The notes under the pieces are model-generated. The model saw nothing but the letters and a program-made list of their open reading frames with translations. It searched no databases and was not told the DNA's origin. Below, piece by piece: positions 1 to 64,000 of a stretch of 64,000 bases of DNA. A program made the translations under genes and the position numbers. Position 1 is the stretch's first letter, and every line of letters begins with the position of its first letter. Source of the DNA: Actinomycetes bacterium (GTDB lineage Bacteria; Actinomycetota; Acidimicrobiia; Acidimicrobiales; JAMCPL01); NCBI GenBank assembly GCA_021846515.1, contig JAJZWU010000011.1:1-64000 (forward strand), given 5' to 3'.

Positions 1-114
1 GATTTGGGTTTCGGAATTTCAAGAACTACCGGATACGAGCCCTACTCTATGCTGGCAGACCAAACTGGCGGGTACTTGGTTCAATCGTGGTTGGATGAGT
101 ATTGGCCCCGCTAG
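1..114 (+). CDS. C-terminal end of an unidentified protein (partial)
   Basis: Frame 1 is open from the first base to a TAG at 112-114 and encodes 37 residues, including the stretch GYEPYSMLADQTGGYLVQSW. The upstream part lies outside the window. The tail is rich in aromatic residues and ends WLDEYWPR. I do not recognise the family. It converges with the etfBA fusion, whose stop lies 36 bp further on, so the two transcription units meet here. That it is coding rests only on the open frame, the normal composition and the clean stop before the convergent gene. Confidence 0.45.
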   Translation, partial: DLGFGISRTTGYEPYSMLADQTGGYLVQSWLDEYWPR

Positions 115-150
115 AATCCGAAGAGCCATCATGGCGCATTGCTGGCAACC

Positions 151-1998
151 TTAAACCTTGAGCGAAACTTCAATCGCTCTGTGCAGGGCAGGAACCAGCT
201 CTCTCCAATCTCCCACCATTCCTATATCGCACTGCTGGAAGATGGCGGCATCAGGATCATTATTCAAAGCGACAACCATACCTGCACCTCGCGTACCCAA
301 CATATGGTTGGTCTTGCCCTGCACTCCTATTGCCACATAGATTTTTGGCGACACACTGATACCGGTAATTCCCACTTGTAACGCCCTGGATAGATGACCC
401 TTATCGGTGACTTTGCGTGTAGCGACTACCTGAGCACCCAATATCTCGACAAGCGGATCGATACGGGTGTAGTAGGCAGGGTCCACACCAGCCCCCACGC
501 AGACCAATACTTCCGACGAAAGAATGGCGCCAATATCTACCTCCCGTACCTGCTTATGGATCTTTATTCTCCGGCGCGGAGCGGTAACAATATGATCTAC
601 CCTCAACTTTGGTTGAGCCAAAATATCGTCATGACGAAGCCGGCTGCTCAGCGTGCCAGGCCGAACCGTCACTACCTGCATGGGAGAGGTAATACCAATC
701 TCTGCGACCAAACTCCCGCCAAATACCGGCTTTATAGCTACTACGCCCCCATCTCGTACTTCCAGCCCAATTGCATCTCCGGCAACACCGGACAAACTAC
801 CAGCCCCCATACGTGCAGCCACCTCGCGACCATAGGTGGTACTGGGAGCCAGCAATACCCTGAGCGGATTATCTTGTAGCCATTTGACTACAGCCTCAGC
901 CATATCCTCCGGCGTCTCGGCGCCTTCCATTACAACCAGATAAGTGCAGGCTGCAGGTAGAAAACACCCTGGATCCATGCCCAAATTGCCATCTTGACAA
1001 CCATAAAAAGCAACCACAGATGGATCTTCAAGCTGGCTGGCAACCTCAGCAGCCGACTCCAGCAGTTCGGCATTAAGATAATCTCGCCCAGGCTCAAGCA
1101 GCACGCCCACCCTGATTCCGGATGTAGCAAATTCAGCTTCTTCATAGCTACCCGTAACATTAGAGACGCTACTGCGCAAAGATGATACTTGATTTTCCCG
1201 CGGAGACGCGAAAAACAACATCCCCTCTTCTCTCAAGATGTGTACAGCATGGGTTGCCTGCTCTGCGGGGGTACCATTGAGTACAATACATTTGCGTGTA
1301 TGCTCCACGGATCTTACCCTGCCGACCACCGTTGGGCTTCCTTCCTGGCCATAGCTTCCCGGCCCGAGTTGGGTGGCATCCATGACATGTATAAGGCTAC
1401 TGTCCACCGAATTAAGTTTTTCGGACTCGGATACCCTGGCTGGTGCAGAAAGTCGTTCGGCACATGCAACGATTGCGGGAGGGCTGCAGGAAGCTTCCAA
1501 CCATCCATCGTCTGTCTCGCACTTGGCCCAGATAATTCCATCTCGAAGTTCTATCTCTCTGGCTGCCGGCACAAACGGGAAATCGAGAAGCTGAGCCAAC
1601 TCTGGCGCAACCTGACCGGTATCGGAGTCGGTAGATGCCTTACCGGTCAGAATAAGATCGAATGGAGCATAATTCTTGAGAGCATGTGCCAGCACCCTGG
1701 CAGTCACAAGCGTATCGCTTCCGGCAAGAGCAGGATCCGTAATAAGAACCGCTTCGTCGGCTCCGTAAGCAACAGCCTCACGAGCTACTGCCTCCGCAGA
1801 TGGTGGCCCCATCGTAAATGCTATACAGGTACCGCCACCCTGTATGGCCAGCTTCACGGCAGTCGCCAGGGCACGCCGACACCACGGATTCATTTCCAGA
1901 TCCACCTGATTCCTAAGCAACCTTCCGTTGCTGTCCAGCTCCGTTAGATCTGATTTGGGAACCTGCTTTAACAAGACGGCGACACGCATGAACATCAT
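151..1998 (-). CDS. etfBA: Electron transfer flavoprotein, fused beta and alpha subunits
   Basis: One 615-residue chain carries a complete EtfB-like domain (about residues 4-245, starting MRVAVLLKQVPKSD, with the nucleotide-loop segment GKASTDSDTGQVAPELA) followed by EtfA (about 285-615). The EtfA FAD domain is recognisable by VGITG, IYVAIGVQGKTNH and NNDPDAAIFQQCDIGMVGDW. ETF carries electrons from acyl-CoA and other flavin dehydrogenases to a membrane quinone reductase. The subunits are normally separate genes, so this is a natural fusion with a linker of about 40 residues. Three in-frame ATGs (1998, 1995, 1989) are possible; GGAAGG upstream suits the first two. It is the last gene of the minus-strand run and begins right after the VIT gene. 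The EtfD-like gene at 23.8 kb is a plausible electron acceptor. Confidence 0.9.
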   Translation of the reverse strand: MMFMRVAVLLKQVPKSDLTELDSNGRLLRNQVDLEMNPWCRRALATAVKLAIQGGGTCIAFTMGPPSAEAVAREAVAYGADEAVLITDPALAGSDTLVTARVLAHALKNYAPFDLILTGKASTDSDTGQVAPELAQLLDFPFVPAAREIELRDGIIWAKCETDDGWLEASCSPPAIVACAERLSAPARVSESEKLNSVDSSLIHVMDATQLGPGSYGQEGSPTVVGRVRSVEHTRKCIVLNGTPAEQATHAVHILREEGMLFFASPRENQVSSLRSSVSNVTGSYEEAEFATSGIRVGVLLEPGRDYLNAELLESAAEVASQLEDPSVVAFYGCQDGNLGMDPGCFLPAACTYLVVMEGAETPEDMAEAVVKWLQDNPLRVLLAPSTTYGREVAARMGAGSLSGVAGDAIGLEVRDGGVVAIKPVFGGSLVAEIGITSPMQVVTVRPGTLSSRLRHDDILAQPKLRVDHIVTAPRRRIKIHKQVREVDIGAILSSEVLVCVGAGVDPAYYTRIDPLVEILGAQVVATRKVTDKGHLSRALQVGITGISVSPKIYVAIGVQGKTNHMLGTRGAGMVVALNNDPDAAIFQQCDIGMVGDWRELVPALHRAIEVSLKV

Positions 1999-1999
1999 T

Positions 2000-2734
2000 C
2001 TACCTTCCGGTCTTGCCTATAATGCTTCCGACACCAAAGGCTATACCTGTAGCTACAACGGATAAGATGACCTGGCGCGCAACAGAACGTAGCAACGAGC
2101 GCCCAGTGAAACCAGCCAATGCAGCGCCTACTGCAACAGCCATAACGATGGCCAGCACTATGGTGATCAAGACAGCCTGGAATCCCTGGGTCACGAACCA
2201 GGGCAGGAGTGGAACCACAGCACCCAGAGCAAACGAACCAAACGAGGCAGCAGCAGCCAGTAGCGGATTGCCAAGCTGGCCGGAATCCAAGCCAAGTTCC
2301 TCACGCACATGAGTTTCCAGAGCCATGTCATCACTACCCATCATCACCGTAGCGACCTCATGAGCAAGATCGGAAGGCAACCCCCGATTGCGGTATGTAT
2401 CGATCAATTCTCTAAGCTCTTCCTCGGGGTATTGCTCAATCTCAAGACGTTCCAGCTCAATCTCCTTTTGAAGCAGTTCCTTCTGGGCCTGCGTTGAAAT
2501 GTACTCTCCGATAGCCATTGAGCACGCGCCGGCTACGAGACCTGCCAAACCTGCAAGACGCACAATCGCGGCGACCGGATGTGCCCCGACCATGCCAACT
2601 ATGAGTGAGACGTTGGTTACCAATCCGTCACTGATACCAAAAACGGCAGCCTTTGCGCCTCCATCCTTGACCGTTCTGTGCCACTCTCGTATGTGTCCCC
2701 CTTCCAACTTTCTCCATTTAGAAACAGCTATCAT
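2000..2734 (-). CDS. VIT1/CCC1-family metal (Fe2+/Mn2+) transporter
   Basis: This 244-residue membrane protein starts with the family hallmark GGAKAAVFGISDGLVTNVSL, followed by a helix pair and MAIGEYISTQAQKEL, as in VIT1/CCC1 proteins. A charged cytoplasmic segment (about 85-150, rich in Glu with EIELERLEIEQYPEEE) corresponds to the metal-binding region of the family. Three or four hydrophobic helices fill the C-terminal half. Members move Fe2+ or Mn2+ out of the cytoplasm, usually by proton exchange. The start has a strong SD (AAGGAGAGGTGA). It sits 10 bp after the histidine kinase and 1 bp before etfBA, so the two-component system may control it. The metal is inferred from the family. Confidence 0.85.
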   Translation of the reverse strand: MIAVSKWRKLEGGHIREWHRTVKDGGAKAAVFGISDGLVTNVSLIVGMVGAHPVAAIVRLAGLAGLVAGACSMAIGEYISTQAQKELLQKEIELERLEIEQYPEEELRELIDTYRNRGLPSDLAHEVATVMMGSDDMALETHVREELGLDSGQLGNPLLAAAASFGSFALGAVVPLLPWFVTQGFQAVLITIVLAIVMAVAVGAALAGFTGRSLLRSVARQVILSVVATGIAFGVGSIIGKTGR

Positions 2735-2744
2735 TCACCTCTCC

Positions 2745-4307
2745 TTACTCATTCATTGCAAACGGCCGTTCACCTTCATTCTTCTCATCCGCCTGCCCCG
2801 CCGATTCCGCCGACATCACCTGCCCGGACAGCTTCTGGGAGGTACTGCCTTCCCGTTCCGATACTTCCGGGGTACCATCCGCCAATGGAAGCTGTACAAA
2901 CACACGGGTTCCGCCATTCGGTAAGTTCGTAATGCCGGCAAAGCCTCCAAACCGTTTCACAAACATACGAACTATGGCCAGACCGAGTCCGCTACCTTTC
3001 AGCCCATCACCTGCAGCACCGCGAGATGGATCCGCCCGCGTAAAGAGATCGAATGCCTTGGGCAGAAAACTCTCTGGAATGCCCTGCCCATGATCGATAA
3101 CTTCGAATACCGCCATATCGCCGGACTCACTTGAATAATGACGGTGGAGACCAACCTCTACAAACGAGTTGGCAGGTGCATAACGAATAGCGTTGTCGAG
3201 CAGATTCTCCACTACCCGCCTGAAACCCATCCCATCCACCATACAAGCAATATCCGGTTCGGCATCGAGTAGTAAGTCAATACCCTTGCGTGCAGCACTT
3301 GCCTGATAGGCAGAGAGCGATTCGGCAATCAATGGCTCCAGCAATTGTACGGCAGATTGCATCGGCAGTTCCCCTCTATGCTCCTGGGTCATTCCCTGAG
3401 TCAGTTCTTCCCCCTGAGCCAGGGTCAGCAATTGCTCTGAAAGATAGATCATATCCTCAACGCGATGATTGACCACATCGAGAGTCTCCTGAAAACTCTC
3501 CACACTCTTGCCCGGACCGCAGGCCAGTTCCAGCTCTGCCTTTAGAGCTGCCAGAGGTGTACGCAATTCATGGCTGGCAGCAGCAACAAACCCCCGTTGC
3601 TGCGACTGAGATGCGTACAGCCGCTCAAGCAGCGCGTTTAGCGTGACAGCAAGCGCCGAGAGTTCGTCATGTGTACGGGGATCGGTTAATCTCGTACCGA
3701 GTCCTGCATCCGAGATGGCTTCAGCCTGTGCCCTGAGATGCTCAACCGGCCGTAACGCTCCTCTGGTAAGTACCCACGCTCCGGCGGCGGCCAACAGGAT
3801 CAGCAAGGGTCCTCCAATAAAGAGAGCATCATGAAGCCGGCTGAGCGAATCGTTCATCTGATCCATTGACGCCCCCACTACGACTGTCTGCTCCGACCCC
3901 AGTGTAAACGTTTTGACAAGCAGAAGATGTGCATTTTTCCAAACGGCCCGGCTCGCCTCTATCCACACCAGGTGGTTCCTGGCCTCATGCAGCCCGGCGC
4001 CATTAACAAGAGGGAGAGCGCCTGCCACTTCGGTGGTGTATTCCAGATTCCCCGCCGGTCCGATCACCTGAACCAGGCTCTGGTCCGGCTGCAATACGAC
4101 GGTGCTACTACCGGCGCCTCCAGTTGCCAGAGGAAGAGTATGCGCAGAGATGTCTGCCTCGACCCGACCGGCTCTGCGCACCAAAGACCTCTCGATTGTA
4201 GCCCGTATGCCACCGGCCAAACTGGCATCAAATGCGATGCTTCCACCCAACACTATAACCGCCGCAACGACTGCCACTATGGCAGCCAGCCTTAACCTGA
4301 TAGGCAT
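2745..4307 (-). CDS. Two-component sensor histidine kinase
   Basis: The likely start is the ATG at 4307, directly before the first membrane helix (MPIRLRLAAIVAVV) and overlapping the response regulator by 16 bp; the open frame runs back to 4454 but only inside that gene. Order: TM1 (about 5-27), an extracytoplasmic sensor region of about 130 residues, TM2 (163-182), HAMP (185-235), HisKA with AAASHELRTPLAALK (phospho-His 246), and HATPase with NLLDNAIRYAP, VIDHGQGIP and GSGLGLAIVR. A polar tail of about 40 residues follows the catalytic domain. It pairs with the OmpR-type regulator just upstream. The ligand is unknown; the position downstream of a sugar importer makes a carbohydrate or envelope signal a guess. 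Confidence 0.92.
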   Translation of the reverse strand: MPIRLRLAAIVAVVAAVIVLGGSIAFDASLAGGIRATIERSLVRRAGRVEADISAHTLPLATGGAGSSTVVLQPDQSLVQVIGPAGNLEYTTEVAGALPLVNGAGLHEARNHLVWIEASRAVWKNAHLLLVKTFTLGSEQTVVVGASMDQMNDSLSRLHDALFIGGPLLILLAAAGAWVLTRGALRPVEHLRAQAEAISDAGLGTRLTDPRTHDELSALAVTLNALLERLYASQSQQRGFVAAASHELRTPLAALKAELELACGPGKSVESFQETLDVVNHRVEDMIYLSEQLLTLAQGEELTQGMTQEHRGELPMQSAVQLLEPLIAESLSAYQASAARKGIDLLLDAEPDIACMVDGMGFRRVVENLLDNAIRYAPANSFVEVGLHRHYSSESGDMAVFEVIDHGQGIPESFLPKAFDLFTRADPSRGAAGDGLKGSGLGLAIVRMFVKRFGGFAGITNLPNGGTRVFVQLPLADGTPEVSEREGSTSQKLSGQVMSAESAGQADEKNEGERPFAMNE

Positions 4308-5047
4308 TTTACCAACATCGGGAGTTGCAACCGCCACCCTACGCGATGAAGCGTCTCGAGACTGGCACTGCCAAACGGCTGCTCTACCTTCTTTCGCAAG
4401 TGAGCGACATACTGGTCGACAACATTGCTTGAAACGTTCGTGCCCCTTCCCCATACGCCGGCAAGAATAGTCTCACGAGTCAGTACTATACCTGGATGCC
4501 TGACAAACATGACCAGCACATCAAACTCCCGCGGTGACAGCTCCAAAATTACCTGTCCTCGCCACGCCCTTCTGCTCATCAGATCGACATGCAAATCTCC
4601 GGCACTGAAAAATGTGGACACCGGTCCTCGCGAACGGTGAAGGATTGCGTGGACACGAGCCACCAACTCCCTGAGAGAAAATGGCTTTACGATATAATCG
4701 TCTGCGCCAAGAGTAAATCCCTGAATCCGATGATCGATACTGCCGAGAGCGGTCATCATTATAATAGGCACCTGCTCTCTCTCCCTGCGAAGGAAACGGC
4801 ATACTTCGAATCCATCCATTCCAGGAAGCAGGACATCAAGTACCACCACATCGAAGTACTTCTCCCTCATCGCTTCCAACGCCGCCTCGCCGGTACTCAC
4901 CGTCTGGACAGTAAAATGGTCTTCCTCCAACCGCCGTCGCAGTACACCGGCAAAGTGCTGGTCATCCTCGACAACCAGCACCCTGCCAATTCCGGTAATC
5001 CCGGTAATCTCCCCACCGGCATCGGGGGAGTCCGTCACTATAGCCAC
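4292..5047 (-). CDS. OmpR/PhoB-family response regulator
   Basis: The 251-residue protein has a receiver domain (about 22-138) with acidic pocket VVEDD, phospho-acceptor Asp71 in VVVLDVLLPGMDG, the conserved Thr in MMTA and the Lys in VKPF. A winged-helix DNA-binding domain follows (about 150-245; ELSPREFDVLVMFVRHPG and VDQYVAHLRKKVE). The start is a GTG that immediately abuts the stop of the substrate-binding protein gene, which suggests translational coupling. The kinase gene overlaps its 3' end. About 20 residues precede the receiver domain and look disordered. Targets are unknown; self-regulation of the importer run is a reasonable guess. Confidence 0.93.
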   Translation of the reverse strand: MAIVTDSPDAGGEITGITGIGRVLVVEDDQHFAGVLRRRLEEDHFTVQTVSTGEAALEAMREKYFDVVVLDVLLPGMDGFEVCRFLRREREQVPIIMMTALGSIDHRIQGFTLGADDYIVKPFSLRELVARVHAILHRSRGPVSTFFSAGDLHVDLMSRRAWRGQVILELSPREFDVLVMFVRHPGIVLTRETILAGVWGRGTNVSSNVVDQYVAHLRKKVEQPFGSASLETLHRVGWRLQLPMLVKCLSG

Positions 5048-6475
5048 CTACAGTTCACTGGCGCCGCTCATGTAAGAGTTACCTGAGCTGTCCAGCTTGG
5101 CAAGTCCGGCGGAAACTGACTCCTTACCGGTGACGATGTCGTAAAAGGCGGAATCCAGCACTGCCTGTACCTCTTTGTAGCTGTCACTTACCGGTCTCGG
5201 ATAGCTGTACGGTGATTCTGCAGCCTGTATCGTCGCCGCCTCGCCTGGATGGCTTGCCAGGAACGAAGCCGGCATAGCGGCAATTCCGGCACGAGTCTCA
5301 GGGGGGTAGCCGGTGGCTTCAGCCCATGCAACCTGCTGTGCCGGCTCGAACCACCACTGGACGAAGGTCCAAGCCGCCTCGTCCTGAGCATGGGTATGGC
5401 CCTTGGGAAGAACGAACCCAAGTCCCTGAGTCATGTTGTATGCATGGCCGGTAGAACCTCCCGGCTCGACAAAAGAACCGACAGGGAACTTCCCACCAAC
5501 GGCGGTGAGTGTCTTCTGGTAACCGGCGGAGGTACCGTCGATCATGGCCAATTTGCCTGCAGCCAGATCCTCTCTCAGGGTAGTACCGTGGTCGATGATG
5601 AGCTCTCCGTTGGCATACAGGTTGTGGAAGTATGAGAAGGTTGTTACCCCGGCAGGAGTATTGAAGTCTACCGAGTTACCGACGCTCATGCTCCCTTTCA
5701 GCCACGACCCGCCGTTACTGGCAAACGCCGGAAGGATATGCGAGGATGAGTCCTTCCATCCAAGCGGTATCAACCCCCCGCCAAGAGCCTTCAATTTTGC
5801 CGCATCTGCCGCAAGTCCACTCCAGGTCGTAGGCGGAGATGTAATACCGGCTTGGGCAAAGAGCGTCTTATTGTAATCGACTATCGAGAACTTTGCATCG
5901 GCCTGAAGGCGATAGTGCTGGCCGTTCACCTCGCCGTTTTTCCATATCGAAGGTACGAAGTTGTTCTTGTTTACTATGGAGCTTCCCTTCATAAAGCTGT
6001 TCCACGAGACTAATGCACCGGCTTTCACGTATATTCCGTCATAATGGCTAATCTCAGCAAGAATCGGAGGGTCTCCGGCAGCAAGTGCATCCTGCAACTT
6101 ACTTGATGCCTTGGTTACGTCGATGGATACGTGAATGCTCTTGTGCGTAGCGTCAAACTTCGACACCATAGCACTCATCTCAGTACCGACAGGTGGGCCG
6201 TTGTGAGACTCCCAAAGCACTATATCCTGTATCTTCGCGCTGGCATTCGAGCTGGCCGGCGATGAACTGCAAGCCGCAAGAAGGAGTGCGCCACAGGCGG
6301 CAAGCGCCGCGGGCAATCTGTAGCGTCGCCTGCCGGTGCCGCCCGATCTGCCCGGCTCTCCACTGCCACCCGGCACAAAGCCGGATATTACCTGGTCATC
6401 TTCTTGCAGGACATCCTTACTGTCTCCTGCAACTCTGTCGTTTCCTGCAACTCTGCAGTCTCTCAATTTATTCAT
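5048..6475 (-). CDS. Carbohydrate ABC transporter substrate-binding lipoprotein
   Basis: A family-1 extracellular solute-binding protein of 475 residues. The chosen ATG at 6475 has AAAGGAG upstream; the open frame continues to 6637 without a better signal. The signal peptide is odd: about 52 polar residues (with a repeated RVAG from a 13-bp direct repeat, TCCTGCAACTCTG twice) precede the hydrophobic core and lipobox LLLAAC. The mature part begins SSSPASSNASAK, then IVLWESHNGPPVGTEMSAMV, typical of MalE/UgpB-like proteins. It captures the substrate for the permeases encoded just upstream. The sugar cannot be read from sequence. It is followed without a gap by the response regulator. Confidence 0.88.
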   Translation of the reverse strand: MNKLRDCRVAGNDRVAGDSKDVLQEDDQVISGFVPGGSGEPGRSGGTGRRRYRLPAALAACGALLLAACSSSPASSNASAKIQDIVLWESHNGPPVGTEMSAMVSKFDATHKSIHVSIDVTKASSKLQDALAAGDPPILAEISHYDGIYVKAGALVSWNSFMKGSSIVNKNNFVPSIWKNGEVNGQHYRLQADAKFSIVDYNKTLFAQAGITSPPTTWSGLAADAAKLKALGGGLIPLGWKDSSSHILPAFASNGGSWLKGSMSVGNSVDFNTPAGVTTFSYFHNLYANGELIIDHGTTLREDLAAGKLAMIDGTSAGYQKTLTAVGGKFPVGSFVEPGGSTGHAYNMTQGLGFVLPKGHTHAQDEAAWTFVQWWFEPAQQVAWAEATGYPPETRAGIAAMPASFLASHPGEAATIQAAESPYSYPRPVSDSYKEVQAVLDSAFYDIVTGKESVSAGLAKLDSSGNSYMSGASEL

Positions 6476-6640
6476 GGGTACTTTATTTCTCCTTTTGCTC
6501 TGTAATTTGTTACCTAATCTGCTTTTTATTGATTCGATGACTATTTTTACGTTTTCTCGTAGCCGCCATCGCCAACTACGCATTCTTCCAAATGGCCTCT
6601 TACCGGCCACTCCACTCACTGTCACTGATTCACCCAATTA

Positions 6641-7564
6641 TCACTGGTTCACCCCACTATCACGACCGGCCACACCGGCAACGATGTGGCGCTGAAGAAG
6701 CAAGAACAGCACTACTATGGGAGCGAGTGCGAGCACCACCGCCGAGGTCAGCTTGCGCCAGTTGGCCTCAAAGGTCTGCATGTAATGGCTAAGCGCAACC
6801 TCGATCGGCTGGATGGCATGCGACTGGGTCATTATGAGCGGCCACTGGAATTGATTCCACGATATGATAAAGGTGAGTAATGCTGTGGTCACCACGGCGG
6901 GCTTTGCCAGAGGTAGGGCAACACGCCAGATGTACTTCAAGTGCCCTACGCCGTCGAGACGTGCTGCTTCCCAGTATTCGCGTGGTAATCCCTTGAAGAA
7001 TTGCCGGAATAGGAAAACGCCAAAGGTGCTGGCGGCAAATGGGAGTATCTGGATCGCATAGGTGTTGAGCAGGTGCAAGTGCATCGCTATCGCGTACTGG
7101 GGAACCAGTAAAGCCTGTGTAGGCAACATCATGACACCTATAGCCATGAGAAACAGGAAACCGGATCCTCTGAACTTCAACTCGGCAAGAGCGTAACCAG
7201 CCATAGCCGAGGTGGCTATAACAAGTATAACGGTGCTGCCCGCAATAAAGACAGTATTAGCCATGTAGCGCAACCAATGTGTATGAGTAAGCACATAGGT
7301 GAACGCCCCAGTATGGAATGCCGGCAGGAAGTTGGGGGGGATCGAAAATACCCCTCCATGGGTGTTGAAGGCAGTTACCACTACCCAGTAAAGCGGAAAG
7401 GCAAAAATCACAGCCACCGCAGCCATGGCAAGCTGATGCATAATCCTCCTCGCTTGCCGGCCGGATCTTGCCATACTTTTGCGTGCGCCTGATTTCTGTA
7501 TACCGAGTCCTGCACCCTCCACGGCCTGTCTGGCATCTGCTCTATCTCGTGTAATAACTTTCAT
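6641..7564 (-). CDS. Carbohydrate ABC transporter permease, MalG type
   Basis: A 307-residue inner-membrane permease with six predicted helices and the EAA loop REYWEAARLDGVGHLKYIWR that contacts the ATPase. The N-terminal helix (about 40-62) and the following loop containing FNTHGGVFSIPP are typical of the MalG/CUT1 branch. About 35 polar residues precede the first helix. The start has GGAGG at good spacing. It is the second permease of the operon, located between the MalF-type gene and the binding-protein gene. Confidence 0.9.
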   Translation of the reverse strand: MKVITRDRADARQAVEGAGLGIQKSGARKSMARSGRQARRIMHQLAMAAVAVIFAFPLYWVVVTAFNTHGGVFSIPPNFLPAFHTGAFTYVLTHTHWLRYMANTVFIAGSTVILVIATSAMAGYALAELKFRGSGFLFLMAIGVMMLPTQALLVPQYAIAMHLHLLNTYAIQILPFAASTFGVFLFRQFFKGLPREYWEAARLDGVGHLKYIWRVALPLAKPAVVTTALLTFIISWNQFQWPLIMTQSHAIQPIEVALSHYMQTFEANWRKLTSAVVLALAPIVVLFLLLQRHIVAGVAGRDSGVNQ

Positions 7565-7595
7565 GGTCTATGCCTCCTCCATCTCAGCCTCTATT

Positions 7596-8597
7596 TCAGC
7601 GGTAAAATACGACACGATCCGAAATCCATTTCTGTACAAGCGTCAAGGTCATGATTATGCCGAAAAGCACCAGGCTCATAGCTGCTGCCAAAGAAAAGTG
7701 CTCGTAAACAAAAGCAGTCTGGTAGACCAGCAGGGCATCCGTAGTGGTTGCAAACGCCGGGCCACCGGCGCCACCATGAGGTCCTCCCGTCATCGCGTAT
7801 ATCTGCGAAAACGCCTGCCAGCTGTTGATGGTCGATAGCAGTACAACGAAAAAAGTAGTCGGCGATATGAGCGGCCAGATCACACGGCGAAATATCTGGT
7901 ACCGCTTGGCGCCGTCGAGGCGGGCAACCTCAAGTAACTCTCTCGGGACCATCGAAAGCCCGGCCAGGAAAATAATGACGTACAGTCCCAGCGAATGCCA
8001 GAGGCTGTCGATTATCACAGCAGGAAGCGCCCAGTGGACACTTTCAAGCCACCCAAGTGCGGGCAGTCCCATATGGGTAAGGACGAAGTTTGCCAGACCG
8101 AAATGAGGATTAAATATCCATACCCATATGATGGAAGTGGCGACGACCGGCGTGACATGTGGAAGGAATACTGCACCGCGCCAGATACCTGCACCGCGCC
8201 GTCGGCTGGATACCGCCTCCTTCAAAAGAAGCGCTATGCCGAGAGAGAGGAGCACGGTAGCAGGGATCATGACCACCGTGTAGTAAGCGGAGGTGAGTAG
8301 CGAATGCAAAAAGAGCGGCTGATGTATAAGTATCCGGAAGTTGGCAAGTCCCACGAATTTCGTTGCCGAGGAAAGAACGCTCCAATGGAAGAACGAGATA
8401 TAGAGTAGGTAGGCCGCCGGTATATAAAAGAAGAGTACGAATACCGCCGTAGCCGGTAGCATGAGACCGTAAGCCACCAGTCGGTCCTGGAGACGGCGGA
8501 ATTGGAGAGGGAGGACACTCCGCCGTCTCTTGACCGGTGTGTTGCTGGTGTAATCGGTTCCCCTGGTGGGAGAAGTGGTGGTTGCAGTTACCGTCAT
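7596..8597 (-). CDS. Carbohydrate ABC transporter permease, MalF type
   Basis: This 333-residue permease has a short cytoplasmic N-terminus with a basic patch (KRRRSVLPLQFRRLQDR), six hydrophobic helices and the EAA motif RELLEVARLDGAKRYQIFRR. This is the MalF/UgpA partner of the MalG-type gene that follows. Its start overlaps the stop of the ATPase gene by 4 bp (ATGA), indicating coupled translation. The substrate is inferred only as carbohydrate from the CUT1 resemblance of the whole cassette. Confidence 0.9.
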   Translation of the reverse strand: MTVTATTTSPTRGTDYTSNTPVKRRRSVLPLQFRRLQDRLVAYGLMLPATAVFVLFFYIPAAYLLYISFFHWSVLSSATKFVGLANFRILIHQPLFLHSLLTSAYYTVVMIPATVLLSLGIALLLKEAVSSRRRGAGIWRGAVFLPHVTPVVATSIIWVWIFNPHFGLANFVLTHMGLPALGWLESVHWALPAVIIDSLWHSLGLYVIIFLAGLSMVPRELLEVARLDGAKRYQIFRRVIWPLISPTTFFVVLLSTINSWQAFSQIYAMTGGPHGGAGGPAFATTTDALLVYQTAFVYEHFSLAAAMSLVLFGIIMTLTLVQKWISDRVVFYR

Positions 8598-9793
8598 GTA
8601 AGTGGCCTGTCCCGTAGCGTACTGTCCACCAAAGGCGAATACCTGCTAGCGGAGTCAATATAACCTGCATTCTCATCTTCCATGCATACTCCCGTTCCGG
8701 CATCAAACAAGCTAACGGCACCTGCCGGAGCAGTAAGGATCACACGCTCGCCGGAGTCGATAGAAGCAGCAGGATCAAGACGGGCTACGAGTCGCGGTGA
8801 ATCTGAGTCAGGAGACTCTGCCTGCGTACTGGCAAGCCTGGCATGCAACTGTGTGTGGCTTCCCAGATTTTCGAAGAACTCTGCGTTACATGCCACCTTC
8901 ACGTCCGCCTTGACAAGAGACATCCCCAGATGCTCTGGCCGGATACCCACAGTTACATTGCGTCCGGCTGCCTCCAGTACCGGAAGAAACGATCGTGGCA
9001 ATTGGAGGGCACCGTTACCAAGAGATATTCCCTCTCCAGCCTCCTCCCACTCCAACGTCCACAGGTTCATGCCCGGCGACCCGACGAAACCTGCCACAAA
9101 CGTATCCGCTGGCTTCGCGTAGACGTCACCGGGAGTACCAACCTGCCTTATGCGCCCCCCGTCCATCACCACCACACGATCAGCGAGCGTTAAGGCTTCA
9201 TTCTGGTCATGGGTGACGTATACTGTTGTAACCTTTACGTGGCTGTGGATACGAGCGAGTTCCAACCTCATCTGTTCACGCAGATTTGCATCCAGGTTCG
9301 AAAGCGGCTCATCCATCAAGAACACCGCTGGATCACGTACAAGCGCCCTACCGAGGGCAACCCGCTGGCGCTGGCCACCCGAAAGCTCTTTCGGCCTATG
9401 ACTGATCACGCTACCGACGCCGAGAAGTTCGGCCATCTCGTGAACTCGGCGTTTGATCGTCGCTTTGGGAACTCCTCGTGCCTTCAGGCCGAACGCAAGA
9501 TTGTCATAGACAGTCATATGAGGATACAGCGCATAGTTTTGAAAAACCATACCGACGCTGCGCGCATCCGGCGGCTGGTCATTCATCAGGCGATCACCAA
9601 ACCAGATCTCGCCGGCTGTCGGATCTTCCAGCCCGGCAAGCATCCGCAGGATCGTAGTCTTGCCACAACCCGATGGACCCAGTAACACCACAAACTCCCC
9701 CTCACCTATAGTAAGCGATACATCCTCTACGGCTGCCTTCTCCTCTTTTTTGCCATAGTGCTTACTTACATTCTTCATTACTATCTCTGCCAT
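8594..9793 (-). CDS. Carbohydrate ABC transporter ATP-binding protein, MalK/UgpC type
   Basis: The 399-residue protein has a full ABC domain: Walker A GPSGCGKTT (about 38-46), signature LSGGQRQR, Walker B VFLMDEPLSNLD and the switch His in VTHDQNEA. A C-terminal OB-fold regulatory region (about 240-375) contains VGIRPEHLG, as in MalK, UgpC and MsmK, which energise CUT1 sugar importers. About 25 residues at the C-terminus are extra. It is the first gene of the operon, with GAGAGGATATTT before its ATG, and is preceded by a repeat- and palindrome-rich intergenic region. Confidence 0.93.
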   Translation of the reverse strand: MAEIVMKNVSKHYGKKEEKAAVEDVSLTIGEGEFVVLLGPSGCGKTTILRMLAGLEDPTAGEIWFGDRLMNDQPPDARSVGMVFQNYALYPHMTVYDNLAFGLKARGVPKATIKRRVHEMAELLGVGSVISHRPKELSGGQRQRVALGRALVRDPAVFLMDEPLSNLDANLREQMRLELARIHSHVKVTTVYVTHDQNEALTLADRVVVMDGGRIRQVGTPGDVYAKPADTFVAGFVGSPGMNLWTLEWEEAGEGISLGNGALQLPRSFLPVLEAAGRNVTVGIRPEHLGMSLVKADVKVACNAEFFENLGSHTQLHARLASTQAESPDSDSPRLVARLDPAASIDSGERVILTAPAGAVSLFDAGTGVCMEDENAGYIDSASRYSPLVDSTLRDRPLT

Positions 9794-9830
9794 AAATATC
9801 CTCTCTCTAAACAGCTACCGGCTCTTGGAA

Positions 9831-9856
9831 AGTACGAGCCTTTGATATAGTACGAG
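9831..9856. promoter_or_regulatory. Direct repeat AGTACGAG x2 upstream of the sugar ABC operon
   Basis: AGTACGAG occurs at 9831-9838 and 9849-9856, an 18-bp spacing (close to two helical turns), about 40-65 bp upstream of the ATPase start on the minus strand. Such phased repeats often bind a dimeric regulator. This is inference from position and spacing only. Confidence 0.35.
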
Positions 9857-9906
9857 TACAAAGTAAACGGCGCTTGAAATAGAGCTGAAGAAAGGGTGAA
9901 GTGATT

Positions 9907-9944
9907 GTGAACTTTAGATTACATGATCATGTATGAATGTTCAC
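9907..9944. promoter_or_regulatory. Nested palindrome, putative operator between divergent units
   Basis: A perfect 14-bp palindrome TACATGATCATGTA (9920-9933) is flanked nearly symmetrically by GTGAAC (9907-9912) and GTTCAC (9939-9944). It lies between the minus-strand sugar importer operon and the plus-strand winged-helix gene, so the product of that gene may bind it. No experimental support; the symmetry is the evidence. Confidence 0.5.
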
Positions 9945-10112
9945 GGGTGGTATGCTGTCCCTGGGCAGTAGCTGCAGCCATTGAACCCATTTAGGAAAGG
10001 GACACTGTCAGTGCACTCGAACGCGTCCACAAGGAAGGACTTCCGGCCAATTTGCATATGCAGCGTAAGATCTCAGTCTAATTACGCATATCGTTTCACG
10101 AATTGCGGTAAC

Positions 10113-10436
10113 ATGTCATTGATGGAAAAGGACAATAATCATAGCTGGACATTCTTGACAAATCATGGGCATGTCCTGCTCTGCATAAGCCGTAACGGAC
10201 AGATCAGGGCTCGTGACATAGCTGCACAGGTGGGAATCACCGAACGGGCAACACAGCGTATCATTGCCGACCTGGTCGCATCAGGATATATAACGATAGT
10301 ACATGAGGGGCGCAGGAACCGTTACATCCTAAACGACATGCTACCGCTGAGGCATCCGGTAGAAAATACTCACCAAGTAGGGGAACTACTGCATGTACTC
10401 ATGGATCCAAAAGGGGGAACGGATGCTGACAGCTAG
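10113..10436 (+). CDS. Small winged-helix (MarR-like) DNA-binding protein
   Basis: About 107 residues from the ATG at 10113 (an ATG at 10122 is also possible; the open frame extends to 9981 without domain content). The core reads as a winged helix: TNHGHVLLCISRNG, then helix-turn-helix IRARDIAAQVGITERATQRI with recognition helix IIADLVASG, and wing YITIVHEGRRNRYIL. This matches MarR/IclR-like wHTH domains that sense antisense of single ligands or act as simple repressors. No effector domain follows. It is divergent from the sugar ABC operon and separated from it by a palindrome. Its stop directly abuts the convergent purQ stop. Confidence 0.7.
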   Translation: MSLMEKDNNHSWTFLTNHGHVLLCISRNGQIRARDIAAQVGITERATQRIIADLVASGYITIVHEGRRNRYILNDMLPLRHPVENTHQVGELLHVLMDPKGGTDADS

Positions 10437-11108
10437 TCAGCGGCTGAACTGACCCTCGCACAGCGATCTGAAAAGCACGATGCCGTCGGTAGAGCCCAAC
10501 AGCTCATCACTGGCTCGCTCTGGATGAGGCATCATACCGGCTACATTGCCCTGCTCATTGCATATTCCGGCTATAGAATGTACTGACCCGTTGGGATTGT
10601 CTACATAACGGAGCAGCACCCGTTCATCCTCTTCAAGAATCTTGAGTGTAGCGTCGTCACAGGTGTAATTGCCTTCAAAGTGATTGATCGGCAGAGACAA
10701 CACCTTACCTACAGACGAGAGATTGGTAAGAGATGAGCGTGTGGTATCCACCCTCACATCCACACTCCGGCAAATAAACTTCAAAGAGGCATTCTTCTGG
10801 AGCGCTCCCGGTAACAGATGTGCTTCTGTGAGCAATTGGAAGCCGTTGCATATGCCCAGCACGGGACCACCGGATACTGCAAATTCCTCCACCGCCTGCA
10901 TTACCGGTGAAAATCTTGCAATCGCTCCGGGACGCAAGTAATCTCCGTAGGAAAACCCTCCGGGGAGTACCAGGGCATCATAAGCATCCAATTTAACCGT
11001 ATCATGCCATACCAATTCAGCACTATAACCTATACGCTCCAATGCCTTTACGGTATCGTACTCACAGTTGGTGCCCGGAAAGGTAATTACCGCTACATTT
11101 ACTGGCAT
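10437..11108 (-). CDS. purQ: Phosphoribosylformylglycinamidine synthase, glutaminase subunit
   Basis: The 223-residue class-I glutamine amidotransferase begins VNVAVITFPGTNCEYDTVKAL and has nucleophile Cys in GICNGFQ (about residue 88) and His/Glu of the triad in MPHPERA near the C-terminus. PurQ releases ammonia from glutamine for PurL in the FGAR to FGAM step of purine synthesis and works in a complex with PurS and PurL. purS lies 17 bp upstream. purL is not in this cluster: the gene after purQ is unrelated and convergent, so purL must be elsewhere. Confidence 0.97.
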   Translation of the reverse strand: MPVNVAVITFPGTNCEYDTVKALERIGYSAELVWHDTVKLDAYDALVLPGGFSYGDYLRPGAIARFSPVMQAVEEFAVSGGPVLGICNGFQLLTEAHLLPGALQKNASLKFICRSVDVRVDTTRSSLTNLSSVGKVLSLPINHFEGNYTCDDATLKILEEDERVLLRYVDNPNGSVHSIAGICNEQGNVAGMMPHPERASDELLGSTDGIVLFRSLCEGQFSR

Positions 11109-11125
11109 TATAAGACTCCCAATAC

Positions 11126-11395
11126 CTAATCTGGACTGGCCGCGCGCTCTTGAACCAGCGATACGTTGGCAACCTCTATAACCGGATTCGCCAAAAGCTT
11201 ACCAACCATACTATCGGCGATCCCCAGTGCTTCTTCGCCGGTAGATGCTTCTACCTGGAGCCTGATTACCTTGCCTACCGTAACCCGTTTTGTCATATCA
11301 AAACCAAGCGCATGCAATGCCCGTAGTATTGTCGTACCTTCCGGATCCGCTATCCCCGGTTTCGGCATTATCTCCACGCTAAGTTCGTATAACAT
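11126..11395 (-). CDS. purS: Phosphoribosylformylglycinamidine synthase subunit PurS
   Basis: An 89-residue protein beginning MLYELSVEIMPKPGIADPEGTTI, with the conserved core ALHALGFDMTKRVTVGKVIRL. This is the usual length and pattern of PurS, which bridges PurQ and PurL. It lies between purC and purQ on the same strand, as in many Gram-positive purine clusters. The start ATG has a weak upstream GAG. No anomalies. Confidence 0.95.
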   Translation of the reverse strand: MLYELSVEIMPKPGIADPEGTTILRALHALGFDMTKRVTVGKVIRLQVEASTGEEALGIADSMVGKLLANPVIEVANVSLVQERAASPD

Positions 11396-11478
11396 CTCTA
11401 ACTCCCATATCAGCCATCATCTCTGGCTATCATCCCCATAATCGTCTCTACCTCCCATCCGCAGAATCATACCCATGA

Positions 11479-12372
11479 TCATCCCCATCCACCATACCAA
11501 TCATCAAGCCTCTTCAGCGTAATAGCCTCATATGCCGTAACGTAACGGTTGGAGGTGGCCTCTACCACATCCTCGGGTAGGCTGGGAGGAGGCGGAGTCT
11601 TGTCCCATCCGGTAGCTTCCAACCAGTCCCTGACCGGCTGTTTGTCGTAAGAGGGCAGGTCGGTACCGGGCTTCCAGTCATCTTCTCTCCAGAACCGTGA
11701 AGAATCCGGCGTAAGCACCTCATCTGCCAACGTAAGAACCCCATCTACGAACCCAAGTTCAAACTTTGTATCGGCAACCAGAAAACCGCGGGATTGAGCC
11801 TGATCCGCCGCTAAATTATAAGCATCAAGGCAGATTCTCTTGGCTTCGTTGGCTACATCTTCTCCCACAATACCAACCATATCATTATATGATATGTTCT
11901 CATCGTGACCGGTAGTTGCCTTGGTGGACGGTGTAAACAACGGCTCAGGCAAACGACTGCCAAGCTCCAAGCCCCCGGGAATCGGCATCTTATGAATAGT
12001 TCCAGATGCGCTATACTCTTTCCACGCCGACCCCGCAAGAAACCCTCTTACTATGCATTCCACCGGCAACATCTCGGCCTGCCTGACTACCATCGCCCTC
12101 CCAGAGCGCCAATCTACGTTATTAGCATCCTTGACGGCATCGGGAAAAGACTCCGGATCGACGGCAATCAGATGATTCGGCGCCACTTCTTTCAGCTCTT
12201 CCATCCAGTAGGTCGACATAGAGGTAAGAACCCTGCCCTTTTGAGGTATTGCCTCCTTAAGCACTACATCGAATGCCGATATTCTATCGCTGGCAACCAT
12301 TAACAGCATGCCATCACCGCAACGATATATATCCCTCACCTTGCCCCTGCTCAACAATTCAAGATCAGCCAT
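11479..12372 (-). CDS. purC: Phosphoribosylaminoimidazole-succinocarboxamide synthase
   Basis: The 297-residue protein begins with the SAICAR synthetase pattern LLSRGKVRDIYRCGDGMLLMVASDRISAFDV and contains EMLPVECIVRGFLAGSAWKEY and DTKFELG. It ligates aspartate to CAIR using ATP. Length matches the longer (about 300-residue) actinobacterial/yeast-like class rather than the 240-residue E. coli form. It lies 57 bp after purB and 83 bp before purS in the pur run. Confidence 0.96.
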   Translation of the reverse strand: MADLELLSRGKVRDIYRCGDGMLLMVASDRISAFDVVLKEAIPQKGRVLTSMSTYWMEELKEVAPNHLIAVDPESFPDAVKDANNVDWRSGRAMVVRQAEMLPVECIVRGFLAGSAWKEYSASGTIHKMPIPGGLELGSRLPEPLFTPSTKATTGHDENISYNDMVGIVGEDVANEAKRICLDAYNLAADQAQSRGFLVADTKFELGFVDGVLTLADEVLTPDSSRFWREDDWKPGTDLPSYDKQPVRDWLEATGWDKTPPPPSLPEDVVEATSNRYVTAYEAITLKRLDDWYGGWG

Positions 12373-12429
12373 ATTTACACCTACCTAAAGACTCCAAACT
12401 CTACGAACAGAAGAAACCGCCGCTCATCT

Positions 12430-13734
12430 TCAAACCTGCTTTAATGCTTCCAAAAATCTGTCCACATGCTCAAGCGTTCTTGACAGAGAAAACGCCTTAT
12501 CGAGAACATCGCTACCTACAGATACCTCGCCATCTTCTTCCAGTACGGTACGAAAATGCTTACCGGTCTCTGCGGCTTGTCCGGCATCACGTTGCACTAT
12601 ACGATATGCGGCATCTCTATCCATACCAGACTCCACAAGCGCCAGCAACACAGACTGGCTGAACAACAGCCCAAGAGAACGAACCTCCAGGTTCTCAAGC
12701 ATCCGATCTGCGCGTACCTCTAATCCATCTACCAAACCGGCACATCTATCCAGAGAATAGTATGTCAAGTGACAGGCGTCAGGCAATACAACACGTTCTA
12801 CAGAGCTATGCGATATGTCACGTTCATGCCACAGTGTAATATCTTCCATCCCGGGAACTACATAGCCGCGCAACATGCGGGCAACACCACAGAGCCGCTC
12901 TGACAGGATAGGGTTGCGCTTGTGTGGCATCGCTGAGGAACCTTTTTGACCTGTGGCAAAACGCTCTTGCACTTCACCCACATCACTCCTGTGCAACAGG
13001 CGTATCTCTGTCGCTATGGCCTCTACCGTAGCACCGGCCATTGCACATGCCCATAACAACTCTGCATGTCTGTCCCTTGCAATAACCTGGCTGGCAGGTA
13101 CTGGGGCTAGTCCCAAGTGGGAACAGACATATTCCTCCACTCTCGGATCTATATTCGAATAGGTACCTACCGCACCGGATAACTTGCCTACCGCGATTCC
13201 ATCCTGTGCTCTTTCCAGCCTGGCCCTATCACGATCTGCCTGCAGGCAAAAGAGCGCCAGCTTTGCACCGAACGTGGTAGGCTCGGCAAACATCCCGTGG
13301 GTTCTGCCGGCTACAGGTGTATGTATATGCTCTTCAGCCTTTTTCCTCAGCGTAGCCACCAGCCTGGCAGATACTTCTAAAATGGCATCCATAGCCTCTA
13401 CAAGCGCTACACCCAAAGCAGTGTCCACCACATCAGATGATGTCATACCATAATGAAGCCACCTTGCAGGGGGAGCATCAACCCTTCCCTGCACCACGTC
13501 CACAAAAGCTGCCACATCATGATCGGTCACCTCCTCCCGCTTGGCAACCTCTTTACAAAAAGCATCATCTACTACCGGAGCCAACTTTCTCAAAGTAATT
13601 GCATCTTCGCTTGGTATATGCCCGATAGAAGCCCATCCCTCAACGGCAAGCAACTCAATCTCAAGCCAACGCTGCATTTTGGCCTCTTCCGAGAAGATGG
13701 AGGTAATCCTGGGTATGGAGTAACGAGGTATCAT
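12430..13734 (-). CDS. purB: Adenylosuccinate lyase
   Basis: The 434-residue protein of the fumarase/aspartase superfamily has the signature GSSAMPHKRNP (about 275-285) in the mobile catalytic loop, plus YGMTSSDVVDTALG and GRTHGMFAEP. PurB cleaves SAICAR and adenylosuccinate, the step after PurC and after PurA. The ATG at 13734 gives the classical start MIPRYSIPRITSIFSEEAKM. It begins 8 bp after the purA stop, so the two are almost certainly co-transcribed. Confidence 0.97.
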   Translation of the reverse strand: MIPRYSIPRITSIFSEEAKMQRWLEIELLAVEGWASIGHIPSEDAITLRKLAPVVDDAFCKEVAKREEVTDHDVAAFVDVVQGRVDAPPARWLHYGMTSSDVVDTALGVALVEAMDAILEVSARLVATLRKKAEEHIHTPVAGRTHGMFAEPTTFGAKLALFCLQADRDRARLERAQDGIAVGKLSGAVGTYSNIDPRVEEYVCSHLGLAPVPASQVIARDRHAELLWACAMAGATVEAIATEIRLLHRSDVGEVQERFATGQKGSSAMPHKRNPILSERLCGVARMLRGYVVPGMEDITLWHERDISHSSVERVVLPDACHLTYYSLDRCAGLVDGLEVRADRMLENLEVRSLGLLFSQSVLLALVESGMDRDAAYRIVQRDAGQAAETGKHFRTVLEEDGEVSVGSDVLDKAFSLSRTLEHVDRFLEALKQV

Positions 13735-13742
13735 TGCACGAC

Positions 13743-15023
13743 CTATGGGCAGAACTCGACAAATTGATCACGTGCAGGGCCAACTCCGACCAGCCTCACC
13801 GGAACCCCCACCTGCTCGGCCAGGAATGACACGTAATTGCATGCCTCTCGAGGCATGTCTTCCAATCTGGTTACTCCAGACAAGTCGGCATGCCACCCAG
13901 GCAACTCTTCATATATAGGTACAGCTTTATGAAAATCAGACTGATGATAAGGTGGATAAAGGCACTTCTCACCATCCACCTCGTAGGATGTACACACTTT
14001 CAGGGTATCGAATGCATCCAAGACATCCAATTTGGTAAGCGCTATTTCGTCAAGCGAGTTAAGCCTTACCGCCTGGCGCATCATCACTGCATCAAACCAC
14101 CCGGGGCGCCGTTTCCTCCCCGTTACAGTACCGTATTCCTGGCCGCGCTCTACAAGAATATCCCCATACTCATCCAGGCACTCAGTGGGAAATGGCCCTG
14201 CTCCCACTCGCGTGATATACGCCTTGGCGATCCCGATGATCTTGTCTATATGCTTCGGTCCAATGCCGGCACCTGTACATGCCCCACCCGCTACGGGATT
14301 GGATGAGGTTACAAATGGATATGTTCCCTGGTCAAGATCGAGAAATGTGGCTTGAGCTCCCTCCAGTAATACATTCCGGCCAGACGAGAGCGCCTCATGT
14401 ACAATTCCCACACTGTCTCCAATCATTGAAGCCATTCTGGGTGCATATTCTCCCAGATACTTGGAGCAAATTTCATCTATATCGATGGGAAGGCGATTAT
14501 ATGCCTTTGCCAACAGAGCGTTCTTCTCTTTAAGCACCAACTCAAGTTTCTGCCTGAAAATCTTTTCGTCCAGGATGTCCTGCACCCTGAGTCCTACTCT
14601 GGCGGCCTTGTCCGCATAGGCGGGACCTATACCTCTTTTTGTCGTGCCAAGAGATGACTTCCCAAGGAACCTTTCAGTAAGACGATCTATCTCTTGATGG
14701 TAGGGCATTATTAAATGAGCGTTTCCACTGACTACCAACCTGGAGGTGTCCACCCCCTTCTCAGACAGGCTATCCAGCTCTTCTATCAAAGTAGCCGGCT
14801 CCACCACCACTCCATTTCCTATCACGGGAGTGATGTGAGGATACAGAACTCCACTAGGTACAAGCTGTAGTGCAAAACGATTACCATCCACCACGACAGT
14901 ATGCCCGGCATTGTGCCCCCCCTGGTAACGCACCACGACATCCATCTCCCTTGCCAAAAGGTCGGTAAGTTTCCCCTTTCCTTCATCTCCCCATTGGGTA
15001 CCTACTACTACGGTCGCAGGCAA
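13743..15023 (-). CDS. purA: Adenylosuccinate synthetase
   Basis: A 426-residue GTP-dependent ligase making adenylosuccinate from IMP and aspartate. Seen: [11 protein letters not shown] (GTP loop), [22 protein letters not shown] and the GTP-base region TKLDVLDAF. The start is TTG at 15023, supported by GGAGGT at about 8 bp and by the family start [14 protein letters not shown]. It is the first gene of the purA-B-C-S-Q cluster. The 140 bp upstream up to clpB show no riboswitch or strong terminator that I can recognise. Confidence 0.97.
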
Positions 15024-15163
15024 CTTACTGTACCTCCACCAATCTCTGGGGTAGCCACTGGGTATACATAACTAAGGTCGCGGGCAAAGTACCTCCCTGC
15101 ATGGACAATCTTTAAAGAACACAGCCACTAAGTCTATTGCAATCTTCCGGAATGCACAAACAG

Positions 15164-17659
15164 CTATCTAAACTCCAGCTTGCCGGCATCACCGGAAACA
15201 TCTACCTTTACGGTAGAGCCTTCAGTGTAGCTGCCATCAAGCACCAAGAGCGCAAGTGGATCTTCCAGCTCATGCTGGATCACCCTACGTAGGGGTCTCG
15301 CCCCAAAGTCAGGATCGTAACCGTGCTCAGCAAGCCAGTCCTTGGCTGCATCACTTACTATTACTTCAATATTGCGATCGTGTAACCTGGCCTGCAACCT
15401 GTCCAGGTCTATATCCACTATTTGACGTATATCTTCTCTGGTCAAGTGATGAAAGCGTACTATCTCGTCTATCCTGTTTACAAACTCCGGCTTGAAGAAT
15501 TGGGCGGGCTCTACCTGTAAATTGGATGTCATGATCAACACCGTATTGGTAAAATCAACGGTGCGCCCCTGTCCATCCGTCAGGCGTCCATCTTCAAGCA
15601 CCTGCAACAGGACATTGAACACATCGGAGTGTGCCTTTTCAATTTCATCAAGCAACACCACTGCATACGGCCTTCTCCTCACTGCCTCGGTCAATTGACC
15701 TCCCTCTTCATACCCCACATAACCGGGAGGCGAGCCTATCAACCTTGATACTGTATGCTTTTCCTGGTATTCTCCCATGTCAATACGGATCATCGCCCTG
15801 TCGTCGTCGAAGAGAAACTCCGCCAGTGTCCTGGCCAGCTCAGTCTTGCCAACGCCTGTAGGCCCCATGAACAAAAACGACCCTATGGGCCTATTTGGAT
15901 CCGACATGCCTGCCCTGGAACGCCTGATGGCATTGGATACCGCCCTCACCGCCTCATCCTGGCCAATTACTCTTGCATGCAGGGCATCCTCCATGCGCAC
16001 TAATTTGGCCACTTCCCCCTCCATGAGCCTGGTTACAGGTATCCCAGTCCAGCGACTTATAACCTCAGCCACATCCTCTGGGTCCACCTCCTCTTTTAGC
16101 ATAGCTCCGTGAGCCTGAATCTCCGCCAAACGATTACTTGCCTCCTCAATCTGCCTCTCGACCTCCGGTATCCTGCCATAGCTAAGCTCGGATGCAGTAG
16201 TGAGTTCGCCGTCGCGCATCGCTCTATCCGCCTCACTACGGAGTATTTCGAGCTGCTCTTTGTGTCCTCTTATGGAAGTAATAGCTTCCTTCTCGGTGTT
16301 CCATTGCGCCATCATGGAATCTGCCTGCTCATGCAAATTGGCCATTTCGTTCTCCAGCTTGGCCAGGCGTTCCACAGAACCTGGATCCGTCTCCTTGGAA
16401 AGCGCTACCTTCTCCATCTCCAGCTGACGTAGCCGCCTGGTTACAACATCCACCTCCGTTGGCATGGAATCTATCTCCATACGTAACCTGCTGGCCGCCT
16501 CATCAATAAGATCTATCGCCTTATCCGGAAGAAACCTGCCTGCGATATAACGATCGGACAGGACTGCCGCAGCAACCAATGCAGCATCCTGGATGCGCAC
16601 ACCATGGTGTACCTCATAACGTTCTTTAAGCCCCCTGAGAATGGCTATCGTATCTTCTACGGTTGGCTGGCCAACATAGACCGGCTGGAAACGCCTCTCC
16701 AGGGCGGCATCTTTTTCTATATGCTCCCTGTACTCGTCCAATGTGGTTGCACCTATCATTCTGAGCTCTCCCCTGGCCAACATCGGCTTTATCATATTGC
16801 CGGCATCCATTGCCCCTTCCGCAGCACCGGCACCTACGATAGTATGCAACTCATCGATAAATGTGATTACCCTACCCTCCGATCCTGTGATCTCTTCCAA
16901 AACCGCCTTCAGCCGTTCTTCAAACTCGCCACGATACTTTGCACCGGCGACCATTAAACCGAGATCAAGAGCTATAACCTTTTTGTTTCTAAGCGATTCA
17001 GGTACATCGCCATCTACCACTCTGGCCGCCAAGCCCTCCACAATTGCGGTCTTTCCGACTCCCGGTTCACCTATCAATACCGGATTATTCTTTGTCCTGC
17101 GTGACAGTACCTGCATCACCCTTCTAATCTCTTCATCGCGTCCTATTACCGGATCCAATTTCCCCTTTCTGGCCAATTCGGTCAGGTCGCGACCGTAACG
17201 TTCAAGCGCCTTATAGGTCTCTTCTGGATTAGGGGTAGTTACCCTGTGACTGCCCCTAATCTGCCTTATCGCATCCAGCATATCGTTACGCTCTACACCC
17301 ACATAATCAGCCAGAGCCAACATAAGATGCTCTCCGGAAAGATACTCGTCAGCCATCTCATTCATTGCTTTGCCTGCATTGTCAAGTACTTCTCGTGTAT
17401 CCCTGCTTAGGCTCGGCTCGCTGGTTCCATAGGAACGCGCCAACCGCTCCAGTCTCGCTGCCACCTCATTCGCCAGACTAAGCCTATCTATACCAAGAGC
17501 AGCCAGAAGAGGAAGCGCCACCCCGTCCGTCTGAGCCAGCAGTGCCGCCAATAGATGGTCGGGAGTAACTTCGGCATGGTTTTCTGCTGCCGCAAGCTGC
17601 ATAGCCTTCTCCAGTGCTTCCCTGGTTTTCAGAGTAAACTTGCCTGGATCTACTGTCAT
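15164..17659 (-). CDS. clpB: ATP-dependent disaggregase ClpB
   Basis: The ATG at 17659 overlaps the hspR stop (ATGA) and follows AGGAGGT. Domains of the 831-residue chain: Clp N-domain (1-145), NBD1 with [13 protein letters not shown], coiled-coil middle domain (about 395-525), and NBD2 with [10 protein letters not shown] and DEIEKAH. ClpB rescues aggregated proteins with DnaK-DnaJ-GrpE, encoded in the same operon. The segment between the NBD2 sensor-1 region (MTSNL) and [11 protein letters not shown] is shorter than in mycobacterial ClpB, and the usual Gly after SNL is replaced by Gln; this looks like a small internal deletion rather than a sequencing break, because the frame is intact. Confidence 0.97.
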
Positions 17660-18027
17660 GATGACCTCCTGCCTCTTCCCTTCCACGGTAGCGCCGCCTG
17701 GTGCAGGGGTACCAACTCTCGCTGGTAGTGGCGGCGAACTTCCTCTACCTTCCTGTACGTTTCCGCCCTCGATCTTTCCAGCTCATCTGTAAGGTACTTA
17801 ACCTTATCCTCCAGCTCAAGCACCCTGCGCACTCCTTCGAGATTGAGCCCTGCACAGGTAAGCTCCTGTATATGGCGTAAGCGTTCTATATCCTCATCAG
17901 AGTAACGCCTGGAGCCTCCACCGGTACGTGAAGGTTCCAGCAGACCTTTTCGCTCGTATATACGCAGTGTCTGAGGATGGACACCGGCAAGTTCGGCTGC
18001 TACCGAAATCACATATACTGCTCTCAT
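17656..18027 (-). CDS. hspR: Heat-shock repressor HspR (MerR family)
   Basis: The MerR-type winged helix is clear: [41 protein letters not shown] and [19 protein letters not shown], followed by a coiled coil. HspR represses dnaK operons and clpB in actinobacteria with DnaK as co-repressor. The ATG at 18027 fits the usual HspR length; an alternative TTG at 18069 overlaps the dnaJ stop by 14 bp and has GAAAGG upstream, so the start is uncertain. Its tail is basic. The stop overlaps the clpB start. The classical HAIR operator was not found upstream of dnaK, see the inverted repeat at 22055. Confidence 0.92.
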
Positions 18028-18055
18028 CGGCCACCACCCATTCCAATCCTCTTTT

Positions 18056-19336
18056 TCATCGACTGCCAACCTTTCCGTCAGGATCGGTCACCTTCCCGGT
18101 TGACCTGCCAGTTCTATCGTCTGATCTGCCGGTTTTGGCAGCTCCGCTACCCGTTCTGGCGCTAGATGCTCCATTGTTGGATCGCTCGGAAGCCCTTGAC
18201 CCTCCACCGACATCGTTGGGGTCACCGGCACCGGCAGGAGGAATCACTTTTGACAATTCCTCAATAGCATGGCGTTGCTCTCTAGTAAGGTTTTGCGGAA
18301 CATCCACATGCACCGTTACAAGTAGGTCACCTGAGCTATTATGTCCGGAAGCAGGGACTCCCCATCCCCTTACTCTGAATACCTTTCCTGATTGTGTTCC
18401 CGGTGGTATTTTCAAGGTAAGTGGCTTTGATAATGTAGGGACCACGATAGACCCACCCAGTACAGCCTGGGGATAGCTTATGGGTACGGTAACTGTAACG
18501 TTACGACCCGCTCTGCCAAACCTCGGATGAGGTGTAACCTGAACATTCACATAGAGGTCTCCGGAAGGTCCGTTGTTGTATCCGGTATATCCCTTGCCCT
18601 TAACCAAAATCCGTTGTCCATTTTCTACGCCGGGCGGGATCCTGACATTTATAGACCGGTTACTTAAGGCCTTACCTGTCCCATTGCAGGTCGGGCAGGC
18701 ATGTTCTACTATGACACCCTTGCCACCACAATTCGGGCATATTTTGGAAAGAGAAAACATTCCCTGATTGTCGTCTATAATACCCTTTCCATTACATCGT
18801 TTGCAGGCTGTCGGCTTGGTGCCCGGAGCTGCACCGGTACCATTGCAAGTACGGCAGGGTTCTTGGCTGGGAACGTTAACGGCTGCCGTGACCCCGTTAA
18901 CGGCATCTATAAACGACAAAGTCAATGGAGCTTCTATGTCCATACCTCGCCTGGGTCCTGCAGAACCGCGCTGGTTCGAACGACCTCTTCCAAAGATGCC
19001 ACCCAGGGCATCACTTAAAATATCATGGAAATCTTCAGTGTTCTCTACACGATATCCCGATGTCCCCCTGCCTCCCCATGAATTGCCAAACGGATTCCTG
19101 GCTCCATTGGATAACTTGCGAACCTGGTCGTACTCCTTACGCTTGGTGGCATCTCCCAATACGTCATAGGCTGCAGCTACCTCCTTAAACTTTTCCTCTG
19201 AACCTGGATTGGCATCGGGATGGTAGGTCTTGGCCAGTTTCCTGTATGCTTTAGTTATATCCTTTTCAGATGCATCTTTGGAAACACCGAGGACCTTGTA
19301 GTAATCCTTGTCCAGCCACTCTCGTTGTACTGCCAC
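18056..19336 (-). CDS. dnaJ: Chaperone DnaJ
   Basis: J-domain with HPD ([13 protein letters not shown], about 38-50), a Gly/Phe-type linker, four CxxCxGxG-type zinc repeats ([32 protein letters not shown]) and the substrate-binding C-domain. Length is 426, longer than E. coli DnaJ (376), because of a Ser/Gly/Arg-rich tail of about 50 residues ([20 protein letters not shown]). The start is GTG. It is the third gene of the dnaK operon, 17 bp after grpE, and stimulates DnaK ATPase. Confidence 0.96.
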
Positions 19337-19352
19337 CTCTGCCTACATCTCC

Positions 19353-21979
<2,627 letters not shown>

Positions 21980-22054
21980 CTATATCCTCCATTTCTATTA
22001 TTTCTATCTGTATATTTTACTCTGTACATGTTACGTTGCAAATACCTCTGATTT

Positions 22055-22079
22055 GTTGATTGCATAATCTACAATCAAC
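22055..22079. promoter_or_regulatory. Perfect inverted repeat in the dnaK 5' region (putative operator)
   Basis: GTTGATTG (22055-22062), a 9-bp spacer, then CAATCAAC (22072-22079). The arms match perfectly. It lies about 80 bp upstream of the dnaK start and about 35-60 bp downstream of the predicted transcription start. Architecture is like CIRCE (N9 spacer), but the sequence matches neither CIRCE nor the HspR HAIR consensus. A candidate site for HspR or another heat-shock regulator; not proven. Confidence 0.5.
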
Positions 22080-22119
22080 TGCTAAGATTACTACTATCAT
22101 AAGATATCTGACTATTATC

Positions 22120-22150
22120 ATTATAGCAAACTTTACTATGGTATTGTCAA
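22120..22150 (-). promoter_or_regulatory. Predicted sigma-A promoter of the dnaK operon
   Basis: On the minus strand TTGACA (22150-22145) and an extended -10, TGCTATAAT (hexamer 22125-22120), are separated by 19 bp. Both hexamers are consensus; the long spacer may be offset by the TGn extension. The predicted start lies about 137 nt before the dnaK ATG, leaving a long leader that contains the inverted repeat. Confidence 0.6.
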
Positions 22151-22221
22151 GTCTCTTTAGCCCAACAAAATAACAATTATTACCTTGCGTGGCCACCCTT
22201 CTCTCTTCTATAGTAGTAGTT

Positions 22222-22911
22222 ATGTTCGAACTAGTTATTCTCAGGCATGGAGAGTCCACCTGGAATGCCAAGAACCTCTTTACCGGCTGGACAGATGTAG
22301 ATCTGTCCGAAAAGGGGAAGGCGGAGGCAATGGCAGCCGGGATGGTGATGAAAGATAGCCACATCGAACCTATGATTGTGCATACTTCAGTCTTAACCAG
22401 ATCAGTGAAGACCGCAACTATAGCACTTGAGTCAATGGATAGGTGCTGGATTCCCGTACATAGGCACTGGAGGCTGAACGAACGCCACTACGGTGACCTT
22501 CAGGGCAAGAACAAGAGGGAGTCTACTGAAATATATGGAGAAGGGCAGGTGAAGGCATGGAGGAGGAGCTATGCAACTCCCCCGCCTCCGGTTGCACTGG
22601 ACGACCCCCGCCATCCGGCAAATGATCCCCGCTACCACCAGGTACCGGCATCTGCGTTGCCCTCTACGGAATGCCTGGCCGATGTAGTTTCAAGAATGCT
22701 TCCATACTTCTATGATGCTATCGTCGCCGATCTATATCAGTATCGTTCAGTACTCGTGGTAGCTCACGGCAATTCCCTGCGGGCACTCATGAAGCATCTG
22801 GAAAATATAAGCGATGAGGACATAGAGGGAATTGACATTCCGACCGGAGTACCGAGAAGGTACATATTGGAAGAGAATCTCAAAATAAAAGAGGTTGCCT
22901 ACCTAGTGTAG
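22222..22911 (+). CDS. gpmA: 2,3-bisphosphoglycerate-dependent phosphoglycerate mutase, C-terminally truncated by an insertion
   Basis: Interconverts 3- and 2-phosphoglycerate in glycolysis and gluconeogenesis. Catalytic motifs are present: phospho-His in LVILRHGESTWN, ERHYGDLQG, and the second His in VVAHGNSLRAL. I chose ATG 22222 because the family begins at this methionine; the upstream GTG 22189 adds non-family residues. The protein stops at TAG 22909-22911 after KEVAYLV (230 codons). The missing family tail GDPEKVEEAARAVAAQ is found at 23070-23138, beyond an inserted 164-bp element whose first bases supply the stop. In dPGMs the tail helps cover the active site, so activity may be altered; whether another mutase exists is unknown. 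Confidence 0.9.
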   Translation: MFELVILRHGESTWNAKNLFTGWTDVDLSEKGKAEAMAAGMVMKDSHIEPMIVHTSVLTRSVKTATIALESMDRCWIPVHRHWRLNERHYGDLQGKNKRESTEIYGEGQVKAWRRSYATPPPPVALDDPRHPANDPRYHQVPASALPSTECLADVVSRMLPYFYDAIVADLYQYRSVLVVAHGNSLRALMKHLENISDEDIEGIDIPTGVPRRYILEENLKIKEVAYLV

Positions 22912-23068
22912 TGTCCCGCAAATAATCATGCGCTCTCACCAGCCAGATGACGCCCCCGGCTGCGTTCTCATCCTCGACGTAGTCCCTGCTACGCCTATGT
23001 CTTCGGCCTTGCCGAATGACGCCCCTGACCAGGTGAATACCATCACACTATTTACGGGACACTACACT
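22905..23068 (-). mobile_element. Structured palindromic element, copy A, inserted in gpmA
   Basis: The ends are inverted repeats: GTGTAGTGTCCCG (22906-22918) and CGGGACACTACAC (23055-23067), extending with few mismatches to about 24 bp. Removing 22905-23068 joins TAC-CT to GGGAGAT and restores the gpmA frame (YLGDPEKV). A 2-bp CT flanks both sides and may be a target duplication. No protein is encoded. Read on the minus strand it aligns over its full length with copy B at 54393-54555, with about 85% identity over the inner 123 bases. It contains a direct repeat of GGGGCGTCAT and a hairpin with loop CAGGGA. Confidence 0.88.
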
Positions 23069-23138
23069 GGGAGATCCTGAAAAGGTAGAAGAGGCGGCAC
23101 GTGCTGTGGCAGCGCAGGCAACAACTAATACCGGCTGA
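23069..23138 (+). pseudogene. Severed C-terminal tail of gpmA
   Basis: Directly after the element the sequence reads GDPEKVEEAARAVAAQATTN then TG and a TGA at 23136-23138. This is the conserved C-terminus of GpmA proteins (YLGDPEE...AAAVANQ). It is out of frame with the upstream part by 2 nt because the insertion is 164 bp, and the element carries a stop. It can only join gpmA if the 164 nt are removed or bypassed. Confidence 0.85.
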
Positions 23139-23299
23139 CTCACCAGAGCGGATTGCCGTCTTGACGTTCCCATGCGCATATAGGACATACTTGGAGCAAT
23201 ACCTATCATTCCCCGGTTGTATACCCTACACATATAGGATCTGGCCTGACTCACCCAGTATCGGCCAACCACCAGAAAGCTATAAATCCAGTAGATAAC

Positions 23300-23340
23300 G
23301 TGACATTTACCAATAATTCAGTTAGAATTGTCACGTGACA
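23300..23340 (+). promoter_or_regulatory. Promoter and 12-bp palindrome at the start of the cNMP-domain gene
   Basis: GTGACA (23300-23305), 17 bp, TAGAAT (23323-23328), then GTG at 23335: the predicted transcription start coincides with the start codon, so a leaderless mRNA is likely (no SD is visible). A perfect palindrome TGTCACGTGACA (23329-23340) covers the start, with a further half-site CGTGACA at 23299-23305. Inference from pattern only. Confidence 0.5.
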
Positions 23341-23772
23341 CCAAATAATTTATCTCTGAAGGAAGTCGACCTGGGTAGTATATGGTTATTCTCGGCATGT
23401 TCGGCATCGCAGTTGCGTACAATACGAAGAGCAGTGGAAGAAATCATAGTACCCAGCGGAAAGGTTATCTGCAAAGAAGGAACTCCCGGTCGTGAGTTCT
23501 TCTTCATAGTGGAGGGTTACGCAAACGTACTTCGTAATGGTAGACGTGTAGCTACGCTGGGGCCGGGACAGTACTTTGGAGAGTTGTCTTTACTGGATAG
23601 ACAGCCTAGATCGGCAACTGTTATAGCAAGCTCCAATATGGAGGTGCTTGTTCTTGAGTACAGAAAGTTCCATGGCATCTTAATGGCCATGCCGGTCATT
23701 GCGACAAAGATGCTCTCTACCATGGCAACCAGGCTACGCGAGGCTGATACCAAGGCATTTGCCCACTCCTGA
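23335..23772 (+). CDS. Cyclic-nucleotide-binding-domain protein without HTH
   Basis: A 145-residue protein consisting of one CRP-like cNMP beta-roll: LFSACSASQLRTIRRAVEEI, GREFFFIVEGYANVLRNG and the phosphate-binding cassette FGELSLLDRQPRSATV (PRSATV replaces the PRTAT/PRSAT form of cAMP binders). It ends with a helix (ATKMLSTMATRLREAD) and has no DNA-binding or enzyme domain, so it may act as a stand-alone sensor through protein contacts. The start is GTG at a predicted leaderless promoter with a palindrome over it. It converges with the EtfD-like gene. Confidence 0.8.
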   Translation: MTPNNLSLKEVDLGSIWLFSACSASQLRTIRRAVEEIIVPSGKVICKEGTPGREFFFIVEGYANVLRNGRRVATLGPGQYFGELSLLDRQPRSATVIASSNMEVLVLEYRKFHGILMAMPVIATKMLSTMATRLREADTKAFAHS

Positions 23773-23820
23773 CCCCAGTCATTTCACGCTTGACCAGGTC
23801 AAAAATCAAGCAGGAAGAGC

Positions 23821-25929
23821 TTAGTCCAGTGATACCTCTACAATCTGGCTGAGATCCATCACTTTGACCTCTTCTTCTTTCTGGTTGGCTTTGACTGCGT
23901 CATCTATCATGATCAAGCAGTACGGGCAGGCCGTAGCTACCACATCGGCGCCGGTAGACAATGCCTCGTCCGTTCTTTCCATATTGACGCGTTTTCCTAT
24001 GGACTCTTCCATCCACATCCTGGCTCCGCCTGCACCACAACAAAAGCTCCGTTCCTTATGGCGCTGCATCTCAATCTGCTTCACCCCAGGCATGGCACTG
24101 AGGACATCTCTGGGCTCGTCAAAGACGCGATTATGCCTACCCAAATAGCATGGATCGTGATAAGTTATACTCGCACTAAATGATTTACCGGGAGTAAGTT
24201 TTCCTTCATTGACGAGTTGGGCAAGCAACTGGCTATGGTGAATAACTTCGAAATTGCCGCCCAATGACGGATACTCACGAGATATGGAATTGAAGCAATG
24301 CGGGCAAGAGGCCACTATCTTCTTGACCTTGGCTTTTTGCAATGTATCTATGTTGGCCTTGGCCTGTTCTTGGAATAGGTATTCGTTGCCCATTCTCCTT
24401 GCAGGATCTCCGGTACACGACTCCCGAGGACCCAGTATGGCAAACTTTACTCCTGCTTGATTGAGCATCCGCGCAATAGCCTGTGTAGACTTTCGTGCTC
24501 TTTCGTCGAGTGCCCCCGCACAACCCACCCAGTAAAGATACTCTATGTCATCCGGTATTTCGCCTGACACCACAGGTATTTCGAAGTCCAGGCCGTATGT
24601 CCAATCCGTACGTTTCGATCCTCCCATTCCCCAGGGGTCGCCCTGATTCTCTATGTTGCGTAGCATCAATCCTGCCTCTTGAGGAAAGCGCGACTCCATA
24701 AGCACCTCGTAACGACGCATGTCTACGATGGTGTCTATATGCTCTATATCCACCGGGCACTCTTCTACGCATGCTCCGCAGGTAAGACATGACCACAGTA
24801 CGTCGGGCTCTATGGTATCAGGTACAAGCGTAGGGGCATCTTCACCGCCTTCTGTCCCGGAAGATGAGCCGCTATCGCTGCTATCACTCCCTCCGGTGGT
24901 ATGCTTGGCAAGGAGTCTGGGTGCAGACTCAAACATGTTGTCACGTAAGGACATAATCAACAACTTTGGAGATAATGGCTTACCGGTATTCCATGCCGGG
25001 CAAACCGCCTGGCAACGTCCGCATTCAGTGCAGGTGACCAGATCCAGCAACTGCTTCCATCTGAAGTCTTCGATATGGCCAGCCCCAAATACGGTATCCT
25101 CACTTACCTCTTCCATATCCATAGATGGGGTAGAGTAAAGCGCTCCAAGAGCTCTGGGCCGCCTAGAGGTAACGACATTCAGCGGAGCCATAAATATATG
25201 GAGATGCTTGGAGTACGTCACAAACACAAGAAAGTACATAATGACAGTGATGTTCAACAACAAAAATCCGGTCACGAGATCCCCGTTGACTGTCTTACCA
25301 AGACCTGAAAATGCCCTGCCTATACCGTGGCTGGCAAATGCCCACCAGCCATAGGGAAACTCTCCTACATTGGTCTGGGCAGCACGGTAACCGAGCAGGG
25401 AGATGATAACCATGGCTATCATAAAAAGCGTAAACCATGCCGCCTTCGTATGAGATCCATAAAACCGTGACGATCGCTCCCTGCGAGCCGGCGATTGCTT
25501 GATCCTTATAATAGTGAACGTCGCCAAAGCAAGCAGGATGGAGACACTAAAGAAGTCTTCCAAAAATCCCAATACTGCCGTGTGCCCGATAAATGGAATT
25601 GCAAATCTCCTAGAAAATAAATCTCCATATGCCTCAATTATCGTAAAGAGCAGGACGATAAAACCCCAGAAGGTCATAGCGTGAGCAATACCCGGCGCAT
25701 GACGTTTAAACAGTTTCCTCTGGCCAATTACCTCAGACAGCTCAGCTTGAATACGTCCAGGAATATTTTGCAGCCGACCATGATCGGGCTGACCGGATGC
25801 GACAAGCCTACCTATGAATAACAGTCTCCGCCCGGCTATGGCAAGAGCCACAACCGTTACTGCCAAACCTATTGCCATCCTTAGTGCAATTGGCCCGCCA
25901 AATTGCGTAGCGATAATCATTCCATTCAT
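23821..25929 (-). CDS. Membrane Fe-S oxidoreductase, EtfD/HdrD-like
   Basis: Of 702 residues, about 1-250 form a NarI/HdrE-like membrane region with several helices and His candidates for heme b ([17 protein letters not shown]). A ferredoxin-type domain with two 4Fe-4S motifs follows ([25 protein letters not shown]), then two CCG cysteine-rich domains ([40 protein letters not shown]). This layout matches mycobacterial EtfD, which accepts electrons from ETF in fatty-acid oxidation and passes them to quinone. A Ser/Asp/Gly-rich insert of about 25 residues sits between the Fe-S motifs. The start overlaps the dcd stop by 4 bp. Linkage to the fused ETF at 0.15 kb is functional inference. Confidence 0.85.
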
Positions 25930-26513
25930 ACCTCTATTTCTCCATTCGTCTTATCACGATTCTCAAAATACCTGCTTGGAGTCGGCCCCCACTGCCCCTG
26001 GTATTTTGACCTTACAGCTGAAGAGCCATAAGGGTTATCTGCTGCTGTAGTCATTCTCAGGAAGCTTATCTGCCCTATAGCCATTCCTGGATAGATAGTA
26101 ATAGGCAAGTTTGCTACATTGGACAGCTCCAGAGTAAGATGACCGTCCCATCCGGCATCCACAAAACCTGCAGTCGAATGGATCAGCAAACCCAACCTGC
26201 CCAGAGAAGATTTTCCCTCCAGTCTCGCTACAAGATCGTCCGGTAAAACTACCCTTTCCAGCGTAGAACCAAGAACAAATTCCCCTGGATGAAGCATAAG
26301 GGCATTACCTTCCTCTATGGTAACCAACTCAGTCAGCTCCTCCTGGCTCTCGAATACGTCTATTACCCCCATGGAATGATTGCGAAAAACCCTGAAGTAC
26401 CTGTCCACATGCAGGTCGACAGAGGATGGTTGTACGTCTGATTCCGAGTAGGGTTCTATGATAATCCTACCCGAAGCTATCTCTTCCTTAATAGAACGAT
26501 CTGAAAGTATCAC
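25926..26513 (-). CDS. dcd: dCTP deaminase
   Basis: From GTG 26513 the protein begins [20 protein letters not shown], as the family does; the open frame runs back to 26561 with a TTG but no family residues there. Motifs: [47 protein letters not shown] and the C-terminal [12 protein letters not shown]. It deaminates dCTP to dUTP; in actinobacteria relatives also hydrolyse dUTP to dUMP (bifunctional type), which the sequence resembles. No SD is visible. The EtfD-like gene starts inside its stop codon. Confidence 0.94.
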
Positions 26514-26709
26514 TCTGTGCAGGATAGTACGAATTGGTACTCTTTGTGAAGTTTGCAGCAAAAATTTTTATAACCTCTATGTTGCTGCTGACGACGAAAC
26601 CGTGTACTGTTCCCGCTCGACAGCGAGGATCCAATGCCGTAGCCTGCTCCCATACTCTGACAAAAACGGTGATCTCATCACAGACTGGCTAATCCACTGG
26701 GGGTAAACA

Positions 26710-26737
26710 TTGTTTGATACGATTAGTATGGTATAAT
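26710..26737 (+). promoter_or_regulatory. Promoter of tRNA-Gly
   Basis: TTGTTT (26710-26715), 16-bp spacer, TATAAT (26732-26737), ending 12 bp before the mature tRNA 5' end at 26750. The predicted transcription start lies at about 26744. Confidence 0.6.
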
Positions 26738-26749
26738 GGTTGGGTTAAT

Positions 26750-26820
26750 GCGGGCGTAGTTCAATGGTAGAACTCCAGCTTCCCAAGCTGACGGCGCGGG
26801 TTCGATTCCCGTCGCCCGCT
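26750..26820 (+). tRNA. tRNA-Gly (anticodon CCC)
   Basis: A full cloverleaf: acceptor GCGGGCG pairs with CGCCCGC, D-arm region TAGTTCAATGGTAGAA, anticodon stem CAGC/GCTG with 7-base loop TTCCCAA (anticodon CCC, codon GGG), T-arm GCGGG-TTCGATT-CCCGT, discriminator T. CCA is not encoded. A small stem (TCATCT tac AGATGA, 26839-26853) follows and could be a weak terminator. Confidence 0.95.
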
Positions 26821-26875
26821 CTCTTGCCTACCTCCCAGTCATCTTACAGATGAGGTTCAGTGGGTCAGCACGGCG

Positions 26876-28012
26876 TTATGAGACGTTTACGACGTCACCA
26901 GTCGCCGCTGCGTATACATGCTGGCCTGACGGGGTAGTACCTACTGCATATGCGTATAGGGACGATGTCGGATGATAGCGATAATACTCAGAACTTACTT
27001 GTGTTGGCACTATTTCACCGAAATCCATCGTTTCAGTGGCCCCAGGGACAAGAGTGGGCGATGGGTTGGCTTCACAGGTAATGTTCCCAGCAGCTGCTTC
27101 ACAACGGTAACGTGGAAACCCAGCAAGTTCCTCCATCAATTTATTACCCAGTGGCGGACCGGGGAGATATTCGTCTGGATTCTGTGGGTTAACTACGACA
27201 TTTGTTAGAGGAGTAGAACTCTCGTTTGTAAGGGAGACGAACATGGTGAATACTTGGGTCGTTGTAACCTTGTCTGGCCGAAAGGAAAGGTGTATACGCA
27301 GGGCATCGTTGTAGTTGACTCCCGAGATATTCATAGAGACAGGAGCTGTCGTAATCGAGGTCATTTGCCCGTCAGTTCCGGTACCTGTTGCAGTCACGTA
27401 CATAGATATTGATTTCCGAGCCAACTGCTGAGCATCTTGTGCAAAATCAGGGTAGAGCTTAATATGTCTTGTTGTGCCTGGAGGCATTTGCGCGATAGTG
27501 CTATTACCTACATAGCACTTCAAGGTACCTGGAGCAGATAGCCCGGGAACACAACCGATCGGCAATATGCCAGAAAGATTATTGGAATAATTTAATGTTA
27601 GATCGCTGCTTAAATTAGTGGCAGTTGAATTACCGAGAAGGGGAGGGTCGGTGTAAACAATAAAATGAACTCCAACCAACGTAACATTGCCTTCATTTTT
27701 TACAGTGACCAAATAGTAGACAGTTTGGTTACCCTGAGAGTTTCCTACATTTGGGTCTGCCGTAAAGGTAGAAGCGCTCTTACTGAGTGTAACACCCAGT
27801 TTCGGCGTACCGTGAGTTCTTATGCGCTGACCGGCTGTCGTGCCACTTCGAGAGAGGAAGTGCGTTCTGGATGGTTTTGCAGGTCCTTGAGCCATGTCAA
27901 GTAATGTAGCTGCACCCACGGTAGCTACTGCCACTATTGCGGCGAGCCAGACCTTAAGGCTGCCTGACACGCCATTGCAACGCTTGGCAGATACTGACCA
28001 CATAGACTTCAC
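26876..28012 (-). CDS. Exported or surface protein with DUF11-like repeats
   Basis: The 378-residue protein has a basic N-terminus and a hydrophobic helix (SLKVWLAAIVAVATVGAATL, about 18-37) acting as signal or anchor. Two related beta-sandwich-like segments follow: YYLVTVKNEGNVTLVGVHF and FTMFVSLTNESSTPLTNVVV, the pattern of DUF11/CARDB-type repeats found in cell-surface proteins. Four Cys in the mature part may form disulphides. Its start overlaps the stop of the RNA ligase gene (ATGA), an odd partnership. Function unknown. Confidence 0.65.
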   Translation of the reverse strand: MKSMWSVSAKRCNGVSGSLKVWLAAIVAVATVGAATLLDMAQGPAKPSRTHFLSRSGTTAGQRIRTHGTPKLGVTLSKSASTFTADPNVGNSQGNQTVYYLVTVKNEGNVTLVGVHFIVYTDPPLLGNSTATNLSSDLTLNYSNNLSGILPIGCVPGLSAPGTLKCYVGNSTIAQMPPGTTRHIKLYPDFAQDAQQLARKSISMYVTATGTGTDGQMTSITTAPVSMNISGVNYNDALRIHLSFRPDKVTTTQVFTMFVSLTNESSTPLTNVVVNPQNPDEYLPGPPLGNKLMEELAGFPRYRCEAAAGNITCEANPSPTLVPGATETMDFGEIVPTQVSSEYYRYHPTSSLYAYAVGTTPSGQHVYAAATGDVVNVS

Positions 28013-29061
28013 TCGTGCTTCAGTAGGTAACGATTATTAACCGCTTTCCAGGTGGGACGATAGCCAAGCTCCGGCACTTTTATGCCTTCCGCCTGGTGCC
28101 AGACAATTCCCTCGGCGCTTTGTCCGGGTGCAACCTTCGACTGCAACCCTTCCGCCTGTGAAATAGCATCCTCTACTGTAGCCGGCATTTCCAAATCCAA
28201 AGTAGGAACTGCATACGCCAACACTTCATCCGGCCACATTGATCTGGGCAGGTAGCTTCTGGAGTCTATAAAGTTAAATACGGCTATATGCAACCCATTT
28301 ACCTTTAACGGATTGCGCTGTACGCCGGCGCCATATAGTTCACACTGGACGCCCTGGCCTTTCTTCAGCCAACTGTCAATATTATAAGTACGCATTGCAC
28401 GCCAGTAGATGTTGTCTCCCTCGGTTATTTCATAATTACGTCCACATACTCGCATGTCGCCCTCTTCGTCCATAAATACGCTCATACTCATGCCATCTAT
28501 TTTCTCTGTGGGAACATAAGGTCCGGCTGCCACTACCGCATCCCATACACCGACAAGATTCTGTACCCGCTCGGCATCGCTTTTCTGCCCCAGGTAGGCA
28601 GGAAATGCTCCTTTTATGTCGCCACCAGATAATATTGCGGGGGGCTCGTACTTTATAATGCCAAGGCGTTGCGCAATCGGAACATCCGATACATCTTCTG
28701 CGAGTTCAGGAAATAGAGATAGAGGAAGCGCCAATCCTTGCGAATACACTCCACGCAACTTTGCCGTTTTCAACCGATGATAAAGTCGATCATTGACATT
28801 CCTGGTACCACGCGGTGCTAAAAACGCGAAACGCTCATCGTCTACAGGAAGGAGCGAATCTATCTCAAAGTAGACACATTGATCGCCTTCTTTGAATTCA
28901 CCGATCTTGGTTACTATGTTCCAGCCGCGTACATTGACCTGTTCGATAGAATCAGCATCTGGAATGGGGCGTAAATTGGTTACCTTGTCAATGGTTACCA
29001 GCCGCCGGATTTCATCCGTTTCTTGATTGCTGTATCCTCCTGGATTATATTCTTCCGGCAT
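28009..29061 (-). CDS. ATP-dependent RNA ligase, DRB0094 (Rnl5-like) family
   Basis: A 350-residue protein with an N-terminal OB-like region (IDKVTNLRPIPDADSIEQVN, then GDQCVYFEIDSLLP) followed by a nucleotidyltransferase domain whose adenylation motif is PTEKIDGMSM (catalytic Lys187). Further ligase motifs are CGRNYEI, CELYGAG and, near the end, EGIVWHQ and PTWKAVNNRYLLK (motifs IV and V). This order, OB first, is that of the Deinococcus RNA ligase DRB0094. Such enzymes seal 3'-OH/5'-phosphate nicks in RNA duplexes, probably in repair. It has its own upstream region (153 bp) and is coupled to a surface-protein gene. Confidence 0.88.
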   Translation of the reverse strand: MPEEYNPGGYSNQETDEIRRLVTIDKVTNLRPIPDADSIEQVNVRGWNIVTKIGEFKEGDQCVYFEIDSLLPVDDERFAFLAPRGTRNVNDRLYHRLKTAKLRGVYSQGLALPLSLFPELAEDVSDVPIAQRLGIIKYEPPAILSGGDIKGAFPAYLGQKSDAERVQNLVGVWDAVVAAGPYVPTEKIDGMSMSVFMDEEGDMRVCGRNYEITEGDNIYWRAMRTYNIDSWLKKGQGVQCELYGAGVQRNPLKVNGLHIAVFNFIDSRSYLPRSMWPDEVLAYAVPTLDLEMPATVEDAISQAEGLQSKVAPGQSAEGIVWHQAEGIKVPELGYRPTWKAVNNRYLLKHE

Positions 29062-29214
29062 TTCGACCTCTCATAGACCCTGGCTGCAAAATATGCATCA
29101 TACAACATTAACACAAACTTTAACGGAAGAATTGACTTACGATAAGGATATATTGCCCTCAGATAGAGATGTGTTATCCATAATCCGCAATTTTTTGGAT
29201 GACCGATAGATGCT

Positions 29215-31101
29215 CTATTCTGGAGAGATTGGGAATGGAAGTGGAATATGCAAAATGGCGTTACGATCGCTTGGCATGCCACGTCCAGCCAAATCCAATG
29301 TATGAATATCGTGATGCCATGAGTTGGCGGACAGTTCCCTGGATAATCCTGCAAGTACCATCGGATCATCCAAGCTGTCCGCCCCGGGATCTACCACGCC
29401 GTCATGATCAAACACCGTAGAATAGACAATCAGCTGGCCACTCTTGAAATTAATTGCCAACTCGATAACGCGACCCTGCTGTGGCCAGTCAATCAACGAT
29501 GAAGTAGTAATCTCCCAGATCCCATAGTTCGCTCCCGGTAGTTGCAGCAATTTAATTCTATGGCGATGTGTATGGCCGTTCAACCACAAAACTATATTTG
29601 GAAAGCGCGCGAGAAGGGCACCGAGATCGTCGGAGAGCACGCGACCCTTGTTGTCGCGGAGGTTGGCTGCATCACCTTCAGCAGAACTGAGGTTGGCCTC
29701 CGGCAAGATACTTTTTTGGTCACCAACTCCGGCAATATATTTGCCACCAGTATATCCGTTTACGAGTGTATCGAACGGGTGATGGCTGCACAAGACAAAC
29801 AGGCGATCCCCATTGCCGGTAACCTTTGCATGCCCTGCACTATCCAGAATACGGCCATGCCCTGCGACCAGCTCGTCGTTAAGCCATGAAAGTTGCTCGC
29901 GGTCAAGCGACCCCTGCCAACCGCCCGACCGGTTGACGGTATCGAGCACCAGAAAGCGTACTATGCCAACATCAAATGCATAATAAGAATGAGGTGCTGC
30001 AGAGGGTGCCACAGAAGGAATTGGCAACGGATAGAAGGGGGACGGCACCTGAGAGAGTGACGACACGACCTTCCACTCTGCCTCTCCAATAAGATGCCGG
30101 TCAGGGTCGGATGTAACCTTTTTCCAGGGACCACCAGCCAGGGCAGAAGAGACATCCGGGGGATCCACGTCGTGATTGGTCAGTAGCGCACCTATATCCA
30201 CCCCCTCTGCCCACCCGGTATATTTACGGCTGCTCACAGCCTGCCTCCTCAACAAATCGTCGTGCGGCACCGTCCCTGCCAGCATTACATCATGATTGCC
30301 CGCCACCGTATAGCAGGGCATACCCAACCCTTCCGAAGCGAACGGCCTACGGCAGGCTTCAAGCAACTCGGGAACATCCGGGAATCCGTACCGATCATGA
30401 GGTATGTCTGCGCGTGTAGGGATCGGGGGAGTTGCAGGTATTGCCTGAGGTGCAGGCTGCCAGTAATGCTCATCATAAAACTCTTCGCTGCCGACACCCT
30501 CGTAACGGGAATAATCCCCCGAATCGGGAGTAACGGCCACTCCACCTTTCAGTACGTCCATGTACCATTTCAATTCGTTGTACTGAGAATTGTCTATTGC
30601 ATCACCGGTGACCATTACAAAAGAGACCGGGCATGCGGTCACTGGCCCATGGGTCATCTTCCCAGCCTTCCTGACCATAGCCTCCAGCACTTGAACGGTG
30701 AGCATGTCCTGGGGGCGATAAGTTCCGACATTACCAAGCAGGTCGAATAGGGGAGAGTCGGAATCACCCAACCTATCAAGAAATTCTGCTCTGGCTGGGC
30801 TCTGAACATCAGTGACATGCAAATCGGTCAAATGAATAAACGCCAGCAAAGGCATGACTCTGGACGTCTTGCCTGCCAGCGTTGTGGCGCCCTTCACCGG
30901 TCCTCCGGGATGTTCCGGGCGTTTACGATGCACCATATAATCATCACCCGGCCCGCGCACTACTTTCCTGTAGATACCGGATTCGCTAGGAGCAGGAACC
31001 AGGGTGTAATCCAGAGTTGTATCGTCCTTGTCTACATTGCGTTCCTCGCTATACATAGTTCGCTTCGGTACTGTTCTCTTTCTCCTCTGCTCTCTGCTCA
31101 T
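29215..31101 (-). CDS. Calcineurin-like metallophosphoesterase, PPA1498-like
   Basis: The 628-residue protein carries the dispersed metal motifs of the superfamily: FIHLTDLHVTD, VMVTGDAIDN, YTVAGNHDVM, LCSHHPFD and WLNGHTHRHRI. The long spacers between motifs resemble the actinobacterial family typified by P. acnes PPA1498. No signal peptide or Tat motif is clear at the N-terminus, which is instead basic and polar (MSREQRRKRTVPKR). It lies 121 bp after the ABC importer operon on the same strand, so it may process the imported compound, for example by releasing phosphate from an organophosphate. Substrate unknown. Confidence 0.82.
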   Translation of the reverse strand: MSREQRRKRTVPKRTMYSEERNVDKDDTTLDYTLVPAPSESGIYRKVVRGPGDDYMVHRKRPEHPGGPVKGATTLAGKTSRVMPLLAFIHLTDLHVTDVQSPARAEFLDRLGDSDSPLFDLLGNVGTYRPQDMLTVQVLEAMVRKAGKMTHGPVTACPVSFVMVTGDAIDNSQYNELKWYMDVLKGGVAVTPDSGDYSRYEGVGSEEFYDEHYWQPAPQAIPATPPIPTRADIPHDRYGFPDVPELLEACRRPFASEGLGMPCYTVAGNHDVMLAGTVPHDDLLRRQAVSSRKYTGWAEGVDIGALLTNHDVDPPDVSSALAGGPWKKVTSDPDRHLIGEAEWKVVSSLSQVPSPFYPLPIPSVAPSAAPHSYYAFDVGIVRFLVLDTVNRSGGWQGSLDREQLSWLNDELVAGHGRILDSAGHAKVTGNGDRLFVLCSHHPFDTLVNGYTGGKYIAGVGDQKSILPEANLSSAEGDAANLRDNKGRVLSDDLGALLARFPNIVLWLNGHTHRHRIKLLQLPGANYGIWEITTSSLIDWPQQGRVIELAINFKSGQLIVYSTVFDHDGVVDPGADSLDDPMVLAGLSRELSANSWHHDIHTLDLAGRGMPSDRNAILHIPLPFPISPE

Positions 31102-31222
31102 ATCTCTCCTGTCTCTTCCTCTTCAGCACGCCTGGTTCCAGCCTCACAACTTACGGTTCGGGACATGGTGGCGGTTAGTACTTCCCGATAGCCACTTCCT
31201 TCGGCCACCGCAATCCGCACCC

Positions 31223-32383
31223 TTAACCGGTCAATTCGCCAATCCTAGTAGGCTCTTCATCGTGTACTCCTGTCGCCGTAATAAACAGTGGCGCTCCACC
31301 AAGCACAATCCTTACCGGCTCTCCGGGAACTGCCCAGCCTGCATCAGCCGCCGGTATTGTTGCAAATATCTCATCTCCATACCCAGGAACTGCCACTCCC
31401 ACTCTCAGCAACGCTCCAAAAAACATCCTACTTGCCACACGGGCATCACCGGCCGGATCCTGCACCACACTCAACGATTCAGGTCTTACCAATACATCCA
31501 CGCATGCGCCGGTAGGCCAGTTCCTCCCATCTGCCACCAGGGCATCAAGGCCGGTTAAATTTATCCTCCCATCAAGAACCCTTACCGATCCTTTGCCGGT
31601 AATCACACCGCTCAGACGATTTACCGAGCCTACAAAAGATGCCACGAAAGCGTTGATCGGCTCGTAGTATATTTGAAAAGGTGTACCAACCTGCTCAAGC
31701 CGGCCGTCTCTCATCACTGCCACCCTGTCCGATACAGATAGAGCCTCTTGCTGGTCGTGGGTAACAAATACGGTGGTGGTGCCTATCTCCAGTTGGACGC
31801 GCCGGATCTCATCACGCAACCTCGCCCTTACGGCTGCATCCAGTGCAGAAAGGGGCTCATCAAGAAGCAGCACCCTTGGCTCTATTGCCAGCGCTCTTGC
31901 CAGTGCTACACGTTGCTGCTGGCCGCCGGAGAGCTGATGCGGGTAACGCTTCGCTTCACGAGACAGCCCAACAAGCTCAAGCAGCACACCTGCACGCCTC
32001 CGGCGCTCCGTGGAACCTACTTTCCGTATACGTAGACCGAAAGCGACGTTATCCAGCGCTGTCATGTTTGGAAACAAACTATAGGCCTGAAACACCATAC
32101 CCATATCCCTACGATTGGCAGGCAGGTGGGTGACATCCCTCCCATCAACCAGTATAAATCCCCTATCTACAGTTTCCAGCCCAGCCAGCGCACGCAATAC
32201 AGTGGTCTTGCCGCTGCCCGACGGTCCCAGTAAAGTAATCAACTCGCCAGGTTCCACTTTAAGTGAGAATTCATCCAATGCATTTACCTGCCCGAATTGC
32301 CTGTGCAGGTTGAGCATCTCAACACTGACCCTGCTCTGATCATCCTTTACCATCTGATCGCCTTTTGGCCCGCCAACCCGCAC
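31223..32383 (-). CDS. ABC transporter ATP-binding protein (iron/thiamine/spermidine type)
   Basis: Of 386 residues, the ABC domain covers about 18-245: Walker A GPSGSGKTT, signature LSGGQQQRVALARALAI, Walker B VLLLDEPLSALD, switch VTHDQQEA. A TOBE domain follows, with VLVRPESLSV. It resembles PotA/FbpC/PhnT-type ATPases. The GTG at 32383 has a strong SD (GGGAGGT) and lies 5 bp after the permease stop; the ATG at 32353 is an alternative. Last of the four importer genes before the metallophosphoesterase. Confidence 0.9.
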   Translation of the reverse strand: MRVGGPKGDQMVKDDQSRVSVEMLNLHRQFGQVNALDEFSLKVEPGELITLLGPSGSGKTTVLRALAGLETVDRGFILVDGRDVTHLPANRRDMGMVFQAYSLFPNMTALDNVAFGLRIRKVGSTERRRRAGVLLELVGLSREAKRYPHQLSGGQQQRVALARALAIEPRVLLLDEPLSALDAAVRARLRDEIRRVQLEIGTTTVFVTHDQQEALSVSDRVAVMRDGRLEQVGTPFQIYYEPINAFVASFVGSVNRLSGVITGKGSVRVLDGRINLTGLDALVADGRNWPTGACVDVLVRPESLSVVQDPAGDARVASRMFFGALLRVGVAVPGYGDEIFATIPAADAGWAVPGEPVRIVLGGAPLFITATGVHDEEPTRIGELTG

Positions 32384-32388
32384 TACAC

Positions 32389-33294
32389 CTACCTCCCCCC
32401 TTCTTCATCCGCCACCCTATCGCCTCCTCCCCAGCGAATATATGCCACCACTGCAAATACTCCTAACACGATTGTTAGCCCACCAAGAGATACAACCGAA
32501 AGCGCAATAGCTTCGGTTGCATGCACCTCTCCGACCGTCTCCAACCATACAGGGAACGTGTTGAACGACAGTAGGCTTGCCATTACATACTCGCCAAGCA
32601 CCAGAGCAAAGGTCATAAAGGCGGCGCCAAGCAAGGAACCCTTGAGATTGGGAAGCAGTATATCGTAAACAATACGCAACCATCCACTGCCGACTGATCG
32701 GCCGGCATCTACCAACGTACGGAGACCCAATGAGCGTACCCCGCTGTCTACAATCCTGTAAGCGTAGGGCATAGCCAATACTGCGTACTCCAGCATCAGT
32801 ATCACTGGAGTATAGATAATGAACCCAGGCAGGAAGTGCATGCTGCCCGATACTCCCAGCACGAGCACTACGACAGGTACCACGATCGGCAAGAGAGTAA
32901 TCGTATCGACAAACGATTTCCACCTTGGAGCATGCAGGTTTACCCAGAGGGAAGTTCCCAGAGTGAGTAGAAGTTCAATAAGAACAGTACCGATACCCAC
33001 CTCTACCGAAAGGGAAAGCGACGACCAGAACTGCGAGGATTTGAAGGCGCTGGTATAGCCCGACAGTGAAAGGCTGTTGTGCGTACCCTCAAAACTGAAG
33101 CGCGCAGAAGCCAGCAATGGCACTATGAAGTAGGCTGCCACAATGCCCAGTATTAGCCTACGATACCACCGGCCACGCCCGGTAACTATTTTTCGGTACC
33201 TCACCGGAGTTTCTCGGTCGTTACCGTAATCACTAATCTCGCCTGCCGTGGAAGTGGCAGTACGGGTACCATAAGCACCGGTCAATACATCCAA
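32389..33294 (-). CDS. ABC transporter permease (PotC/ThiP-like half)
   Basis: A 301-residue membrane protein: about 40 polar N-terminal residues, then helices beginning LILGIVAAYFIVPLLASARF. It has a degenerate EAA-type loop (TLVDAGRSVGSGWLRIVYDI) typical of the iron/thiamine/spermidine importer class. It overlaps the other permease gene by 13 bp and forms the heterodimeric channel with it. Confidence 0.87.
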   Translation of the reverse strand: MDVLTGAYGTRTATSTAGEISDYGNDRETPVRYRKIVTGRGRWYRRLILGIVAAYFIVPLLASARFSFEGTHNSLSLSGYTSAFKSSQFWSSLSLSVEVGIGTVLIELLLTLGTSLWVNLHAPRWKSFVDTITLLPIVVPVVVLVLGVSGSMHFLPGFIIYTPVILMLEYAVLAMPYAYRIVDSGVRSLGLRTLVDAGRSVGSGWLRIVYDILLPNLKGSLLGAAFMTFALVLGEYVMASLLSFNTFPVWLETVGEVHATEAIALSVVSLGGLTIVLGVFAVVAYIRWGGGDRVADEEGGR

Positions 33295-34175
33295 CGTGAT
33301 CTCCTGCGTTGAGCAAAGCCATAAAATATCGCCACAACGACAACCAGCACTACCATTTCCAAGCCAAGCGCATCACCCAAATGGGTTTGATTGGCTATCA
33401 CATTGCCTGACACAAAATTGCCTATCTGTATTGGGACAAGAGGTATTACACCACCGGCAATTGCGGATGCAGTCGCATAAGCAGCAAACGCATCGGCAAA
33501 CAATACAAGCGTGCCTGACAAAATAGTCGGAGCCAGAAGCGGCAACCCGACAAAGCGCCAGTAGTGATGACGCTTACCACCCAAGTTCTCGGTAGATTCC
33601 GACCATTCACGACGCATTCCCTCCACAGCCGGCAGCATTACCAACACCATCATGGGTATGAGAAAGTACTGGTACACAATGACCAGGCCGCTGATAGAAT
33701 ATAGACTGAAACCATGCACATAAGGATTGAACCCCAGGCCTGCCAGTAGCTTGGTTGCTATCCCGAAATTACCCAAAGTTGCAATAAACGCAAACGCCAG
33801 TGGTACCCCTCCTGTGTTGGCAAGAACGGCAGACATACTGCTTGACACCCGCCGCAAGAAACGGCTGGAAGATGAGACTATCGCCACCACTACCAGTAAC
33901 CCTATGAAGGATGCGATTGCTGCAGCTACCGCGGAAAGCTCCACACTGACCACAAGAGAGTGTAGGTAGGTTCCATGAAGCGCCGCGTGGAGATTTGACA
34001 GGCTGAAGTGACCACCATTGGATCGTAAGGAATTAAACAGTACGCCAGAAGCCGGCAGGAGAAAGAAGAGCGCCATGTAACCCAAGAGCGGGACCAAACC
34101 AATCACCGGATGCTGCCACCACCTTTTTATCCCTGGCACGCTCACACCGGCTACTCCATCACTCTCACTGGCCAC
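33282..34175 (-). CDS. ABC transporter permease (PotB/ThiP-like half)
   Basis: A 297-residue protein with six or so helices (GLVPLLGYMALFFLLPASGV at the first) and a loop EWSESTENLGGKRHHYWRFV replacing the EAA motif. The start is GTG, 36 bp after the binding-protein stop. It pairs with the downstream permease; the order (binding protein, permease, permease, ATPase) is standard for PotABCD/FbpABC-type importers. Confidence 0.87.
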   Translation of the reverse strand: MASESDGVAGVSVPGIKRWWQHPVIGLVPLLGYMALFFLLPASGVLFNSLRSNGGHFSLSNLHAALHGTYLHSLVVSVELSAVAAAIASFIGLLVVVAIVSSSSRFLRRVSSSMSAVLANTGGVPLAFAFIATLGNFGIATKLLAGLGFNPYVHGFSLYSISGLVIVYQYFLIPMMVLVMLPAVEGMRREWSESTENLGGKRHHYWRFVGLPLLAPTILSGTLVLFADAFAAYATASAIAGGVIPLVPIQIGNFVSGNVIANQTHLGDALGLEMVVLVVVVAIFYGFAQRRRSRWMY

Positions 34176-34211
34176 ACCTCTGATAGATTACTCACTCCGC
34201 TTACAGATGAC

Positions 34212-35417
34212 TCACACCGACGGCCATTGGGAAACAATCACCTGCTGAGCCTTGGCAAGCTGGCTTTGAGATGGAAAGGAGGGCGTGCCTTCGACAGCCG
34301 GTATGGCAGAAAGCGCCTGCCTGTCCACAGTACCATTCTTGACCATGGAAGACAGTTCCACCGGCATTGCATACCCCTCCAGCCATCCATTCTGGCCGGC
34401 AGGTGAAAACAGATATTCTTCCCATAACCGAGCCGCAGCCGGGTCTGGTGCATACTTGGATATTGCCTGGACATAGTAAGAAGCGTAGTGCCCGGATGCA
34501 GGCACAAACACCTTCCAGTTCACCCTGCCCTTAAGCGCAGCAGCATACTGTGCCTCCAGATACGTCCAGTCGATTGTCACGCGGCACTGGCCGCTCTCGA
34601 TGCTTGAAGGAGATGCCCCAGTCGGTACAAAGTTACCCGCCGCTGCGAGCTTTTTGAAGTACTGGATACCTGGTTCTATGTTGTTAAAAGATCCTCCATT
34701 TGCCAGAGCAGCAGCAAATACTCCGGCAAAAGCGGCACCGGAACTCTCAGGATTGCCGTCAAGGCAAACCGACCCCTTGTACTGCGGAGCCAGCAGAGAA
34801 TTAAAGGAGGTTGGAGCGTTATGGAATATCCCCGCGTCATAGCCTATGGAGATATAACCTCCATAGTCGTACCACCAGTAACCAGATGCCGACTTCTGAT
34901 CTGCCGGTATGTCCGACCAGGTAGCCACCTCATACGGAGCAAAGAGACCCTCGGACGTACCCTGCAGAGCAAATGAAGGTCCCACGTCCACAACATCGGG
35001 AGCTCTTCCGCTTCCCTTCTGAGACCTGAGAGCGGCAAGTTCCTCGCCACTGGAACCGTTGGGGTTCTCGCTGTTCACTGATATACCGTATTTATCCTCA
35101 AAGCTCTTAATAATAGAGCCGTAGTTGGCCCAATCCGGAGGGAGCGCTATAACATTCAAGTGCCCTTCAGCTTTGGCGGCCTTAACCAGTGCAGTCATCC
35201 CACCACATGAAGAGGCTGAAGTTGCCTTGGCCCAGCACGCGCCGGCTGTCGACGTATTTGCGGTCGTCTCGGTAGACGAACTACAGGCAGCAAGCATACC
35301 ACCGATAGCCAGTACGGCAAGCACCGCCATGGCTCGAGAATACAGTTGCTTACGGGAGAGCAGTTGTTTGATTGCCACCTGCCTGATTGCCATTACTATC
35401 TCTTGCTTGGTTACCAT
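34212..35417 (-). CDS. ABC transporter substrate-binding lipoprotein (spermidine/thiamine/phosphonate/iron type)
   Basis: A 401-residue protein with a signal peptide (about 25-46) and lipobox MLAAC followed by a Ser/Thr linker. The core LNVIALPPDWANYGSIIKSF, then APDVVDVGP, LEAQYAAALKG and SPAGQNGWLEGYAMPVELSS fit type-II binding proteins of the Fe3+/thiamine/spermidine/aminoethylphosphonate group. SD GAAAGGAAGG precedes the ATG. First gene of the importer; a metallophosphoesterase follows the operon, so a phosphorylated ligand is worth considering. I cannot assign the substrate. Confidence 0.82.
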   Translation of the reverse strand: MVTKQEIVMAIRQVAIKQLLSRKQLYSRAMAVLAVLAIGGMLAACSSSTETTANTSTAGACWAKATSASSCGGMTALVKAAKAEGHLNVIALPPDWANYGSIIKSFEDKYGISVNSENPNGSSGEELAALRSQKGSGRAPDVVDVGPSFALQGTSEGLFAPYEVATWSDIPADQKSASGYWWYDYGGYISIGYDAGIFHNAPTSFNSLLAPQYKGSVCLDGNPESSGAAFAGVFAAALANGGSFNNIEPGIQYFKKLAAAGNFVPTGASPSSIESGQCRVTIDWTYLEAQYAAALKGRVNWKVFVPASGHYASYYVQAISKYAPDPAAARLWEEYLFSPAGQNGWLEGYAMPVELSSMVKNGTVDRQALSAIPAVEGTPSFPSQSQLAKAQQVIVSQWPSV

Positions 35418-35690
35418 TATCTACCTTCCTTTCCTGCTATTTCTGCACCGTACGCGTTTCACATTAGAAGATCAGATTTACATGCAGGTAAACAACTGAT
35501 GAACCGGCGATGACATTTAAGTTAATTCTTTCTTTAAGTCTGGATGGAAAGTGGGTGATCGTTGACCTAAATGTAATCCACAATTCGCTCTCTTGACACC
35601 TTATGTTTCCTGGATGGTCACCTTTGCCCGTTAGTGTCAGTAGCGTACAGACAGAAAAAGTAAAAACAAGTTATATCGGAGGTAAGAATT

Positions 35691-37340
35691 ATGCAGGATA
35701 AGCTGAAGGAGACAGTCTGCAGGTACAAGAGATTTACTCTTGGCACGATAATAATAGTCATGATATTGATATTCGTCCCATCCATAAATAGAACAAACAT
35801 AGAAAACCCTGCCTCATCTTTGAGCAGTGCAGGGTTGCCGTATAAGCCTCCCGGAGAAGGACTGACCGGTACGACAGCAGGAGGGTATCTCTGCCGGCCT
35901 GGGTTAAGGCAGGTTCCCTGGTCACAGTATGCTCCCTACTGCGTACCGAAGTGGAGCGGGAACAACGGAGGTGCCACCGCCCCAGGAGTGACCGGGAGTA
36001 CTGTTACGGTTACAGTGGATATAGCCGACAACGGTGGATTATGCACGTATCTGGACAAGGCTGGAAGTAAGTCGACTGCATCTACCGCTGTATTCAAAAA
36101 AAATATGAATACTTACGTGGCGCTATTTAACAAGGACTTCGAACTATGGGGAAGGAAAGTAGTTATAAAATATTTTAATGGACAGGGATGCGATATAAAC
36201 GAATTGCTGGGTCAGGATCAATCCCAGGCTGAGGCCGATGCCCAAACAGCGGCATCTCTCGGTGCATTTGCCGACTATTCGGAGGTGGCTTCCACTCCTC
36301 CCTACGATACCGCTCTGGCCAACAATCACATTATTGCAATAGGTGGTGAGTTTATGCCTCATTCCTGGTTTCAGCAGAATGCGCCCTACGAATATTCTTA
36401 CTATCCAAGCTGTACGAAGTTCGTACAGAGCGCATTTGACGTGATAAGCAGGTCGATCTATGGACTTCCAGATATCTATGCAGGCAACAAGGCATACCAG
36501 CATGAACCGGCCAAACTGGGAATAATATACCCAACCGCTCCACTATTCGAGCCGTGTGCCGCAGAGCTAACCGGTTTGCTGCAGCAAGCACATATACCGC
36601 TGGAAGATCAATTCGCCTATTCAATGACTGATCTTGGCAGCATTTACCAAGAGGCTACGGCTGCGATGGCGGGCTTTCACGCCAAAGGAGTCACCGCAGT
36701 AGTCTGCGCATGCGATCCACTTACACCATCATTTCTGGCAGATGCTGCTGCCGCACAGCATTACTTCCCGGAGTGGCTTGTCATGTCTATCAGCGACGAA
36801 ACCGAAGTGAGGGGGATCATGTCATCTGCCGCAGATAAAGCGGAATGGTCGCATGCTCTTACGATGATGGTTCAGCCGGTACCTCCACAGGATCAAGAGT
36901 TTACCGTTGCGTATCAGTTGGCAACCGGACACAAGCTGTCCAGCCCACCCGCCATCGGCGATGCAGGGACACTATATCAAGGACTCCTGCTCCTGTTTGA
37001 TGGGCTCCAGCAGGCAGGACCTGACCTCACTCCGGAGACATTCCAGCGCGGTATATGGTCGTTGCCTCCTTCAGCACAGAATGCTTCAATGGGCGGCTGG
37101 TCATTCAGTCCGGGGCACTATACATCACCATCAAACTTCCAGGTACTTTACTGGTCAAATAGTGCGAGAGGACCGGTAACTCATGAAAAGGGAGCATGGG
37201 TGGCCTGTAATAGCGGAAAGTTCTATTCCATCTACGGAAATACGTCCGCACTGCCGGTAGGTAGGCAGTTGTCCTGTTTCGGTAAGGGAGGCTCTTCCGT
37301 ACCATGGAGCCCACCGGCATCAGCTATTCCCAAAATTTGA
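35691..37340 (+). CDS. Anchored type-1 periplasmic-binding (branched-chain amino acid receptor-like) protein
   Basis: A 549-residue protein with SD CGGAGGTAAG and an N-terminal membrane helix (FTLGTIIIVMILIFVPS, about 15-31) without lipobox. The rest resembles Peripla_BP_6/LivK-like receptors: VTVTVDIADNGG, later PAKLGIIYPTAPLFEPCAAE and AVVCACDPLTPSFLADAAAA. Many Cys (about eight) suggest disulphides outside the membrane. No permease or ATPase is adjacent, so it may be an orphan receptor. It diverges from the ABC importer across 273 bp in which I see no firm promoter. Confidence 0.75.
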   Translation: MQDKLKETVCRYKRFTLGTIIIVMILIFVPSINRTNIENPASSLSSAGLPYKPPGEGLTGTTAGGYLCRPGLRQVPWSQYAPYCVPKWSGNNGGATAPGVTGSTVTVTVDIADNGGLCTYLDKAGSKSTASTAVFKKNMNTYVALFNKDFELWGRKVVIKYFNGQGCDINELLGQDQSQAEADAQTAASLGAFADYSEVASTPPYDTALANNHIIAIGGEFMPHSWFQQNAPYEYSYYPSCTKFVQSAFDVISRSIYGLPDIYAGNKAYQHEPAKLGIIYPTAPLFEPCAAELTGLLQQAHIPLEDQFAYSMTDLGSIYQEATAAMAGFHAKGVTAVVCACDPLTPSFLADAAAAQHYFPEWLVMSISDETEVRGIMSSAADKAEWSHALTMMVQPVPPQDQEFTVAYQLATGHKLSSPPAIGDAGTLYQGLLLLFDGLQQAGPDLTPETFQRGIWSLPPSAQNASMGGWSFSPGHYTSPSNFQVLYWSNSARGPVTHEKGAWVACNSGKFYSIYGNTSALPVGRQLSCFGKGGSSVPWSPPASAIPKI

Positions 37341-37802
37341 TCCGTAGTTCCCGTTCCTACCAGACACCGACCGGACGGTAGTTTCCCCTATGACCATAGT
37401 AGTTCTCCCCATTTGCCGGGCACTTTTTATGCGGCTTCATGACTACGTCTACTATACGCAATTCCCATTTGTCCTCCAAGGGTCGAGTGCAACCAGACGG
37501 TGTTGTAGCGATGCATCCAGGCATTGATGACAACTTTAGCCTCTACATCGTTGCAAACCTACAACAATGTACGAGCTCCCGTTTATTACGCACTTATATA
37601 CAACAGTTTTGACCAACTCTGACTGCCGCTCAGAGCTCTTACCTTATGCCTCTGCATCTATAGTATGTCTTGCGTCGGTCAGACTGATAGCGCTCTACAG
37701 ACATAGGAACATCTCTACTAAAATTACCGTGCATGGCACAAGACACAACCGCTTACCGGTATGTACGTATTCTCTCCCGTAAGACTGCTAAAGTTACCGT
37801 AC
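37341..37802. repeat. Intergenic region with an imperfect direct repeat around two ATGs
   Basis: No gene is supported in these 462 bp. Near the end an imperfect direct repeat of about 31 bp occurs at 37718-37748 and 37788-37819, 70 bp apart, including TTACCGT and GACACAA. Each copy contains an ATG (37733 and 37803); the second is the chosen start of the glycosidase-like gene. The first opens a 63-codon frame overlapping that gene that I regard as non-coding. This may be a duplicated start or operator region. Confidence 0.55.
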
Positions 37803-38984
37803 ATGGGCAAAAGACACAAACATCTACTACCGATAATGGCATTCATCGCTCTTACGCTCACCTCATGCAGCACTACAGTGACACGGAATCACGCTCACAC
37901 TGCAGCCATCAAGAGCTCTCCTAATACCAATAATTCGGCACCAGCCAAGAACTCGACGTCCTCCACTGGCATATCTCCTGTCTCCTCCAACCGCTTCCCT
38001 ACAGGTGGAAGCGCCCTATCTTCACCGTCAATGACTTTCGGAATCATCCCCCCTCAACTTCCCTCACCATCCATGGTGCCAAAAATGCTTAACTATATAA
38101 CCAGTCTGGCAGACGGCCATCGCTTTATAGTCCATCTCTATACTTCTTGGGCGGAATACCCTACTACCCTTCCTTCGCTTAGGAACGAAATATCGTACTA
38201 TGCCGCAAAAGGCATTCAGGTAGACCTGGCACTGCGCTATGTGCCGCCACACGGGCAGGATGGCAATATAAAGGGTTTTGCCGCCTATGTGGCTACCATG
38301 GTGCGTGACTTCGCACACCAACACAATCTAACTATGATCCAAGTCACCAACGAGCCCAACTCCCCATTTAATCAAGAAGCATCCGATGGTGGATACATCC
38401 ATCCAAGGACAGCCCTGGTCGACGGCATCGAAGCAGGCACGGAGGCCAAGGATGCCACTGGCTCTCATGTAGCGCTGGGCTTCAACTGGTTTTATTCCTT
38501 CGGGCAAGCAGCAGATAAACTATGGTGGTCAGGTCTGGGGAAACTCGGGGGAAGCAAGTTTGCTTCGGATGTCAACTGGGTGGGAATGGACATCTATCCA
38601 GGTACATATGTGCCGGCATCCATCACCACCTCGACAGCCGCATCGGTAGTCGCCGCGTCTCTCGGTTATCTGAGAAATCAACTGCTGCCTCTTGCCGGTA
38701 TCAATTCCTCAGTGCCAATTGGTTTCTCTGAAATAGGCTGGGCAACAAAACCGCCGTCAAGACCATACAGTGAACAGGCCACCCTTTTGACAGCCTTCGT
38801 GAAAGGTGCATGCTCCGTGCAGAGCACCTACAATGTCAGATTTCTGCAGTGGTTCAAGATGGCTGACAACACAAAGTACAACCCAGCAAGTCCCCTGGCC
38901 ACAGGTATTATGACATCGACGCTCGAACCCAAGCCGGCATATAATTCCTACAAGACTGCCGTCAGCCAGGGCTGCAATGGTTAA
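37803..38984 (+). CDS. Secreted glycoside-hydrolase-like lipoprotein (TIM barrel, clan A-like)
   Basis: From ATG 37803: MGKRHKHLLPIMAFIALTL followed by lipobox LTSC, a Ser/Thr/Asn-rich linker (about 25-75), and a catalytic-looking domain. IQVTNEPNSPF carries an Asn-Glu-Pro acid/base motif and PIGFSEIGWATKP a possible nucleophile Glu, both as in clan GH-A barrels. FRVHLYTSWAEYP-type and VGMDIYPGTY strands agree. The ATG at 37761 would add 14 residues without a signal-like pattern. Likely anchored outside the cell and acting on a polysaccharide; the substrate is unknown. Confidence 0.7.
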   Translation: MGKRHKHLLPIMAFIALTLTSCSTTVTRNHAHTAAIKSSPNTNNSAPAKNSTSSTGISPVSSNRFPTGGSALSSPSMTFGIIPPQLPSPSMVPKMLNYITSLADGHRFIVHLYTSWAEYPTTLPSLRNEISYYAAKGIQVDLALRYVPPHGQDGNIKGFAAYVATMVRDFAHQHNLTMIQVTNEPNSPFNQEASDGGYIHPRTALVDGIEAGTEAKDATGSHVALGFNWFYSFGQAADKLWWSGLGKLGGSKFASDVNWVGMDIYPGTYVPASITTSTAASVVAASLGYLRNQLLPLAGINSSVPIGFSEIGWATKPPSRPYSEQATLLTAFVKGACSVQSTYNVRFLQWFKMADNTKYNPASPLATGIMTSTLEPKPAYNSYKTAVSQGCNG

Positions 38985-38999
38985 TACTCGGGCCGGTGT

Positions 39000-39383
39000 T
39001 TATGAAGGAGGCAATCGCCATGCCCGCAACTGGTAAGGAGCGCTGGAAGGGAACTGGCCGACGAGGGAGTCCGCTCCTCCCGTAGCAACTGCTACGTAAG
39101 TAGAACCGTTCAGGTCGTAGATACTCGGGGCAGACCCAATCGGTGCGCCTGCTGCAACCTGCCATAGCACTCGCCCGGTGGAAGCAGAGAGAGCACGCAT
39201 GACCCCGTGTTCGGTTCCAAACAAAATAATACCTCCCGCTGTGGCGGTAATTCCTCCTATCGCCGGGCTGGCTGTATTTACCTGCCACACGACATGACCG
39301 GTAACGGTATTGATTGCAGTTACTGTACCCGTATATGCAGCACCGGCAGGAGGTAAACAACCAGAGAGTGACCGATATTCTGC
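39000..39383 (-). pseudogene. Relic of a PQQ-type beta-propeller dehydrogenase (C-terminal end)
   Basis: About 125 codons read GTVTAINTVTGHVVWQVNTA, later GVMRALSASTGRVLWQVAAG and SIYDLNGSTYVAVATGG. These are PQQ-repeat blades and the typical end of quinoprotein alcohol dehydrogenases, which are normally 550-700 residues. An in-frame TAG at 39386-39384 closes the frame upstream and I found no further blades beyond it, so this is a remnant. It suggests an older dehydrogenase gene was lost here. Confidence 0.65.
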
Positions 39384-39791
39384 CTACCATCTTTTCCTCT
39401 GTACAGCCGCATCCCGATCAGGGCCCTATACCGGGTGAATGCCCGTCTGAGCCAGACGGTGTAAGTAGGCTGGCAGGTGTTGTGACCACTATGTCCATGA
39501 CCTCACTCTATCATTTTCGCGCCAAATAGCTTGGCTATTGATGCGGTTCGGCATAATGATTTCGTTCAGTACTATGACTACACTACCGAGACAAACGGAG
39601 GCTCCCCCAATTGTAAATATTAACCATGCCATCCATCAGGGGCTTTGAACCACTTACAGGTTGAGCTTCTTGGAGCGCGACTCGTAACCGTATTATAATA
39701 TGATCTTATAACGATAGATTGAGGATGATTGGGGATTTGATCACAACATATGGATGCGTGGGGTGGTATTTTAGGACTCTGCCTCATGTCC
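39384..39791. other. Gene-free stretch with one small hairpin
   Basis: No convincing gene. A perfect 7-bp stem CCGTCTG-agc-CAGACGG lies at 39443-39459 without a T-run. Possibly further decay of the quinoprotein locus; no homology is visible by eye. Confidence 0.4.
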
Positions 39792-40751
39792 TCACGGGTT
39801 GCAGACCGGGCACTCTCCGGGATCGGCACGTAGATCAGCAGATGCAATCGGGCGCGTCTGTCGATACTCGCAGGAGGCACAGCCGTCAATCTCTGCTCTC
39901 GACCGGGCAACTTCAGTGCCACACCAGGAGCAGGGTACGCCAAGGAGTACATCTACTCGCCCCCATCCCGGGGCACCGCAGACAGGACAACGAGCGGCAA
40001 TTCGGTCGGCAAGGCGTTTGGCTGTGCAGGCAATAATAGCGCGGCGCGAGGGGCAGGCGTGAGCTCTCAGATCAGTCTCTACAACAGCAAGACCATCAGC
40101 AGAAGCAGTTGCGCACTCATCAAGCACGGCAACCAGCCCATCTACAGTAGCAATACCTTTGTACACAGGTCGTACTACCCCACTGTTTGGACGTACTATG
40201 AGCTTGTGGTTGGGGAAATCGGCATGTACCAAGAATGATTCAAGCCCCTCTATGCTGTTGGCAGTAACCGTGGCAGCCACAATATCCCAGCTGGAATGGC
40301 TCTCCCACACAACAATCCCGTTTTCGTCGTCGACCAGGACGACGATCTCCTTATCGGAATGGATGAACGGCATGGCGGAGTCGGGAGAAATGCTTCCCTC
40401 AGAAGCCAAGCCAAGAGGACAGCCGGCAGCGTCTATCCCGAGGCGTGCCTTTGCAATGGCGGTGTCGAGCGGCGGACCCTGGCGGGGGATGTCACCGGTA
40501 AAGGTGCCTAAAATGTCGGTGTCGACAGCTACTGCTTCAACCCGCAGCCCGACAGCCTGTTCCAGCGGTGGAGCAATAAGAGGAAGCTTGCCGTGCTTGG
40601 TTGCAAGTACCGCCATACGGCCGGCATAGGGATGATCGGAACCAGACCACCTCGGAGCAAAAACTGGTTGGCTATTGGTATCAGTTACCATCGGCACTAC
40701 AGTAACCTTCACAGAAGAGCCATTCGGGCACGGACAACCGCCTATTTGCAA
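39792..40751 (-). CDS. DUF6671-like protein with C-terminal zinc ribbons
   Basis: The 319-residue protein has DHPYAGRMAVLATKHGKLPLI and DTDILGTFTGDIPRQGPPLD, plus PLGLASEGS and IVVLVDDENGIVV, the pattern I associate with the DUF6671 family, function unknown. The C-terminus has Cys pairs CPVC, CSWC, CASC, CPVC, probably two zinc ribbons. The start is TTG at 40751; the ATG at 40691, closer to the conserved region, is an alternative. Its 5' end lies next to the duplicated promoter cassette and it diverges from the decarboxylase-family operon. Confidence 0.72.
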   Translation of the reverse strand: MQIGGCPCPNGSSVKVTVVPMVTDTNSQPVFAPRWSGSDHPYAGRMAVLATKHGKLPLIAPPLEQAVGLRVEAVAVDTDILGTFTGDIPRQGPPLDTAIAKARLGIDAAGCPLGLASEGSISPDSAMPFIHSDKEIVVLVDDENGIVVWESHSSWDIVAATVTANSIEGLESFLVHADFPNHKLIVRPNSGVVRPVYKGIATVDGLVAVLDECATASADGLAVVETDLRAHACPSRRAIIACTAKRLADRIAARCPVCGAPGWGRVDVLLGVPCSWCGTEVARSRAEIDGCASCEYRQTRPIASADLRADPGECPVCNP

Positions 40752-40752
40752 T

Positions 40753-40810
40753 GATGATTTGCATTCCCTTAAATAACGTAATATAATTCATGATATGAAT
40801 ATCATATATT
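40753..40810 (+). promoter_or_regulatory. Promoter/operator cassette, copy 1
   Basis: A 58-bp sequence nearly identical (3 differences) to copy 2 at 41966-42023. It holds TTGCAT (40759-40764), a 17-bp spacer and TATAAT (40782-40787). A perfect dyad ATTCAT-gat-ATGAAT (40786-40800) covers the predicted start, as expected of a repressor operator. It drives the small ORF and the decarboxylase-family gene. Confidence 0.75.
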
Positions 40811-40886
40811 GGACAATTGACAAGTGGGTGGCATCATGACAGCATCGCCATCTGGGTCTGCAACCACAAAAGCTCGTCATTAGCCC

Positions 40887-41117
40887 ATGCACGGACGCTG
40901 GAGAGCAACCGAACCCGATCACAGGAGCGATGAAATTGCCTGGCTGCGGGAAAAAGAAATAAAACACCCAGGCCGTCAGCAGGTGGTATCCAAGCAAGAT
41001 GGAGATGCCTGGATCGTGGACGGCGCCCTCGAAGTTCTAAGTCTGGATACGGCAAACGATCTCGTAGAAAATTACGAAAAGGAAAACTATGATCCTCAAG
41101 GAGTGATAATGCCATGA
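40887..41117 (+). CDS. Small protein of unknown function, coupled to the decarboxylase-family gene
   Basis: A 76-residue ORF from ATG 40887 (an in-frame TAG lies just upstream), rich in charged residues (ENYEKENYDPQGVIMP at the end). It overlaps the next gene by 4 bp (ATGA), which favours a real coupled gene. No SD is clear. A 15-codon ORF (ATG 40837, MTASPSGSATTKARH) precedes it and could be a leader peptide. I do not recognise the family. Confidence 0.5.
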   Translation: MHGRWRATEPDHRSDEIAWLREKEIKHPGRQQVVSKQDGDAWIVDGALEVLSLDTANDLVENYEKENYDPQGVIMP

Positions 41118-41923
41118 ATGCTGAAATATTTGAAGCCGAAGAGGGAGCTACAACCGGAACTACAATCCAAGGAATGCCGATCGGTTCACCCCTGTACAAT
41201 ATCGACCCGGTACGCGGGATAGAGTACTGGAGATGCAGGGCAGTCGCGGCCGTATTCACGGTCGGGGGAGATTTGAACGATCTCATCCCCGATGGCCTCA
41301 GACTGGCATCCGCAAACCCAATCGGAATGGTAATGATTGCGGAATATGGAGGCAGTACGCTTGGTCGCTATCTGGAACTGACCTCGTTTGTACAGGTAGT
41401 GGATGAAAGCGGCAGGTTGGGAATGTACATTCCCTATATATACGTCACCAACGATTCTGCCATGGCTGCCGGTCGCGAAGTGCTCGGCGCACCCAAGAAG
41501 CTGGCGGACATCCGGCTGGAGGACAGTTACGACACGATCCAGGGCACAATGGATCGTCCAGCAGGGAAGAGACTTGCCACCCTTACCATGGCGCCTTCGT
41601 CAAGGATGGATCCGGCATTGTTCCAAGCCGTTCTAGCTATGGGAACTCCGTTTTTCTCACTGCGCCACATACCGGGACCACCAGGCGGGATGTTGGTACA
41701 CGAATTGATTGAATGGTCGAGTGAGATACACGTGCATAAGGATGCTGCCGGTGACCAGCTCATGTTCACCGGTCCTGGGTCGCTTACCTACGATTCCCCT
41801 TCAGCAATAGATCCTTTGTACAGGATCGAGGTAGCAGGTATGATCGCTTGTACGTACATGGAATTTGATGTGCGTCTCATAAATGGACGAGCCATAAAAT
41901 CATCAAGCCGCATCCAAACCTAA
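41114..41923 (+). CDS. Acetoacetate-decarboxylase-family protein
   Basis: A 269-residue protein with the active-site segment AAGREVLGAPKKLADI, whose first Lys is the Schiff-base Lys in acetoacetate decarboxylase (ADC pattern GREIWGFPKKLA). Other matching parts: VVDESGRLGMYIPYIYVTND before it and the C-terminal DPLYRIEVAGMIACTYMEFD. The family includes true decarboxylases and other Schiff-base enzymes, so the substrate is open. The gene follows the 76-codon ORF and precedes dabB; both transcription units start from the same 58-bp cassette, suggesting common control with inorganic-carbon uptake. Confidence 0.85.
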   Translation: MNAEIFEAEEGATTGTTIQGMPIGSPLYNIDPVRGIEYWRCRAVAAVFTVGGDLNDLIPDGLRLASANPIGMVMIAEYGGSTLGRYLELTSFVQVVDESGRLGMYIPYIYVTNDSAMAAGREVLGAPKKLADIRLEDSYDTIQGTMDRPAGKRLATLTMAPSSRMDPALFQAVLAMGTPFFSLRHIPGPPGGMLVHELIEWSSEIHVHKDAAGDQLMFTGPGSLTYDSPSAIDPLYRIEVAGMIACTYMEFDVRLINGRAIKSSSRIQT

Positions 41924-41965
41924 GAATCATTCGGGATTGGCCAATCGGCATCCGGAAAAGATCGG

Positions 41966-42023
41966 GATGACTTGCATTCTCTTAAATAACGTAATATAAT
42001 TCATGATATGAATATCGTATATT
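41966..42023 (+). promoter_or_regulatory. Promoter/operator cassette, copy 2, upstream of dabB
   Basis: TTGCAT (41972-41977), 17 bp, TATAAT (41995-42000), dyad ATTCATGATATGAAT (41999-42013). It differs from copy 1 (40753-40810) at only three bases. The predicted start at about 42007 lies 47 nt before the dabB ATG. No SD is obvious ahead of dabB. Confidence 0.78.
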
Positions 42024-42053
42024 ACTTGGGAACGGCACAGACGGCACGCTAAT

Positions 42054-43664
42054 ATGCACTCGACACTAATTCCAATAGGTCAAATATCCCTGGTAGGGGC
42101 TGTAATCTTACCTTTGGCAGCTGCGGCTGTATCACTGGCAGGCAATAGTCTCTCCGGTTGCCGGAAAGCAGCAAGGCTGGGGTGGACATCGGCTGCCGCG
42201 GCAACCTTGGCGACAATTATGGTGGCACTGAATGGGCCTTTTGTTGCTGCAGTAAACGGCAAACACGGCAACCCCATATTAGGCCTGGTCGCCAACCAGC
42301 TCACAGTAACCTTACTTGTCCTGGTATGTGTCGTAGGGGCGCTGGTACAAAGTTTTTCGGTGCGTTATTTGCAGGCAGACAAGTCAGCCCCCAGGTTCTT
42401 CGCCGTAACCAATATAGTAATCGCATCAATGGCTATCGTATGCACTTCAGCAACCGCCGCGTTGCTGGTCGCAGCCTGGGTCACGGCCGGATTGGCATTC
42501 GTAATGGCAACCGGCTACCGGTCGGATCTACCCGGTGTCCGGAGTTCGGCGCGTCTGACTCTGAAGATGTTCGTTATTGGTGACACGGCTCTGGTAGTTG
42601 CTTTGATCCTAATCTGGACGCAGGCAGGTAACGTTTCTCTGCTCCATTCAGCCCTGTCTGCTTCAGCTGGCAGCCGGCTGGACAAACTGTCTACGGTCAT
42701 TGCACTGCTGATCGTGATAGCAGCCCTGACGCGATCTGCACAGGGATTACTCGGTAGATGGATGCCCGGCACCGTATCAGCTCCGACGCCGGTATCTGCC
42801 CTACTTCATGCCGGTGTGGTCAATGGAGGCGGCATACTGCTCCTTCGCCTAAGCTCCCTGTCCAGTAATTCCATACTGGCCATGTCCGTTGCTTTTGCGA
42901 TAGCCATACTGACTGCAGTAGTGGCCACCACTGTCATGAGCCGAAAGGCAGACGTAAAGGGTTCGCTGGCCTTCTCCACGATGGGCCAGATGGGTTTCAT
43001 GCTGGCAGAATGTACAGTCGGTGCCTACATAGCCGCGTTACTGCACCTGATAGGTCACGCTATGTACAAGGCAACCATGTTCTTCGGCTCCGGTTCGCAG
43101 GTATATCGTAGCGGTCAAACACCTGCAACCCCTGCAAAAAAAGTCTCTATTCCGCTTAGGTTGGCGGCAACTCTGGTAACAGTAGCAGCAACCGTGGCCA
43201 TTATGGTCATGGCGCCCGGTATACTCACCCACCATGGTGAAATAATACTACTGGCCTTCGTGGCAGCCACAGTTGCGGCTACCTGCTGGTCGTGGTGGAG
43301 TCTCTGCCCTGCTACACCCCGTACAACGATATTATGGACAGCAGCTATGCTGCTTGCCGGCGGGCTCTATGGGCTTGCAGTCAGTGCGCTGGGGGGATGG
43401 ATGGCACCGGCACTTCCATCTGCCGGATCAGGAGTGCTAAGCCCATGGTGGTTACTTAGTATAGCCGCGGCGTCTCTAGCCATCGCCGGTATAAATCAGA
43501 TACCTGTAGTAAGAAATTGGCTACAGGCATTGTTAATAGATATTGGTGCAACATCTGCGAACATCGCAGACGGCAAAAAATTAATAGGCATCGCAAACAG
43601 TGGAGAGGATCTGTCTGGAGATTTTTATGAAGCCTCGGGTACATGGTCAGGGAATGCTGCGTGA
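42054..43664 (+). CDS. dabB: DabB, proton-conducting membrane subunit of the DAB inorganic-carbon transporter
   Basis: The 536-residue protein has about 13-14 helices and belongs to the NuoL/MrpA-like antiporter superfamily. Seen: QSFSVRYLQADKSAPRFFAV, the helix with GRWMPGTVSAPTPVSALLHA that matches the NuoL quinone-antiporter signature, and LLHLIGHAMYKATMFF. Next to a DUF2309 (DabA) gene, this identifies DabB, which is thought to couple ion flow to CO2 hydration by DabA at the membrane. dabA begins within its last codons. Expression is driven by promoter cassette copy 2. Confidence 0.9.
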   Translation: MHSTLIPIGQISLVGAVILPLAAAAVSLAGNSLSGCRKAARLGWTSAAAATLATIMVALNGPFVAAVNGKHGNPILGLVANQLTVTLLVLVCVVGALVQSFSVRYLQADKSAPRFFAVTNIVIASMAIVCTSATAALLVAAWVTAGLAFVMATGYRSDLPGVRSSARLTLKMFVIGDTALVVALILIWTQAGNVSLLHSALSASAGSRLDKLSTVIALLIVIAALTRSAQGLLGRWMPGTVSAPTPVSALLHAGVVNGGGILLLRLSSLSSNSILAMSVAFAIAILTAVVATTVMSRKADVKGSLAFSTMGQMGFMLAECTVGAYIAALLHLIGHAMYKATMFFGSGSQVYRSGQTPATPAKKVSIPLRLAATLVTVAATVAIMVMAPGILTHHGEIILLAFVAATVAATCWSWWSLCPATPRTTILWTAAMLLAGGLYGLAVSALGGWMAPALPSAGSGVLSPWWLLSIAAASLAIAGINQIPVVRNWLQALLIDIGATSANIADGKKLIGIANSGEDLSGDFYEASGTWSGNAA

Positions 43665-46288
43665 AAGATTCTACAACAACTATACCTGTAAGTGACAACC
43701 ACATTTCGGCAACCAGACTCGCTGGGCAGGTACACAGCGGGCATAATGCAAGCAGGAACGATGATCGATCTCACTTACTGGAACAAATAGAAGAGGCGGT
43801 TCGCGTCATAGCACCATTGTGGCCACTGTCCACATTTATAGCAGTAAACCCACTCTGGGACTTGCGACACATATCTTTTTACGATGCCATAGACTACGCT
43901 GCTCCAATCCTGGGCATCCGTGGATACCCTACAGAAGCATTCTTTGCTGAGGCTTACGCGTGCGGTCGTGTAACCATGGCTGATCTGCGCGCCGTCATAT
44001 CAGATACCAATACCAATGACTCAATTACAGAAGATTTCCATTTGTATGGCCTGAACACAAAATCCCCAGAAGCACCTGCTACCGATACTACTGAGGTACG
44101 ACCTCATAACACGAATAACACCTTCATTGATCATGTAATAGATCGGGAGCTAACCAAGTGGTGTGCGGCATATATAGGGGGGATGTTGCCCGGTAAAACT
44201 GGAGGTGGCTTTTACCAAGCATGGCACGGTATAATCGGGGAAGACCCAGCAGCTCGTAGGATCGCAGGTAAAGATGGGCGAAGAGAGCTCGTCGCCATGC
44301 CTGAAAATGCAATCGATACGATACTGGAGTGTCTGGACAGGCTCTCAATAAATAAAAATGACCGAGTAAATGAGATAGAACGCCGGTTTGCCCGTACCTT
44401 GGGGTGGTCAGGCTATGCAAAATGGCGATCTTACTGGGCACCCATCAACTACTCCGAATCAGATATAACTACGGTCGATCTACTTGCTGTTCGGCTAAGT
44501 TACGAAGCAGTACTCAGTTGCATGAACAGGCCACTACGGCCAACGCGTTTTGCTGCTCTGGTCAGACGCCCAAGTAGACATAGCCACCTGGATACAAAAA
44601 AGCGCCGGCTCAAAGAAGTAGATCAGAGTAAAAAAGCCATTCAGCCAGAACACAATAATTGTAGCGTAAAGAGGATACAGCTTGACCATATTCCGCCAAA
44701 AGTACTTAAGAAAGTATGGCTTACGGCATATGAAAACCACTATCGAGATTGGCTGCTAAAGACTCTGGACGGTTCCCCACGGACTGCCACAGGAAGAAAG
44801 CAACCGGCATCAAGACTGCGGCCGGCCGCTCAGGCTGTATTTTGCATCGATACACGATCAGAGGGAATAAGGCGTCACCTTGAGGATGCCGGCCACTATG
44901 AAACGATAGGATTTGCAGGGTTCTTCTCCCTCCCAATGAGATACCTACCTCTGGGATCAGCCGGACATGTCGATCAATACCCTGTCCTTTTATCTCCGGC
45001 CATAGAGGTAACAGAGTTGCCGAGCACTGAAACGGCCCTACTGGCCAATCACCATATTGCAACTCGCCAGGGATTGGCTGCGGCCGGCTATGCACTGAAC
45101 AGCGCCCGTAAGGGTATGTTGTCGGCGTTTATGCTGGCTGAAGCAGGTGGGTTTTTTGCCGGGCCATTGGCTGCTACAAAGACATTGACTCCCAGGCATT
45201 ATCATAAGGTGCGAACCTGGATACACCGGATGATCGTTCCACACGTCGAGACACATAATAGAGTCTGCCCCTCCATTTCCATATCCGAACAGGCATCATT
45301 AGCTGAAAACCTACTTACCACGATGGGACTAACGCGTAACTTTGCCCCACTGGTGTTGCTCTGCGGCCATGGCAGTACCACAGAAAACAACCCGCACGCT
45401 TCTTCATTGGATTGCGGCGCCTGCGGAGGGAACCGGGGGGCGGCAAATGCCCGTGCCGCTACGGCACTGCTGAACCAGCCAACCATCCGGAAACTACTCA
45501 GAGAACGCAAAGTAATTATACCTGAGGACACGATTTTTATCGCAGGCGAACATGACACGGCCAACGACGAGGTAACTATCTTCGATCTGCATCTAATACC
45601 TGACAGTCATCTCGACATGGTGGCCACCCTCCAGGATGACCTCAACCGTGCCGGTAAAGATCTGGCTGTTGAGCGTGCTTCAACTCTGCCGGGTGCTCAG
45701 ACGCATGGCAACATCGCACTCCCAGAAGTTCGTTCCACCGATTGGGCTCAAGCCCAGCCGGAGTGGGGTCTGGCTGGTAACGCTTCGTTCATCGTGGCGC
45801 CCAGGGAACTAACTGCCGGAGTGGATTTGGGCCGGCGCTGCTTCCTGCACTCCTATGACTCCGATACTGACCCCAACGGCACAATACTGGAGACCATCCT
45901 AACCGCCCCAATGGTGGTGGCTCACTGGATAAACGCCCAATATTATTTCTCCACTGTAGACCCGGAGGTACTTTCCGCCGGAGACAAGACAGCTCACAAT
46001 ATCATTGCCGGTATAGGCGTTCTTCAAGGAGCAGGCGGTGATCTACAGGTCGGGCTTCCTCGCCAATCCATCTTCGACGGCAATAAGCCATTTCATGAAC
46101 CGGTGCGATTGCTTACTATAGTGCAAGCACCGCAAAAATTACTGGATAACGTAATATCCCGCAATGTAGTATTATGCGAGCTGTTTGACGGTAGTTGGGT
46201 ACATCTCGTTGCACGCGACCATCCATACGACACATGGAAGATGCGCCAGCCGGGAGGCGGATGGAAGCACTGGAAGCCTGCTGAGTAA
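43661..46288 (+). CDS. dabA: DabA (DUF2309), carbonic-anhydrase-like subunit of the DAB inorganic-carbon transporter
   Basis: About 875 residues from GTG 43661, which overlaps the dabB stop (GTGA); the ATG at 43643 is an alternative but lacks an SD. The zinc site of DabA is visible: Cys and Asp in VFCIDTRSEGIRRHLE (around residue 395) and His and Cys in LLCGHGSTTENNP and LDCGACGGNRG (around 570-590). The protein is peripheral, binds zinc and converts CO2 to bicarbonate using the gradient via DabB. DAB systems occur in autotrophs and in some heterotrophs; no Rubisco or carboxysome genes lie in this window. It converges directly (1 bp) with the sugar permease gene. Confidence 0.93.
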   Translation: MKDSTTTIPVSDNHISATRLAGQVHSGHNASRNDDRSHLLEQIEEAVRVIAPLWPLSTFIAVNPLWDLRHISFYDAIDYAAPILGIRGYPTEAFFAEAYACGRVTMADLRAVISDTNTNDSITEDFHLYGLNTKSPEAPATDTTEVRPHNTNNTFIDHVIDRELTKWCAAYIGGMLPGKTGGGFYQAWHGIIGEDPAARRIAGKDGRRELVAMPENAIDTILECLDRLSINKNDRVNEIERRFARTLGWSGYAKWRSYWAPINYSESDITTVDLLAVRLSYEAVLSCMNRPLRPTRFAALVRRPSRHSHLDTKKRRLKEVDQSKKAIQPEHNNCSVKRIQLDHIPPKVLKKVWLTAYENHYRDWLLKTLDGSPRTATGRKQPASRLRPAAQAVFCIDTRSEGIRRHLEDAGHYETIGFAGFFSLPMRYLPLGSAGHVDQYPVLLSPAIEVTELPSTETALLANHHIATRQGLAAAGYALNSARKGMLSAFMLAEAGGFFAGPLAATKTLTPRHYHKVRTWIHRMIVPHVETHNRVCPSISISEQASLAENLLTTMGLTRNFAPLVLLCGHGSTTENNPHASSLDCGACGGNRGAANARAATALLNQPTIRKLLRERKVIIPEDTIFIAGEHDTANDEVTIFDLHLIPDSHLDMVATLQDDLNRAGKDLAVERASTLPGAQTHGNIALPEVRSTDWAQAQPEWGLAGNASFIVAPRELTAGVDLGRRCFLHSYDSDTDPNGTILETILTAPMVVAHWINAQYYFSTVDPEVLSAGDKTAHNIIAGIGVLQGAGGDLQVGLPRQSIFDGNKPFHEPVRLLTIVQAPQKLLDNVISRNVVLCELFDGSWVHLVARDHPYDTWKMRQPGGGWKHWKPAE

Positions 46289-47332
46289 TCAGCCCTTCAG
46301 TGCACCGGCCGACAGTCCGCGCACAAGCTGACGCTGGAATACTATCAACAGTATAAATATAGGTAATGCAGCCTCCAGGGTACCTGCAAAGATCAAATTG
46401 AAATGGTTTACACTGACATTTTCGAGTTCGGCCATGCCAATCTGTACCGTACGAACGCTGTTGGTATCAGTAACTATCAGCGGCCATAGATATTGGTTCC
46501 AGGCACTCATAAATGCATAAAGAGCAAAGGCGGCTATCAACGGCCGGTTTAAGGGAACAACAATGCGAGTCAGGAAATGCCAATGTCCATATCCATCAAG
46601 CTTGGCGGCATCATGCAGATCTTTTGGTACCCCCATGAACGCTTGGCGAAATAAGAATATACCGACACCGCTGGCAAGAAAGGGAACGATAAGAGCTGGG
46701 AAAGAATTGAACCATCCCAATGCGACGATCGTCTGACGATTGGGAACAATAGTTGCCTCCATCGGAACCATCATAGTTGCAATACATGCCATAAAAAGAA
46801 GACGCCGGAAGGGAAACTTGAGATAAGCAAAGGCATAACCAGCCAGGACGGAGGTAATGATCTCTGCAATCATTATCAATATAGTAACGATGAAGCTATT
46901 ACGCAGGTACAGGCCCAGATGAGCCTGGCTGAATGCAGCTGAAAAATCCCCCCATAATGGGTGCAACGGGAAGAGCACCGGCGGGCGAGCCGCAATCTGA
47001 CGGGAGGAGAGAAGAGAATTGACTACGGTAATATATATCGGAAAACCTACTATCACGGCCAGGCCAGCCAGCACGATATAGCGTGCACCATTAGTGGCAT
47101 AGCGTCTCGTCTTCTTCCGCCCTGCACCGGCATTCAGTTGCCCTGATCTTCCCGGGGGTAAGCCACGCCCTGTGCCGTCTAAACTCCCTGCACTCACCAC
47201 ACCACTACCAGTTCCCGCACTCCCCACACTTCCAGCACCGCCTGCAACATCTATCCCTCCGGAACCATCCCCGTAACCGACCATATCTCCGGTACGCTCA
47301 GTTGGCCGCCACATAAAATACCCTCCGCTCAA
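46289..47332 (-). CDS. Carbohydrate ABC transporter permease, MalG type (second system)
   Basis: A 347-residue permease with EAA loop KDLHDAAKLDGYGHWHFLTR and helices from YIVLAGLAVIVGFPIYITVV on. The N-terminal 75 residues are unusually long and Gly/Ser-rich (VAGGAGSVGSAGTGSGVVSA), probably disordered cytoplasmic sequence. Starts at 47332, 47314 or 47284 are possible; the first overlaps the MalF-type gene by 35 bp. Last gene of the second sugar importer operon; its stop abuts dabA. Confidence 0.88.
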   Translation of the reverse strand: MSGGYFMWRPTERTGDMVGYGDGSGGIDVAGGAGSVGSAGTGSGVVSAGSLDGTGRGLPPGRSGQLNAGAGRKKTRRYATNGARYIVLAGLAVIVGFPIYITVVNSLLSSRQIAARPPVLFPLHPLWGDFSAAFSQAHLGLYLRNSFIVTILIMIAEIITSVLAGYAFAYLKFPFRRLLFMACIATMMVPMEATIVPNRQTIVALGWFNSFPALIVPFLASGVGIFLFRQAFMGVPKDLHDAAKLDGYGHWHFLTRIVVPLNRPLIAAFALYAFMSAWNQYLWPLIVTDTNSVRTVQIGMAELENVSVNHFNLIFAGTLEAALPIFILLIVFQRQLVRGLSAGALKG

Positions 47333-48248
47333 AGAACCAGAACTGTGCCAGGGTCAACACAAATAATATTGCAAAAAGAGCTATAGAGAGTACGGCAGCC
47401 AAGCCGTAATTGTTGTCCGTATATGCTGCCTGGTAAATGTAGTAAATTAGCACCAGGGTATGGTTATTGGGGCCACCCTGGGTAAGGAGGTCAATCTGGC
47501 CAAAAGCCTGGAATGAACCGATAATCCCTACTATGGAGGCAAAAAAGATGGTAGGTGACAGCAGCGGAACGGTTACCGCCCGAAAACGATACCACCTGGA
47601 GGCACCGTCCATCCTCGCTGCTTCCAAGAGATCATCCGGAACAGATTGAAGTGCGGCACTCATCAATATAAAAGTAAAACCGATATTTTGCCAGACCGTA
47701 ACGACAGAGACTGCCGGCAGTGCAAGTGTAGGGTTCGCTAATATACCGGCGCCGCCGCGTTGACCGAGCCAGTAGCTGAACAAGCCCACCTGAGGATCGA
47801 GCAGGGTAAAAAATATTACAGAAGCAACCGCAGTGGAGGTCGCAACCGTGGACGAGAAGATAGTCCTAAATATGCGTATTCCAGCCAGACGCTGATGGGC
47901 GAGGGTGGCGAGCAACAGACCGAGCACTATTCCGGTAGGTACGGTGAATATCACAAAGAGTATAGTTCTCCACAAACTGTGCAAAAAAAGTGCAGACGAT
48001 AAGGTGGAAGCGTACTGCGATACGCCGACGAAATGTGATGGCAAGTTTGGGAAGGGGGGAGTCTTGAAAAATCCCAACCATACGGCTTTTGCCAGAGGAA
48101 AGAAGACAAACACCCCGAATACCGCGAGTGCAGGAAGTATCCATAGATAAGCAAGTCCAGCCTCTCGCATCACTTTCAGCCAGGATGCGTTTCTAAATCG
48201 TCCTATCCGTTGCGTACCATCCAAGGATCCATTAGCTCCAGCTCTCAC
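47298..48248 (-). CDS. Carbohydrate ABC transporter permease, MalF type (second system)
   Basis: A 316-residue permease: first helix WILPALAVFGVFVFFPLAKA, EAA loop DDLLEAARMDGASRWYRFRA, six helices in total. Its start overlaps the ATPase stop by 4 bp and its 3' end overlaps the MalG-type gene. It forms the channel with that protein. Substrate class (carbohydrate) comes from CUT1 resemblance. Confidence 0.9.
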   Translation of the reverse strand: MRAGANGSLDGTQRIGRFRNASWLKVMREAGLAYLWILPALAVFGVFVFFPLAKAVWLGFFKTPPFPNLPSHFVGVSQYASTLSSALFLHSLWRTILFVIFTVPTGIVLGLLLATLAHQRLAGIRIFRTIFSSTVATSTAVASVIFFTLLDPQVGLFSYWLGQRGGAGILANPTLALPAVSVVTVWQNIGFTFILMSAALQSVPDDLLEAARMDGASRWYRFRAVTVPLLSPTIFFASIVGIIGSFQAFGQIDLLTQGGPNNHTLVLIYYIYQAAYTDNNYGLAAVLSIALFAILFVLTLAQFWFFERRVFYVAAN

Positions 48249-49357
48249 GGCTCCAACCTCTCACCTGACGCGGCATCAAAGAGATGCATATCGCCGGTAA
48301 TCGAAAGCTCCACCATGTCGCCGGTACGTATCTCTCTCTTATCCCGGTAAGCATCCACGGTGACAAAGCCGCCCCCGTCCAACCTGCAAATAATCCTGTA
48401 CACGCTACCAACCGATTCAACCAGGCTCACTTTGGCGCGCAGCTGACCCATTCCTACAGTATCTTCTTTTACGATACTAACATCCTGCGGCCTTACGCCC
48501 ACCAGTACACTACTGACCTCCTTCTTACGTAGCAACGTTGCCAGATCGGCGGGAAGCTGGAAGGAAGCTCCCTGAAAGCTCGCATTGACTACGTCGCCGG
48601 ACAACTCAACCTTGGCCTCAATGATGTTCATAGGAGGATTTCCCACAAATCCCGCTACAAAAGCATTTACCGGACGCTGGTATATGTCCTGCGGAGTTCC
48701 TACCTGCTGTATCCTGCCGCCCTCTATTACAGCTATCCTATTGCCCATAGTAGTAGCTTCTACCTGATCGTGAGTTACATAAATAATGGTAATACCCAAC
48801 TTGGCATGGAGCTCCACCAATTCTGCTCTCATCTCGATACGCAACTGAGCGTCGAGATTAGAAAGCGGCTCATCCATAAGAAAAGCCAACGGCCTTCGTA
48901 CGATAGCTCTTGCCAGAGCCACCCTCTGACGCTGCCCACCGGAAAGCTGCGCCGGCTTTCGGCCAAGCAGTTTTTCCAGTTGTAGACTGCCAGCCACCTC
49001 TTCGACCAGCCGGTTGCGCTCTTGCTCCGGCACATGGCGCGATCGGAGCGGAAACTCTATATTCCGGCGCACGGTCATATGGGGATATAAGGCATAGCTC
49101 TGAAATACCATAGCCACGTCACGATCTTTTGGGTCCACGTCATTGACCACCCTCCCGCCTATACGTATCACTCCCTGAGATGGATTTTCAAGACCAGCGA
49201 TCAGCCTAAGGAGCGTGGTCTTCCCGCATCCTGAGGGACCAAGCAATACCATGAACTCTCCCGGCATGACTTCAAGTGTCGCGTCCTGTATGGCGGGAAC
49301 GTTATCATACCACTTGCTCACCGCCTCCAGAGCAACTGCTGCAGATGCTGACGCCAT
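48245..49357 (-). CDS. Carbohydrate ABC transporter ATP-binding protein, UgpC/MsmK type (second system)
   Basis: The 370-residue protein has Walker A GPSGCGKTT, signature LSGGQRQRVALARAIV, Walker B LAFLMDEPLSNLD, switch VTHDQVEA and the regulatory domain (VGVRPQDVSIV). It powers the second CUT1 importer. It is distinct from the first system's ATPase (8594-9793), so each importer has its own. It sits 107 bp after the binding-protein gene. Confidence 0.93.
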   Translation of the reverse strand: MASASAAVALEAVSKWYDNVPAIQDATLEVMPGEFMVLLGPSGCGKTTLLRLIAGLENPSQGVIRIGGRVVNDVDPKDRDVAMVFQSYALYPHMTVRRNIEFPLRSRHVPEQERNRLVEEVAGSLQLEKLLGRKPAQLSGGQRQRVALARAIVRRPLAFLMDEPLSNLDAQLRIEMRAELVELHAKLGITIIYVTHDQVEATTMGNRIAVIEGGRIQQVGTPQDIYQRPVNAFVAGFVGNPPMNIIEAKVELSGDVVNASFQGASFQLPADLATLLRKKEVSSVLVGVRPQDVSIVKEDTVGMGQLRAKVSLVESVGSVYRIICRLDGGGFVTVDAYRDKREIRTGDMVELSITGDMHLFDAASGERLEP

Positions 49358-49464
49358 GATCTAACAATACCTATCCCGAATAAGCTCCACCGACCTCTCC
49401 AAGACAACTACCATATAGACTGACGCTACCCTGTAAGATCGTCCGGCAGAGGATATGCCGATCA

Positions 49465-50910
49465 CTACACCCGCGAATTGTATTGAGCAATAGCAGAGTT
49501 TGCACTACGGGCTGCTTGAGCCAGTGCTGCAGCTGGAGATGCCCCGGACGACAGAGCGGTAAGGCCTGCTTCTATCGCATTATCTACCCCCGTAGATGCC
49601 CCCGATACATATCCGGCAGTGGCAGGATTGGCAGGACTGGCCAAGATCTGGTCGTAGGCTACGCGATACTCCGGATAACTGTTCCAGGCGTTCACCAGGG
49701 TAGGCTGGGTGAGAGCAGATTTACGTACTGCAATATAGCCTGTCTGTGCCGCCCAGTATGCCTGCTGGGCAGGCTCCATAAGAAACTTTATGTACTGCCA
49801 AGCCGCATCCTGTCGTTCTGGAGTAGAGCGCAGCTTCACTATATACAGTCCCGAACCACCCACAAACACCCCTCCATTGGAAGATGCCCCATTGGGAGAA
49901 GACGGACCCGGTAAGGGTCCCACCCCAAGAGCCAGAGCCGGATTTGGTTTACTCTGCAGAAAGTATATCGCATCCCCTATGGCAGCAGATGTCTCAATGG
50001 TCATCGGCGCTATCTGAGAAAGAATAGCATAAAGATCGTCATAGGTAGTAGCTGAGGTCGTCTGTGCGATCTTATCTTTTACCATATCGTCCCACCAGGT
50101 AAACAGCGACCTTCCAAAAGAGTCATCAAAGGTAACGGCAGTTGCCCGGCCACTGCGACCGTTCTCATGATTCACAATGGTCTGCCCACCCATAGCCATC
50201 CACTCTTCAAAGGTGGAGGGGGTAAGCTTCAGGCTCATGCCATATTTTTCAGTTTTGGTACTGACAATCTTTTCAGCCCAGGTACGAAGCTCGTCGAGAG
50301 TGAGCGGCGGGCTGTTTGGATCAAGGCCGGCCTTCTCGACTGCAACCTTATTATAGAAGAGAACCTCTCCGGATATGCTAAATGGCAATGCCCATACCAC
50401 ATCGTCTACACGAAAATAGTTTACAGTGGAAGGCACGTAATCCGATAAACTGTAGCGTTCGGCATTGATGGCCGACTGCACTGGAATAGCACTGTCACTA
50501 TCGATCATAAGCTGCAGATCGGATGTCTCCATCTGAACCACGTCCGGCAGAGCTCCACCGCTCAAAGCGGCAGTATAGGCCGTCAGGAGACTCGTATAGT
50601 TATTCTGGTCCACAACAGTTGCATACACATCGTTTTGTGATGCATTGAACTGATCAGTCAGGTACCCCAACGGCTTACCGTTGGTAGCACCCATTCCCTG
50701 CCATATAGTGATTTCTACAGGCTTCGATTTGGCCCGGCTTGCTGCTCCAAGTGGAAAAGATGGCACCGTAGGTATATGCTTTGTAGGGCTGGACGAGGAG
50801 CAAGCCGCCAGGACAGCACCTGATACGCCTATCGACAACATCCCGGCAAGTAGATCTCGCCTACTGACCTCCCGGCTTACCCACCTTTCACTGCTGATAT
50901 CTTCTACCAT
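49465..50910 (-). CDS. Carbohydrate ABC transporter substrate-binding protein with Tat-type lipoprotein signal
   Basis: From ATG 50910 (SD AAGGAGGTGGCG; the open frame extends to 50943). The N-terminus has SRRDLLAGML with a twin-Arg motif, hydrophobic core and lipobox VLAAC, suggesting Tat export and lipid anchoring. The family-1 binding-protein core is seen in PVEITIWQGMGATNGKPLGY, LPDVVQMETSD and EKAGLDPNSPPLTLDELRTW. First gene of the second sugar importer. The sugar is unknown. Confidence 0.88.
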   Translation of the reverse strand: MVEDISSERWVSREVSRRDLLAGMLSIGVSGAVLAACSSSSPTKHIPTVPSFPLGAASRAKSKPVEITIWQGMGATNGKPLGYLTDQFNASQNDVYATVVDQNNYTSLLTAYTAALSGGALPDVVQMETSDLQLMIDSDSAIPVQSAINAERYSLSDYVPSTVNYFRVDDVVWALPFSISGEVLFYNKVAVEKAGLDPNSPPLTLDELRTWAEKIVSTKTEKYGMSLKLTPSTFEEWMAMGGQTIVNHENGRSGRATAVTFDDSFGRSLFTWWDDMVKDKIAQTTSATTYDDLYAILSQIAPMTIETSAAIGDAIYFLQSKPNPALALGVGPLPGPSSPNGASSNGGVFVGGSGLYIVKLRSTPERQDAAWQYIKFLMEPAQQAYWAAQTGYIAVRKSALTQPTLVNAWNSYPEYRVAYDQILASPANPATAGYVSGASTGVDNAIEAGLTALSSGASPAAALAQAARSANSAIAQYNSRV

Positions 50911-51115
50911 CGCCACCTCCTTCGGGTCGCTTCCAGGATACAACTTATACTATATCCCGTTCAGGACAGTAGCACAAGAATAAAAACCTTACCCCGCAAT
51001 CAGAAATATCGCCAGAAGCGGGAAGAGCTGGTCAAAATAATAACGCAAGACTAAAAACTCATCCCCCCGGACACTAAGGATTCAAATTGGCTATAAGATG
51101 TCTTATGGTAAAGCT

Positions 51116-51724
51116 ATGTTTCAGGTTAGAATACACGGAAGAGGTGGTCAGGGAGTCGTAACCAGCTCCGAGTTGCTCTCGGTTGCTGCATTTTTAGACG
51201 GCTATTGGGCACAAGCATTCCCAAGTTTCGGCTCTGAAAGAATGGGGGCTCCGGTTACCGCTTACTGCCGTATAGATTCTCACGAAATACGCACACATGA
51301 GCCGATTAGCATACCGGACGCTCTTATTATCCAGGATGCTACGCTCGTTCACCAAATGGATATCTTTTCCGGAGTAAGCCAAAATGCATTGGTCGTTATA
51401 AACACCCCACATTCACTGGATGACCCATCCATCGCGGCTTACATAGACGGCTTGGAAAAAGTATTCAACGTACCTGCCTCCGAAATAGCTCGCAAGCATC
51501 TGGGTAAACCTATCCCCAATCTGGTACTTCTCGGTGGGCTGGTTGCTCTGACCGGAATAATTACCTTAAAGTCGCTGCACGAGGCTATCTTAAAACGATT
51601 TACAGGTGATACCGGAGAAAATAATTACGCCGCAGCAGAAGAGCTATTTGACTACGTACAGAATACCTTCGAGTTGCCTCCTCCACTGTCTATGCCAAGA
51701 CGCGCTGAGGCAATACATGCTTGA
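51116..51724 (+). CDS. porG: Pyruvate:ferredoxin oxidoreductase gamma subunit
   Basis: Begins MFQVRIHGRGGQGVVTSSEL, the family start; an ATG at 51098 would add six residues. Segments AFPSFGSERMGAPVTAYCRI and DATLVHQMDIF match PorG. The gamma subunit contributes to CoA binding and complex assembly. No SD is visible and TATAAG lies just before 51098, so a very short leader is possible. porA starts inside its last codons (8-bp overlap), giving the order G-A-B. Confidence 0.92.
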   Translation: MFQVRIHGRGGQGVVTSSELLSVAAFLDGYWAQAFPSFGSERMGAPVTAYCRIDSHEIRTHEPISIPDALIIQDATLVHQMDIFSGVSQNALVVINTPHSLDDPSIAAYIDGLEKVFNVPASEIARKHLGKPIPNLVLLGGLVALTGIITLKSLHEAILKRFTGDTGENNYAAAEELFDYVQNTFELPPPLSMPRRAEAIHA

Positions 51725-52979
51725 GCAACTCGAAGGATCAAAGGCGGTGGCCAGGGCGGTGGCTATGTGCAGGCCGGAGGTAATCTGCGCCTATCCAATA
51801 TCACCCCAGACCCATATAGTTGAAGCGCTTGGAGCCATGGTCAAAGATACTACTCTGGAGCATTGCGAATTCATAAATGTAGAGTCCGAGTTCGGTGCCA
51901 TGTCCGTACTTATAGGAGCATCGGCAACCGGAGCGCGCAGCTATACCGCCACCTCCAGCCAGGGGCTACTATTCATGACAGAAGCTGTATACAACGCAGC
52001 AGGGCTGGGACTGCCTATGGTAATGACACTTGCCAATAGGGCAATTGGGGCGCCGATCAACATTTGGAATGATTATAGCGATGCTATGGCTGTTCGTGAC
52101 AGTGGCTGGATACAGCTGTTTGCAGAGTCGAACCAGGCAGCAGTTGATCTCCATATACAAGCGTTTCACCTGTCGGAAGAGATATCGCTTCCTGTCATGG
52201 TATGCATGGACGGATATGTACTCACCCATGCCATAGAACCGCTCGACGTACCGGATCAGGAATTGGTAGACAAATATCTTCCTCCATTTATTCCCCGCCA
52301 GCTTTTGGATCCTGAAGATCCGGTTTCCATAGGAGCAATGGTCGGTCCGGATGCTTTTACAGAGGTTAGATATCTTGCTCATGCAAAGCAACTAAAAGCG
52401 CTGCAAAAAATACCGGAAATATCCACAGAGTTTGAGAGGCTTTCAGGACGAAAGAGTGGTGGGTTGGTTCGCACTTATAGAGCGGAAGAGGCTGATACGA
52501 TAGTCATTGGGATGGGCTCAGTAGTGGGAGCAATTGAAGATGCAGTAGACGATCTACGTGATAGCGGCATATCGATTGGAGCGATCAGCATAACAACATT
52601 CCGCCCCTTCCCACTGGATGCCCTACGAGAAGCGGTCGGTAATCCCAAACGTGTTGTTATAGTAGATAGGGCATTTTCCGTCGGTATGGGAAGTATACTG
52701 GCAACCGACGTTGCTCTCGCTCTCGCCCATAATGACATACGCCTATACACAGTAGTTGCCGGCCTGGGCGGACGAGCTGTTACCGGCATTTCCCTGAAAC
52801 AATGCCTGAGTAAGGCGGTGAAAGACGATCTGGAAAAACTAACCTTCCTAGACTTGGATGTCGATGTGGTCGAGCGTGAACTGACAAGGATGGAACAGAG
52901 CAAAAGATCGGGACCTTCTGCGGAAAATATACTAAGAGACCTGGGTACCACAACACCTGAAACGGAGGGCCAACTATGA
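51717..52979 (+). CDS. porA: Pyruvate:ferredoxin oxidoreductase alpha subunit
   Basis: 420 residues from ATG 51717; the frame extends back to 51606 only inside porG. PorA hallmarks: CAYPISPQTHIVEALG, VESEFGAMSVLIGASATGAR, YTATSSQGLLFM and APINIWNDYSDAMAVRDSGW. The close match to archaeal PorA around the INIWND motif favours pyruvate over other 2-oxoacids. The subunit binds TPP together with PorB. porB overlaps its stop by 4 bp. Confidence 0.93.
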   Translation: MLEQLEGSKAVARAVAMCRPEVICAYPISPQTHIVEALGAMVKDTTLEHCEFINVESEFGAMSVLIGASATGARSYTATSSQGLLFMTEAVYNAAGLGLPMVMTLANRAIGAPINIWNDYSDAMAVRDSGWIQLFAESNQAAVDLHIQAFHLSEEISLPVMVCMDGYVLTHAIEPLDVPDQELVDKYLPPFIPRQLLDPEDPVSIGAMVGPDAFTEVRYLAHAKQLKALQKIPEISTEFERLSGRKSGGLVRTYRAEEADTIVIGMGSVVGAIEDAVDDLRDSGISIGAISITTFRPFPLDALREAVGNPKRVVIVDRAFSVGMGSILATDVALALAHNDIRLYTVVAGLGGRAVTGISLKQCLSKAVKDDLEKLTFLDLDVDVVERELTRMEQSKRSGPSAENILRDLGTTTPETEGQL

Positions 52980-54127
52980 CAAAGGGACAGGCGCCCACCC
53001 CGTACTCCGGTTCCAGAGAGGACATCGTCACCGGACAGGAATCCAAGCAAGAGCCACAACAGACACCAAGCACCCCAAGACAAGTAAAGTTTTACCAGAC
53101 AGGAAGCTTCGCGGTAGGAGGTAGACTGCTTGATGCCCCCGAACGCACTGTCCAATCAGGAATCAAACGCACAAACTCTCTCACATTGGGTCATAGGGCA
53201 TGTCAGGGATGTGGGGAGGCCCTCGGTGCACGTTACGCTCTGGATGCAGCCATGAGGGCAACAGAAAACAAGATAGTTGCCGCCAATGCAACAGGTTGTC
53301 TGGAGGTATTCACCACACCGTATCCCGAGACATCCTGGCAGATCCCATGGATCCATTCCGTATTCGGCAACGCTGCAGCAGTGGGAAGTGGAATAGCTGC
53401 CGCGCTACGGGCAAAAGGAAGAGATGATATACGCGTTGTAGCACAAGCCGGTGACGGTGGAACCGTAGACATAGGCATAGGATGCCTATCCGGCATGTTC
53501 GAGCGCAATGACGATGTGCTCTTTATCTGCTACGACAATGAAGCATACATGAATACCGGCGTACAGCGTTCGGGGTCCACTCCTCCGGCGGCCAGAACGG
53601 CCACTACCGAAGCGATCGGACGCCAACCGGGCAACCAATGGGGACAGGGAAAGAAAATGCCTCTTATAGCGATGGCTCACGAAATACCCTATGTGGCCAC
53701 AGCCACCGTGGCGGAGTTGCACGATTTGGAATATAAGATAGAAAAAGCCATGTCATTCAGGGGTGCTCGGTATGTTCACATACTGGTACCCTGCCCGCTG
53801 GGATGGGGTAGCGAGCCGGCCAACACTATAAAAATTGCAAGGCTGGCAAAAGAGACAGGCATATTCCCGGTATTCGAAGCTGAGTACGGTGAGGTAACAG
53901 GGGTATCGAAGATCAGATCTAAGGTGCCGGTAGAAGAATACCTTTTGCTACAAAAGAGATACGCCCACCTGTTCAGGCCATCCAGACAAGATGAGGTAAT
54001 CAATAAGATACAAGAAGAAGCTGACAGAAACGTAAGGCGCTTCGGCCTGCTCGGTGAGGACGGGATGGTGCAACCCTCTGACACGGATAAGGGGATATCT
54101 GCCCACTTGGGAGGAAAAGTTGGATAG
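52976..54127 (+). CDS. porB: Pyruvate:ferredoxin oxidoreductase beta subunit
   Basis: 383 residues with Cys ligands ACQGCGEALGARYAL and ATGCLEVFTTPYP, the TPP/Mg motif AGDGGTVDIGIGCLSGMFER, and YDNEAYMNTGVQRSGSTP, as in PorB. About 65 N-terminal residues (rich in Gln, Pro, Thr) precede the conserved part, more than usual. The tail after the core (about 50 residues) is also longer. It carries a 4Fe-4S cluster near TPP. The next gene starts 8 bp before its stop. Confidence 0.93.
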   Translation: MTKGQAPTPYSGSREDIVTGQESKQEPQQTPSTPRQVKFYQTGSFAVGGRLLDAPERTVQSGIKRTNSLTLGHRACQGCGEALGARYALDAAMRATENKIVAANATGCLEVFTTPYPETSWQIPWIHSVFGNAAAVGSGIAAALRAKGRDDIRVVAQAGDGGTVDIGIGCLSGMFERNDDVLFICYDNEAYMNTGVQRSGSTPPAARTATTEAIGRQPGNQWGQGKKMPLIAMAHEIPYVATATVAELHDLEYKIEKAMSFRGARYVHILVPCPLGWGSEPANTIKIARLAKETGIFPVFEAEYGEVTGVSKIRSKVPVEEYLLLQKRYAHLFRPSRQDEVINKIQEEADRNVRRFGLLGEDGMVQPSDTDKGISAHLGGKVG

Positions 54128-55904
54128 GCCATTTGCCATTACTCTTCAACCTGGATCGAGTCGTGCCAACAAGACCGGCAGCTGGAGGACTGAACGGCCA
54201 GTCTATGTCGACCTGCTTCCACCATGTAACGACGCGTGTCCCGCTGGAGAAAACATACAGGGATGGCTATACCATGCCGAAGAGATGGGATACGAGGAGG
54301 CGTGGAGAACAATAATGCTGGACAATCCATTCCCTGCAATAATGGGAAGGGTTTGTTACCACAACTGTGAAACCGCATGTAACAGAGGAAAGGTGTACCG
54401 TCCCGTAAGTAATGCGATGCTATTCGGTGAATCAGGGGCGTCATTCGGCAAGGCGGAGTACGCAGGCGTACCAGGGAGTACGTTAAGGACGACAACGCAG
54501 CAGGGGGCGTCATCTGGTCAGCGAGAGCGCGCTGATTATTTGCGGGACGGTACACTTGATGAGGCCGTAGGTATCAATGCCGTAGAACGCTTCCTCGGCG
54601 ACATTGCGCTGAAATCAGATTGGCAAATCCCTGCAGGCAAGCCGGCAACCGGAAAGAGGGTGCTTGTAGTAGGAGGCGGTCCGGCAGGACTCTCAACCGC
54701 TTACCATCTTTGGCTTTTAGGCAATGATGTATCCGTCTATGAGGCATCTGCTCAGCTTGGAGGGATGATGCGTTTTGGGATACCGGCTTACAGGCTGCCT
54801 CGCGATGTTTTGGATAAAGAAATAGACCGCATAATAGGCCTTGGTATCAACATTGAACTCAACCACAAAGTGACCGACCTGCTCGCGGAGATGGAAGAGG
54901 GAAACTACGATGCGATATTCCTGGCAACCGGTGCGGAGATCGCCAGGAATGCATATATACCGGCAGGTGATTCTTCCCACATCATAGATGCCCTCTCGCT
55001 TCTGCGCTCAGCCCAAGACATGGAACGGCCGCAACTTGGAAGAACCGTAGTAGTCTACGGAGGTGGGAATACGGCTATGGACGCAGCGCGAACTGCAAAA
55101 CGTCTTGGAGCATCTGAAGCTATCGTAGTGTATCGCCGCACAAGGGATAAAATGCCTGCCCATGACCTTGAGGTAGAAGAGGCCATTGAGGAGGGAGTAA
55201 AGATGAGGTGGCTGTCCACCATCAACAGGGTAGCCGGAGAAAAGCTCTTACTGGAAAAAATGGAGTTGGATAATACCGGCTTCCCCCAGCCGACTGGGGA
55301 GTATGATGAGCTTGCCGCCGACAGTGTCGTCCTTGCTCTTGGGGAAGAAGCTGACCTCTCACTTCTGGGGCATATCCCAGACATAGTCATCGAAAACGGA
55401 ATAGTGCAAGTAGACTCCACTATGATGACCAGCCATCCGGGCATATTTGCCGGAGGCGACATAGCTCAGAAGGATAGAACAGTTACAGATGCCATAGGAA
55501 ACGGTAAAAAGGCAGCACGGAATATAGACAATTGGCTGAGGGGAATAGCTTCGCCAGACAGTGTCAGGCATCCTCTGGCTGAGTGGTCTCGCCTAAATAC
55601 ATGGTACTATTCTGATGCGCCTGCAACTATGCGCCCCAAACTTGACGCGGTCCGCAGACAATCCACCTTTGATGAAGTGGTCATAGGATTGGATGAAAGC
55701 GAAGCTCTATTTGAAGCACGCCGGTGTATGTCATGTGGCAACTGTTTCGAGTGCGACAACTGCTACGGAGTCTGTCCGGACAATTCAGTAATCAAACTTG
55801 GTACGGGCATGCGATACGAGTTTGACTACGACTACTGCAAGGGATGCGGTATATGCGCGACAGAATGTCCATGCGGTGCAATCGACATGGTTCCTGAAGA
55901 TTAA
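54120..55904 (+). CDS. GltD-like NAD(P)H oxidoreductase fused to a PorD-type ferredoxin domain, with an inserted 54-codon element
   Basis: The start is TTG 54120 with SD GGGAGGAAAAG. Order: N-terminal 4Fe-4S domain (PPCNDACPAGENIQGWL, CYHNCETACNR), FAD domain (VLVVGGGPAGLSTAYHLW), NAD(P) domain (VVVYGGGNTAMDAARTAKRL), and a C-terminal 8-Cys ferredoxin (CMSCGNCFECDNCYGVCP; YCKGCGICATECPCGAIDM) equivalent to the PorD subunit. It probably shuttles electrons between ferredoxin/PFOR and NAD(P)H. Between CETACNRGK and LDEAVGINAVERFLGD, contiguous in relatives, lies a 54-residue insert encoded by element copy B; the frame is kept. Whether the insert is translated or removed is unknown. Confidence 0.9.
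   Translation: MDRPFAITLQPGSSRANKTGSWRTERPVYVDLLPPCNDACPAGENIQGWLYHAEEMGYEEAWRTIMLDNPFPAIMGRVCYHNCETACNRGKVYRPVSNAMLFGESGASFGKAEYAGVPGSTLRTTTQQGASSGQRERADYLRDGTLDEAVGINAVERFLGDIALKSDWQIPAGKPATGKRVLVVGGGPAGLSTAYHLWLLGNDVSVYEASAQLGGMMRFGIPAYRLPRDVLDKEIDRIIGLGINIELNHKVTDLLAEMEEGNYDAIFLATGAEIARNAYIPAGDSSHIIDALSLLRSAQDMERPQLGRTVVVYGGGNTAMDAARTAKRLGASEAIVVYRRTRDKMPAHDLEVEEAIEEGVKMRWLSTINRVAGEKLLLEKMELDNTGFPQPTGEYDELAADSVVLALGEEADLSLLGHIPDIVIENGIVQVDSTMMTSHPGIFAGGDIAQKDRTVTDAIGNGKKAARNIDNWLRGIASPDSVRHPLAEWSRLNTWYYSDAPATMRPKLDAVRRQSTFDEVVIGLDESEALFEARRCMSCGNCFECDNCYGVCPDNSVIKLGTGMRYEFDYDYCKGCGICATECPCGAIDMVPED
54393..54555 (+). mobile_element. Structured palindromic element, copy B, in frame inside the gltD-porD fusion
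   Basis: Termini GTGTACCGTCCCG (54393-54405) and CGGGACGGTACAC (54543-54555) are perfect inverted repeats; in RNA the stem extends to 21 pairs with two G-U wobbles. Excision of 162 nt (54393-54554) joins AAG to CTT and restores the expected NRGKLDEAVGI. Inner hairpin: GGCGTAC-CAGGGA-GTACGTT. Homologous end to end with copy A (minus strand, 22905-23068). The frame through it is open and encodes ESGASFGKAEYAGVPGS and a Thr/Gln/Arg-rich remainder. Confidence 0.88.
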
Positions 55905-56231
55905 TACGTCGTAATATTTCTTACTGATATCAACTACGGCCACCCAATCCATACCGGTATGATTCCTGGCAATCGATACGTACGCAATAGTAAGAAAATT
56001 GCTGGTGTAACTACGGCATAATGTCACCTGTGAAAGTAGGTGTTTTCCCCGTTGCAACCGGCAAAAAATAGATACATAATAAAGTCATGGGTAGCGTGTC
56101 CTGGATGGTAGCGTTCCAGCCGATGGTGCAAGACATGGTTGGCCGTATCGCCTGGAGCACCTCTACCATGTTAGCTAGATGAACCATGTAATCCTGGTTG
56201 GCCACGGGCACGCCAGAAAGGAGATTGACAG
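55905..56231. other. Intergenic region with a spaced inverted repeat
   Basis: No gene is supported in these 327 bp after the por operon. TTTCTTACT (55917-55925) and AGTAAGAAA (55989-55997) form a perfect 9-bp inverted repeat 63 bp apart, perhaps part of a terminator or regulatory fold for the por transcript. The rest shows no clear pattern. Confidence 0.4.
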
Positions 56232-57119
56232 ATGGAAGAGGCAGGCAACTACGCAAGTAGTGATAGCAGCAGATCAAGGCTATCGGTCGTAGGTCACCTT
56301 CAAGAAATGACCAATAATGTAGCAATGAGCGGTGGGGGTAAACACGGGGTCAAGGCAGGTGGCGAAGCAGGCAGCAAGATAACATACCCGTTCGAGGCAG
56401 GGAGACCACTTGCAGTTATCCTCATGGGCTATCCGGGATCAGGCAAACACGTCCATGCAGAAAGCATTGCTCATAGGTTGGGACTACCTCATATTTCTAT
56501 GGGTCATCTACTAAAAAGAGCCTCGGCAATGGATTCGCATATCGCTGATATTGCTGCACGTCACAGACACGTAGGCGCGCTGCTACCGGATGAACTGGTC
56601 GTCGACATACTGGCTGAAGCACTGCCAGAAGACCACAATCCCAATGGATTCGTCCTGCAGGGCTTCCCCAGGACACTCCGCCAGGCCGAAGCGCTAAGCG
56701 AGCTGAGCGGAGCATACGATATCGGTCTTATATTAAACTTAGTCGTCCCACGATCAATTCTTGTACATCGGTTGCTTGCACGCAGAAGCTGCCAAGAGTG
56801 CGGAATGTCTTACGGTACCGTCGGCGAAACAATAATACCGGAACGCTGCAACTACTGTGGCGGCAAGATAGGCCCTATAGATGGCTACACCGCCAAATCA
56901 CTGCATGACAGATTGGTTCATTACGATCATCTGTTCAAGCCGGTCATTGCCAGACTCGCCTCCATTCATCCATTCGTATCCGTAGATGGGGTCGGCCTGC
57001 CTGAATCTGTATCAGCACGCCTTACTAAAGCCATAGCGGCACATCTTGGACATCCATCTGTGCCGGAAAGTAGCGCTATCGTTAACAGTAACCTATCTCT
57101 GGGGCAGACAGGGGCATGA
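56232..57119 (+). CDS. Adenylate-kinase-like protein with atypical P-loop
   Basis: A 295-residue protein with SD AAAGGAG before ATG 56232. About 55 polar residues precede the kinase domain. AVILMGYPGSGKHVHAESIA aligns with the Adk loop GAPGAGKGTQA but has His-Val after the Lys. GFVLQGFPRTLRQAEAL is the Adk signature (DGFPRT) with Gln for Asp. The lid has four Cys (CQECGMSY; CNYCGGK), a zinc lid as in Gram-positive Adk. The Gln and His substitutions at conserved catalytic positions make normal AMP kinase activity uncertain; it may be a paralogue with a different role. Confidence 0.82.
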   Translation: MEEAGNYASSDSSRSRLSVVGHLQEMTNNVAMSGGGKHGVKAGGEAGSKITYPFEAGRPLAVILMGYPGSGKHVHAESIAHRLGLPHISMGHLLKRASAMDSHIADIAARHRHVGALLPDELVVDILAEALPEDHNPNGFVLQGFPRTLRQAEALSELSGAYDIGLILNLVVPRSILVHRLLARRSCQECGMSYGTVGETIIPERCNYCGGKIGPIDGYTAKSLHDRLVHYDHLFKPVIARLASIHPFVSVDGVGLPESVSARLTKAIAAHLGHPSVPESSAIVNSNLSLGQTGA

Positions 57120-57120
57120 T

Positions 57121-57327
57121 ATGAGACAACCGTTTAGTTGCCCGGCATGCGGTGGAGACGACTTCGAGATTGTTCGCAGCAACGACGATCGGATTAACTT
57201 CCTCTGTACCAACTGCGGAGCATGCTGGCATCAATGGGCGGGGTACCTAATCCGAGTCAGTGAACTTAACGGCTGCAGCGGATGCACCCACACTCATCCC
57301 TGTATCGCTCCGGTAAAAACAGCCTAA
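57121..57327 (+). CDS. Small zinc-ribbon protein
   Basis: 68 residues from ATG 57121, two bases after the adenylate-kinase-like stop. Cys pairs CPACGG and CTNCGACW form a zinc ribbon, followed by CSGCTHTHPC. The frame extends upstream only within the preceding gene. Probably co-transcribed with it. Function unknown; such ribbons often bind nucleic acid or act in assembly. Confidence 0.65.
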   Translation: MRQPFSCPACGGDDFEIVRSNDDRINFLCTNCGACWHQWAGYLIRVSELNGCSGCTHTHPCIAPVKTA

Positions 57328-57459
57328 TAATCTGCAATTAAATCCGTCCGACCGTTGCACCCAAGCCAACAGCCAGGTAAATTGCGATCCAGTAGGGCCA
57401 AATTTGCCACTATTTCAGCAGCAGCTACAAACCCCTTATTATGCCCCATAGATAGCACA

Positions 57460-57504
57460 AGGCACCCAAGAGCAAGGGGTGCAAGTTGCTCTACAAGGGT
57501 GCCT
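57460..57504. terminator. Strong hairpin between convergent genes, possible bidirectional terminator
   Basis: Outer stem AGGCACCC (57460-57467) with GGGTGCCT (57497-57504), inner stem AAGAGCAA with TTGCTCT (57486-57492) and a 3-nt bulge, loop GGGGTGCAAG. A second AT palindrome, TATATTATA-cct-TATAATATA (57514-57534), follows. It lies between the zinc-ribbon gene (plus) and the secreted-protein gene (minus). There is no U-run right after the stem, so termination is plausible, not certain. Confidence 0.55.
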
Positions 57505-57572
57505 CATGCAAGATATATTATACCTTATAATATAGCCCTTTCCGTTACCAGAAAAGACAATGAATTAACAAA

Positions 57573-58181
57573 TTACGCAGCTGCTCCAGTGCTGCTTGAT
57601 GACGGCGAGCCGGAGCTTGGCGTAGTGGATGAGCTGCCTGACGTGGACGACCCCGACGGCTTCTTGCCAAGTTTGAGCCCACTCAGAGGCAGTATAACCG
57701 TAGCATGGCCTGAACTCTCCATGAGCACTACCTTTGCTCCATCCTTGAGCGCAGCCTTGCGGGGCTCATGAGTAGTGGAACTTATCGATGCAGTAAACGA
57801 CTGCCCATCGATACGCTTGACGGTAATAGAAGTAGCCGAGAGCGCTGTCACGGTACCTCTTTCGACTTCCACTATCTTGTCACCGCTCTTCGTGTGCAGG
57901 GTTACCTGAACTCCAATAGCATGGCGCGCCATTTTGGCTGCACGGGAGAGCTCACGGCGCAATATGCCTTTTACCAAACGGCGATGATGCGCCTTTGACC
58001 CATGATGGGTACCCTTTGCATGCGTTGACCCCGGAGCTGTCGTAGTGCTCACTGGTGCGGGTGACTGGGTGGAAGAGGTAAGGGCAAAAGCTCCTCCTGC
58101 CACTCCCGCTACAGCCAGTACAGCCACTACGGTTCCGATTGCCACGCTCTTGGTAATATGTCTTTTTAGCTGGTTTTTCAT
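57573..58181 (-). CDS. Secreted Ser/Gly-rich protein of unknown function
   Basis: 202 residues from ATG 58181 (SD AAAGGAGAAAGT). Signal peptide or anchor: SVAIGTVVAVLAVAGVAGGA (about 12-31). A basic His/Lys/Arg patch follows (KGTHHGSKAHHRRLVKGILR), then a conserved-looking segment VERGTVTALSATSITVKRID, resembling small DUF5666-like beta barrels, and a C-terminal Ser/Gly/Thr tail. The open frame reaches 58268 but that part does not resemble a protein start. Likely extracellular. Confidence 0.65.
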   Translation of the reverse strand: MKNQLKRHITKSVAIGTVVAVLAVAGVAGGAFALTSSTQSPAPVSTTTAPGSTHAKGTHHGSKAHHRRLVKGILRRELSRAAKMARHAIGVQVTLHTKSGDKIVEVERGTVTALSATSITVKRIDGQSFTASISSTTHEPRKAALKDGAKVVLMESSGHATVILPLSGLKLGKKPSGSSTSGSSSTTPSSGSPSSSSTGAAA

Positions 58182-58322
58182 ACTTTCTCCTTTATCGTTG
58201 TATCCAGTATTTCCATACACCAAAGCTTCTATAGAGCATGTCTCCGGGCGAAACTGACCCCATATCACTTAGTGCCTACTCAAGTTATACACCCAAAAAA
58301 AGGCAATACAATGAATTATTTG

Positions 58323-59492
58323 TTAGGAAATTATTATCAGTTTCCCTGATTGCTCTCCCCGATGCAGCTTGACAAAAGCGCTCCTCGCGTCATCAAGAGG
58401 CGTCACGCTGTCCACTTGAGGATACAACCTGCCGGTAGCCACCAGATTGACCAGCGTACGAAGCTCTTGGTAGGTTCCCATGGTGGAACCTGCAACTCTG
58501 ATCTGGCGCCAAAATATCCGCTGCAACATCGCCGGTGGATCACCGCCTCCGGTGGCGCCCGAAACAACTACTATCCCATCAGGTTTGACCGAACGCAGGC
58601 TCAGTTCCCAGGTCGGCGCCCCTACTGTTTCGATTACGGCATCCACTCCACCGGATGTAAATCGCTGAATCTCCCTTGCTGATTCAGTAGAGGATTCAAA
58701 TGCTGCAACCGCACCCATCTGTAGCGCGTATTCCCGTTTTTCTGGAGTTCTGGCTGTAACAATCACACTGATGCCAGAAAGTATTGCCAGTTGGATGGCT
58801 GCTACGGCAACGCCACCGGTAGCTCCATGTACAAGTATGGTACTCCCCGGAAATAGCTTGGCTCGTTCGTATAGCATATGATAGGCGGTCAAATACGTCG
58901 TCGACAGGCTGGCAGCCGCCACGGCAGATACGCCCTCGGGGAGCGCTATCAGATTGGCAATAGGAACCGTAAACAGCTCAGCCAGAGTACCTTGATAGTC
59001 TCCCTCGCTCAACAATGCCACATCATGGCAGAGCAACTCATTACCTGACCTACATGCCAGGCATGTTCCACACGATATGACAGGATAAGCCACCACGCTT
59101 GATCCAATCGGTGGAGCGCTGGGTGGGACCTCACCCTGTCCGTAAGCTACCACCTTACCGGCACCATCACAACCCAATACCTGCGGAGGGGATATCGGCC
59201 TGGAAGATACTCCCTGGAGAGTCCAGAGATCATGGTGGTTCAAAGATGCCGCCTCCATCTTTATCAAAGCCCAGCCAGTATGAACTGTGGGATCAGGAAG
59301 TTCTCCAACCACCAGGTTTGCCAGAGAGTCGGCATTATCCGCATTGTCAGCTCTTCTTGCTACTCGATTACCCGCATCTGCCCTTTCCTTCGCACCTGCC
59401 TGGCCTCCCTTATTACCCCTATTGCCTGCATCCACCCGATCTCCTGCTTCCTTTTTTGGATACTCAATACTTGAAAGATATGCAGCTTTCAT
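58323..59492 (-). CDS. Zinc-containing medium-chain dehydrogenase/reductase
   Basis: The ATG at 59492 overlaps the tadA stop (ATGA). The MDR fold is clear: NHHDLWTLQG, GCDGAGKVVAYG, structural-zinc cysteines in CGTCLACRSGNELLC, and the NAD(P) site ILVHGATGGVAVAAIQLA. It oxidises or reduces an alcohol, ketone or quinone; substrate unknown. After the first strand (MKAAYLSSIEYP) there is a low-complexity insert of about 45 residues (DAGNRGNKGGQAGAKERADA and following) not expected in the family. Coupled to tadA. Confidence 0.85.
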   Translation of the reverse strand: MKAAYLSSIEYPKKEAGDRVDAGNRGNKGGQAGAKERADAGNRVARRADNADNADSLANLVVGELPDPTVHTGWALIKMEAASLNHHDLWTLQGVSSRPISPPQVLGCDGAGKVVAYGQGEVPPSAPPIGSSVVAYPVISCGTCLACRSGNELLCHDVALLSEGDYQGTLAELFTVPIANLIALPEGVSAVAAASLSTTYLTAYHMLYERAKLFPGSTILVHGATGGVAVAAIQLAILSGISVIVTARTPEKREYALQMGAVAAFESSTESAREIQRFTSGGVDAVIETVGAPTWELSLRSVKPDGIVVVSGATGGGDPPAMLQRIFWRQIRVAGSTMGTYQELRTLVNLVATGRLYPQVDSVTPLDDARSAFVKLHRGEQSGKLIIIS

Positions 59493-59962
59493 CAATCACC
59501 CTTCCTTAACCCTGTAAAAAACTCTGACAATAGATCACCAACCTCATCAGCAAGCAAACCCTCTTCGATCTGAACTCGATGATTGAGCCGTGGATCATCA
59601 CACAGGTTATAAAGCGAGCCACATGCACCTGCCTTTGGATCAACCGTAGCGTATACAAGCCGCCTTACACGACTCAACACTAGTGCACCAGCGCACATCG
59701 GACAAGGCTCCATGGTTACATATACCTCGGCTCCCTCCAGATGCCAAGTGCCCAGTGAGGCTGCTGCGTCACGCAATGCCAAAATCTCGGCATGCGCTGA
59801 TGGGTCAGCGGCACGCTCCCTCTCGTTATGCCTCTCAGACAGCACACGTCCATTCAATGTCACTACCGCTCCTACAGGCACTTCACCGGCATTCATGGCC
59901 CGCTTGGCTTGTTCAAAAGCCAATTCCATCATCTCTAAGTCGACATGCGTAAAATTATGCAT
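59492..59962 (-). CDS. tadA: tRNA-specific adenosine deaminase
   Basis: 157 residues from ATG 59962 (the open frame continues to 60118 across the divergent promoter region and is unlikely to be used). Motifs: zinc ligands DPSAHAEILAL and TMEPCPMCAGAL, catalytic Glu in HAE, and DPKAGACGSLYNL. It converts A34 of tRNA-Arg(ACG) to inosine. No SD is seen; a short or leaderless transcript from the compact divergent promoter is likely. The MDR gene follows with a 4-bp overlap. Confidence 0.92.
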   Translation of the reverse strand: MHNFTHVDLEMMELAFEQAKRAMNAGEVPVGAVVTLNGRVLSERHNERERAADPSAHAEILALRDAAASLGTWHLEGAEVYVTMEPCPMCAGALVLSRVRRLVYATVDPKAGACGSLYNLCDDPRLNHRVQIEEGLLADEVGDLLSEFFTGLRKGD

Positions 59963-59963
59963 A

Positions 59964-59979
59964 TAGTATGTTAATACTA
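59964..59979. promoter_or_regulatory. Dyad TAGTAT-gtta-ATACTA in the tadA/thiolase divergent region
   Basis: The 52-bp gap between the divergent starts contains this perfect 6-bp dyad, directly upstream of tadA, and further TACTAG repeats. It may be an operator or overlapping -10 elements (TAGTAT) for both directions. Only the symmetry supports this. Confidence 0.4.
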
Positions 59980-60014
59980 GTACTAGTTCGTTAAATAGTA
60001 ATCGGAGGTATAAA

Positions 60015-61196
60015 ATGGCAGGAACTGTTATACTGGGAGGAGCCAGAACTCCCATAGGTAAGCTATCAGGGGCATTTGTCTCTCTCAGTGCAATGAGCCT
60101 CGGCTCTGTTGCTATCAAGGAGGCGTTGAGTCGTGCGAGTGTGGCGCCTGAAAAAGTCGACTATGTATTCATGGGACATGTGTTGCAAGCTGGCCAAGGA
60201 CAGATAACTGCACGCCAAGCGGCTACAGGAGCAGGAATAGCTATGGACGTACCATGCACCACGGTAAACAAAGTCTGCCTATCGGGAATGAATGCCATCT
60301 ACCTTGCCGATCTCATGATAAACGCAGGTGAGGCCGATATAGTCGTGGCAGGTGGTATGGAGTCGATGACTCAGGCCCCTTACATGCTTCCCCAGGCCAG
60401 GCAGGGCTACAGACTTGGAGATGCAACAATTATTGATTCGATGATGTACGACGGGCTAACCTGTGCTTTTGACCAGTGCGCCATGGGAAAATCTACGGAG
60501 AACTACAACATGGCAACAGGCGTATCAAGAGATCGCCAGGATGCGTTTGCCGCCCTCTCCCATGAACGTGCTGCGAATGCCCAGAAAAATGGCCGATTTG
60601 CCCTGGAGATAGCACCAGTTAGTATACCGCAACGCAAAGGTGATCCTATCGTGGTGGACTCAGACGAGGGCGTACGACCTGAGACTACTGTAGAGTCGCT
60701 TTCCAGGCTCAAGCCGGCATTTTCCTCCGATGGCACTATCACTGCCGGAAATGCCAGCCAGATATCAGACGGTGCCGCTGCGGTAATAGTAGCCTCCAAG
60801 GCTGCTGCTGAAAAGCTCGGTGTAAAGCCCTTGGGCGAGATACTCGGTTACGGCCAAGTGGCCGGCCCCGATGCTTCGCTGCTTCACCAACCATCCGGTG
60901 CCATACGTAAAGCACTGGAAAGATCCGGTAAGCCTCTCGGTGATGTCGATCTTTTCGAGATCAACGAGGCGTTTGCAGCAGTTGGGTTGGCTTCAATGGA
61001 TGACCTCGGAATAGATGAAAAGGTATGCAATGTCAACGGTGGTGCAATAGCACTCGGACATCCGTTGGGAGCATCAGGTACTCGTCTGGTAGTCACCATG
61101 CTATACGAAATGCAAAAAAGCGGTGCATCGATAGGGGCCGCGGGACTCTGTGGTGGTGGTGGACAGGGAGACGCTATTATTCTCTCGGCAATCTAA
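60015..61196 (+). CDS. Acetyl-CoA C-acetyltransferase (thiolase)
   Basis: A 393-residue thiolase with SD GGAGGTATAAA. Catalytic residues: nucleophile Cys in [16 protein letters not shown], His in [19 protein letters not shown] and the second Cys in [11 protein letters not shown]. It begins [19 protein letters not shown], as biosynthetic/degradative acetoacetyl-CoA thiolases do. It makes or cleaves acetoacetyl-CoA, fitting the ETF, EtfD-like and decarboxylase-family genes. Monocistronic as far as I see: 214 bp without features follow before the MFS gene. Confidence 0.95.
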
Positions 61197-61416
61197 CGGC
61201 CAATCCAGTTAACCTACCACCTAAGCCTACCTTCTGCTCCCAGTAGAAACGTGCAACAACATAGTAGTCACAGCACCAATCCGTGCTACCACCTCTGATC
61301 CATCTCCTGTGAACATACTACGACATAATCTATGTACGAACTTACAGAACTACTTTTGTATAAATTGTCACCATTTCGCTGTAGCTGCCTGCATGACCGT
61401 GTAGTATGGATTGCCA

Positions 61417-62664
61417 GTGAATACATCCCCGCGTACAGATTCTGAAAGTTGGCGTACCCATGACGTATGGGCTATTTCACTATCAGCATTCTTCGCCGAT
61501 CTGGGCTACCAGGGAGTACTTGCCGGTTTGCCTCTTTTCATGGTAATCACCCTACATGCCTCTGTGGCCATCTACGGACTGGCAATGGCTCTTGGGTTTG
61601 GGGGCGGGTCATTGATAGCATACCTGGGCAGCAGGTTTGGCGACAGAATTGGCCACCGTAAGCTGGCCATAATAGGTAATTCAGCCATACCGCTTTTATC
61701 ACTGACCGCTCTAGTTGCAAGTCCCGTTGCCGCAATCACTTTTTTCTGTGCCGGATGGTGGGCAAGGAACCTGCGTTCCCCATCCAGGCGGGTAATGCTT
61801 ACTAAAAGTACCACTGAAAGTAATCGCACAAAAGCCTTTGGATTCCTCCATGCACTGGATATAGGAGGAGGCATATTCGCTGGAATATATATGATAATTT
61901 CCGTAGCTGAAGGTTTGGGCTACAGGTATGTATTTTTGGGCACCATCATCCCGCTCATGATATCGACATTCTGTCTTACCATAACGGATCGCGGCCTGGA
62001 TCACCGCCCAACCACCACCCCATCTACCCTGGGAGTGACCACATCTATTCCACCTACCAGCCAAAGCACTACCCCAATACTACCTCGTAATGCGATACTA
62101 GCCATACTGGCTGCAACCATCTTATTCGGGTTCAGCTCTTATAGCGTTGGGTTTCCTATACTGACAGCAGCCAAGGGAGCTCATAACTCTGCACTTGGTT
62201 TGGTTGCATTCCTGGTCTTCAACGTGGTATCAGCAGCTACGGGTATGACCCTCTCCGGCTACCTCGGCTCTACCTGGCATATACGTTTCCGTAATCTGGG
62301 GATATTTGGCTATTTGCCGGCTGCGGTAGGAGCTGCAATGTTGGGTATATCTGCCGCCTTGAGGCTACCCTACCTAATGATACTCCTGTCGATCGCCATT
62401 CTTGGGCTCTCGCTTGGCATAGTCGAGACGCTCGAACCATCTATCATGTCTGTGATCCGACCCGAAGGTGGCAGTGGGTTTGGATTGTTGTCCGCCTACC
62501 GGAGTGCCGGGCTGTTTGCCGGCAACCTGGTTATGGGATTACTTTACACACTGGGAGCTGCATGGTCGTACGGATACGCGGCGATCGTAGCCTTTATCGG
62601 TGCATCCATCCTGCTACTCGCAATGAGATCAAAGAGCTGGTCACAGAACAAAATCATAGGTTAA
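61417..62664 (+). CDS. Major facilitator superfamily transporter
   Basis: About 415 residues and twelve predicted helices. The loop 2-3 motif appears as YLGSRFGDRIGHRKLAIIGN, the GxxxDRxGRR-type MFS signature. GTG 61417 or TTG 61411 may start it; neither has an SD. A polar loop rich in Thr/Pro/Ser (TDRGLDHRPTTTPSTLGVTT) separates the two six-helix halves. Substrate unknown; the two halves resemble drug or metabolite exporters. Its stop overlaps the convergent recR stop region by 4 bp. Confidence 0.85.
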   Translation: MNTSPRTDSESWRTHDVWAISLSAFFADLGYQGVLAGLPLFMVITLHASVAIYGLAMALGFGGGSLIAYLGSRFGDRIGHRKLAIIGNSAIPLLSLTALVASPVAAITFFCAGWWARNLRSPSRRVMLTKSTTESNRTKAFGFLHALDIGGGIFAGIYMIISVAEGLGYRYVFLGTIIPLMISTFCLTITDRGLDHRPTTTPSTLGVTTSIPPTSQSTTPILPRNAILAILAATILFGFSSYSVGFPILTAAKGAHNSALGLVAFLVFNVVSAATGMTLSGYLGSTWHIRFRNLGIFGYLPAAVGAAMLGISAALRLPYLMILLSIAILGLSLGIVETLEPSIMSVIRPEGGSGFGLLSAYRSAGLFAGNLVMGLLYTLGAAWSYGYAAIVAFIGASILLLAMRSKSWSQNKIIG

Positions 62665-63269
62665 TCATCAATCACGTGCCGACCGGAAAGTGCCCTGCTC
62701 AAGGTAACTTCGTCAGCGTATTCCAGATCACCGCCTACCGGTAATCCACTTGCTATCCGGCTAACTTGTACGCCCCTACCCTGCAGATGCCTTGCAATCC
62801 AAGCTGCCGTAGCATCTCCCTCTACCGTGGGGTTGGTGCATACAATTACCTCTTTAATACCCTCCGATTCTATCCTGGACATGAGTTCATTTATCTTTAA
62901 TTTCTCCGGACCAATCCCATCTATCGGGCTTATCGCTCCGTGAAGCACATGATATTTACCTCTGAATGCACCGGATCTCTCCAAGGCAATTACGTCACGG
63001 GGATCCTCTACTACACACACAGTAGAAGCATCTCTGTTGCTGGAAGCACAGATATGACATAGCTCTTCCTCTGATATGTTGAAGCACCTGCTGCATAGCC
63101 TCGTGCTGTCTTGCAATACGGCTATGGCAGAAGAGAGACGTAATAGCCTGTCTGGAGATGCCTGAAGCAGGTAAAAGGCTATGCGCTGGGCAGATTTCGG
63201 CCCTATACCCGGAAGCAACCCAAGCTCGTCAATCAACTCCTGTAAATGTCTGGGGTATATTTGGGTCAT
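62661..63269 (-). CDS. recR: Recombination protein RecR
   Basis: 202 residues: HhH motif LGLLPGIGPKSAQRIAFYLL, four-Cys zinc finger (CSRCFNISEEELCHIC), Toprim domain with VCVVEDPRDVIALE and the C-terminal VSRIASGLPVGGDLEYAD. RecR acts with RecO (and RecF) to load RecA at gaps. dnaX lies 49 bp upstream; the ybaB/ebfC gene usually found between dnaX and recR is absent. Confidence 0.97.
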   Translation of the reverse strand: MTQIYPRHLQELIDELGLLPGIGPKSAQRIAFYLLQASPDRLLRLSSAIAVLQDSTRLCSRCFNISEEELCHICASSNRDASTVCVVEDPRDVIALERSGAFRGKYHVLHGAISPIDGIGPEKLKINELMSRIESEGIKEVIVCTNPTVEGDATAAWIARHLQGRGVQVSRIASGLPVGGDLEYADEVTLSRALSGRHVIDD

Positions 63270-63318
63270 ACATAATCCTCCCTATTGCCAATCCCCAATT
63301 CTACTAGCATTACGATAT

Positions 63319-64000
63319 TCATAGTTCCTCTACCCCTGGAAATGCTTCACGGATATGCTCCTCTGCCGACCTCTTATTTGGCGCCAAGTGATCGGTCTGT
63401 AAAGGATTACCAGCATGTGAGGTATTTTCAGCAAATGAGCCATCGACGGACTGGGTATCGACAGATTGTCCATTGACTGACGACCCACTCGGAGACTCGA
63501 ATCGACCATTCAATGCTGTTGGTTCAGATGTCTCAGCTTTCTCTACAGCAAGTTCAATTACCACAGGAATGCCAAAATGTGACGAAATCGCATTCTCCAC
63601 CTCTTTACTGTACTGCTTGCATATCTGTAAGTGCTTATCATTAGGCAGTGCAATGACCGCTGTGTTGCCATTAACAGCGACAAAACGTGATGGCGCATAG
63701 CGACTCTTAACCCTTGGTGACAGGGTATTTAATATAGTATCTCCCCACGCTATAGCTAACAAATCCCTGTTGAATTCCTTCTCTCCAGCCTCCCTAACGG
63801 CTGCATACGATTCAGTATGCGCCTGGACTGGCAATGTATCTTCTTGTCCGGTGACAATACCACCTCTCTCGAACTGTACATCTGCATCTTCCTCTCCTCC
63901 ATCTGGAGATGAGGTACGCTTATATGCACCCAAAGCCTTGGGTGAAGAGGTCTTTACCCCGTCACTACCAGTTTTTTTGTCAACGCTACTGGTTATATGG
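63319..64000 (-). CDS. dnaX: DNA polymerase III subunits gamma/tau, C-terminal part (partial)
   Basis: The frame is open to the window edge, so the ATPase domains lie outside. The visible part has a polar linker and a domain-V-like segment: RDLLAIAWGDTILNTLSPRV, SRYAPSRFVAVNGNTAVIAL and HLQICKQYSKEVENAISSHF, as at the C-terminus of bacterial DnaX. The end is rich in Ser/Gly and acidic residues. The assignment relies on this pattern and on recR directly downstream. Confidence 0.78.
   Translation of the reverse strand, partial: HITSSVDKKTGSDGVKTSSPKALGAYKRTSSPDGGEEDADVQFERGGIVTGQEDTLPVQAHTESYAAVREAGEKEFNRDLLAIAWGDTILNTLSPRVKSRYAPSRFVAVNGNTAVIALPNDKHLQICKQYSKEVENAISSHFGIPVVIELAVEKAETSEPTALNGRFESPSGSSVNGQSVDTQSVDGSFAENTSHAGNPLQTDHLAPNKRSAEEHIREAFPGVEEL

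Follow-up and report, generated by a model that had tools for sequence, protein, structure and literature searches.

An adenylate-kinase-like paralogue with a concertedly altered active site, probably a pseudo-adenylate kinase, in one genus of the Acidimicrobiales

Adenylate kinase (ADK) is a textbook enzyme, and its active site is among the best understood. Thr15, Asp33 and Asp84 serve magnesium (E. coli numbering is used throughout for comparisons). One member of the family, human AK4, is reportedly an enzymatically inactive adenylate kinase that interacts with the ADP/ATP translocase. It resembles the protein described here, by description alone, as an ADK-family protein said to bind rather than to catalyse; it differs in being eukaryotic and mitochondrial. 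Another human relative, AK2A, is described as binding the flavoprotein AIFM1 and raising its NADH oxidoreductase activity (PMC7617965). Here the likeness is the link between an ADK and an NADH-oxidising flavoprotein, at which the gene order reported below might hint; AK2, however, is an active enzyme, and its contact with AIFM1 is given as a short C-terminal strand (PMC7617965). Among bacteria, PumH is, again by description, an ADK homologue in a non-housekeeping context (PMC10127198); unlike the protein proposed here, it has been proposed as the source of a phosphorylated nucleoside. Among the matches listed from the open-licence literature, no bacterial pseudo-adenylate kinase was noticed.

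The roles of further ADK residues are described in the literature. Thr31 and Gly85 bind the adenine of AMP, and Arg88 and Gln92 also hold AMP; Lys13, which orients phosphates, holds those of ATP together with Arg123, Arg156 and Arg167, all as described in PMC3369945. Residues 154-161 are presented as the catalytic loop in PMC12548092, and a contact between Arg36 and Asp33 is mentioned in PMC4325324. According to its title, PDB entry 8q2b documents that D158A changes the stacking of the catalytic arginines.

The window analysed here is the whole stretch of 64,000 nucleotides from contig JAJZWU010000011.1 (assembly GCA_021846515.1). Its genome is called G000, and G001 to G004 are four other genomes of the same genus of uncultivated actinobacteria. 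The ORF translation of the window contains an ADK-like paralogue of 295 residues, followed directly by a small ribbon-like ORF. Their features are collected in Table 1.

Table 1. Coordinates of the ADK-like paralogue, its signals and its neighbours in the window
Feature	Position	Strand	Remarks
2-Oxoacid:ferredoxin oxidoreductase gamma, alpha, beta and Pyr_redox_2/4Fe-4S subunit	51098..55904	+	operon, context
Promoter-like site TTGCAA-N17-CATAAT	56052..56080	+	upstream of the gene in 5/5 genomes as TTGCMA-N17-CATAAT
Shine-Dalgarno-like AGAAAGGAG	56215..56223	+	8 bases before ATG
ADK-like paralogue	56232..57119	+	ORF, motifs, Pfam match, relatives in 4 other assemblies
N-terminal extension, 56 residues	56232..56399	+	sequence variable; missing in G001
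Altered P-loop GYPGSGKHVHA (residues 66-76)	56427..56459	+	Lys kept; G14, T15, Q16 replaced
QGFPRT (residues 143-148) for DGFPRT	56658..56675	+	EGFPRT in G002 and G004
Four-Cys lid: C187, C190, C206, C209	56790..56858	+	cysteines kept in 5/5 paralogues
Replaced catalytic loop, E. coli 154-161	56871..56894	+	R156 to I/V, D158 to G, D159 to Y; limits as described in PMC12548092
Ribbon-like ORF, 68 residues, eight cysteines	57121..57327	+	adjoins the paralogue in 5/5 genomes

The paralogue passes the Pfam model ADK (PF00406) with 96.4 bits against a cut-off of 26.8. It fails TIGR01351 (132.5 bits, curated cut-off 168) and NF001380 (133.4, cut-off 251). The normal Adk of the same genome passes TIGR01351 with 218.9 bits and narrowly misses NF001380 (241.8 against 251). 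The match of the paralogue to Pfam ADK_lid stays below the cut-off (13.6 bits, cut-off 26.6). The first-pass annotation had described the zinc lid as retained, and all four of its cysteines are indeed there in all five paralogues; by its cysteines the protein would be a zinc-lid ADK, the zinc being putative. With the zinc-lid ADKs (PDB 1zin, PF00406) it shares a core of about 210 residues, the P-loop lysine, Gly85, Arg88, Gln92, Arg119, Arg123, Arg167 and the lid. Unlike them, it has 11 near-invariant columns replaced and its catalytic loop rewritten, is rich in histidine, stays below the TIGR01351 cut-off and, in four of the five genomes, starts with a long variable N-terminus. An AlphaFold2 model of the paralogue is of low confidence (pLDDT 64.3, pTM 0.57); the 50 PDB matches listed for this weak model are exclusively adenylate kinases.

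The genome also has a canonical adk, as a search for one proposed in the first-pass annotation revealed; its lack would have spoken against a changed activity. It lies on a different contig (G000:C14:13054-13605, 215 aa), after a secY-like and before map-like and IF-1-like ORFs (names by sequence reading), and the paralogue thus stands away from the usual context of adk, as had been stated. This gene accounts for the housekeeping function. PF00406, searched genome-wide, matched the paralogue and the canonical adk, and no third locus.

The altered P-loop and the QGFPRT motif had been taken at first sight as signs of a changed activity. Both are present as claimed. They are, however, part of a concerted replacement of the active site in all five paralogues, which makes a changed activity likely, with lost phosphoryl transfer as its simplest form. 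The early reading was right, but it understated the extent of the change. For comparison, 80 distinct ADKs from 88 loci were aligned; the 88 loci are a non-random sample from the order, class and phylum, most of them chosen as best matches to PF00406, to the paralogue or to its profile. Thirty-six columns are near-invariant in the 80 ADKs (at least 95% one residue). All five paralogues keep 24 of them and replace 11 (G14, T15, Q16, T31, R36, R71, D84, R156, D158, D159 and T175); one is mixed. R36 has become K, D84 Q or E, R156 I or V, D158 G, D159 Y, and T175 F. Kept in every paralogue are K13, G85, Pro87, R88, Q92, R119, R123 and R167, as well as the lid cysteines; three of these cysteines count towards the 24 kept columns.

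Ten positions (G14, T15, Q16, T31, D33, R36, D84, R156, D158 and D159) separate the two groups: the paralogues depart at all ten, and each of the 80 ADKs, gaps uncounted, at one position at most. The P-loop motif GxxGxGKGT is not matched by the paralogue; Lys13 is kept, and G14 and T15, intact in all 79 ADKs that have the P-loop region (of 80), are replaced in all five. The same holds for R156, D158 and D159, intact in 80 of 80 ADKs, and for D84, intact in 79; one of the 80 also has Glu84. Asp33 (72 of 80 ADKs) gives way to H, G, G, A and A in the five paralogues. The changes of T31 to M and R36 to K and a new Arg37 are uniform across them. The paralogues from the four other assemblies are 64-87% identical over the core to that of the window and show the same motif changes, which excludes an assembly error. 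Read from the alignment, the pattern is that of a metal side and a catalytic loop apparently lost, with much of the phosphate-binding ring left.

The best explanation, which we hold to be reasonably probable, is that the paralogue is a pseudo-adenylate kinase whose pocket is partly kept and whose phosphoryl transfer is lost, and that it has a binding or regulatory role, perhaps together with the ribbon protein. We infer the loss of catalysis with some force; ligand and partner are conjectural. Lacking the magnesium-side aspartates and threonine as well as Arg156, the protein would not transfer phosphate at a useful rate. Between core and lid it would nevertheless have room for a nucleotide or some other phosphate-bearing ligand to bind, and a ligand-driven change of shape would let it act on a partner. 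For the latter, the nearest candidate is the cysteine-rich ribbon protein, whose gene follows immediately. Some details fit this less well. The exchange of Arg36 for Lys and, in two of the five, of Asp84 for Glu is conservative, and the phosphate and AMP contacts that are kept exceed the needs of a mere scaffold. The partnership with the ribbon is deduced from gene order in a single genus.

The kept residues could also serve an active kinase, in which the ATP side is functional and a different small molecule accepts the phosphate at the altered AMP side. Lys13 and the three arginines 119, 123 and 167 would be expected there, and so would a uniform M, K and R at positions 31, 36 and 37; moreover, ADK homologues do occur in other pathways, such as PumH in the pseudouridimycin cluster, as described in PMC10127198. 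The losses, however, are not confined to the acceptor side: they hit the shared catalytic loop and Thr15 of the P-loop. Further, positions 14 (H, Q or D) and 33 (H, G or A) drift between members of the genus, a freedom hardly to be expected of a tuned active site. We rate such a kinase as rather unlikely.

Could the paralogue simply be a duplicate on its way to a pseudogene? The loss of catalytic residues and the variable N-terminus, missing in G001, could be seen in this light. The paralogue is, however, under purifying selection. Where dS could be measured, in five of the ten pairs, omega of its core is 0.070, 0.074, 0.084, 0.104 and 0.107; one of these pairs has a dS of 2.69, which is near saturation, and the other five pairs are saturated. 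The frame is open in all five genomes, core columns are invariant, start signals are found in four of five genomes and a promoter-like site in five of five. As far as sequence can rule out a pseudogene, omega, open frames and conserved signals do so, and decay is extremely improbable. The normal adk has an omega of 0.027-0.043 in the four closest pairs; with G005, the sole other genome of the family examined, two pairs were measurable and reach 0.118 and 0.136. In close pairs, the paralogue is thus less constrained than the normal adk, which is a further point against the preferred reading.

The descent of the paralogue is less clear. A phylogeny, which the first-pass annotation had suggested as a check, unites the five paralogues in one clade (SH-aLRT 100), which has a stem 2.58 changes per column long and stands apart from the genus's own adk, but the point of attachment is not to be trusted. 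The tree of 81 rows is a quick maximum-likelihood one without bootstrap, six gappy or divergent rows of the 80 ADKs were dropped by choice, and the row of G000 was flagged for odd composition. With these reservations and such a long stem, we claim no source for the paralogue. A long stem followed by a moderate rate fits a burst of change at a functional shift. A recent copy of the genome's own adk was rejected, since the tree places the paralogue elsewhere and since it has P at position 9; among the 50 ADKs of the order and class that include this region, 49 have Q there. Other origins were considered and dismissed. For a phage, 99 stretches of viral contigs matched a pattern, and none encodes a relative; for a plasmid, 213 records matched, but identity stayed below 60% throughout and no match spanned 80% of the query. 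A defence protein was dismissed as well, the matches to IetA being of P-loop length only (E 0.005).

The pair of paralogue and ribbon was present in all five genomes examined of the genus and was not seen elsewhere. The genomes are 67-93% complete, which makes the presence in five of five notable. A profile of the five paralogues gave 493 and 481 bits in two members of the genus among 296 genomes of the class, and the next best match, of 152 bits, was at the level of canonical ADKs. Among 296 genomes of the phylum, a set overlapping with the former, the window's own gene alone exceeded 145 bits. In G005 a match at canonical level was all that was found; as this genome is 85% complete, the absence is no proof. 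Two peptide patterns of the lid, searched in 84,980 species genomes, matched 81 stretches. Four of these encode relatives, all in metagenome-assembled Actinobacteria and on contigs equal in length to those of G001-G004; relatives without those peptides escape such a scan.

The histidine content is the least explained feature of the paralogue. The five cores contain 11-16 histidines, i.e., 4.6-6.7%. For 75 ADKs the mean is 1.54% (sd 0.61, maximum 2.7%), and the normal Adks from the genus and from G005 have 0.9-1.4%. Nine histidines are invariant in the five paralogues. Six of them, at positions 16, 52, 76, 118, 165 and 173, occur in no more than two ADKs each; one is usual in ADKs, and the remaining two are found towards the C-terminus, where a few ADKs have histidine as well. 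Positions 118 and 165 belong to the lid-hinge contacts as described in PMC3369945 and PMC12548092; position 118 varies widely among ADKs. Enrichment and invariance would suit a protein that responds to metal or protons, with histidines in the place of ADK residues and nucleotide binding no longer its purpose. Lys13 and the arginines that bind phosphate are, however, equally invariant, and we consider this idea quite improbable.

The start of the paralogue is backed by AGAAAGGAG, which ends eight bases upstream. Ribosome sites of the AAAGGAG type also precede the gene in G002, G003 and G004, so that four of five starts have one; in G001 it is missing. In that genome (L033:8176-8311) the leader and the N-terminal extension appear to be deleted, and an ATG stands seven bases after the conserved -10 element, placed as in a leaderless message. 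Further upstream, TTGCMA-N17-CATAAT is found in all five genomes. Sites of this kind are not enriched in the window (2 found, shuffle mean 2.1); the weight of this one rests on its conservation, judged without a computed statistic. By eye, and likewise without a statistic, its flanks are less conserved between the two subgroups. From the conserved site we infer a transcription unit of its own for the pair, which paralogue and ribbon probably form independently of their neighbours; its transcript is predicted to begin just past 56080. No known RNA element scored above its gathering score between 54000 and 58500.

The neighbouring 68-residue ribbon ORF had been said to begin two bases after the paralogue. 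The ORF is there; the gap, however, is a single base, as the stop ends at 57119 and the ATG begins at 57121. The ORF has CxxC pairs, for which the putative metal would be zinc or iron-sulphur, and all of its eight cysteines are kept in the five genus members and in one more distant relative. It passes none of the curated families: Pfam Zn_Ribbon_TF scores 20.7 against 29, and the best NCBIfam model 24.6 against 37. A single-sequence model is weak (pLDDT 64.6, pTM 0.49). Ribbons were found in 10 of 59 genomes (E up to 0.01), namely in the five of the genus and in five others at 35-41% identity. In the distant relative, from another family of the order, the ribbon forms the C-terminal part of a Pyridox_ox_2 protein (L046:1054-1746). 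The start is peculiar in G002 and G004 (L039:6700-6938 and L040:6700-6938). There, no ATG, GTG or TTG occurs between the preceding in-frame stop and the first cysteine; an ACG lies two bases past the stop of the ADK-like gene, behind GGAAGGAG and near the position of the ATG in G000. Translation may start at this ACG by coupling. Over 65 codons, the two ribbons differ by 10 synonymous and 1 non-synonymous exchanges.

The pair adjoins the oxidoreductase operon in G000, G001 and G003, where the contig of the last starts inside the beta gene. In G002 and G004 the operon is inverted relative to the pair, which then lies at the operon's other end; despite this opposite orientation, the ribbon directly follows the paralogue in all five genomes. 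Such proximity would suit a different role for the paralogue: it could serve the NAD(P)H-linked 2-oxoacid:ferredoxin oxidoreductase as an adaptor or as an allosteric subunit, by analogy with AK2A and AIFM1. The last subunit of the operon has a Pyr_redox_2 domain, and the human precedent is described in PMC7617965. Yet the same four-gene operon exists in G116 and G120, genomes from a genus of another family (L128 and L127; 49-73% identical by subunit, the beta subunit 67-73%), with no ADK-like or ribbon gene beside it in the stretches read; the contig of G120 ends about 1.1 kb past the operon. Each of these genomes has one ADK match, at canonical level; the ribbon was sought beside the operon only. 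The operon thus needs no pair, at least not an adjacent one, which lowers the case for an obligate subunit. In addition, an inversion can passively leave genes side by side, a promoter-like site belongs to the pair itself, and the contact of AK2A, given in PMC7617965 as a short C-terminal strand, would need a counterpart in the paralogue. An adaptor of this kind would be improbable.

Two other neighbours deserve mention. An ORF on the opposite strand, window:57573-58268(-), adjoins the pair in all five genomes and is 71-94% identical in the four others. It has no Pfam match at E 0.001, and its product is putatively secreted or membrane-anchored. At window:42054-46288 lie two adjacent ORFs which resemble a DabB/DabA-type pair for inorganic carbon uptake.

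To return to the pseudo-adenylate kinase, the features of the locus can be combined in a sensor: the noncatalytic pocket would read a nucleotide, titratable histidines at catalytic positions and at the lid hinge (16, 52, 76, 118, 165 and 173) would make its closing dependent on protons or metal, and the coupled eight-cysteine ribbon would carry the signal or the metal. As a whole this is a long shot. If it were true, and if the habitat were acid mine sediments, which is a guess, a single protein would join energy state and internal pH. An annotation based on PF00406 alone would label the paralogue adk. If our preferred reading is true, a conserved paralogue sets catalysis apart from binding and lid closure, a separation that usually takes mutagenesis. 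It would be a natural bacterial case in which the catalytic residues were dropped as a set while most of the nucleotide-contacting arginines stayed.
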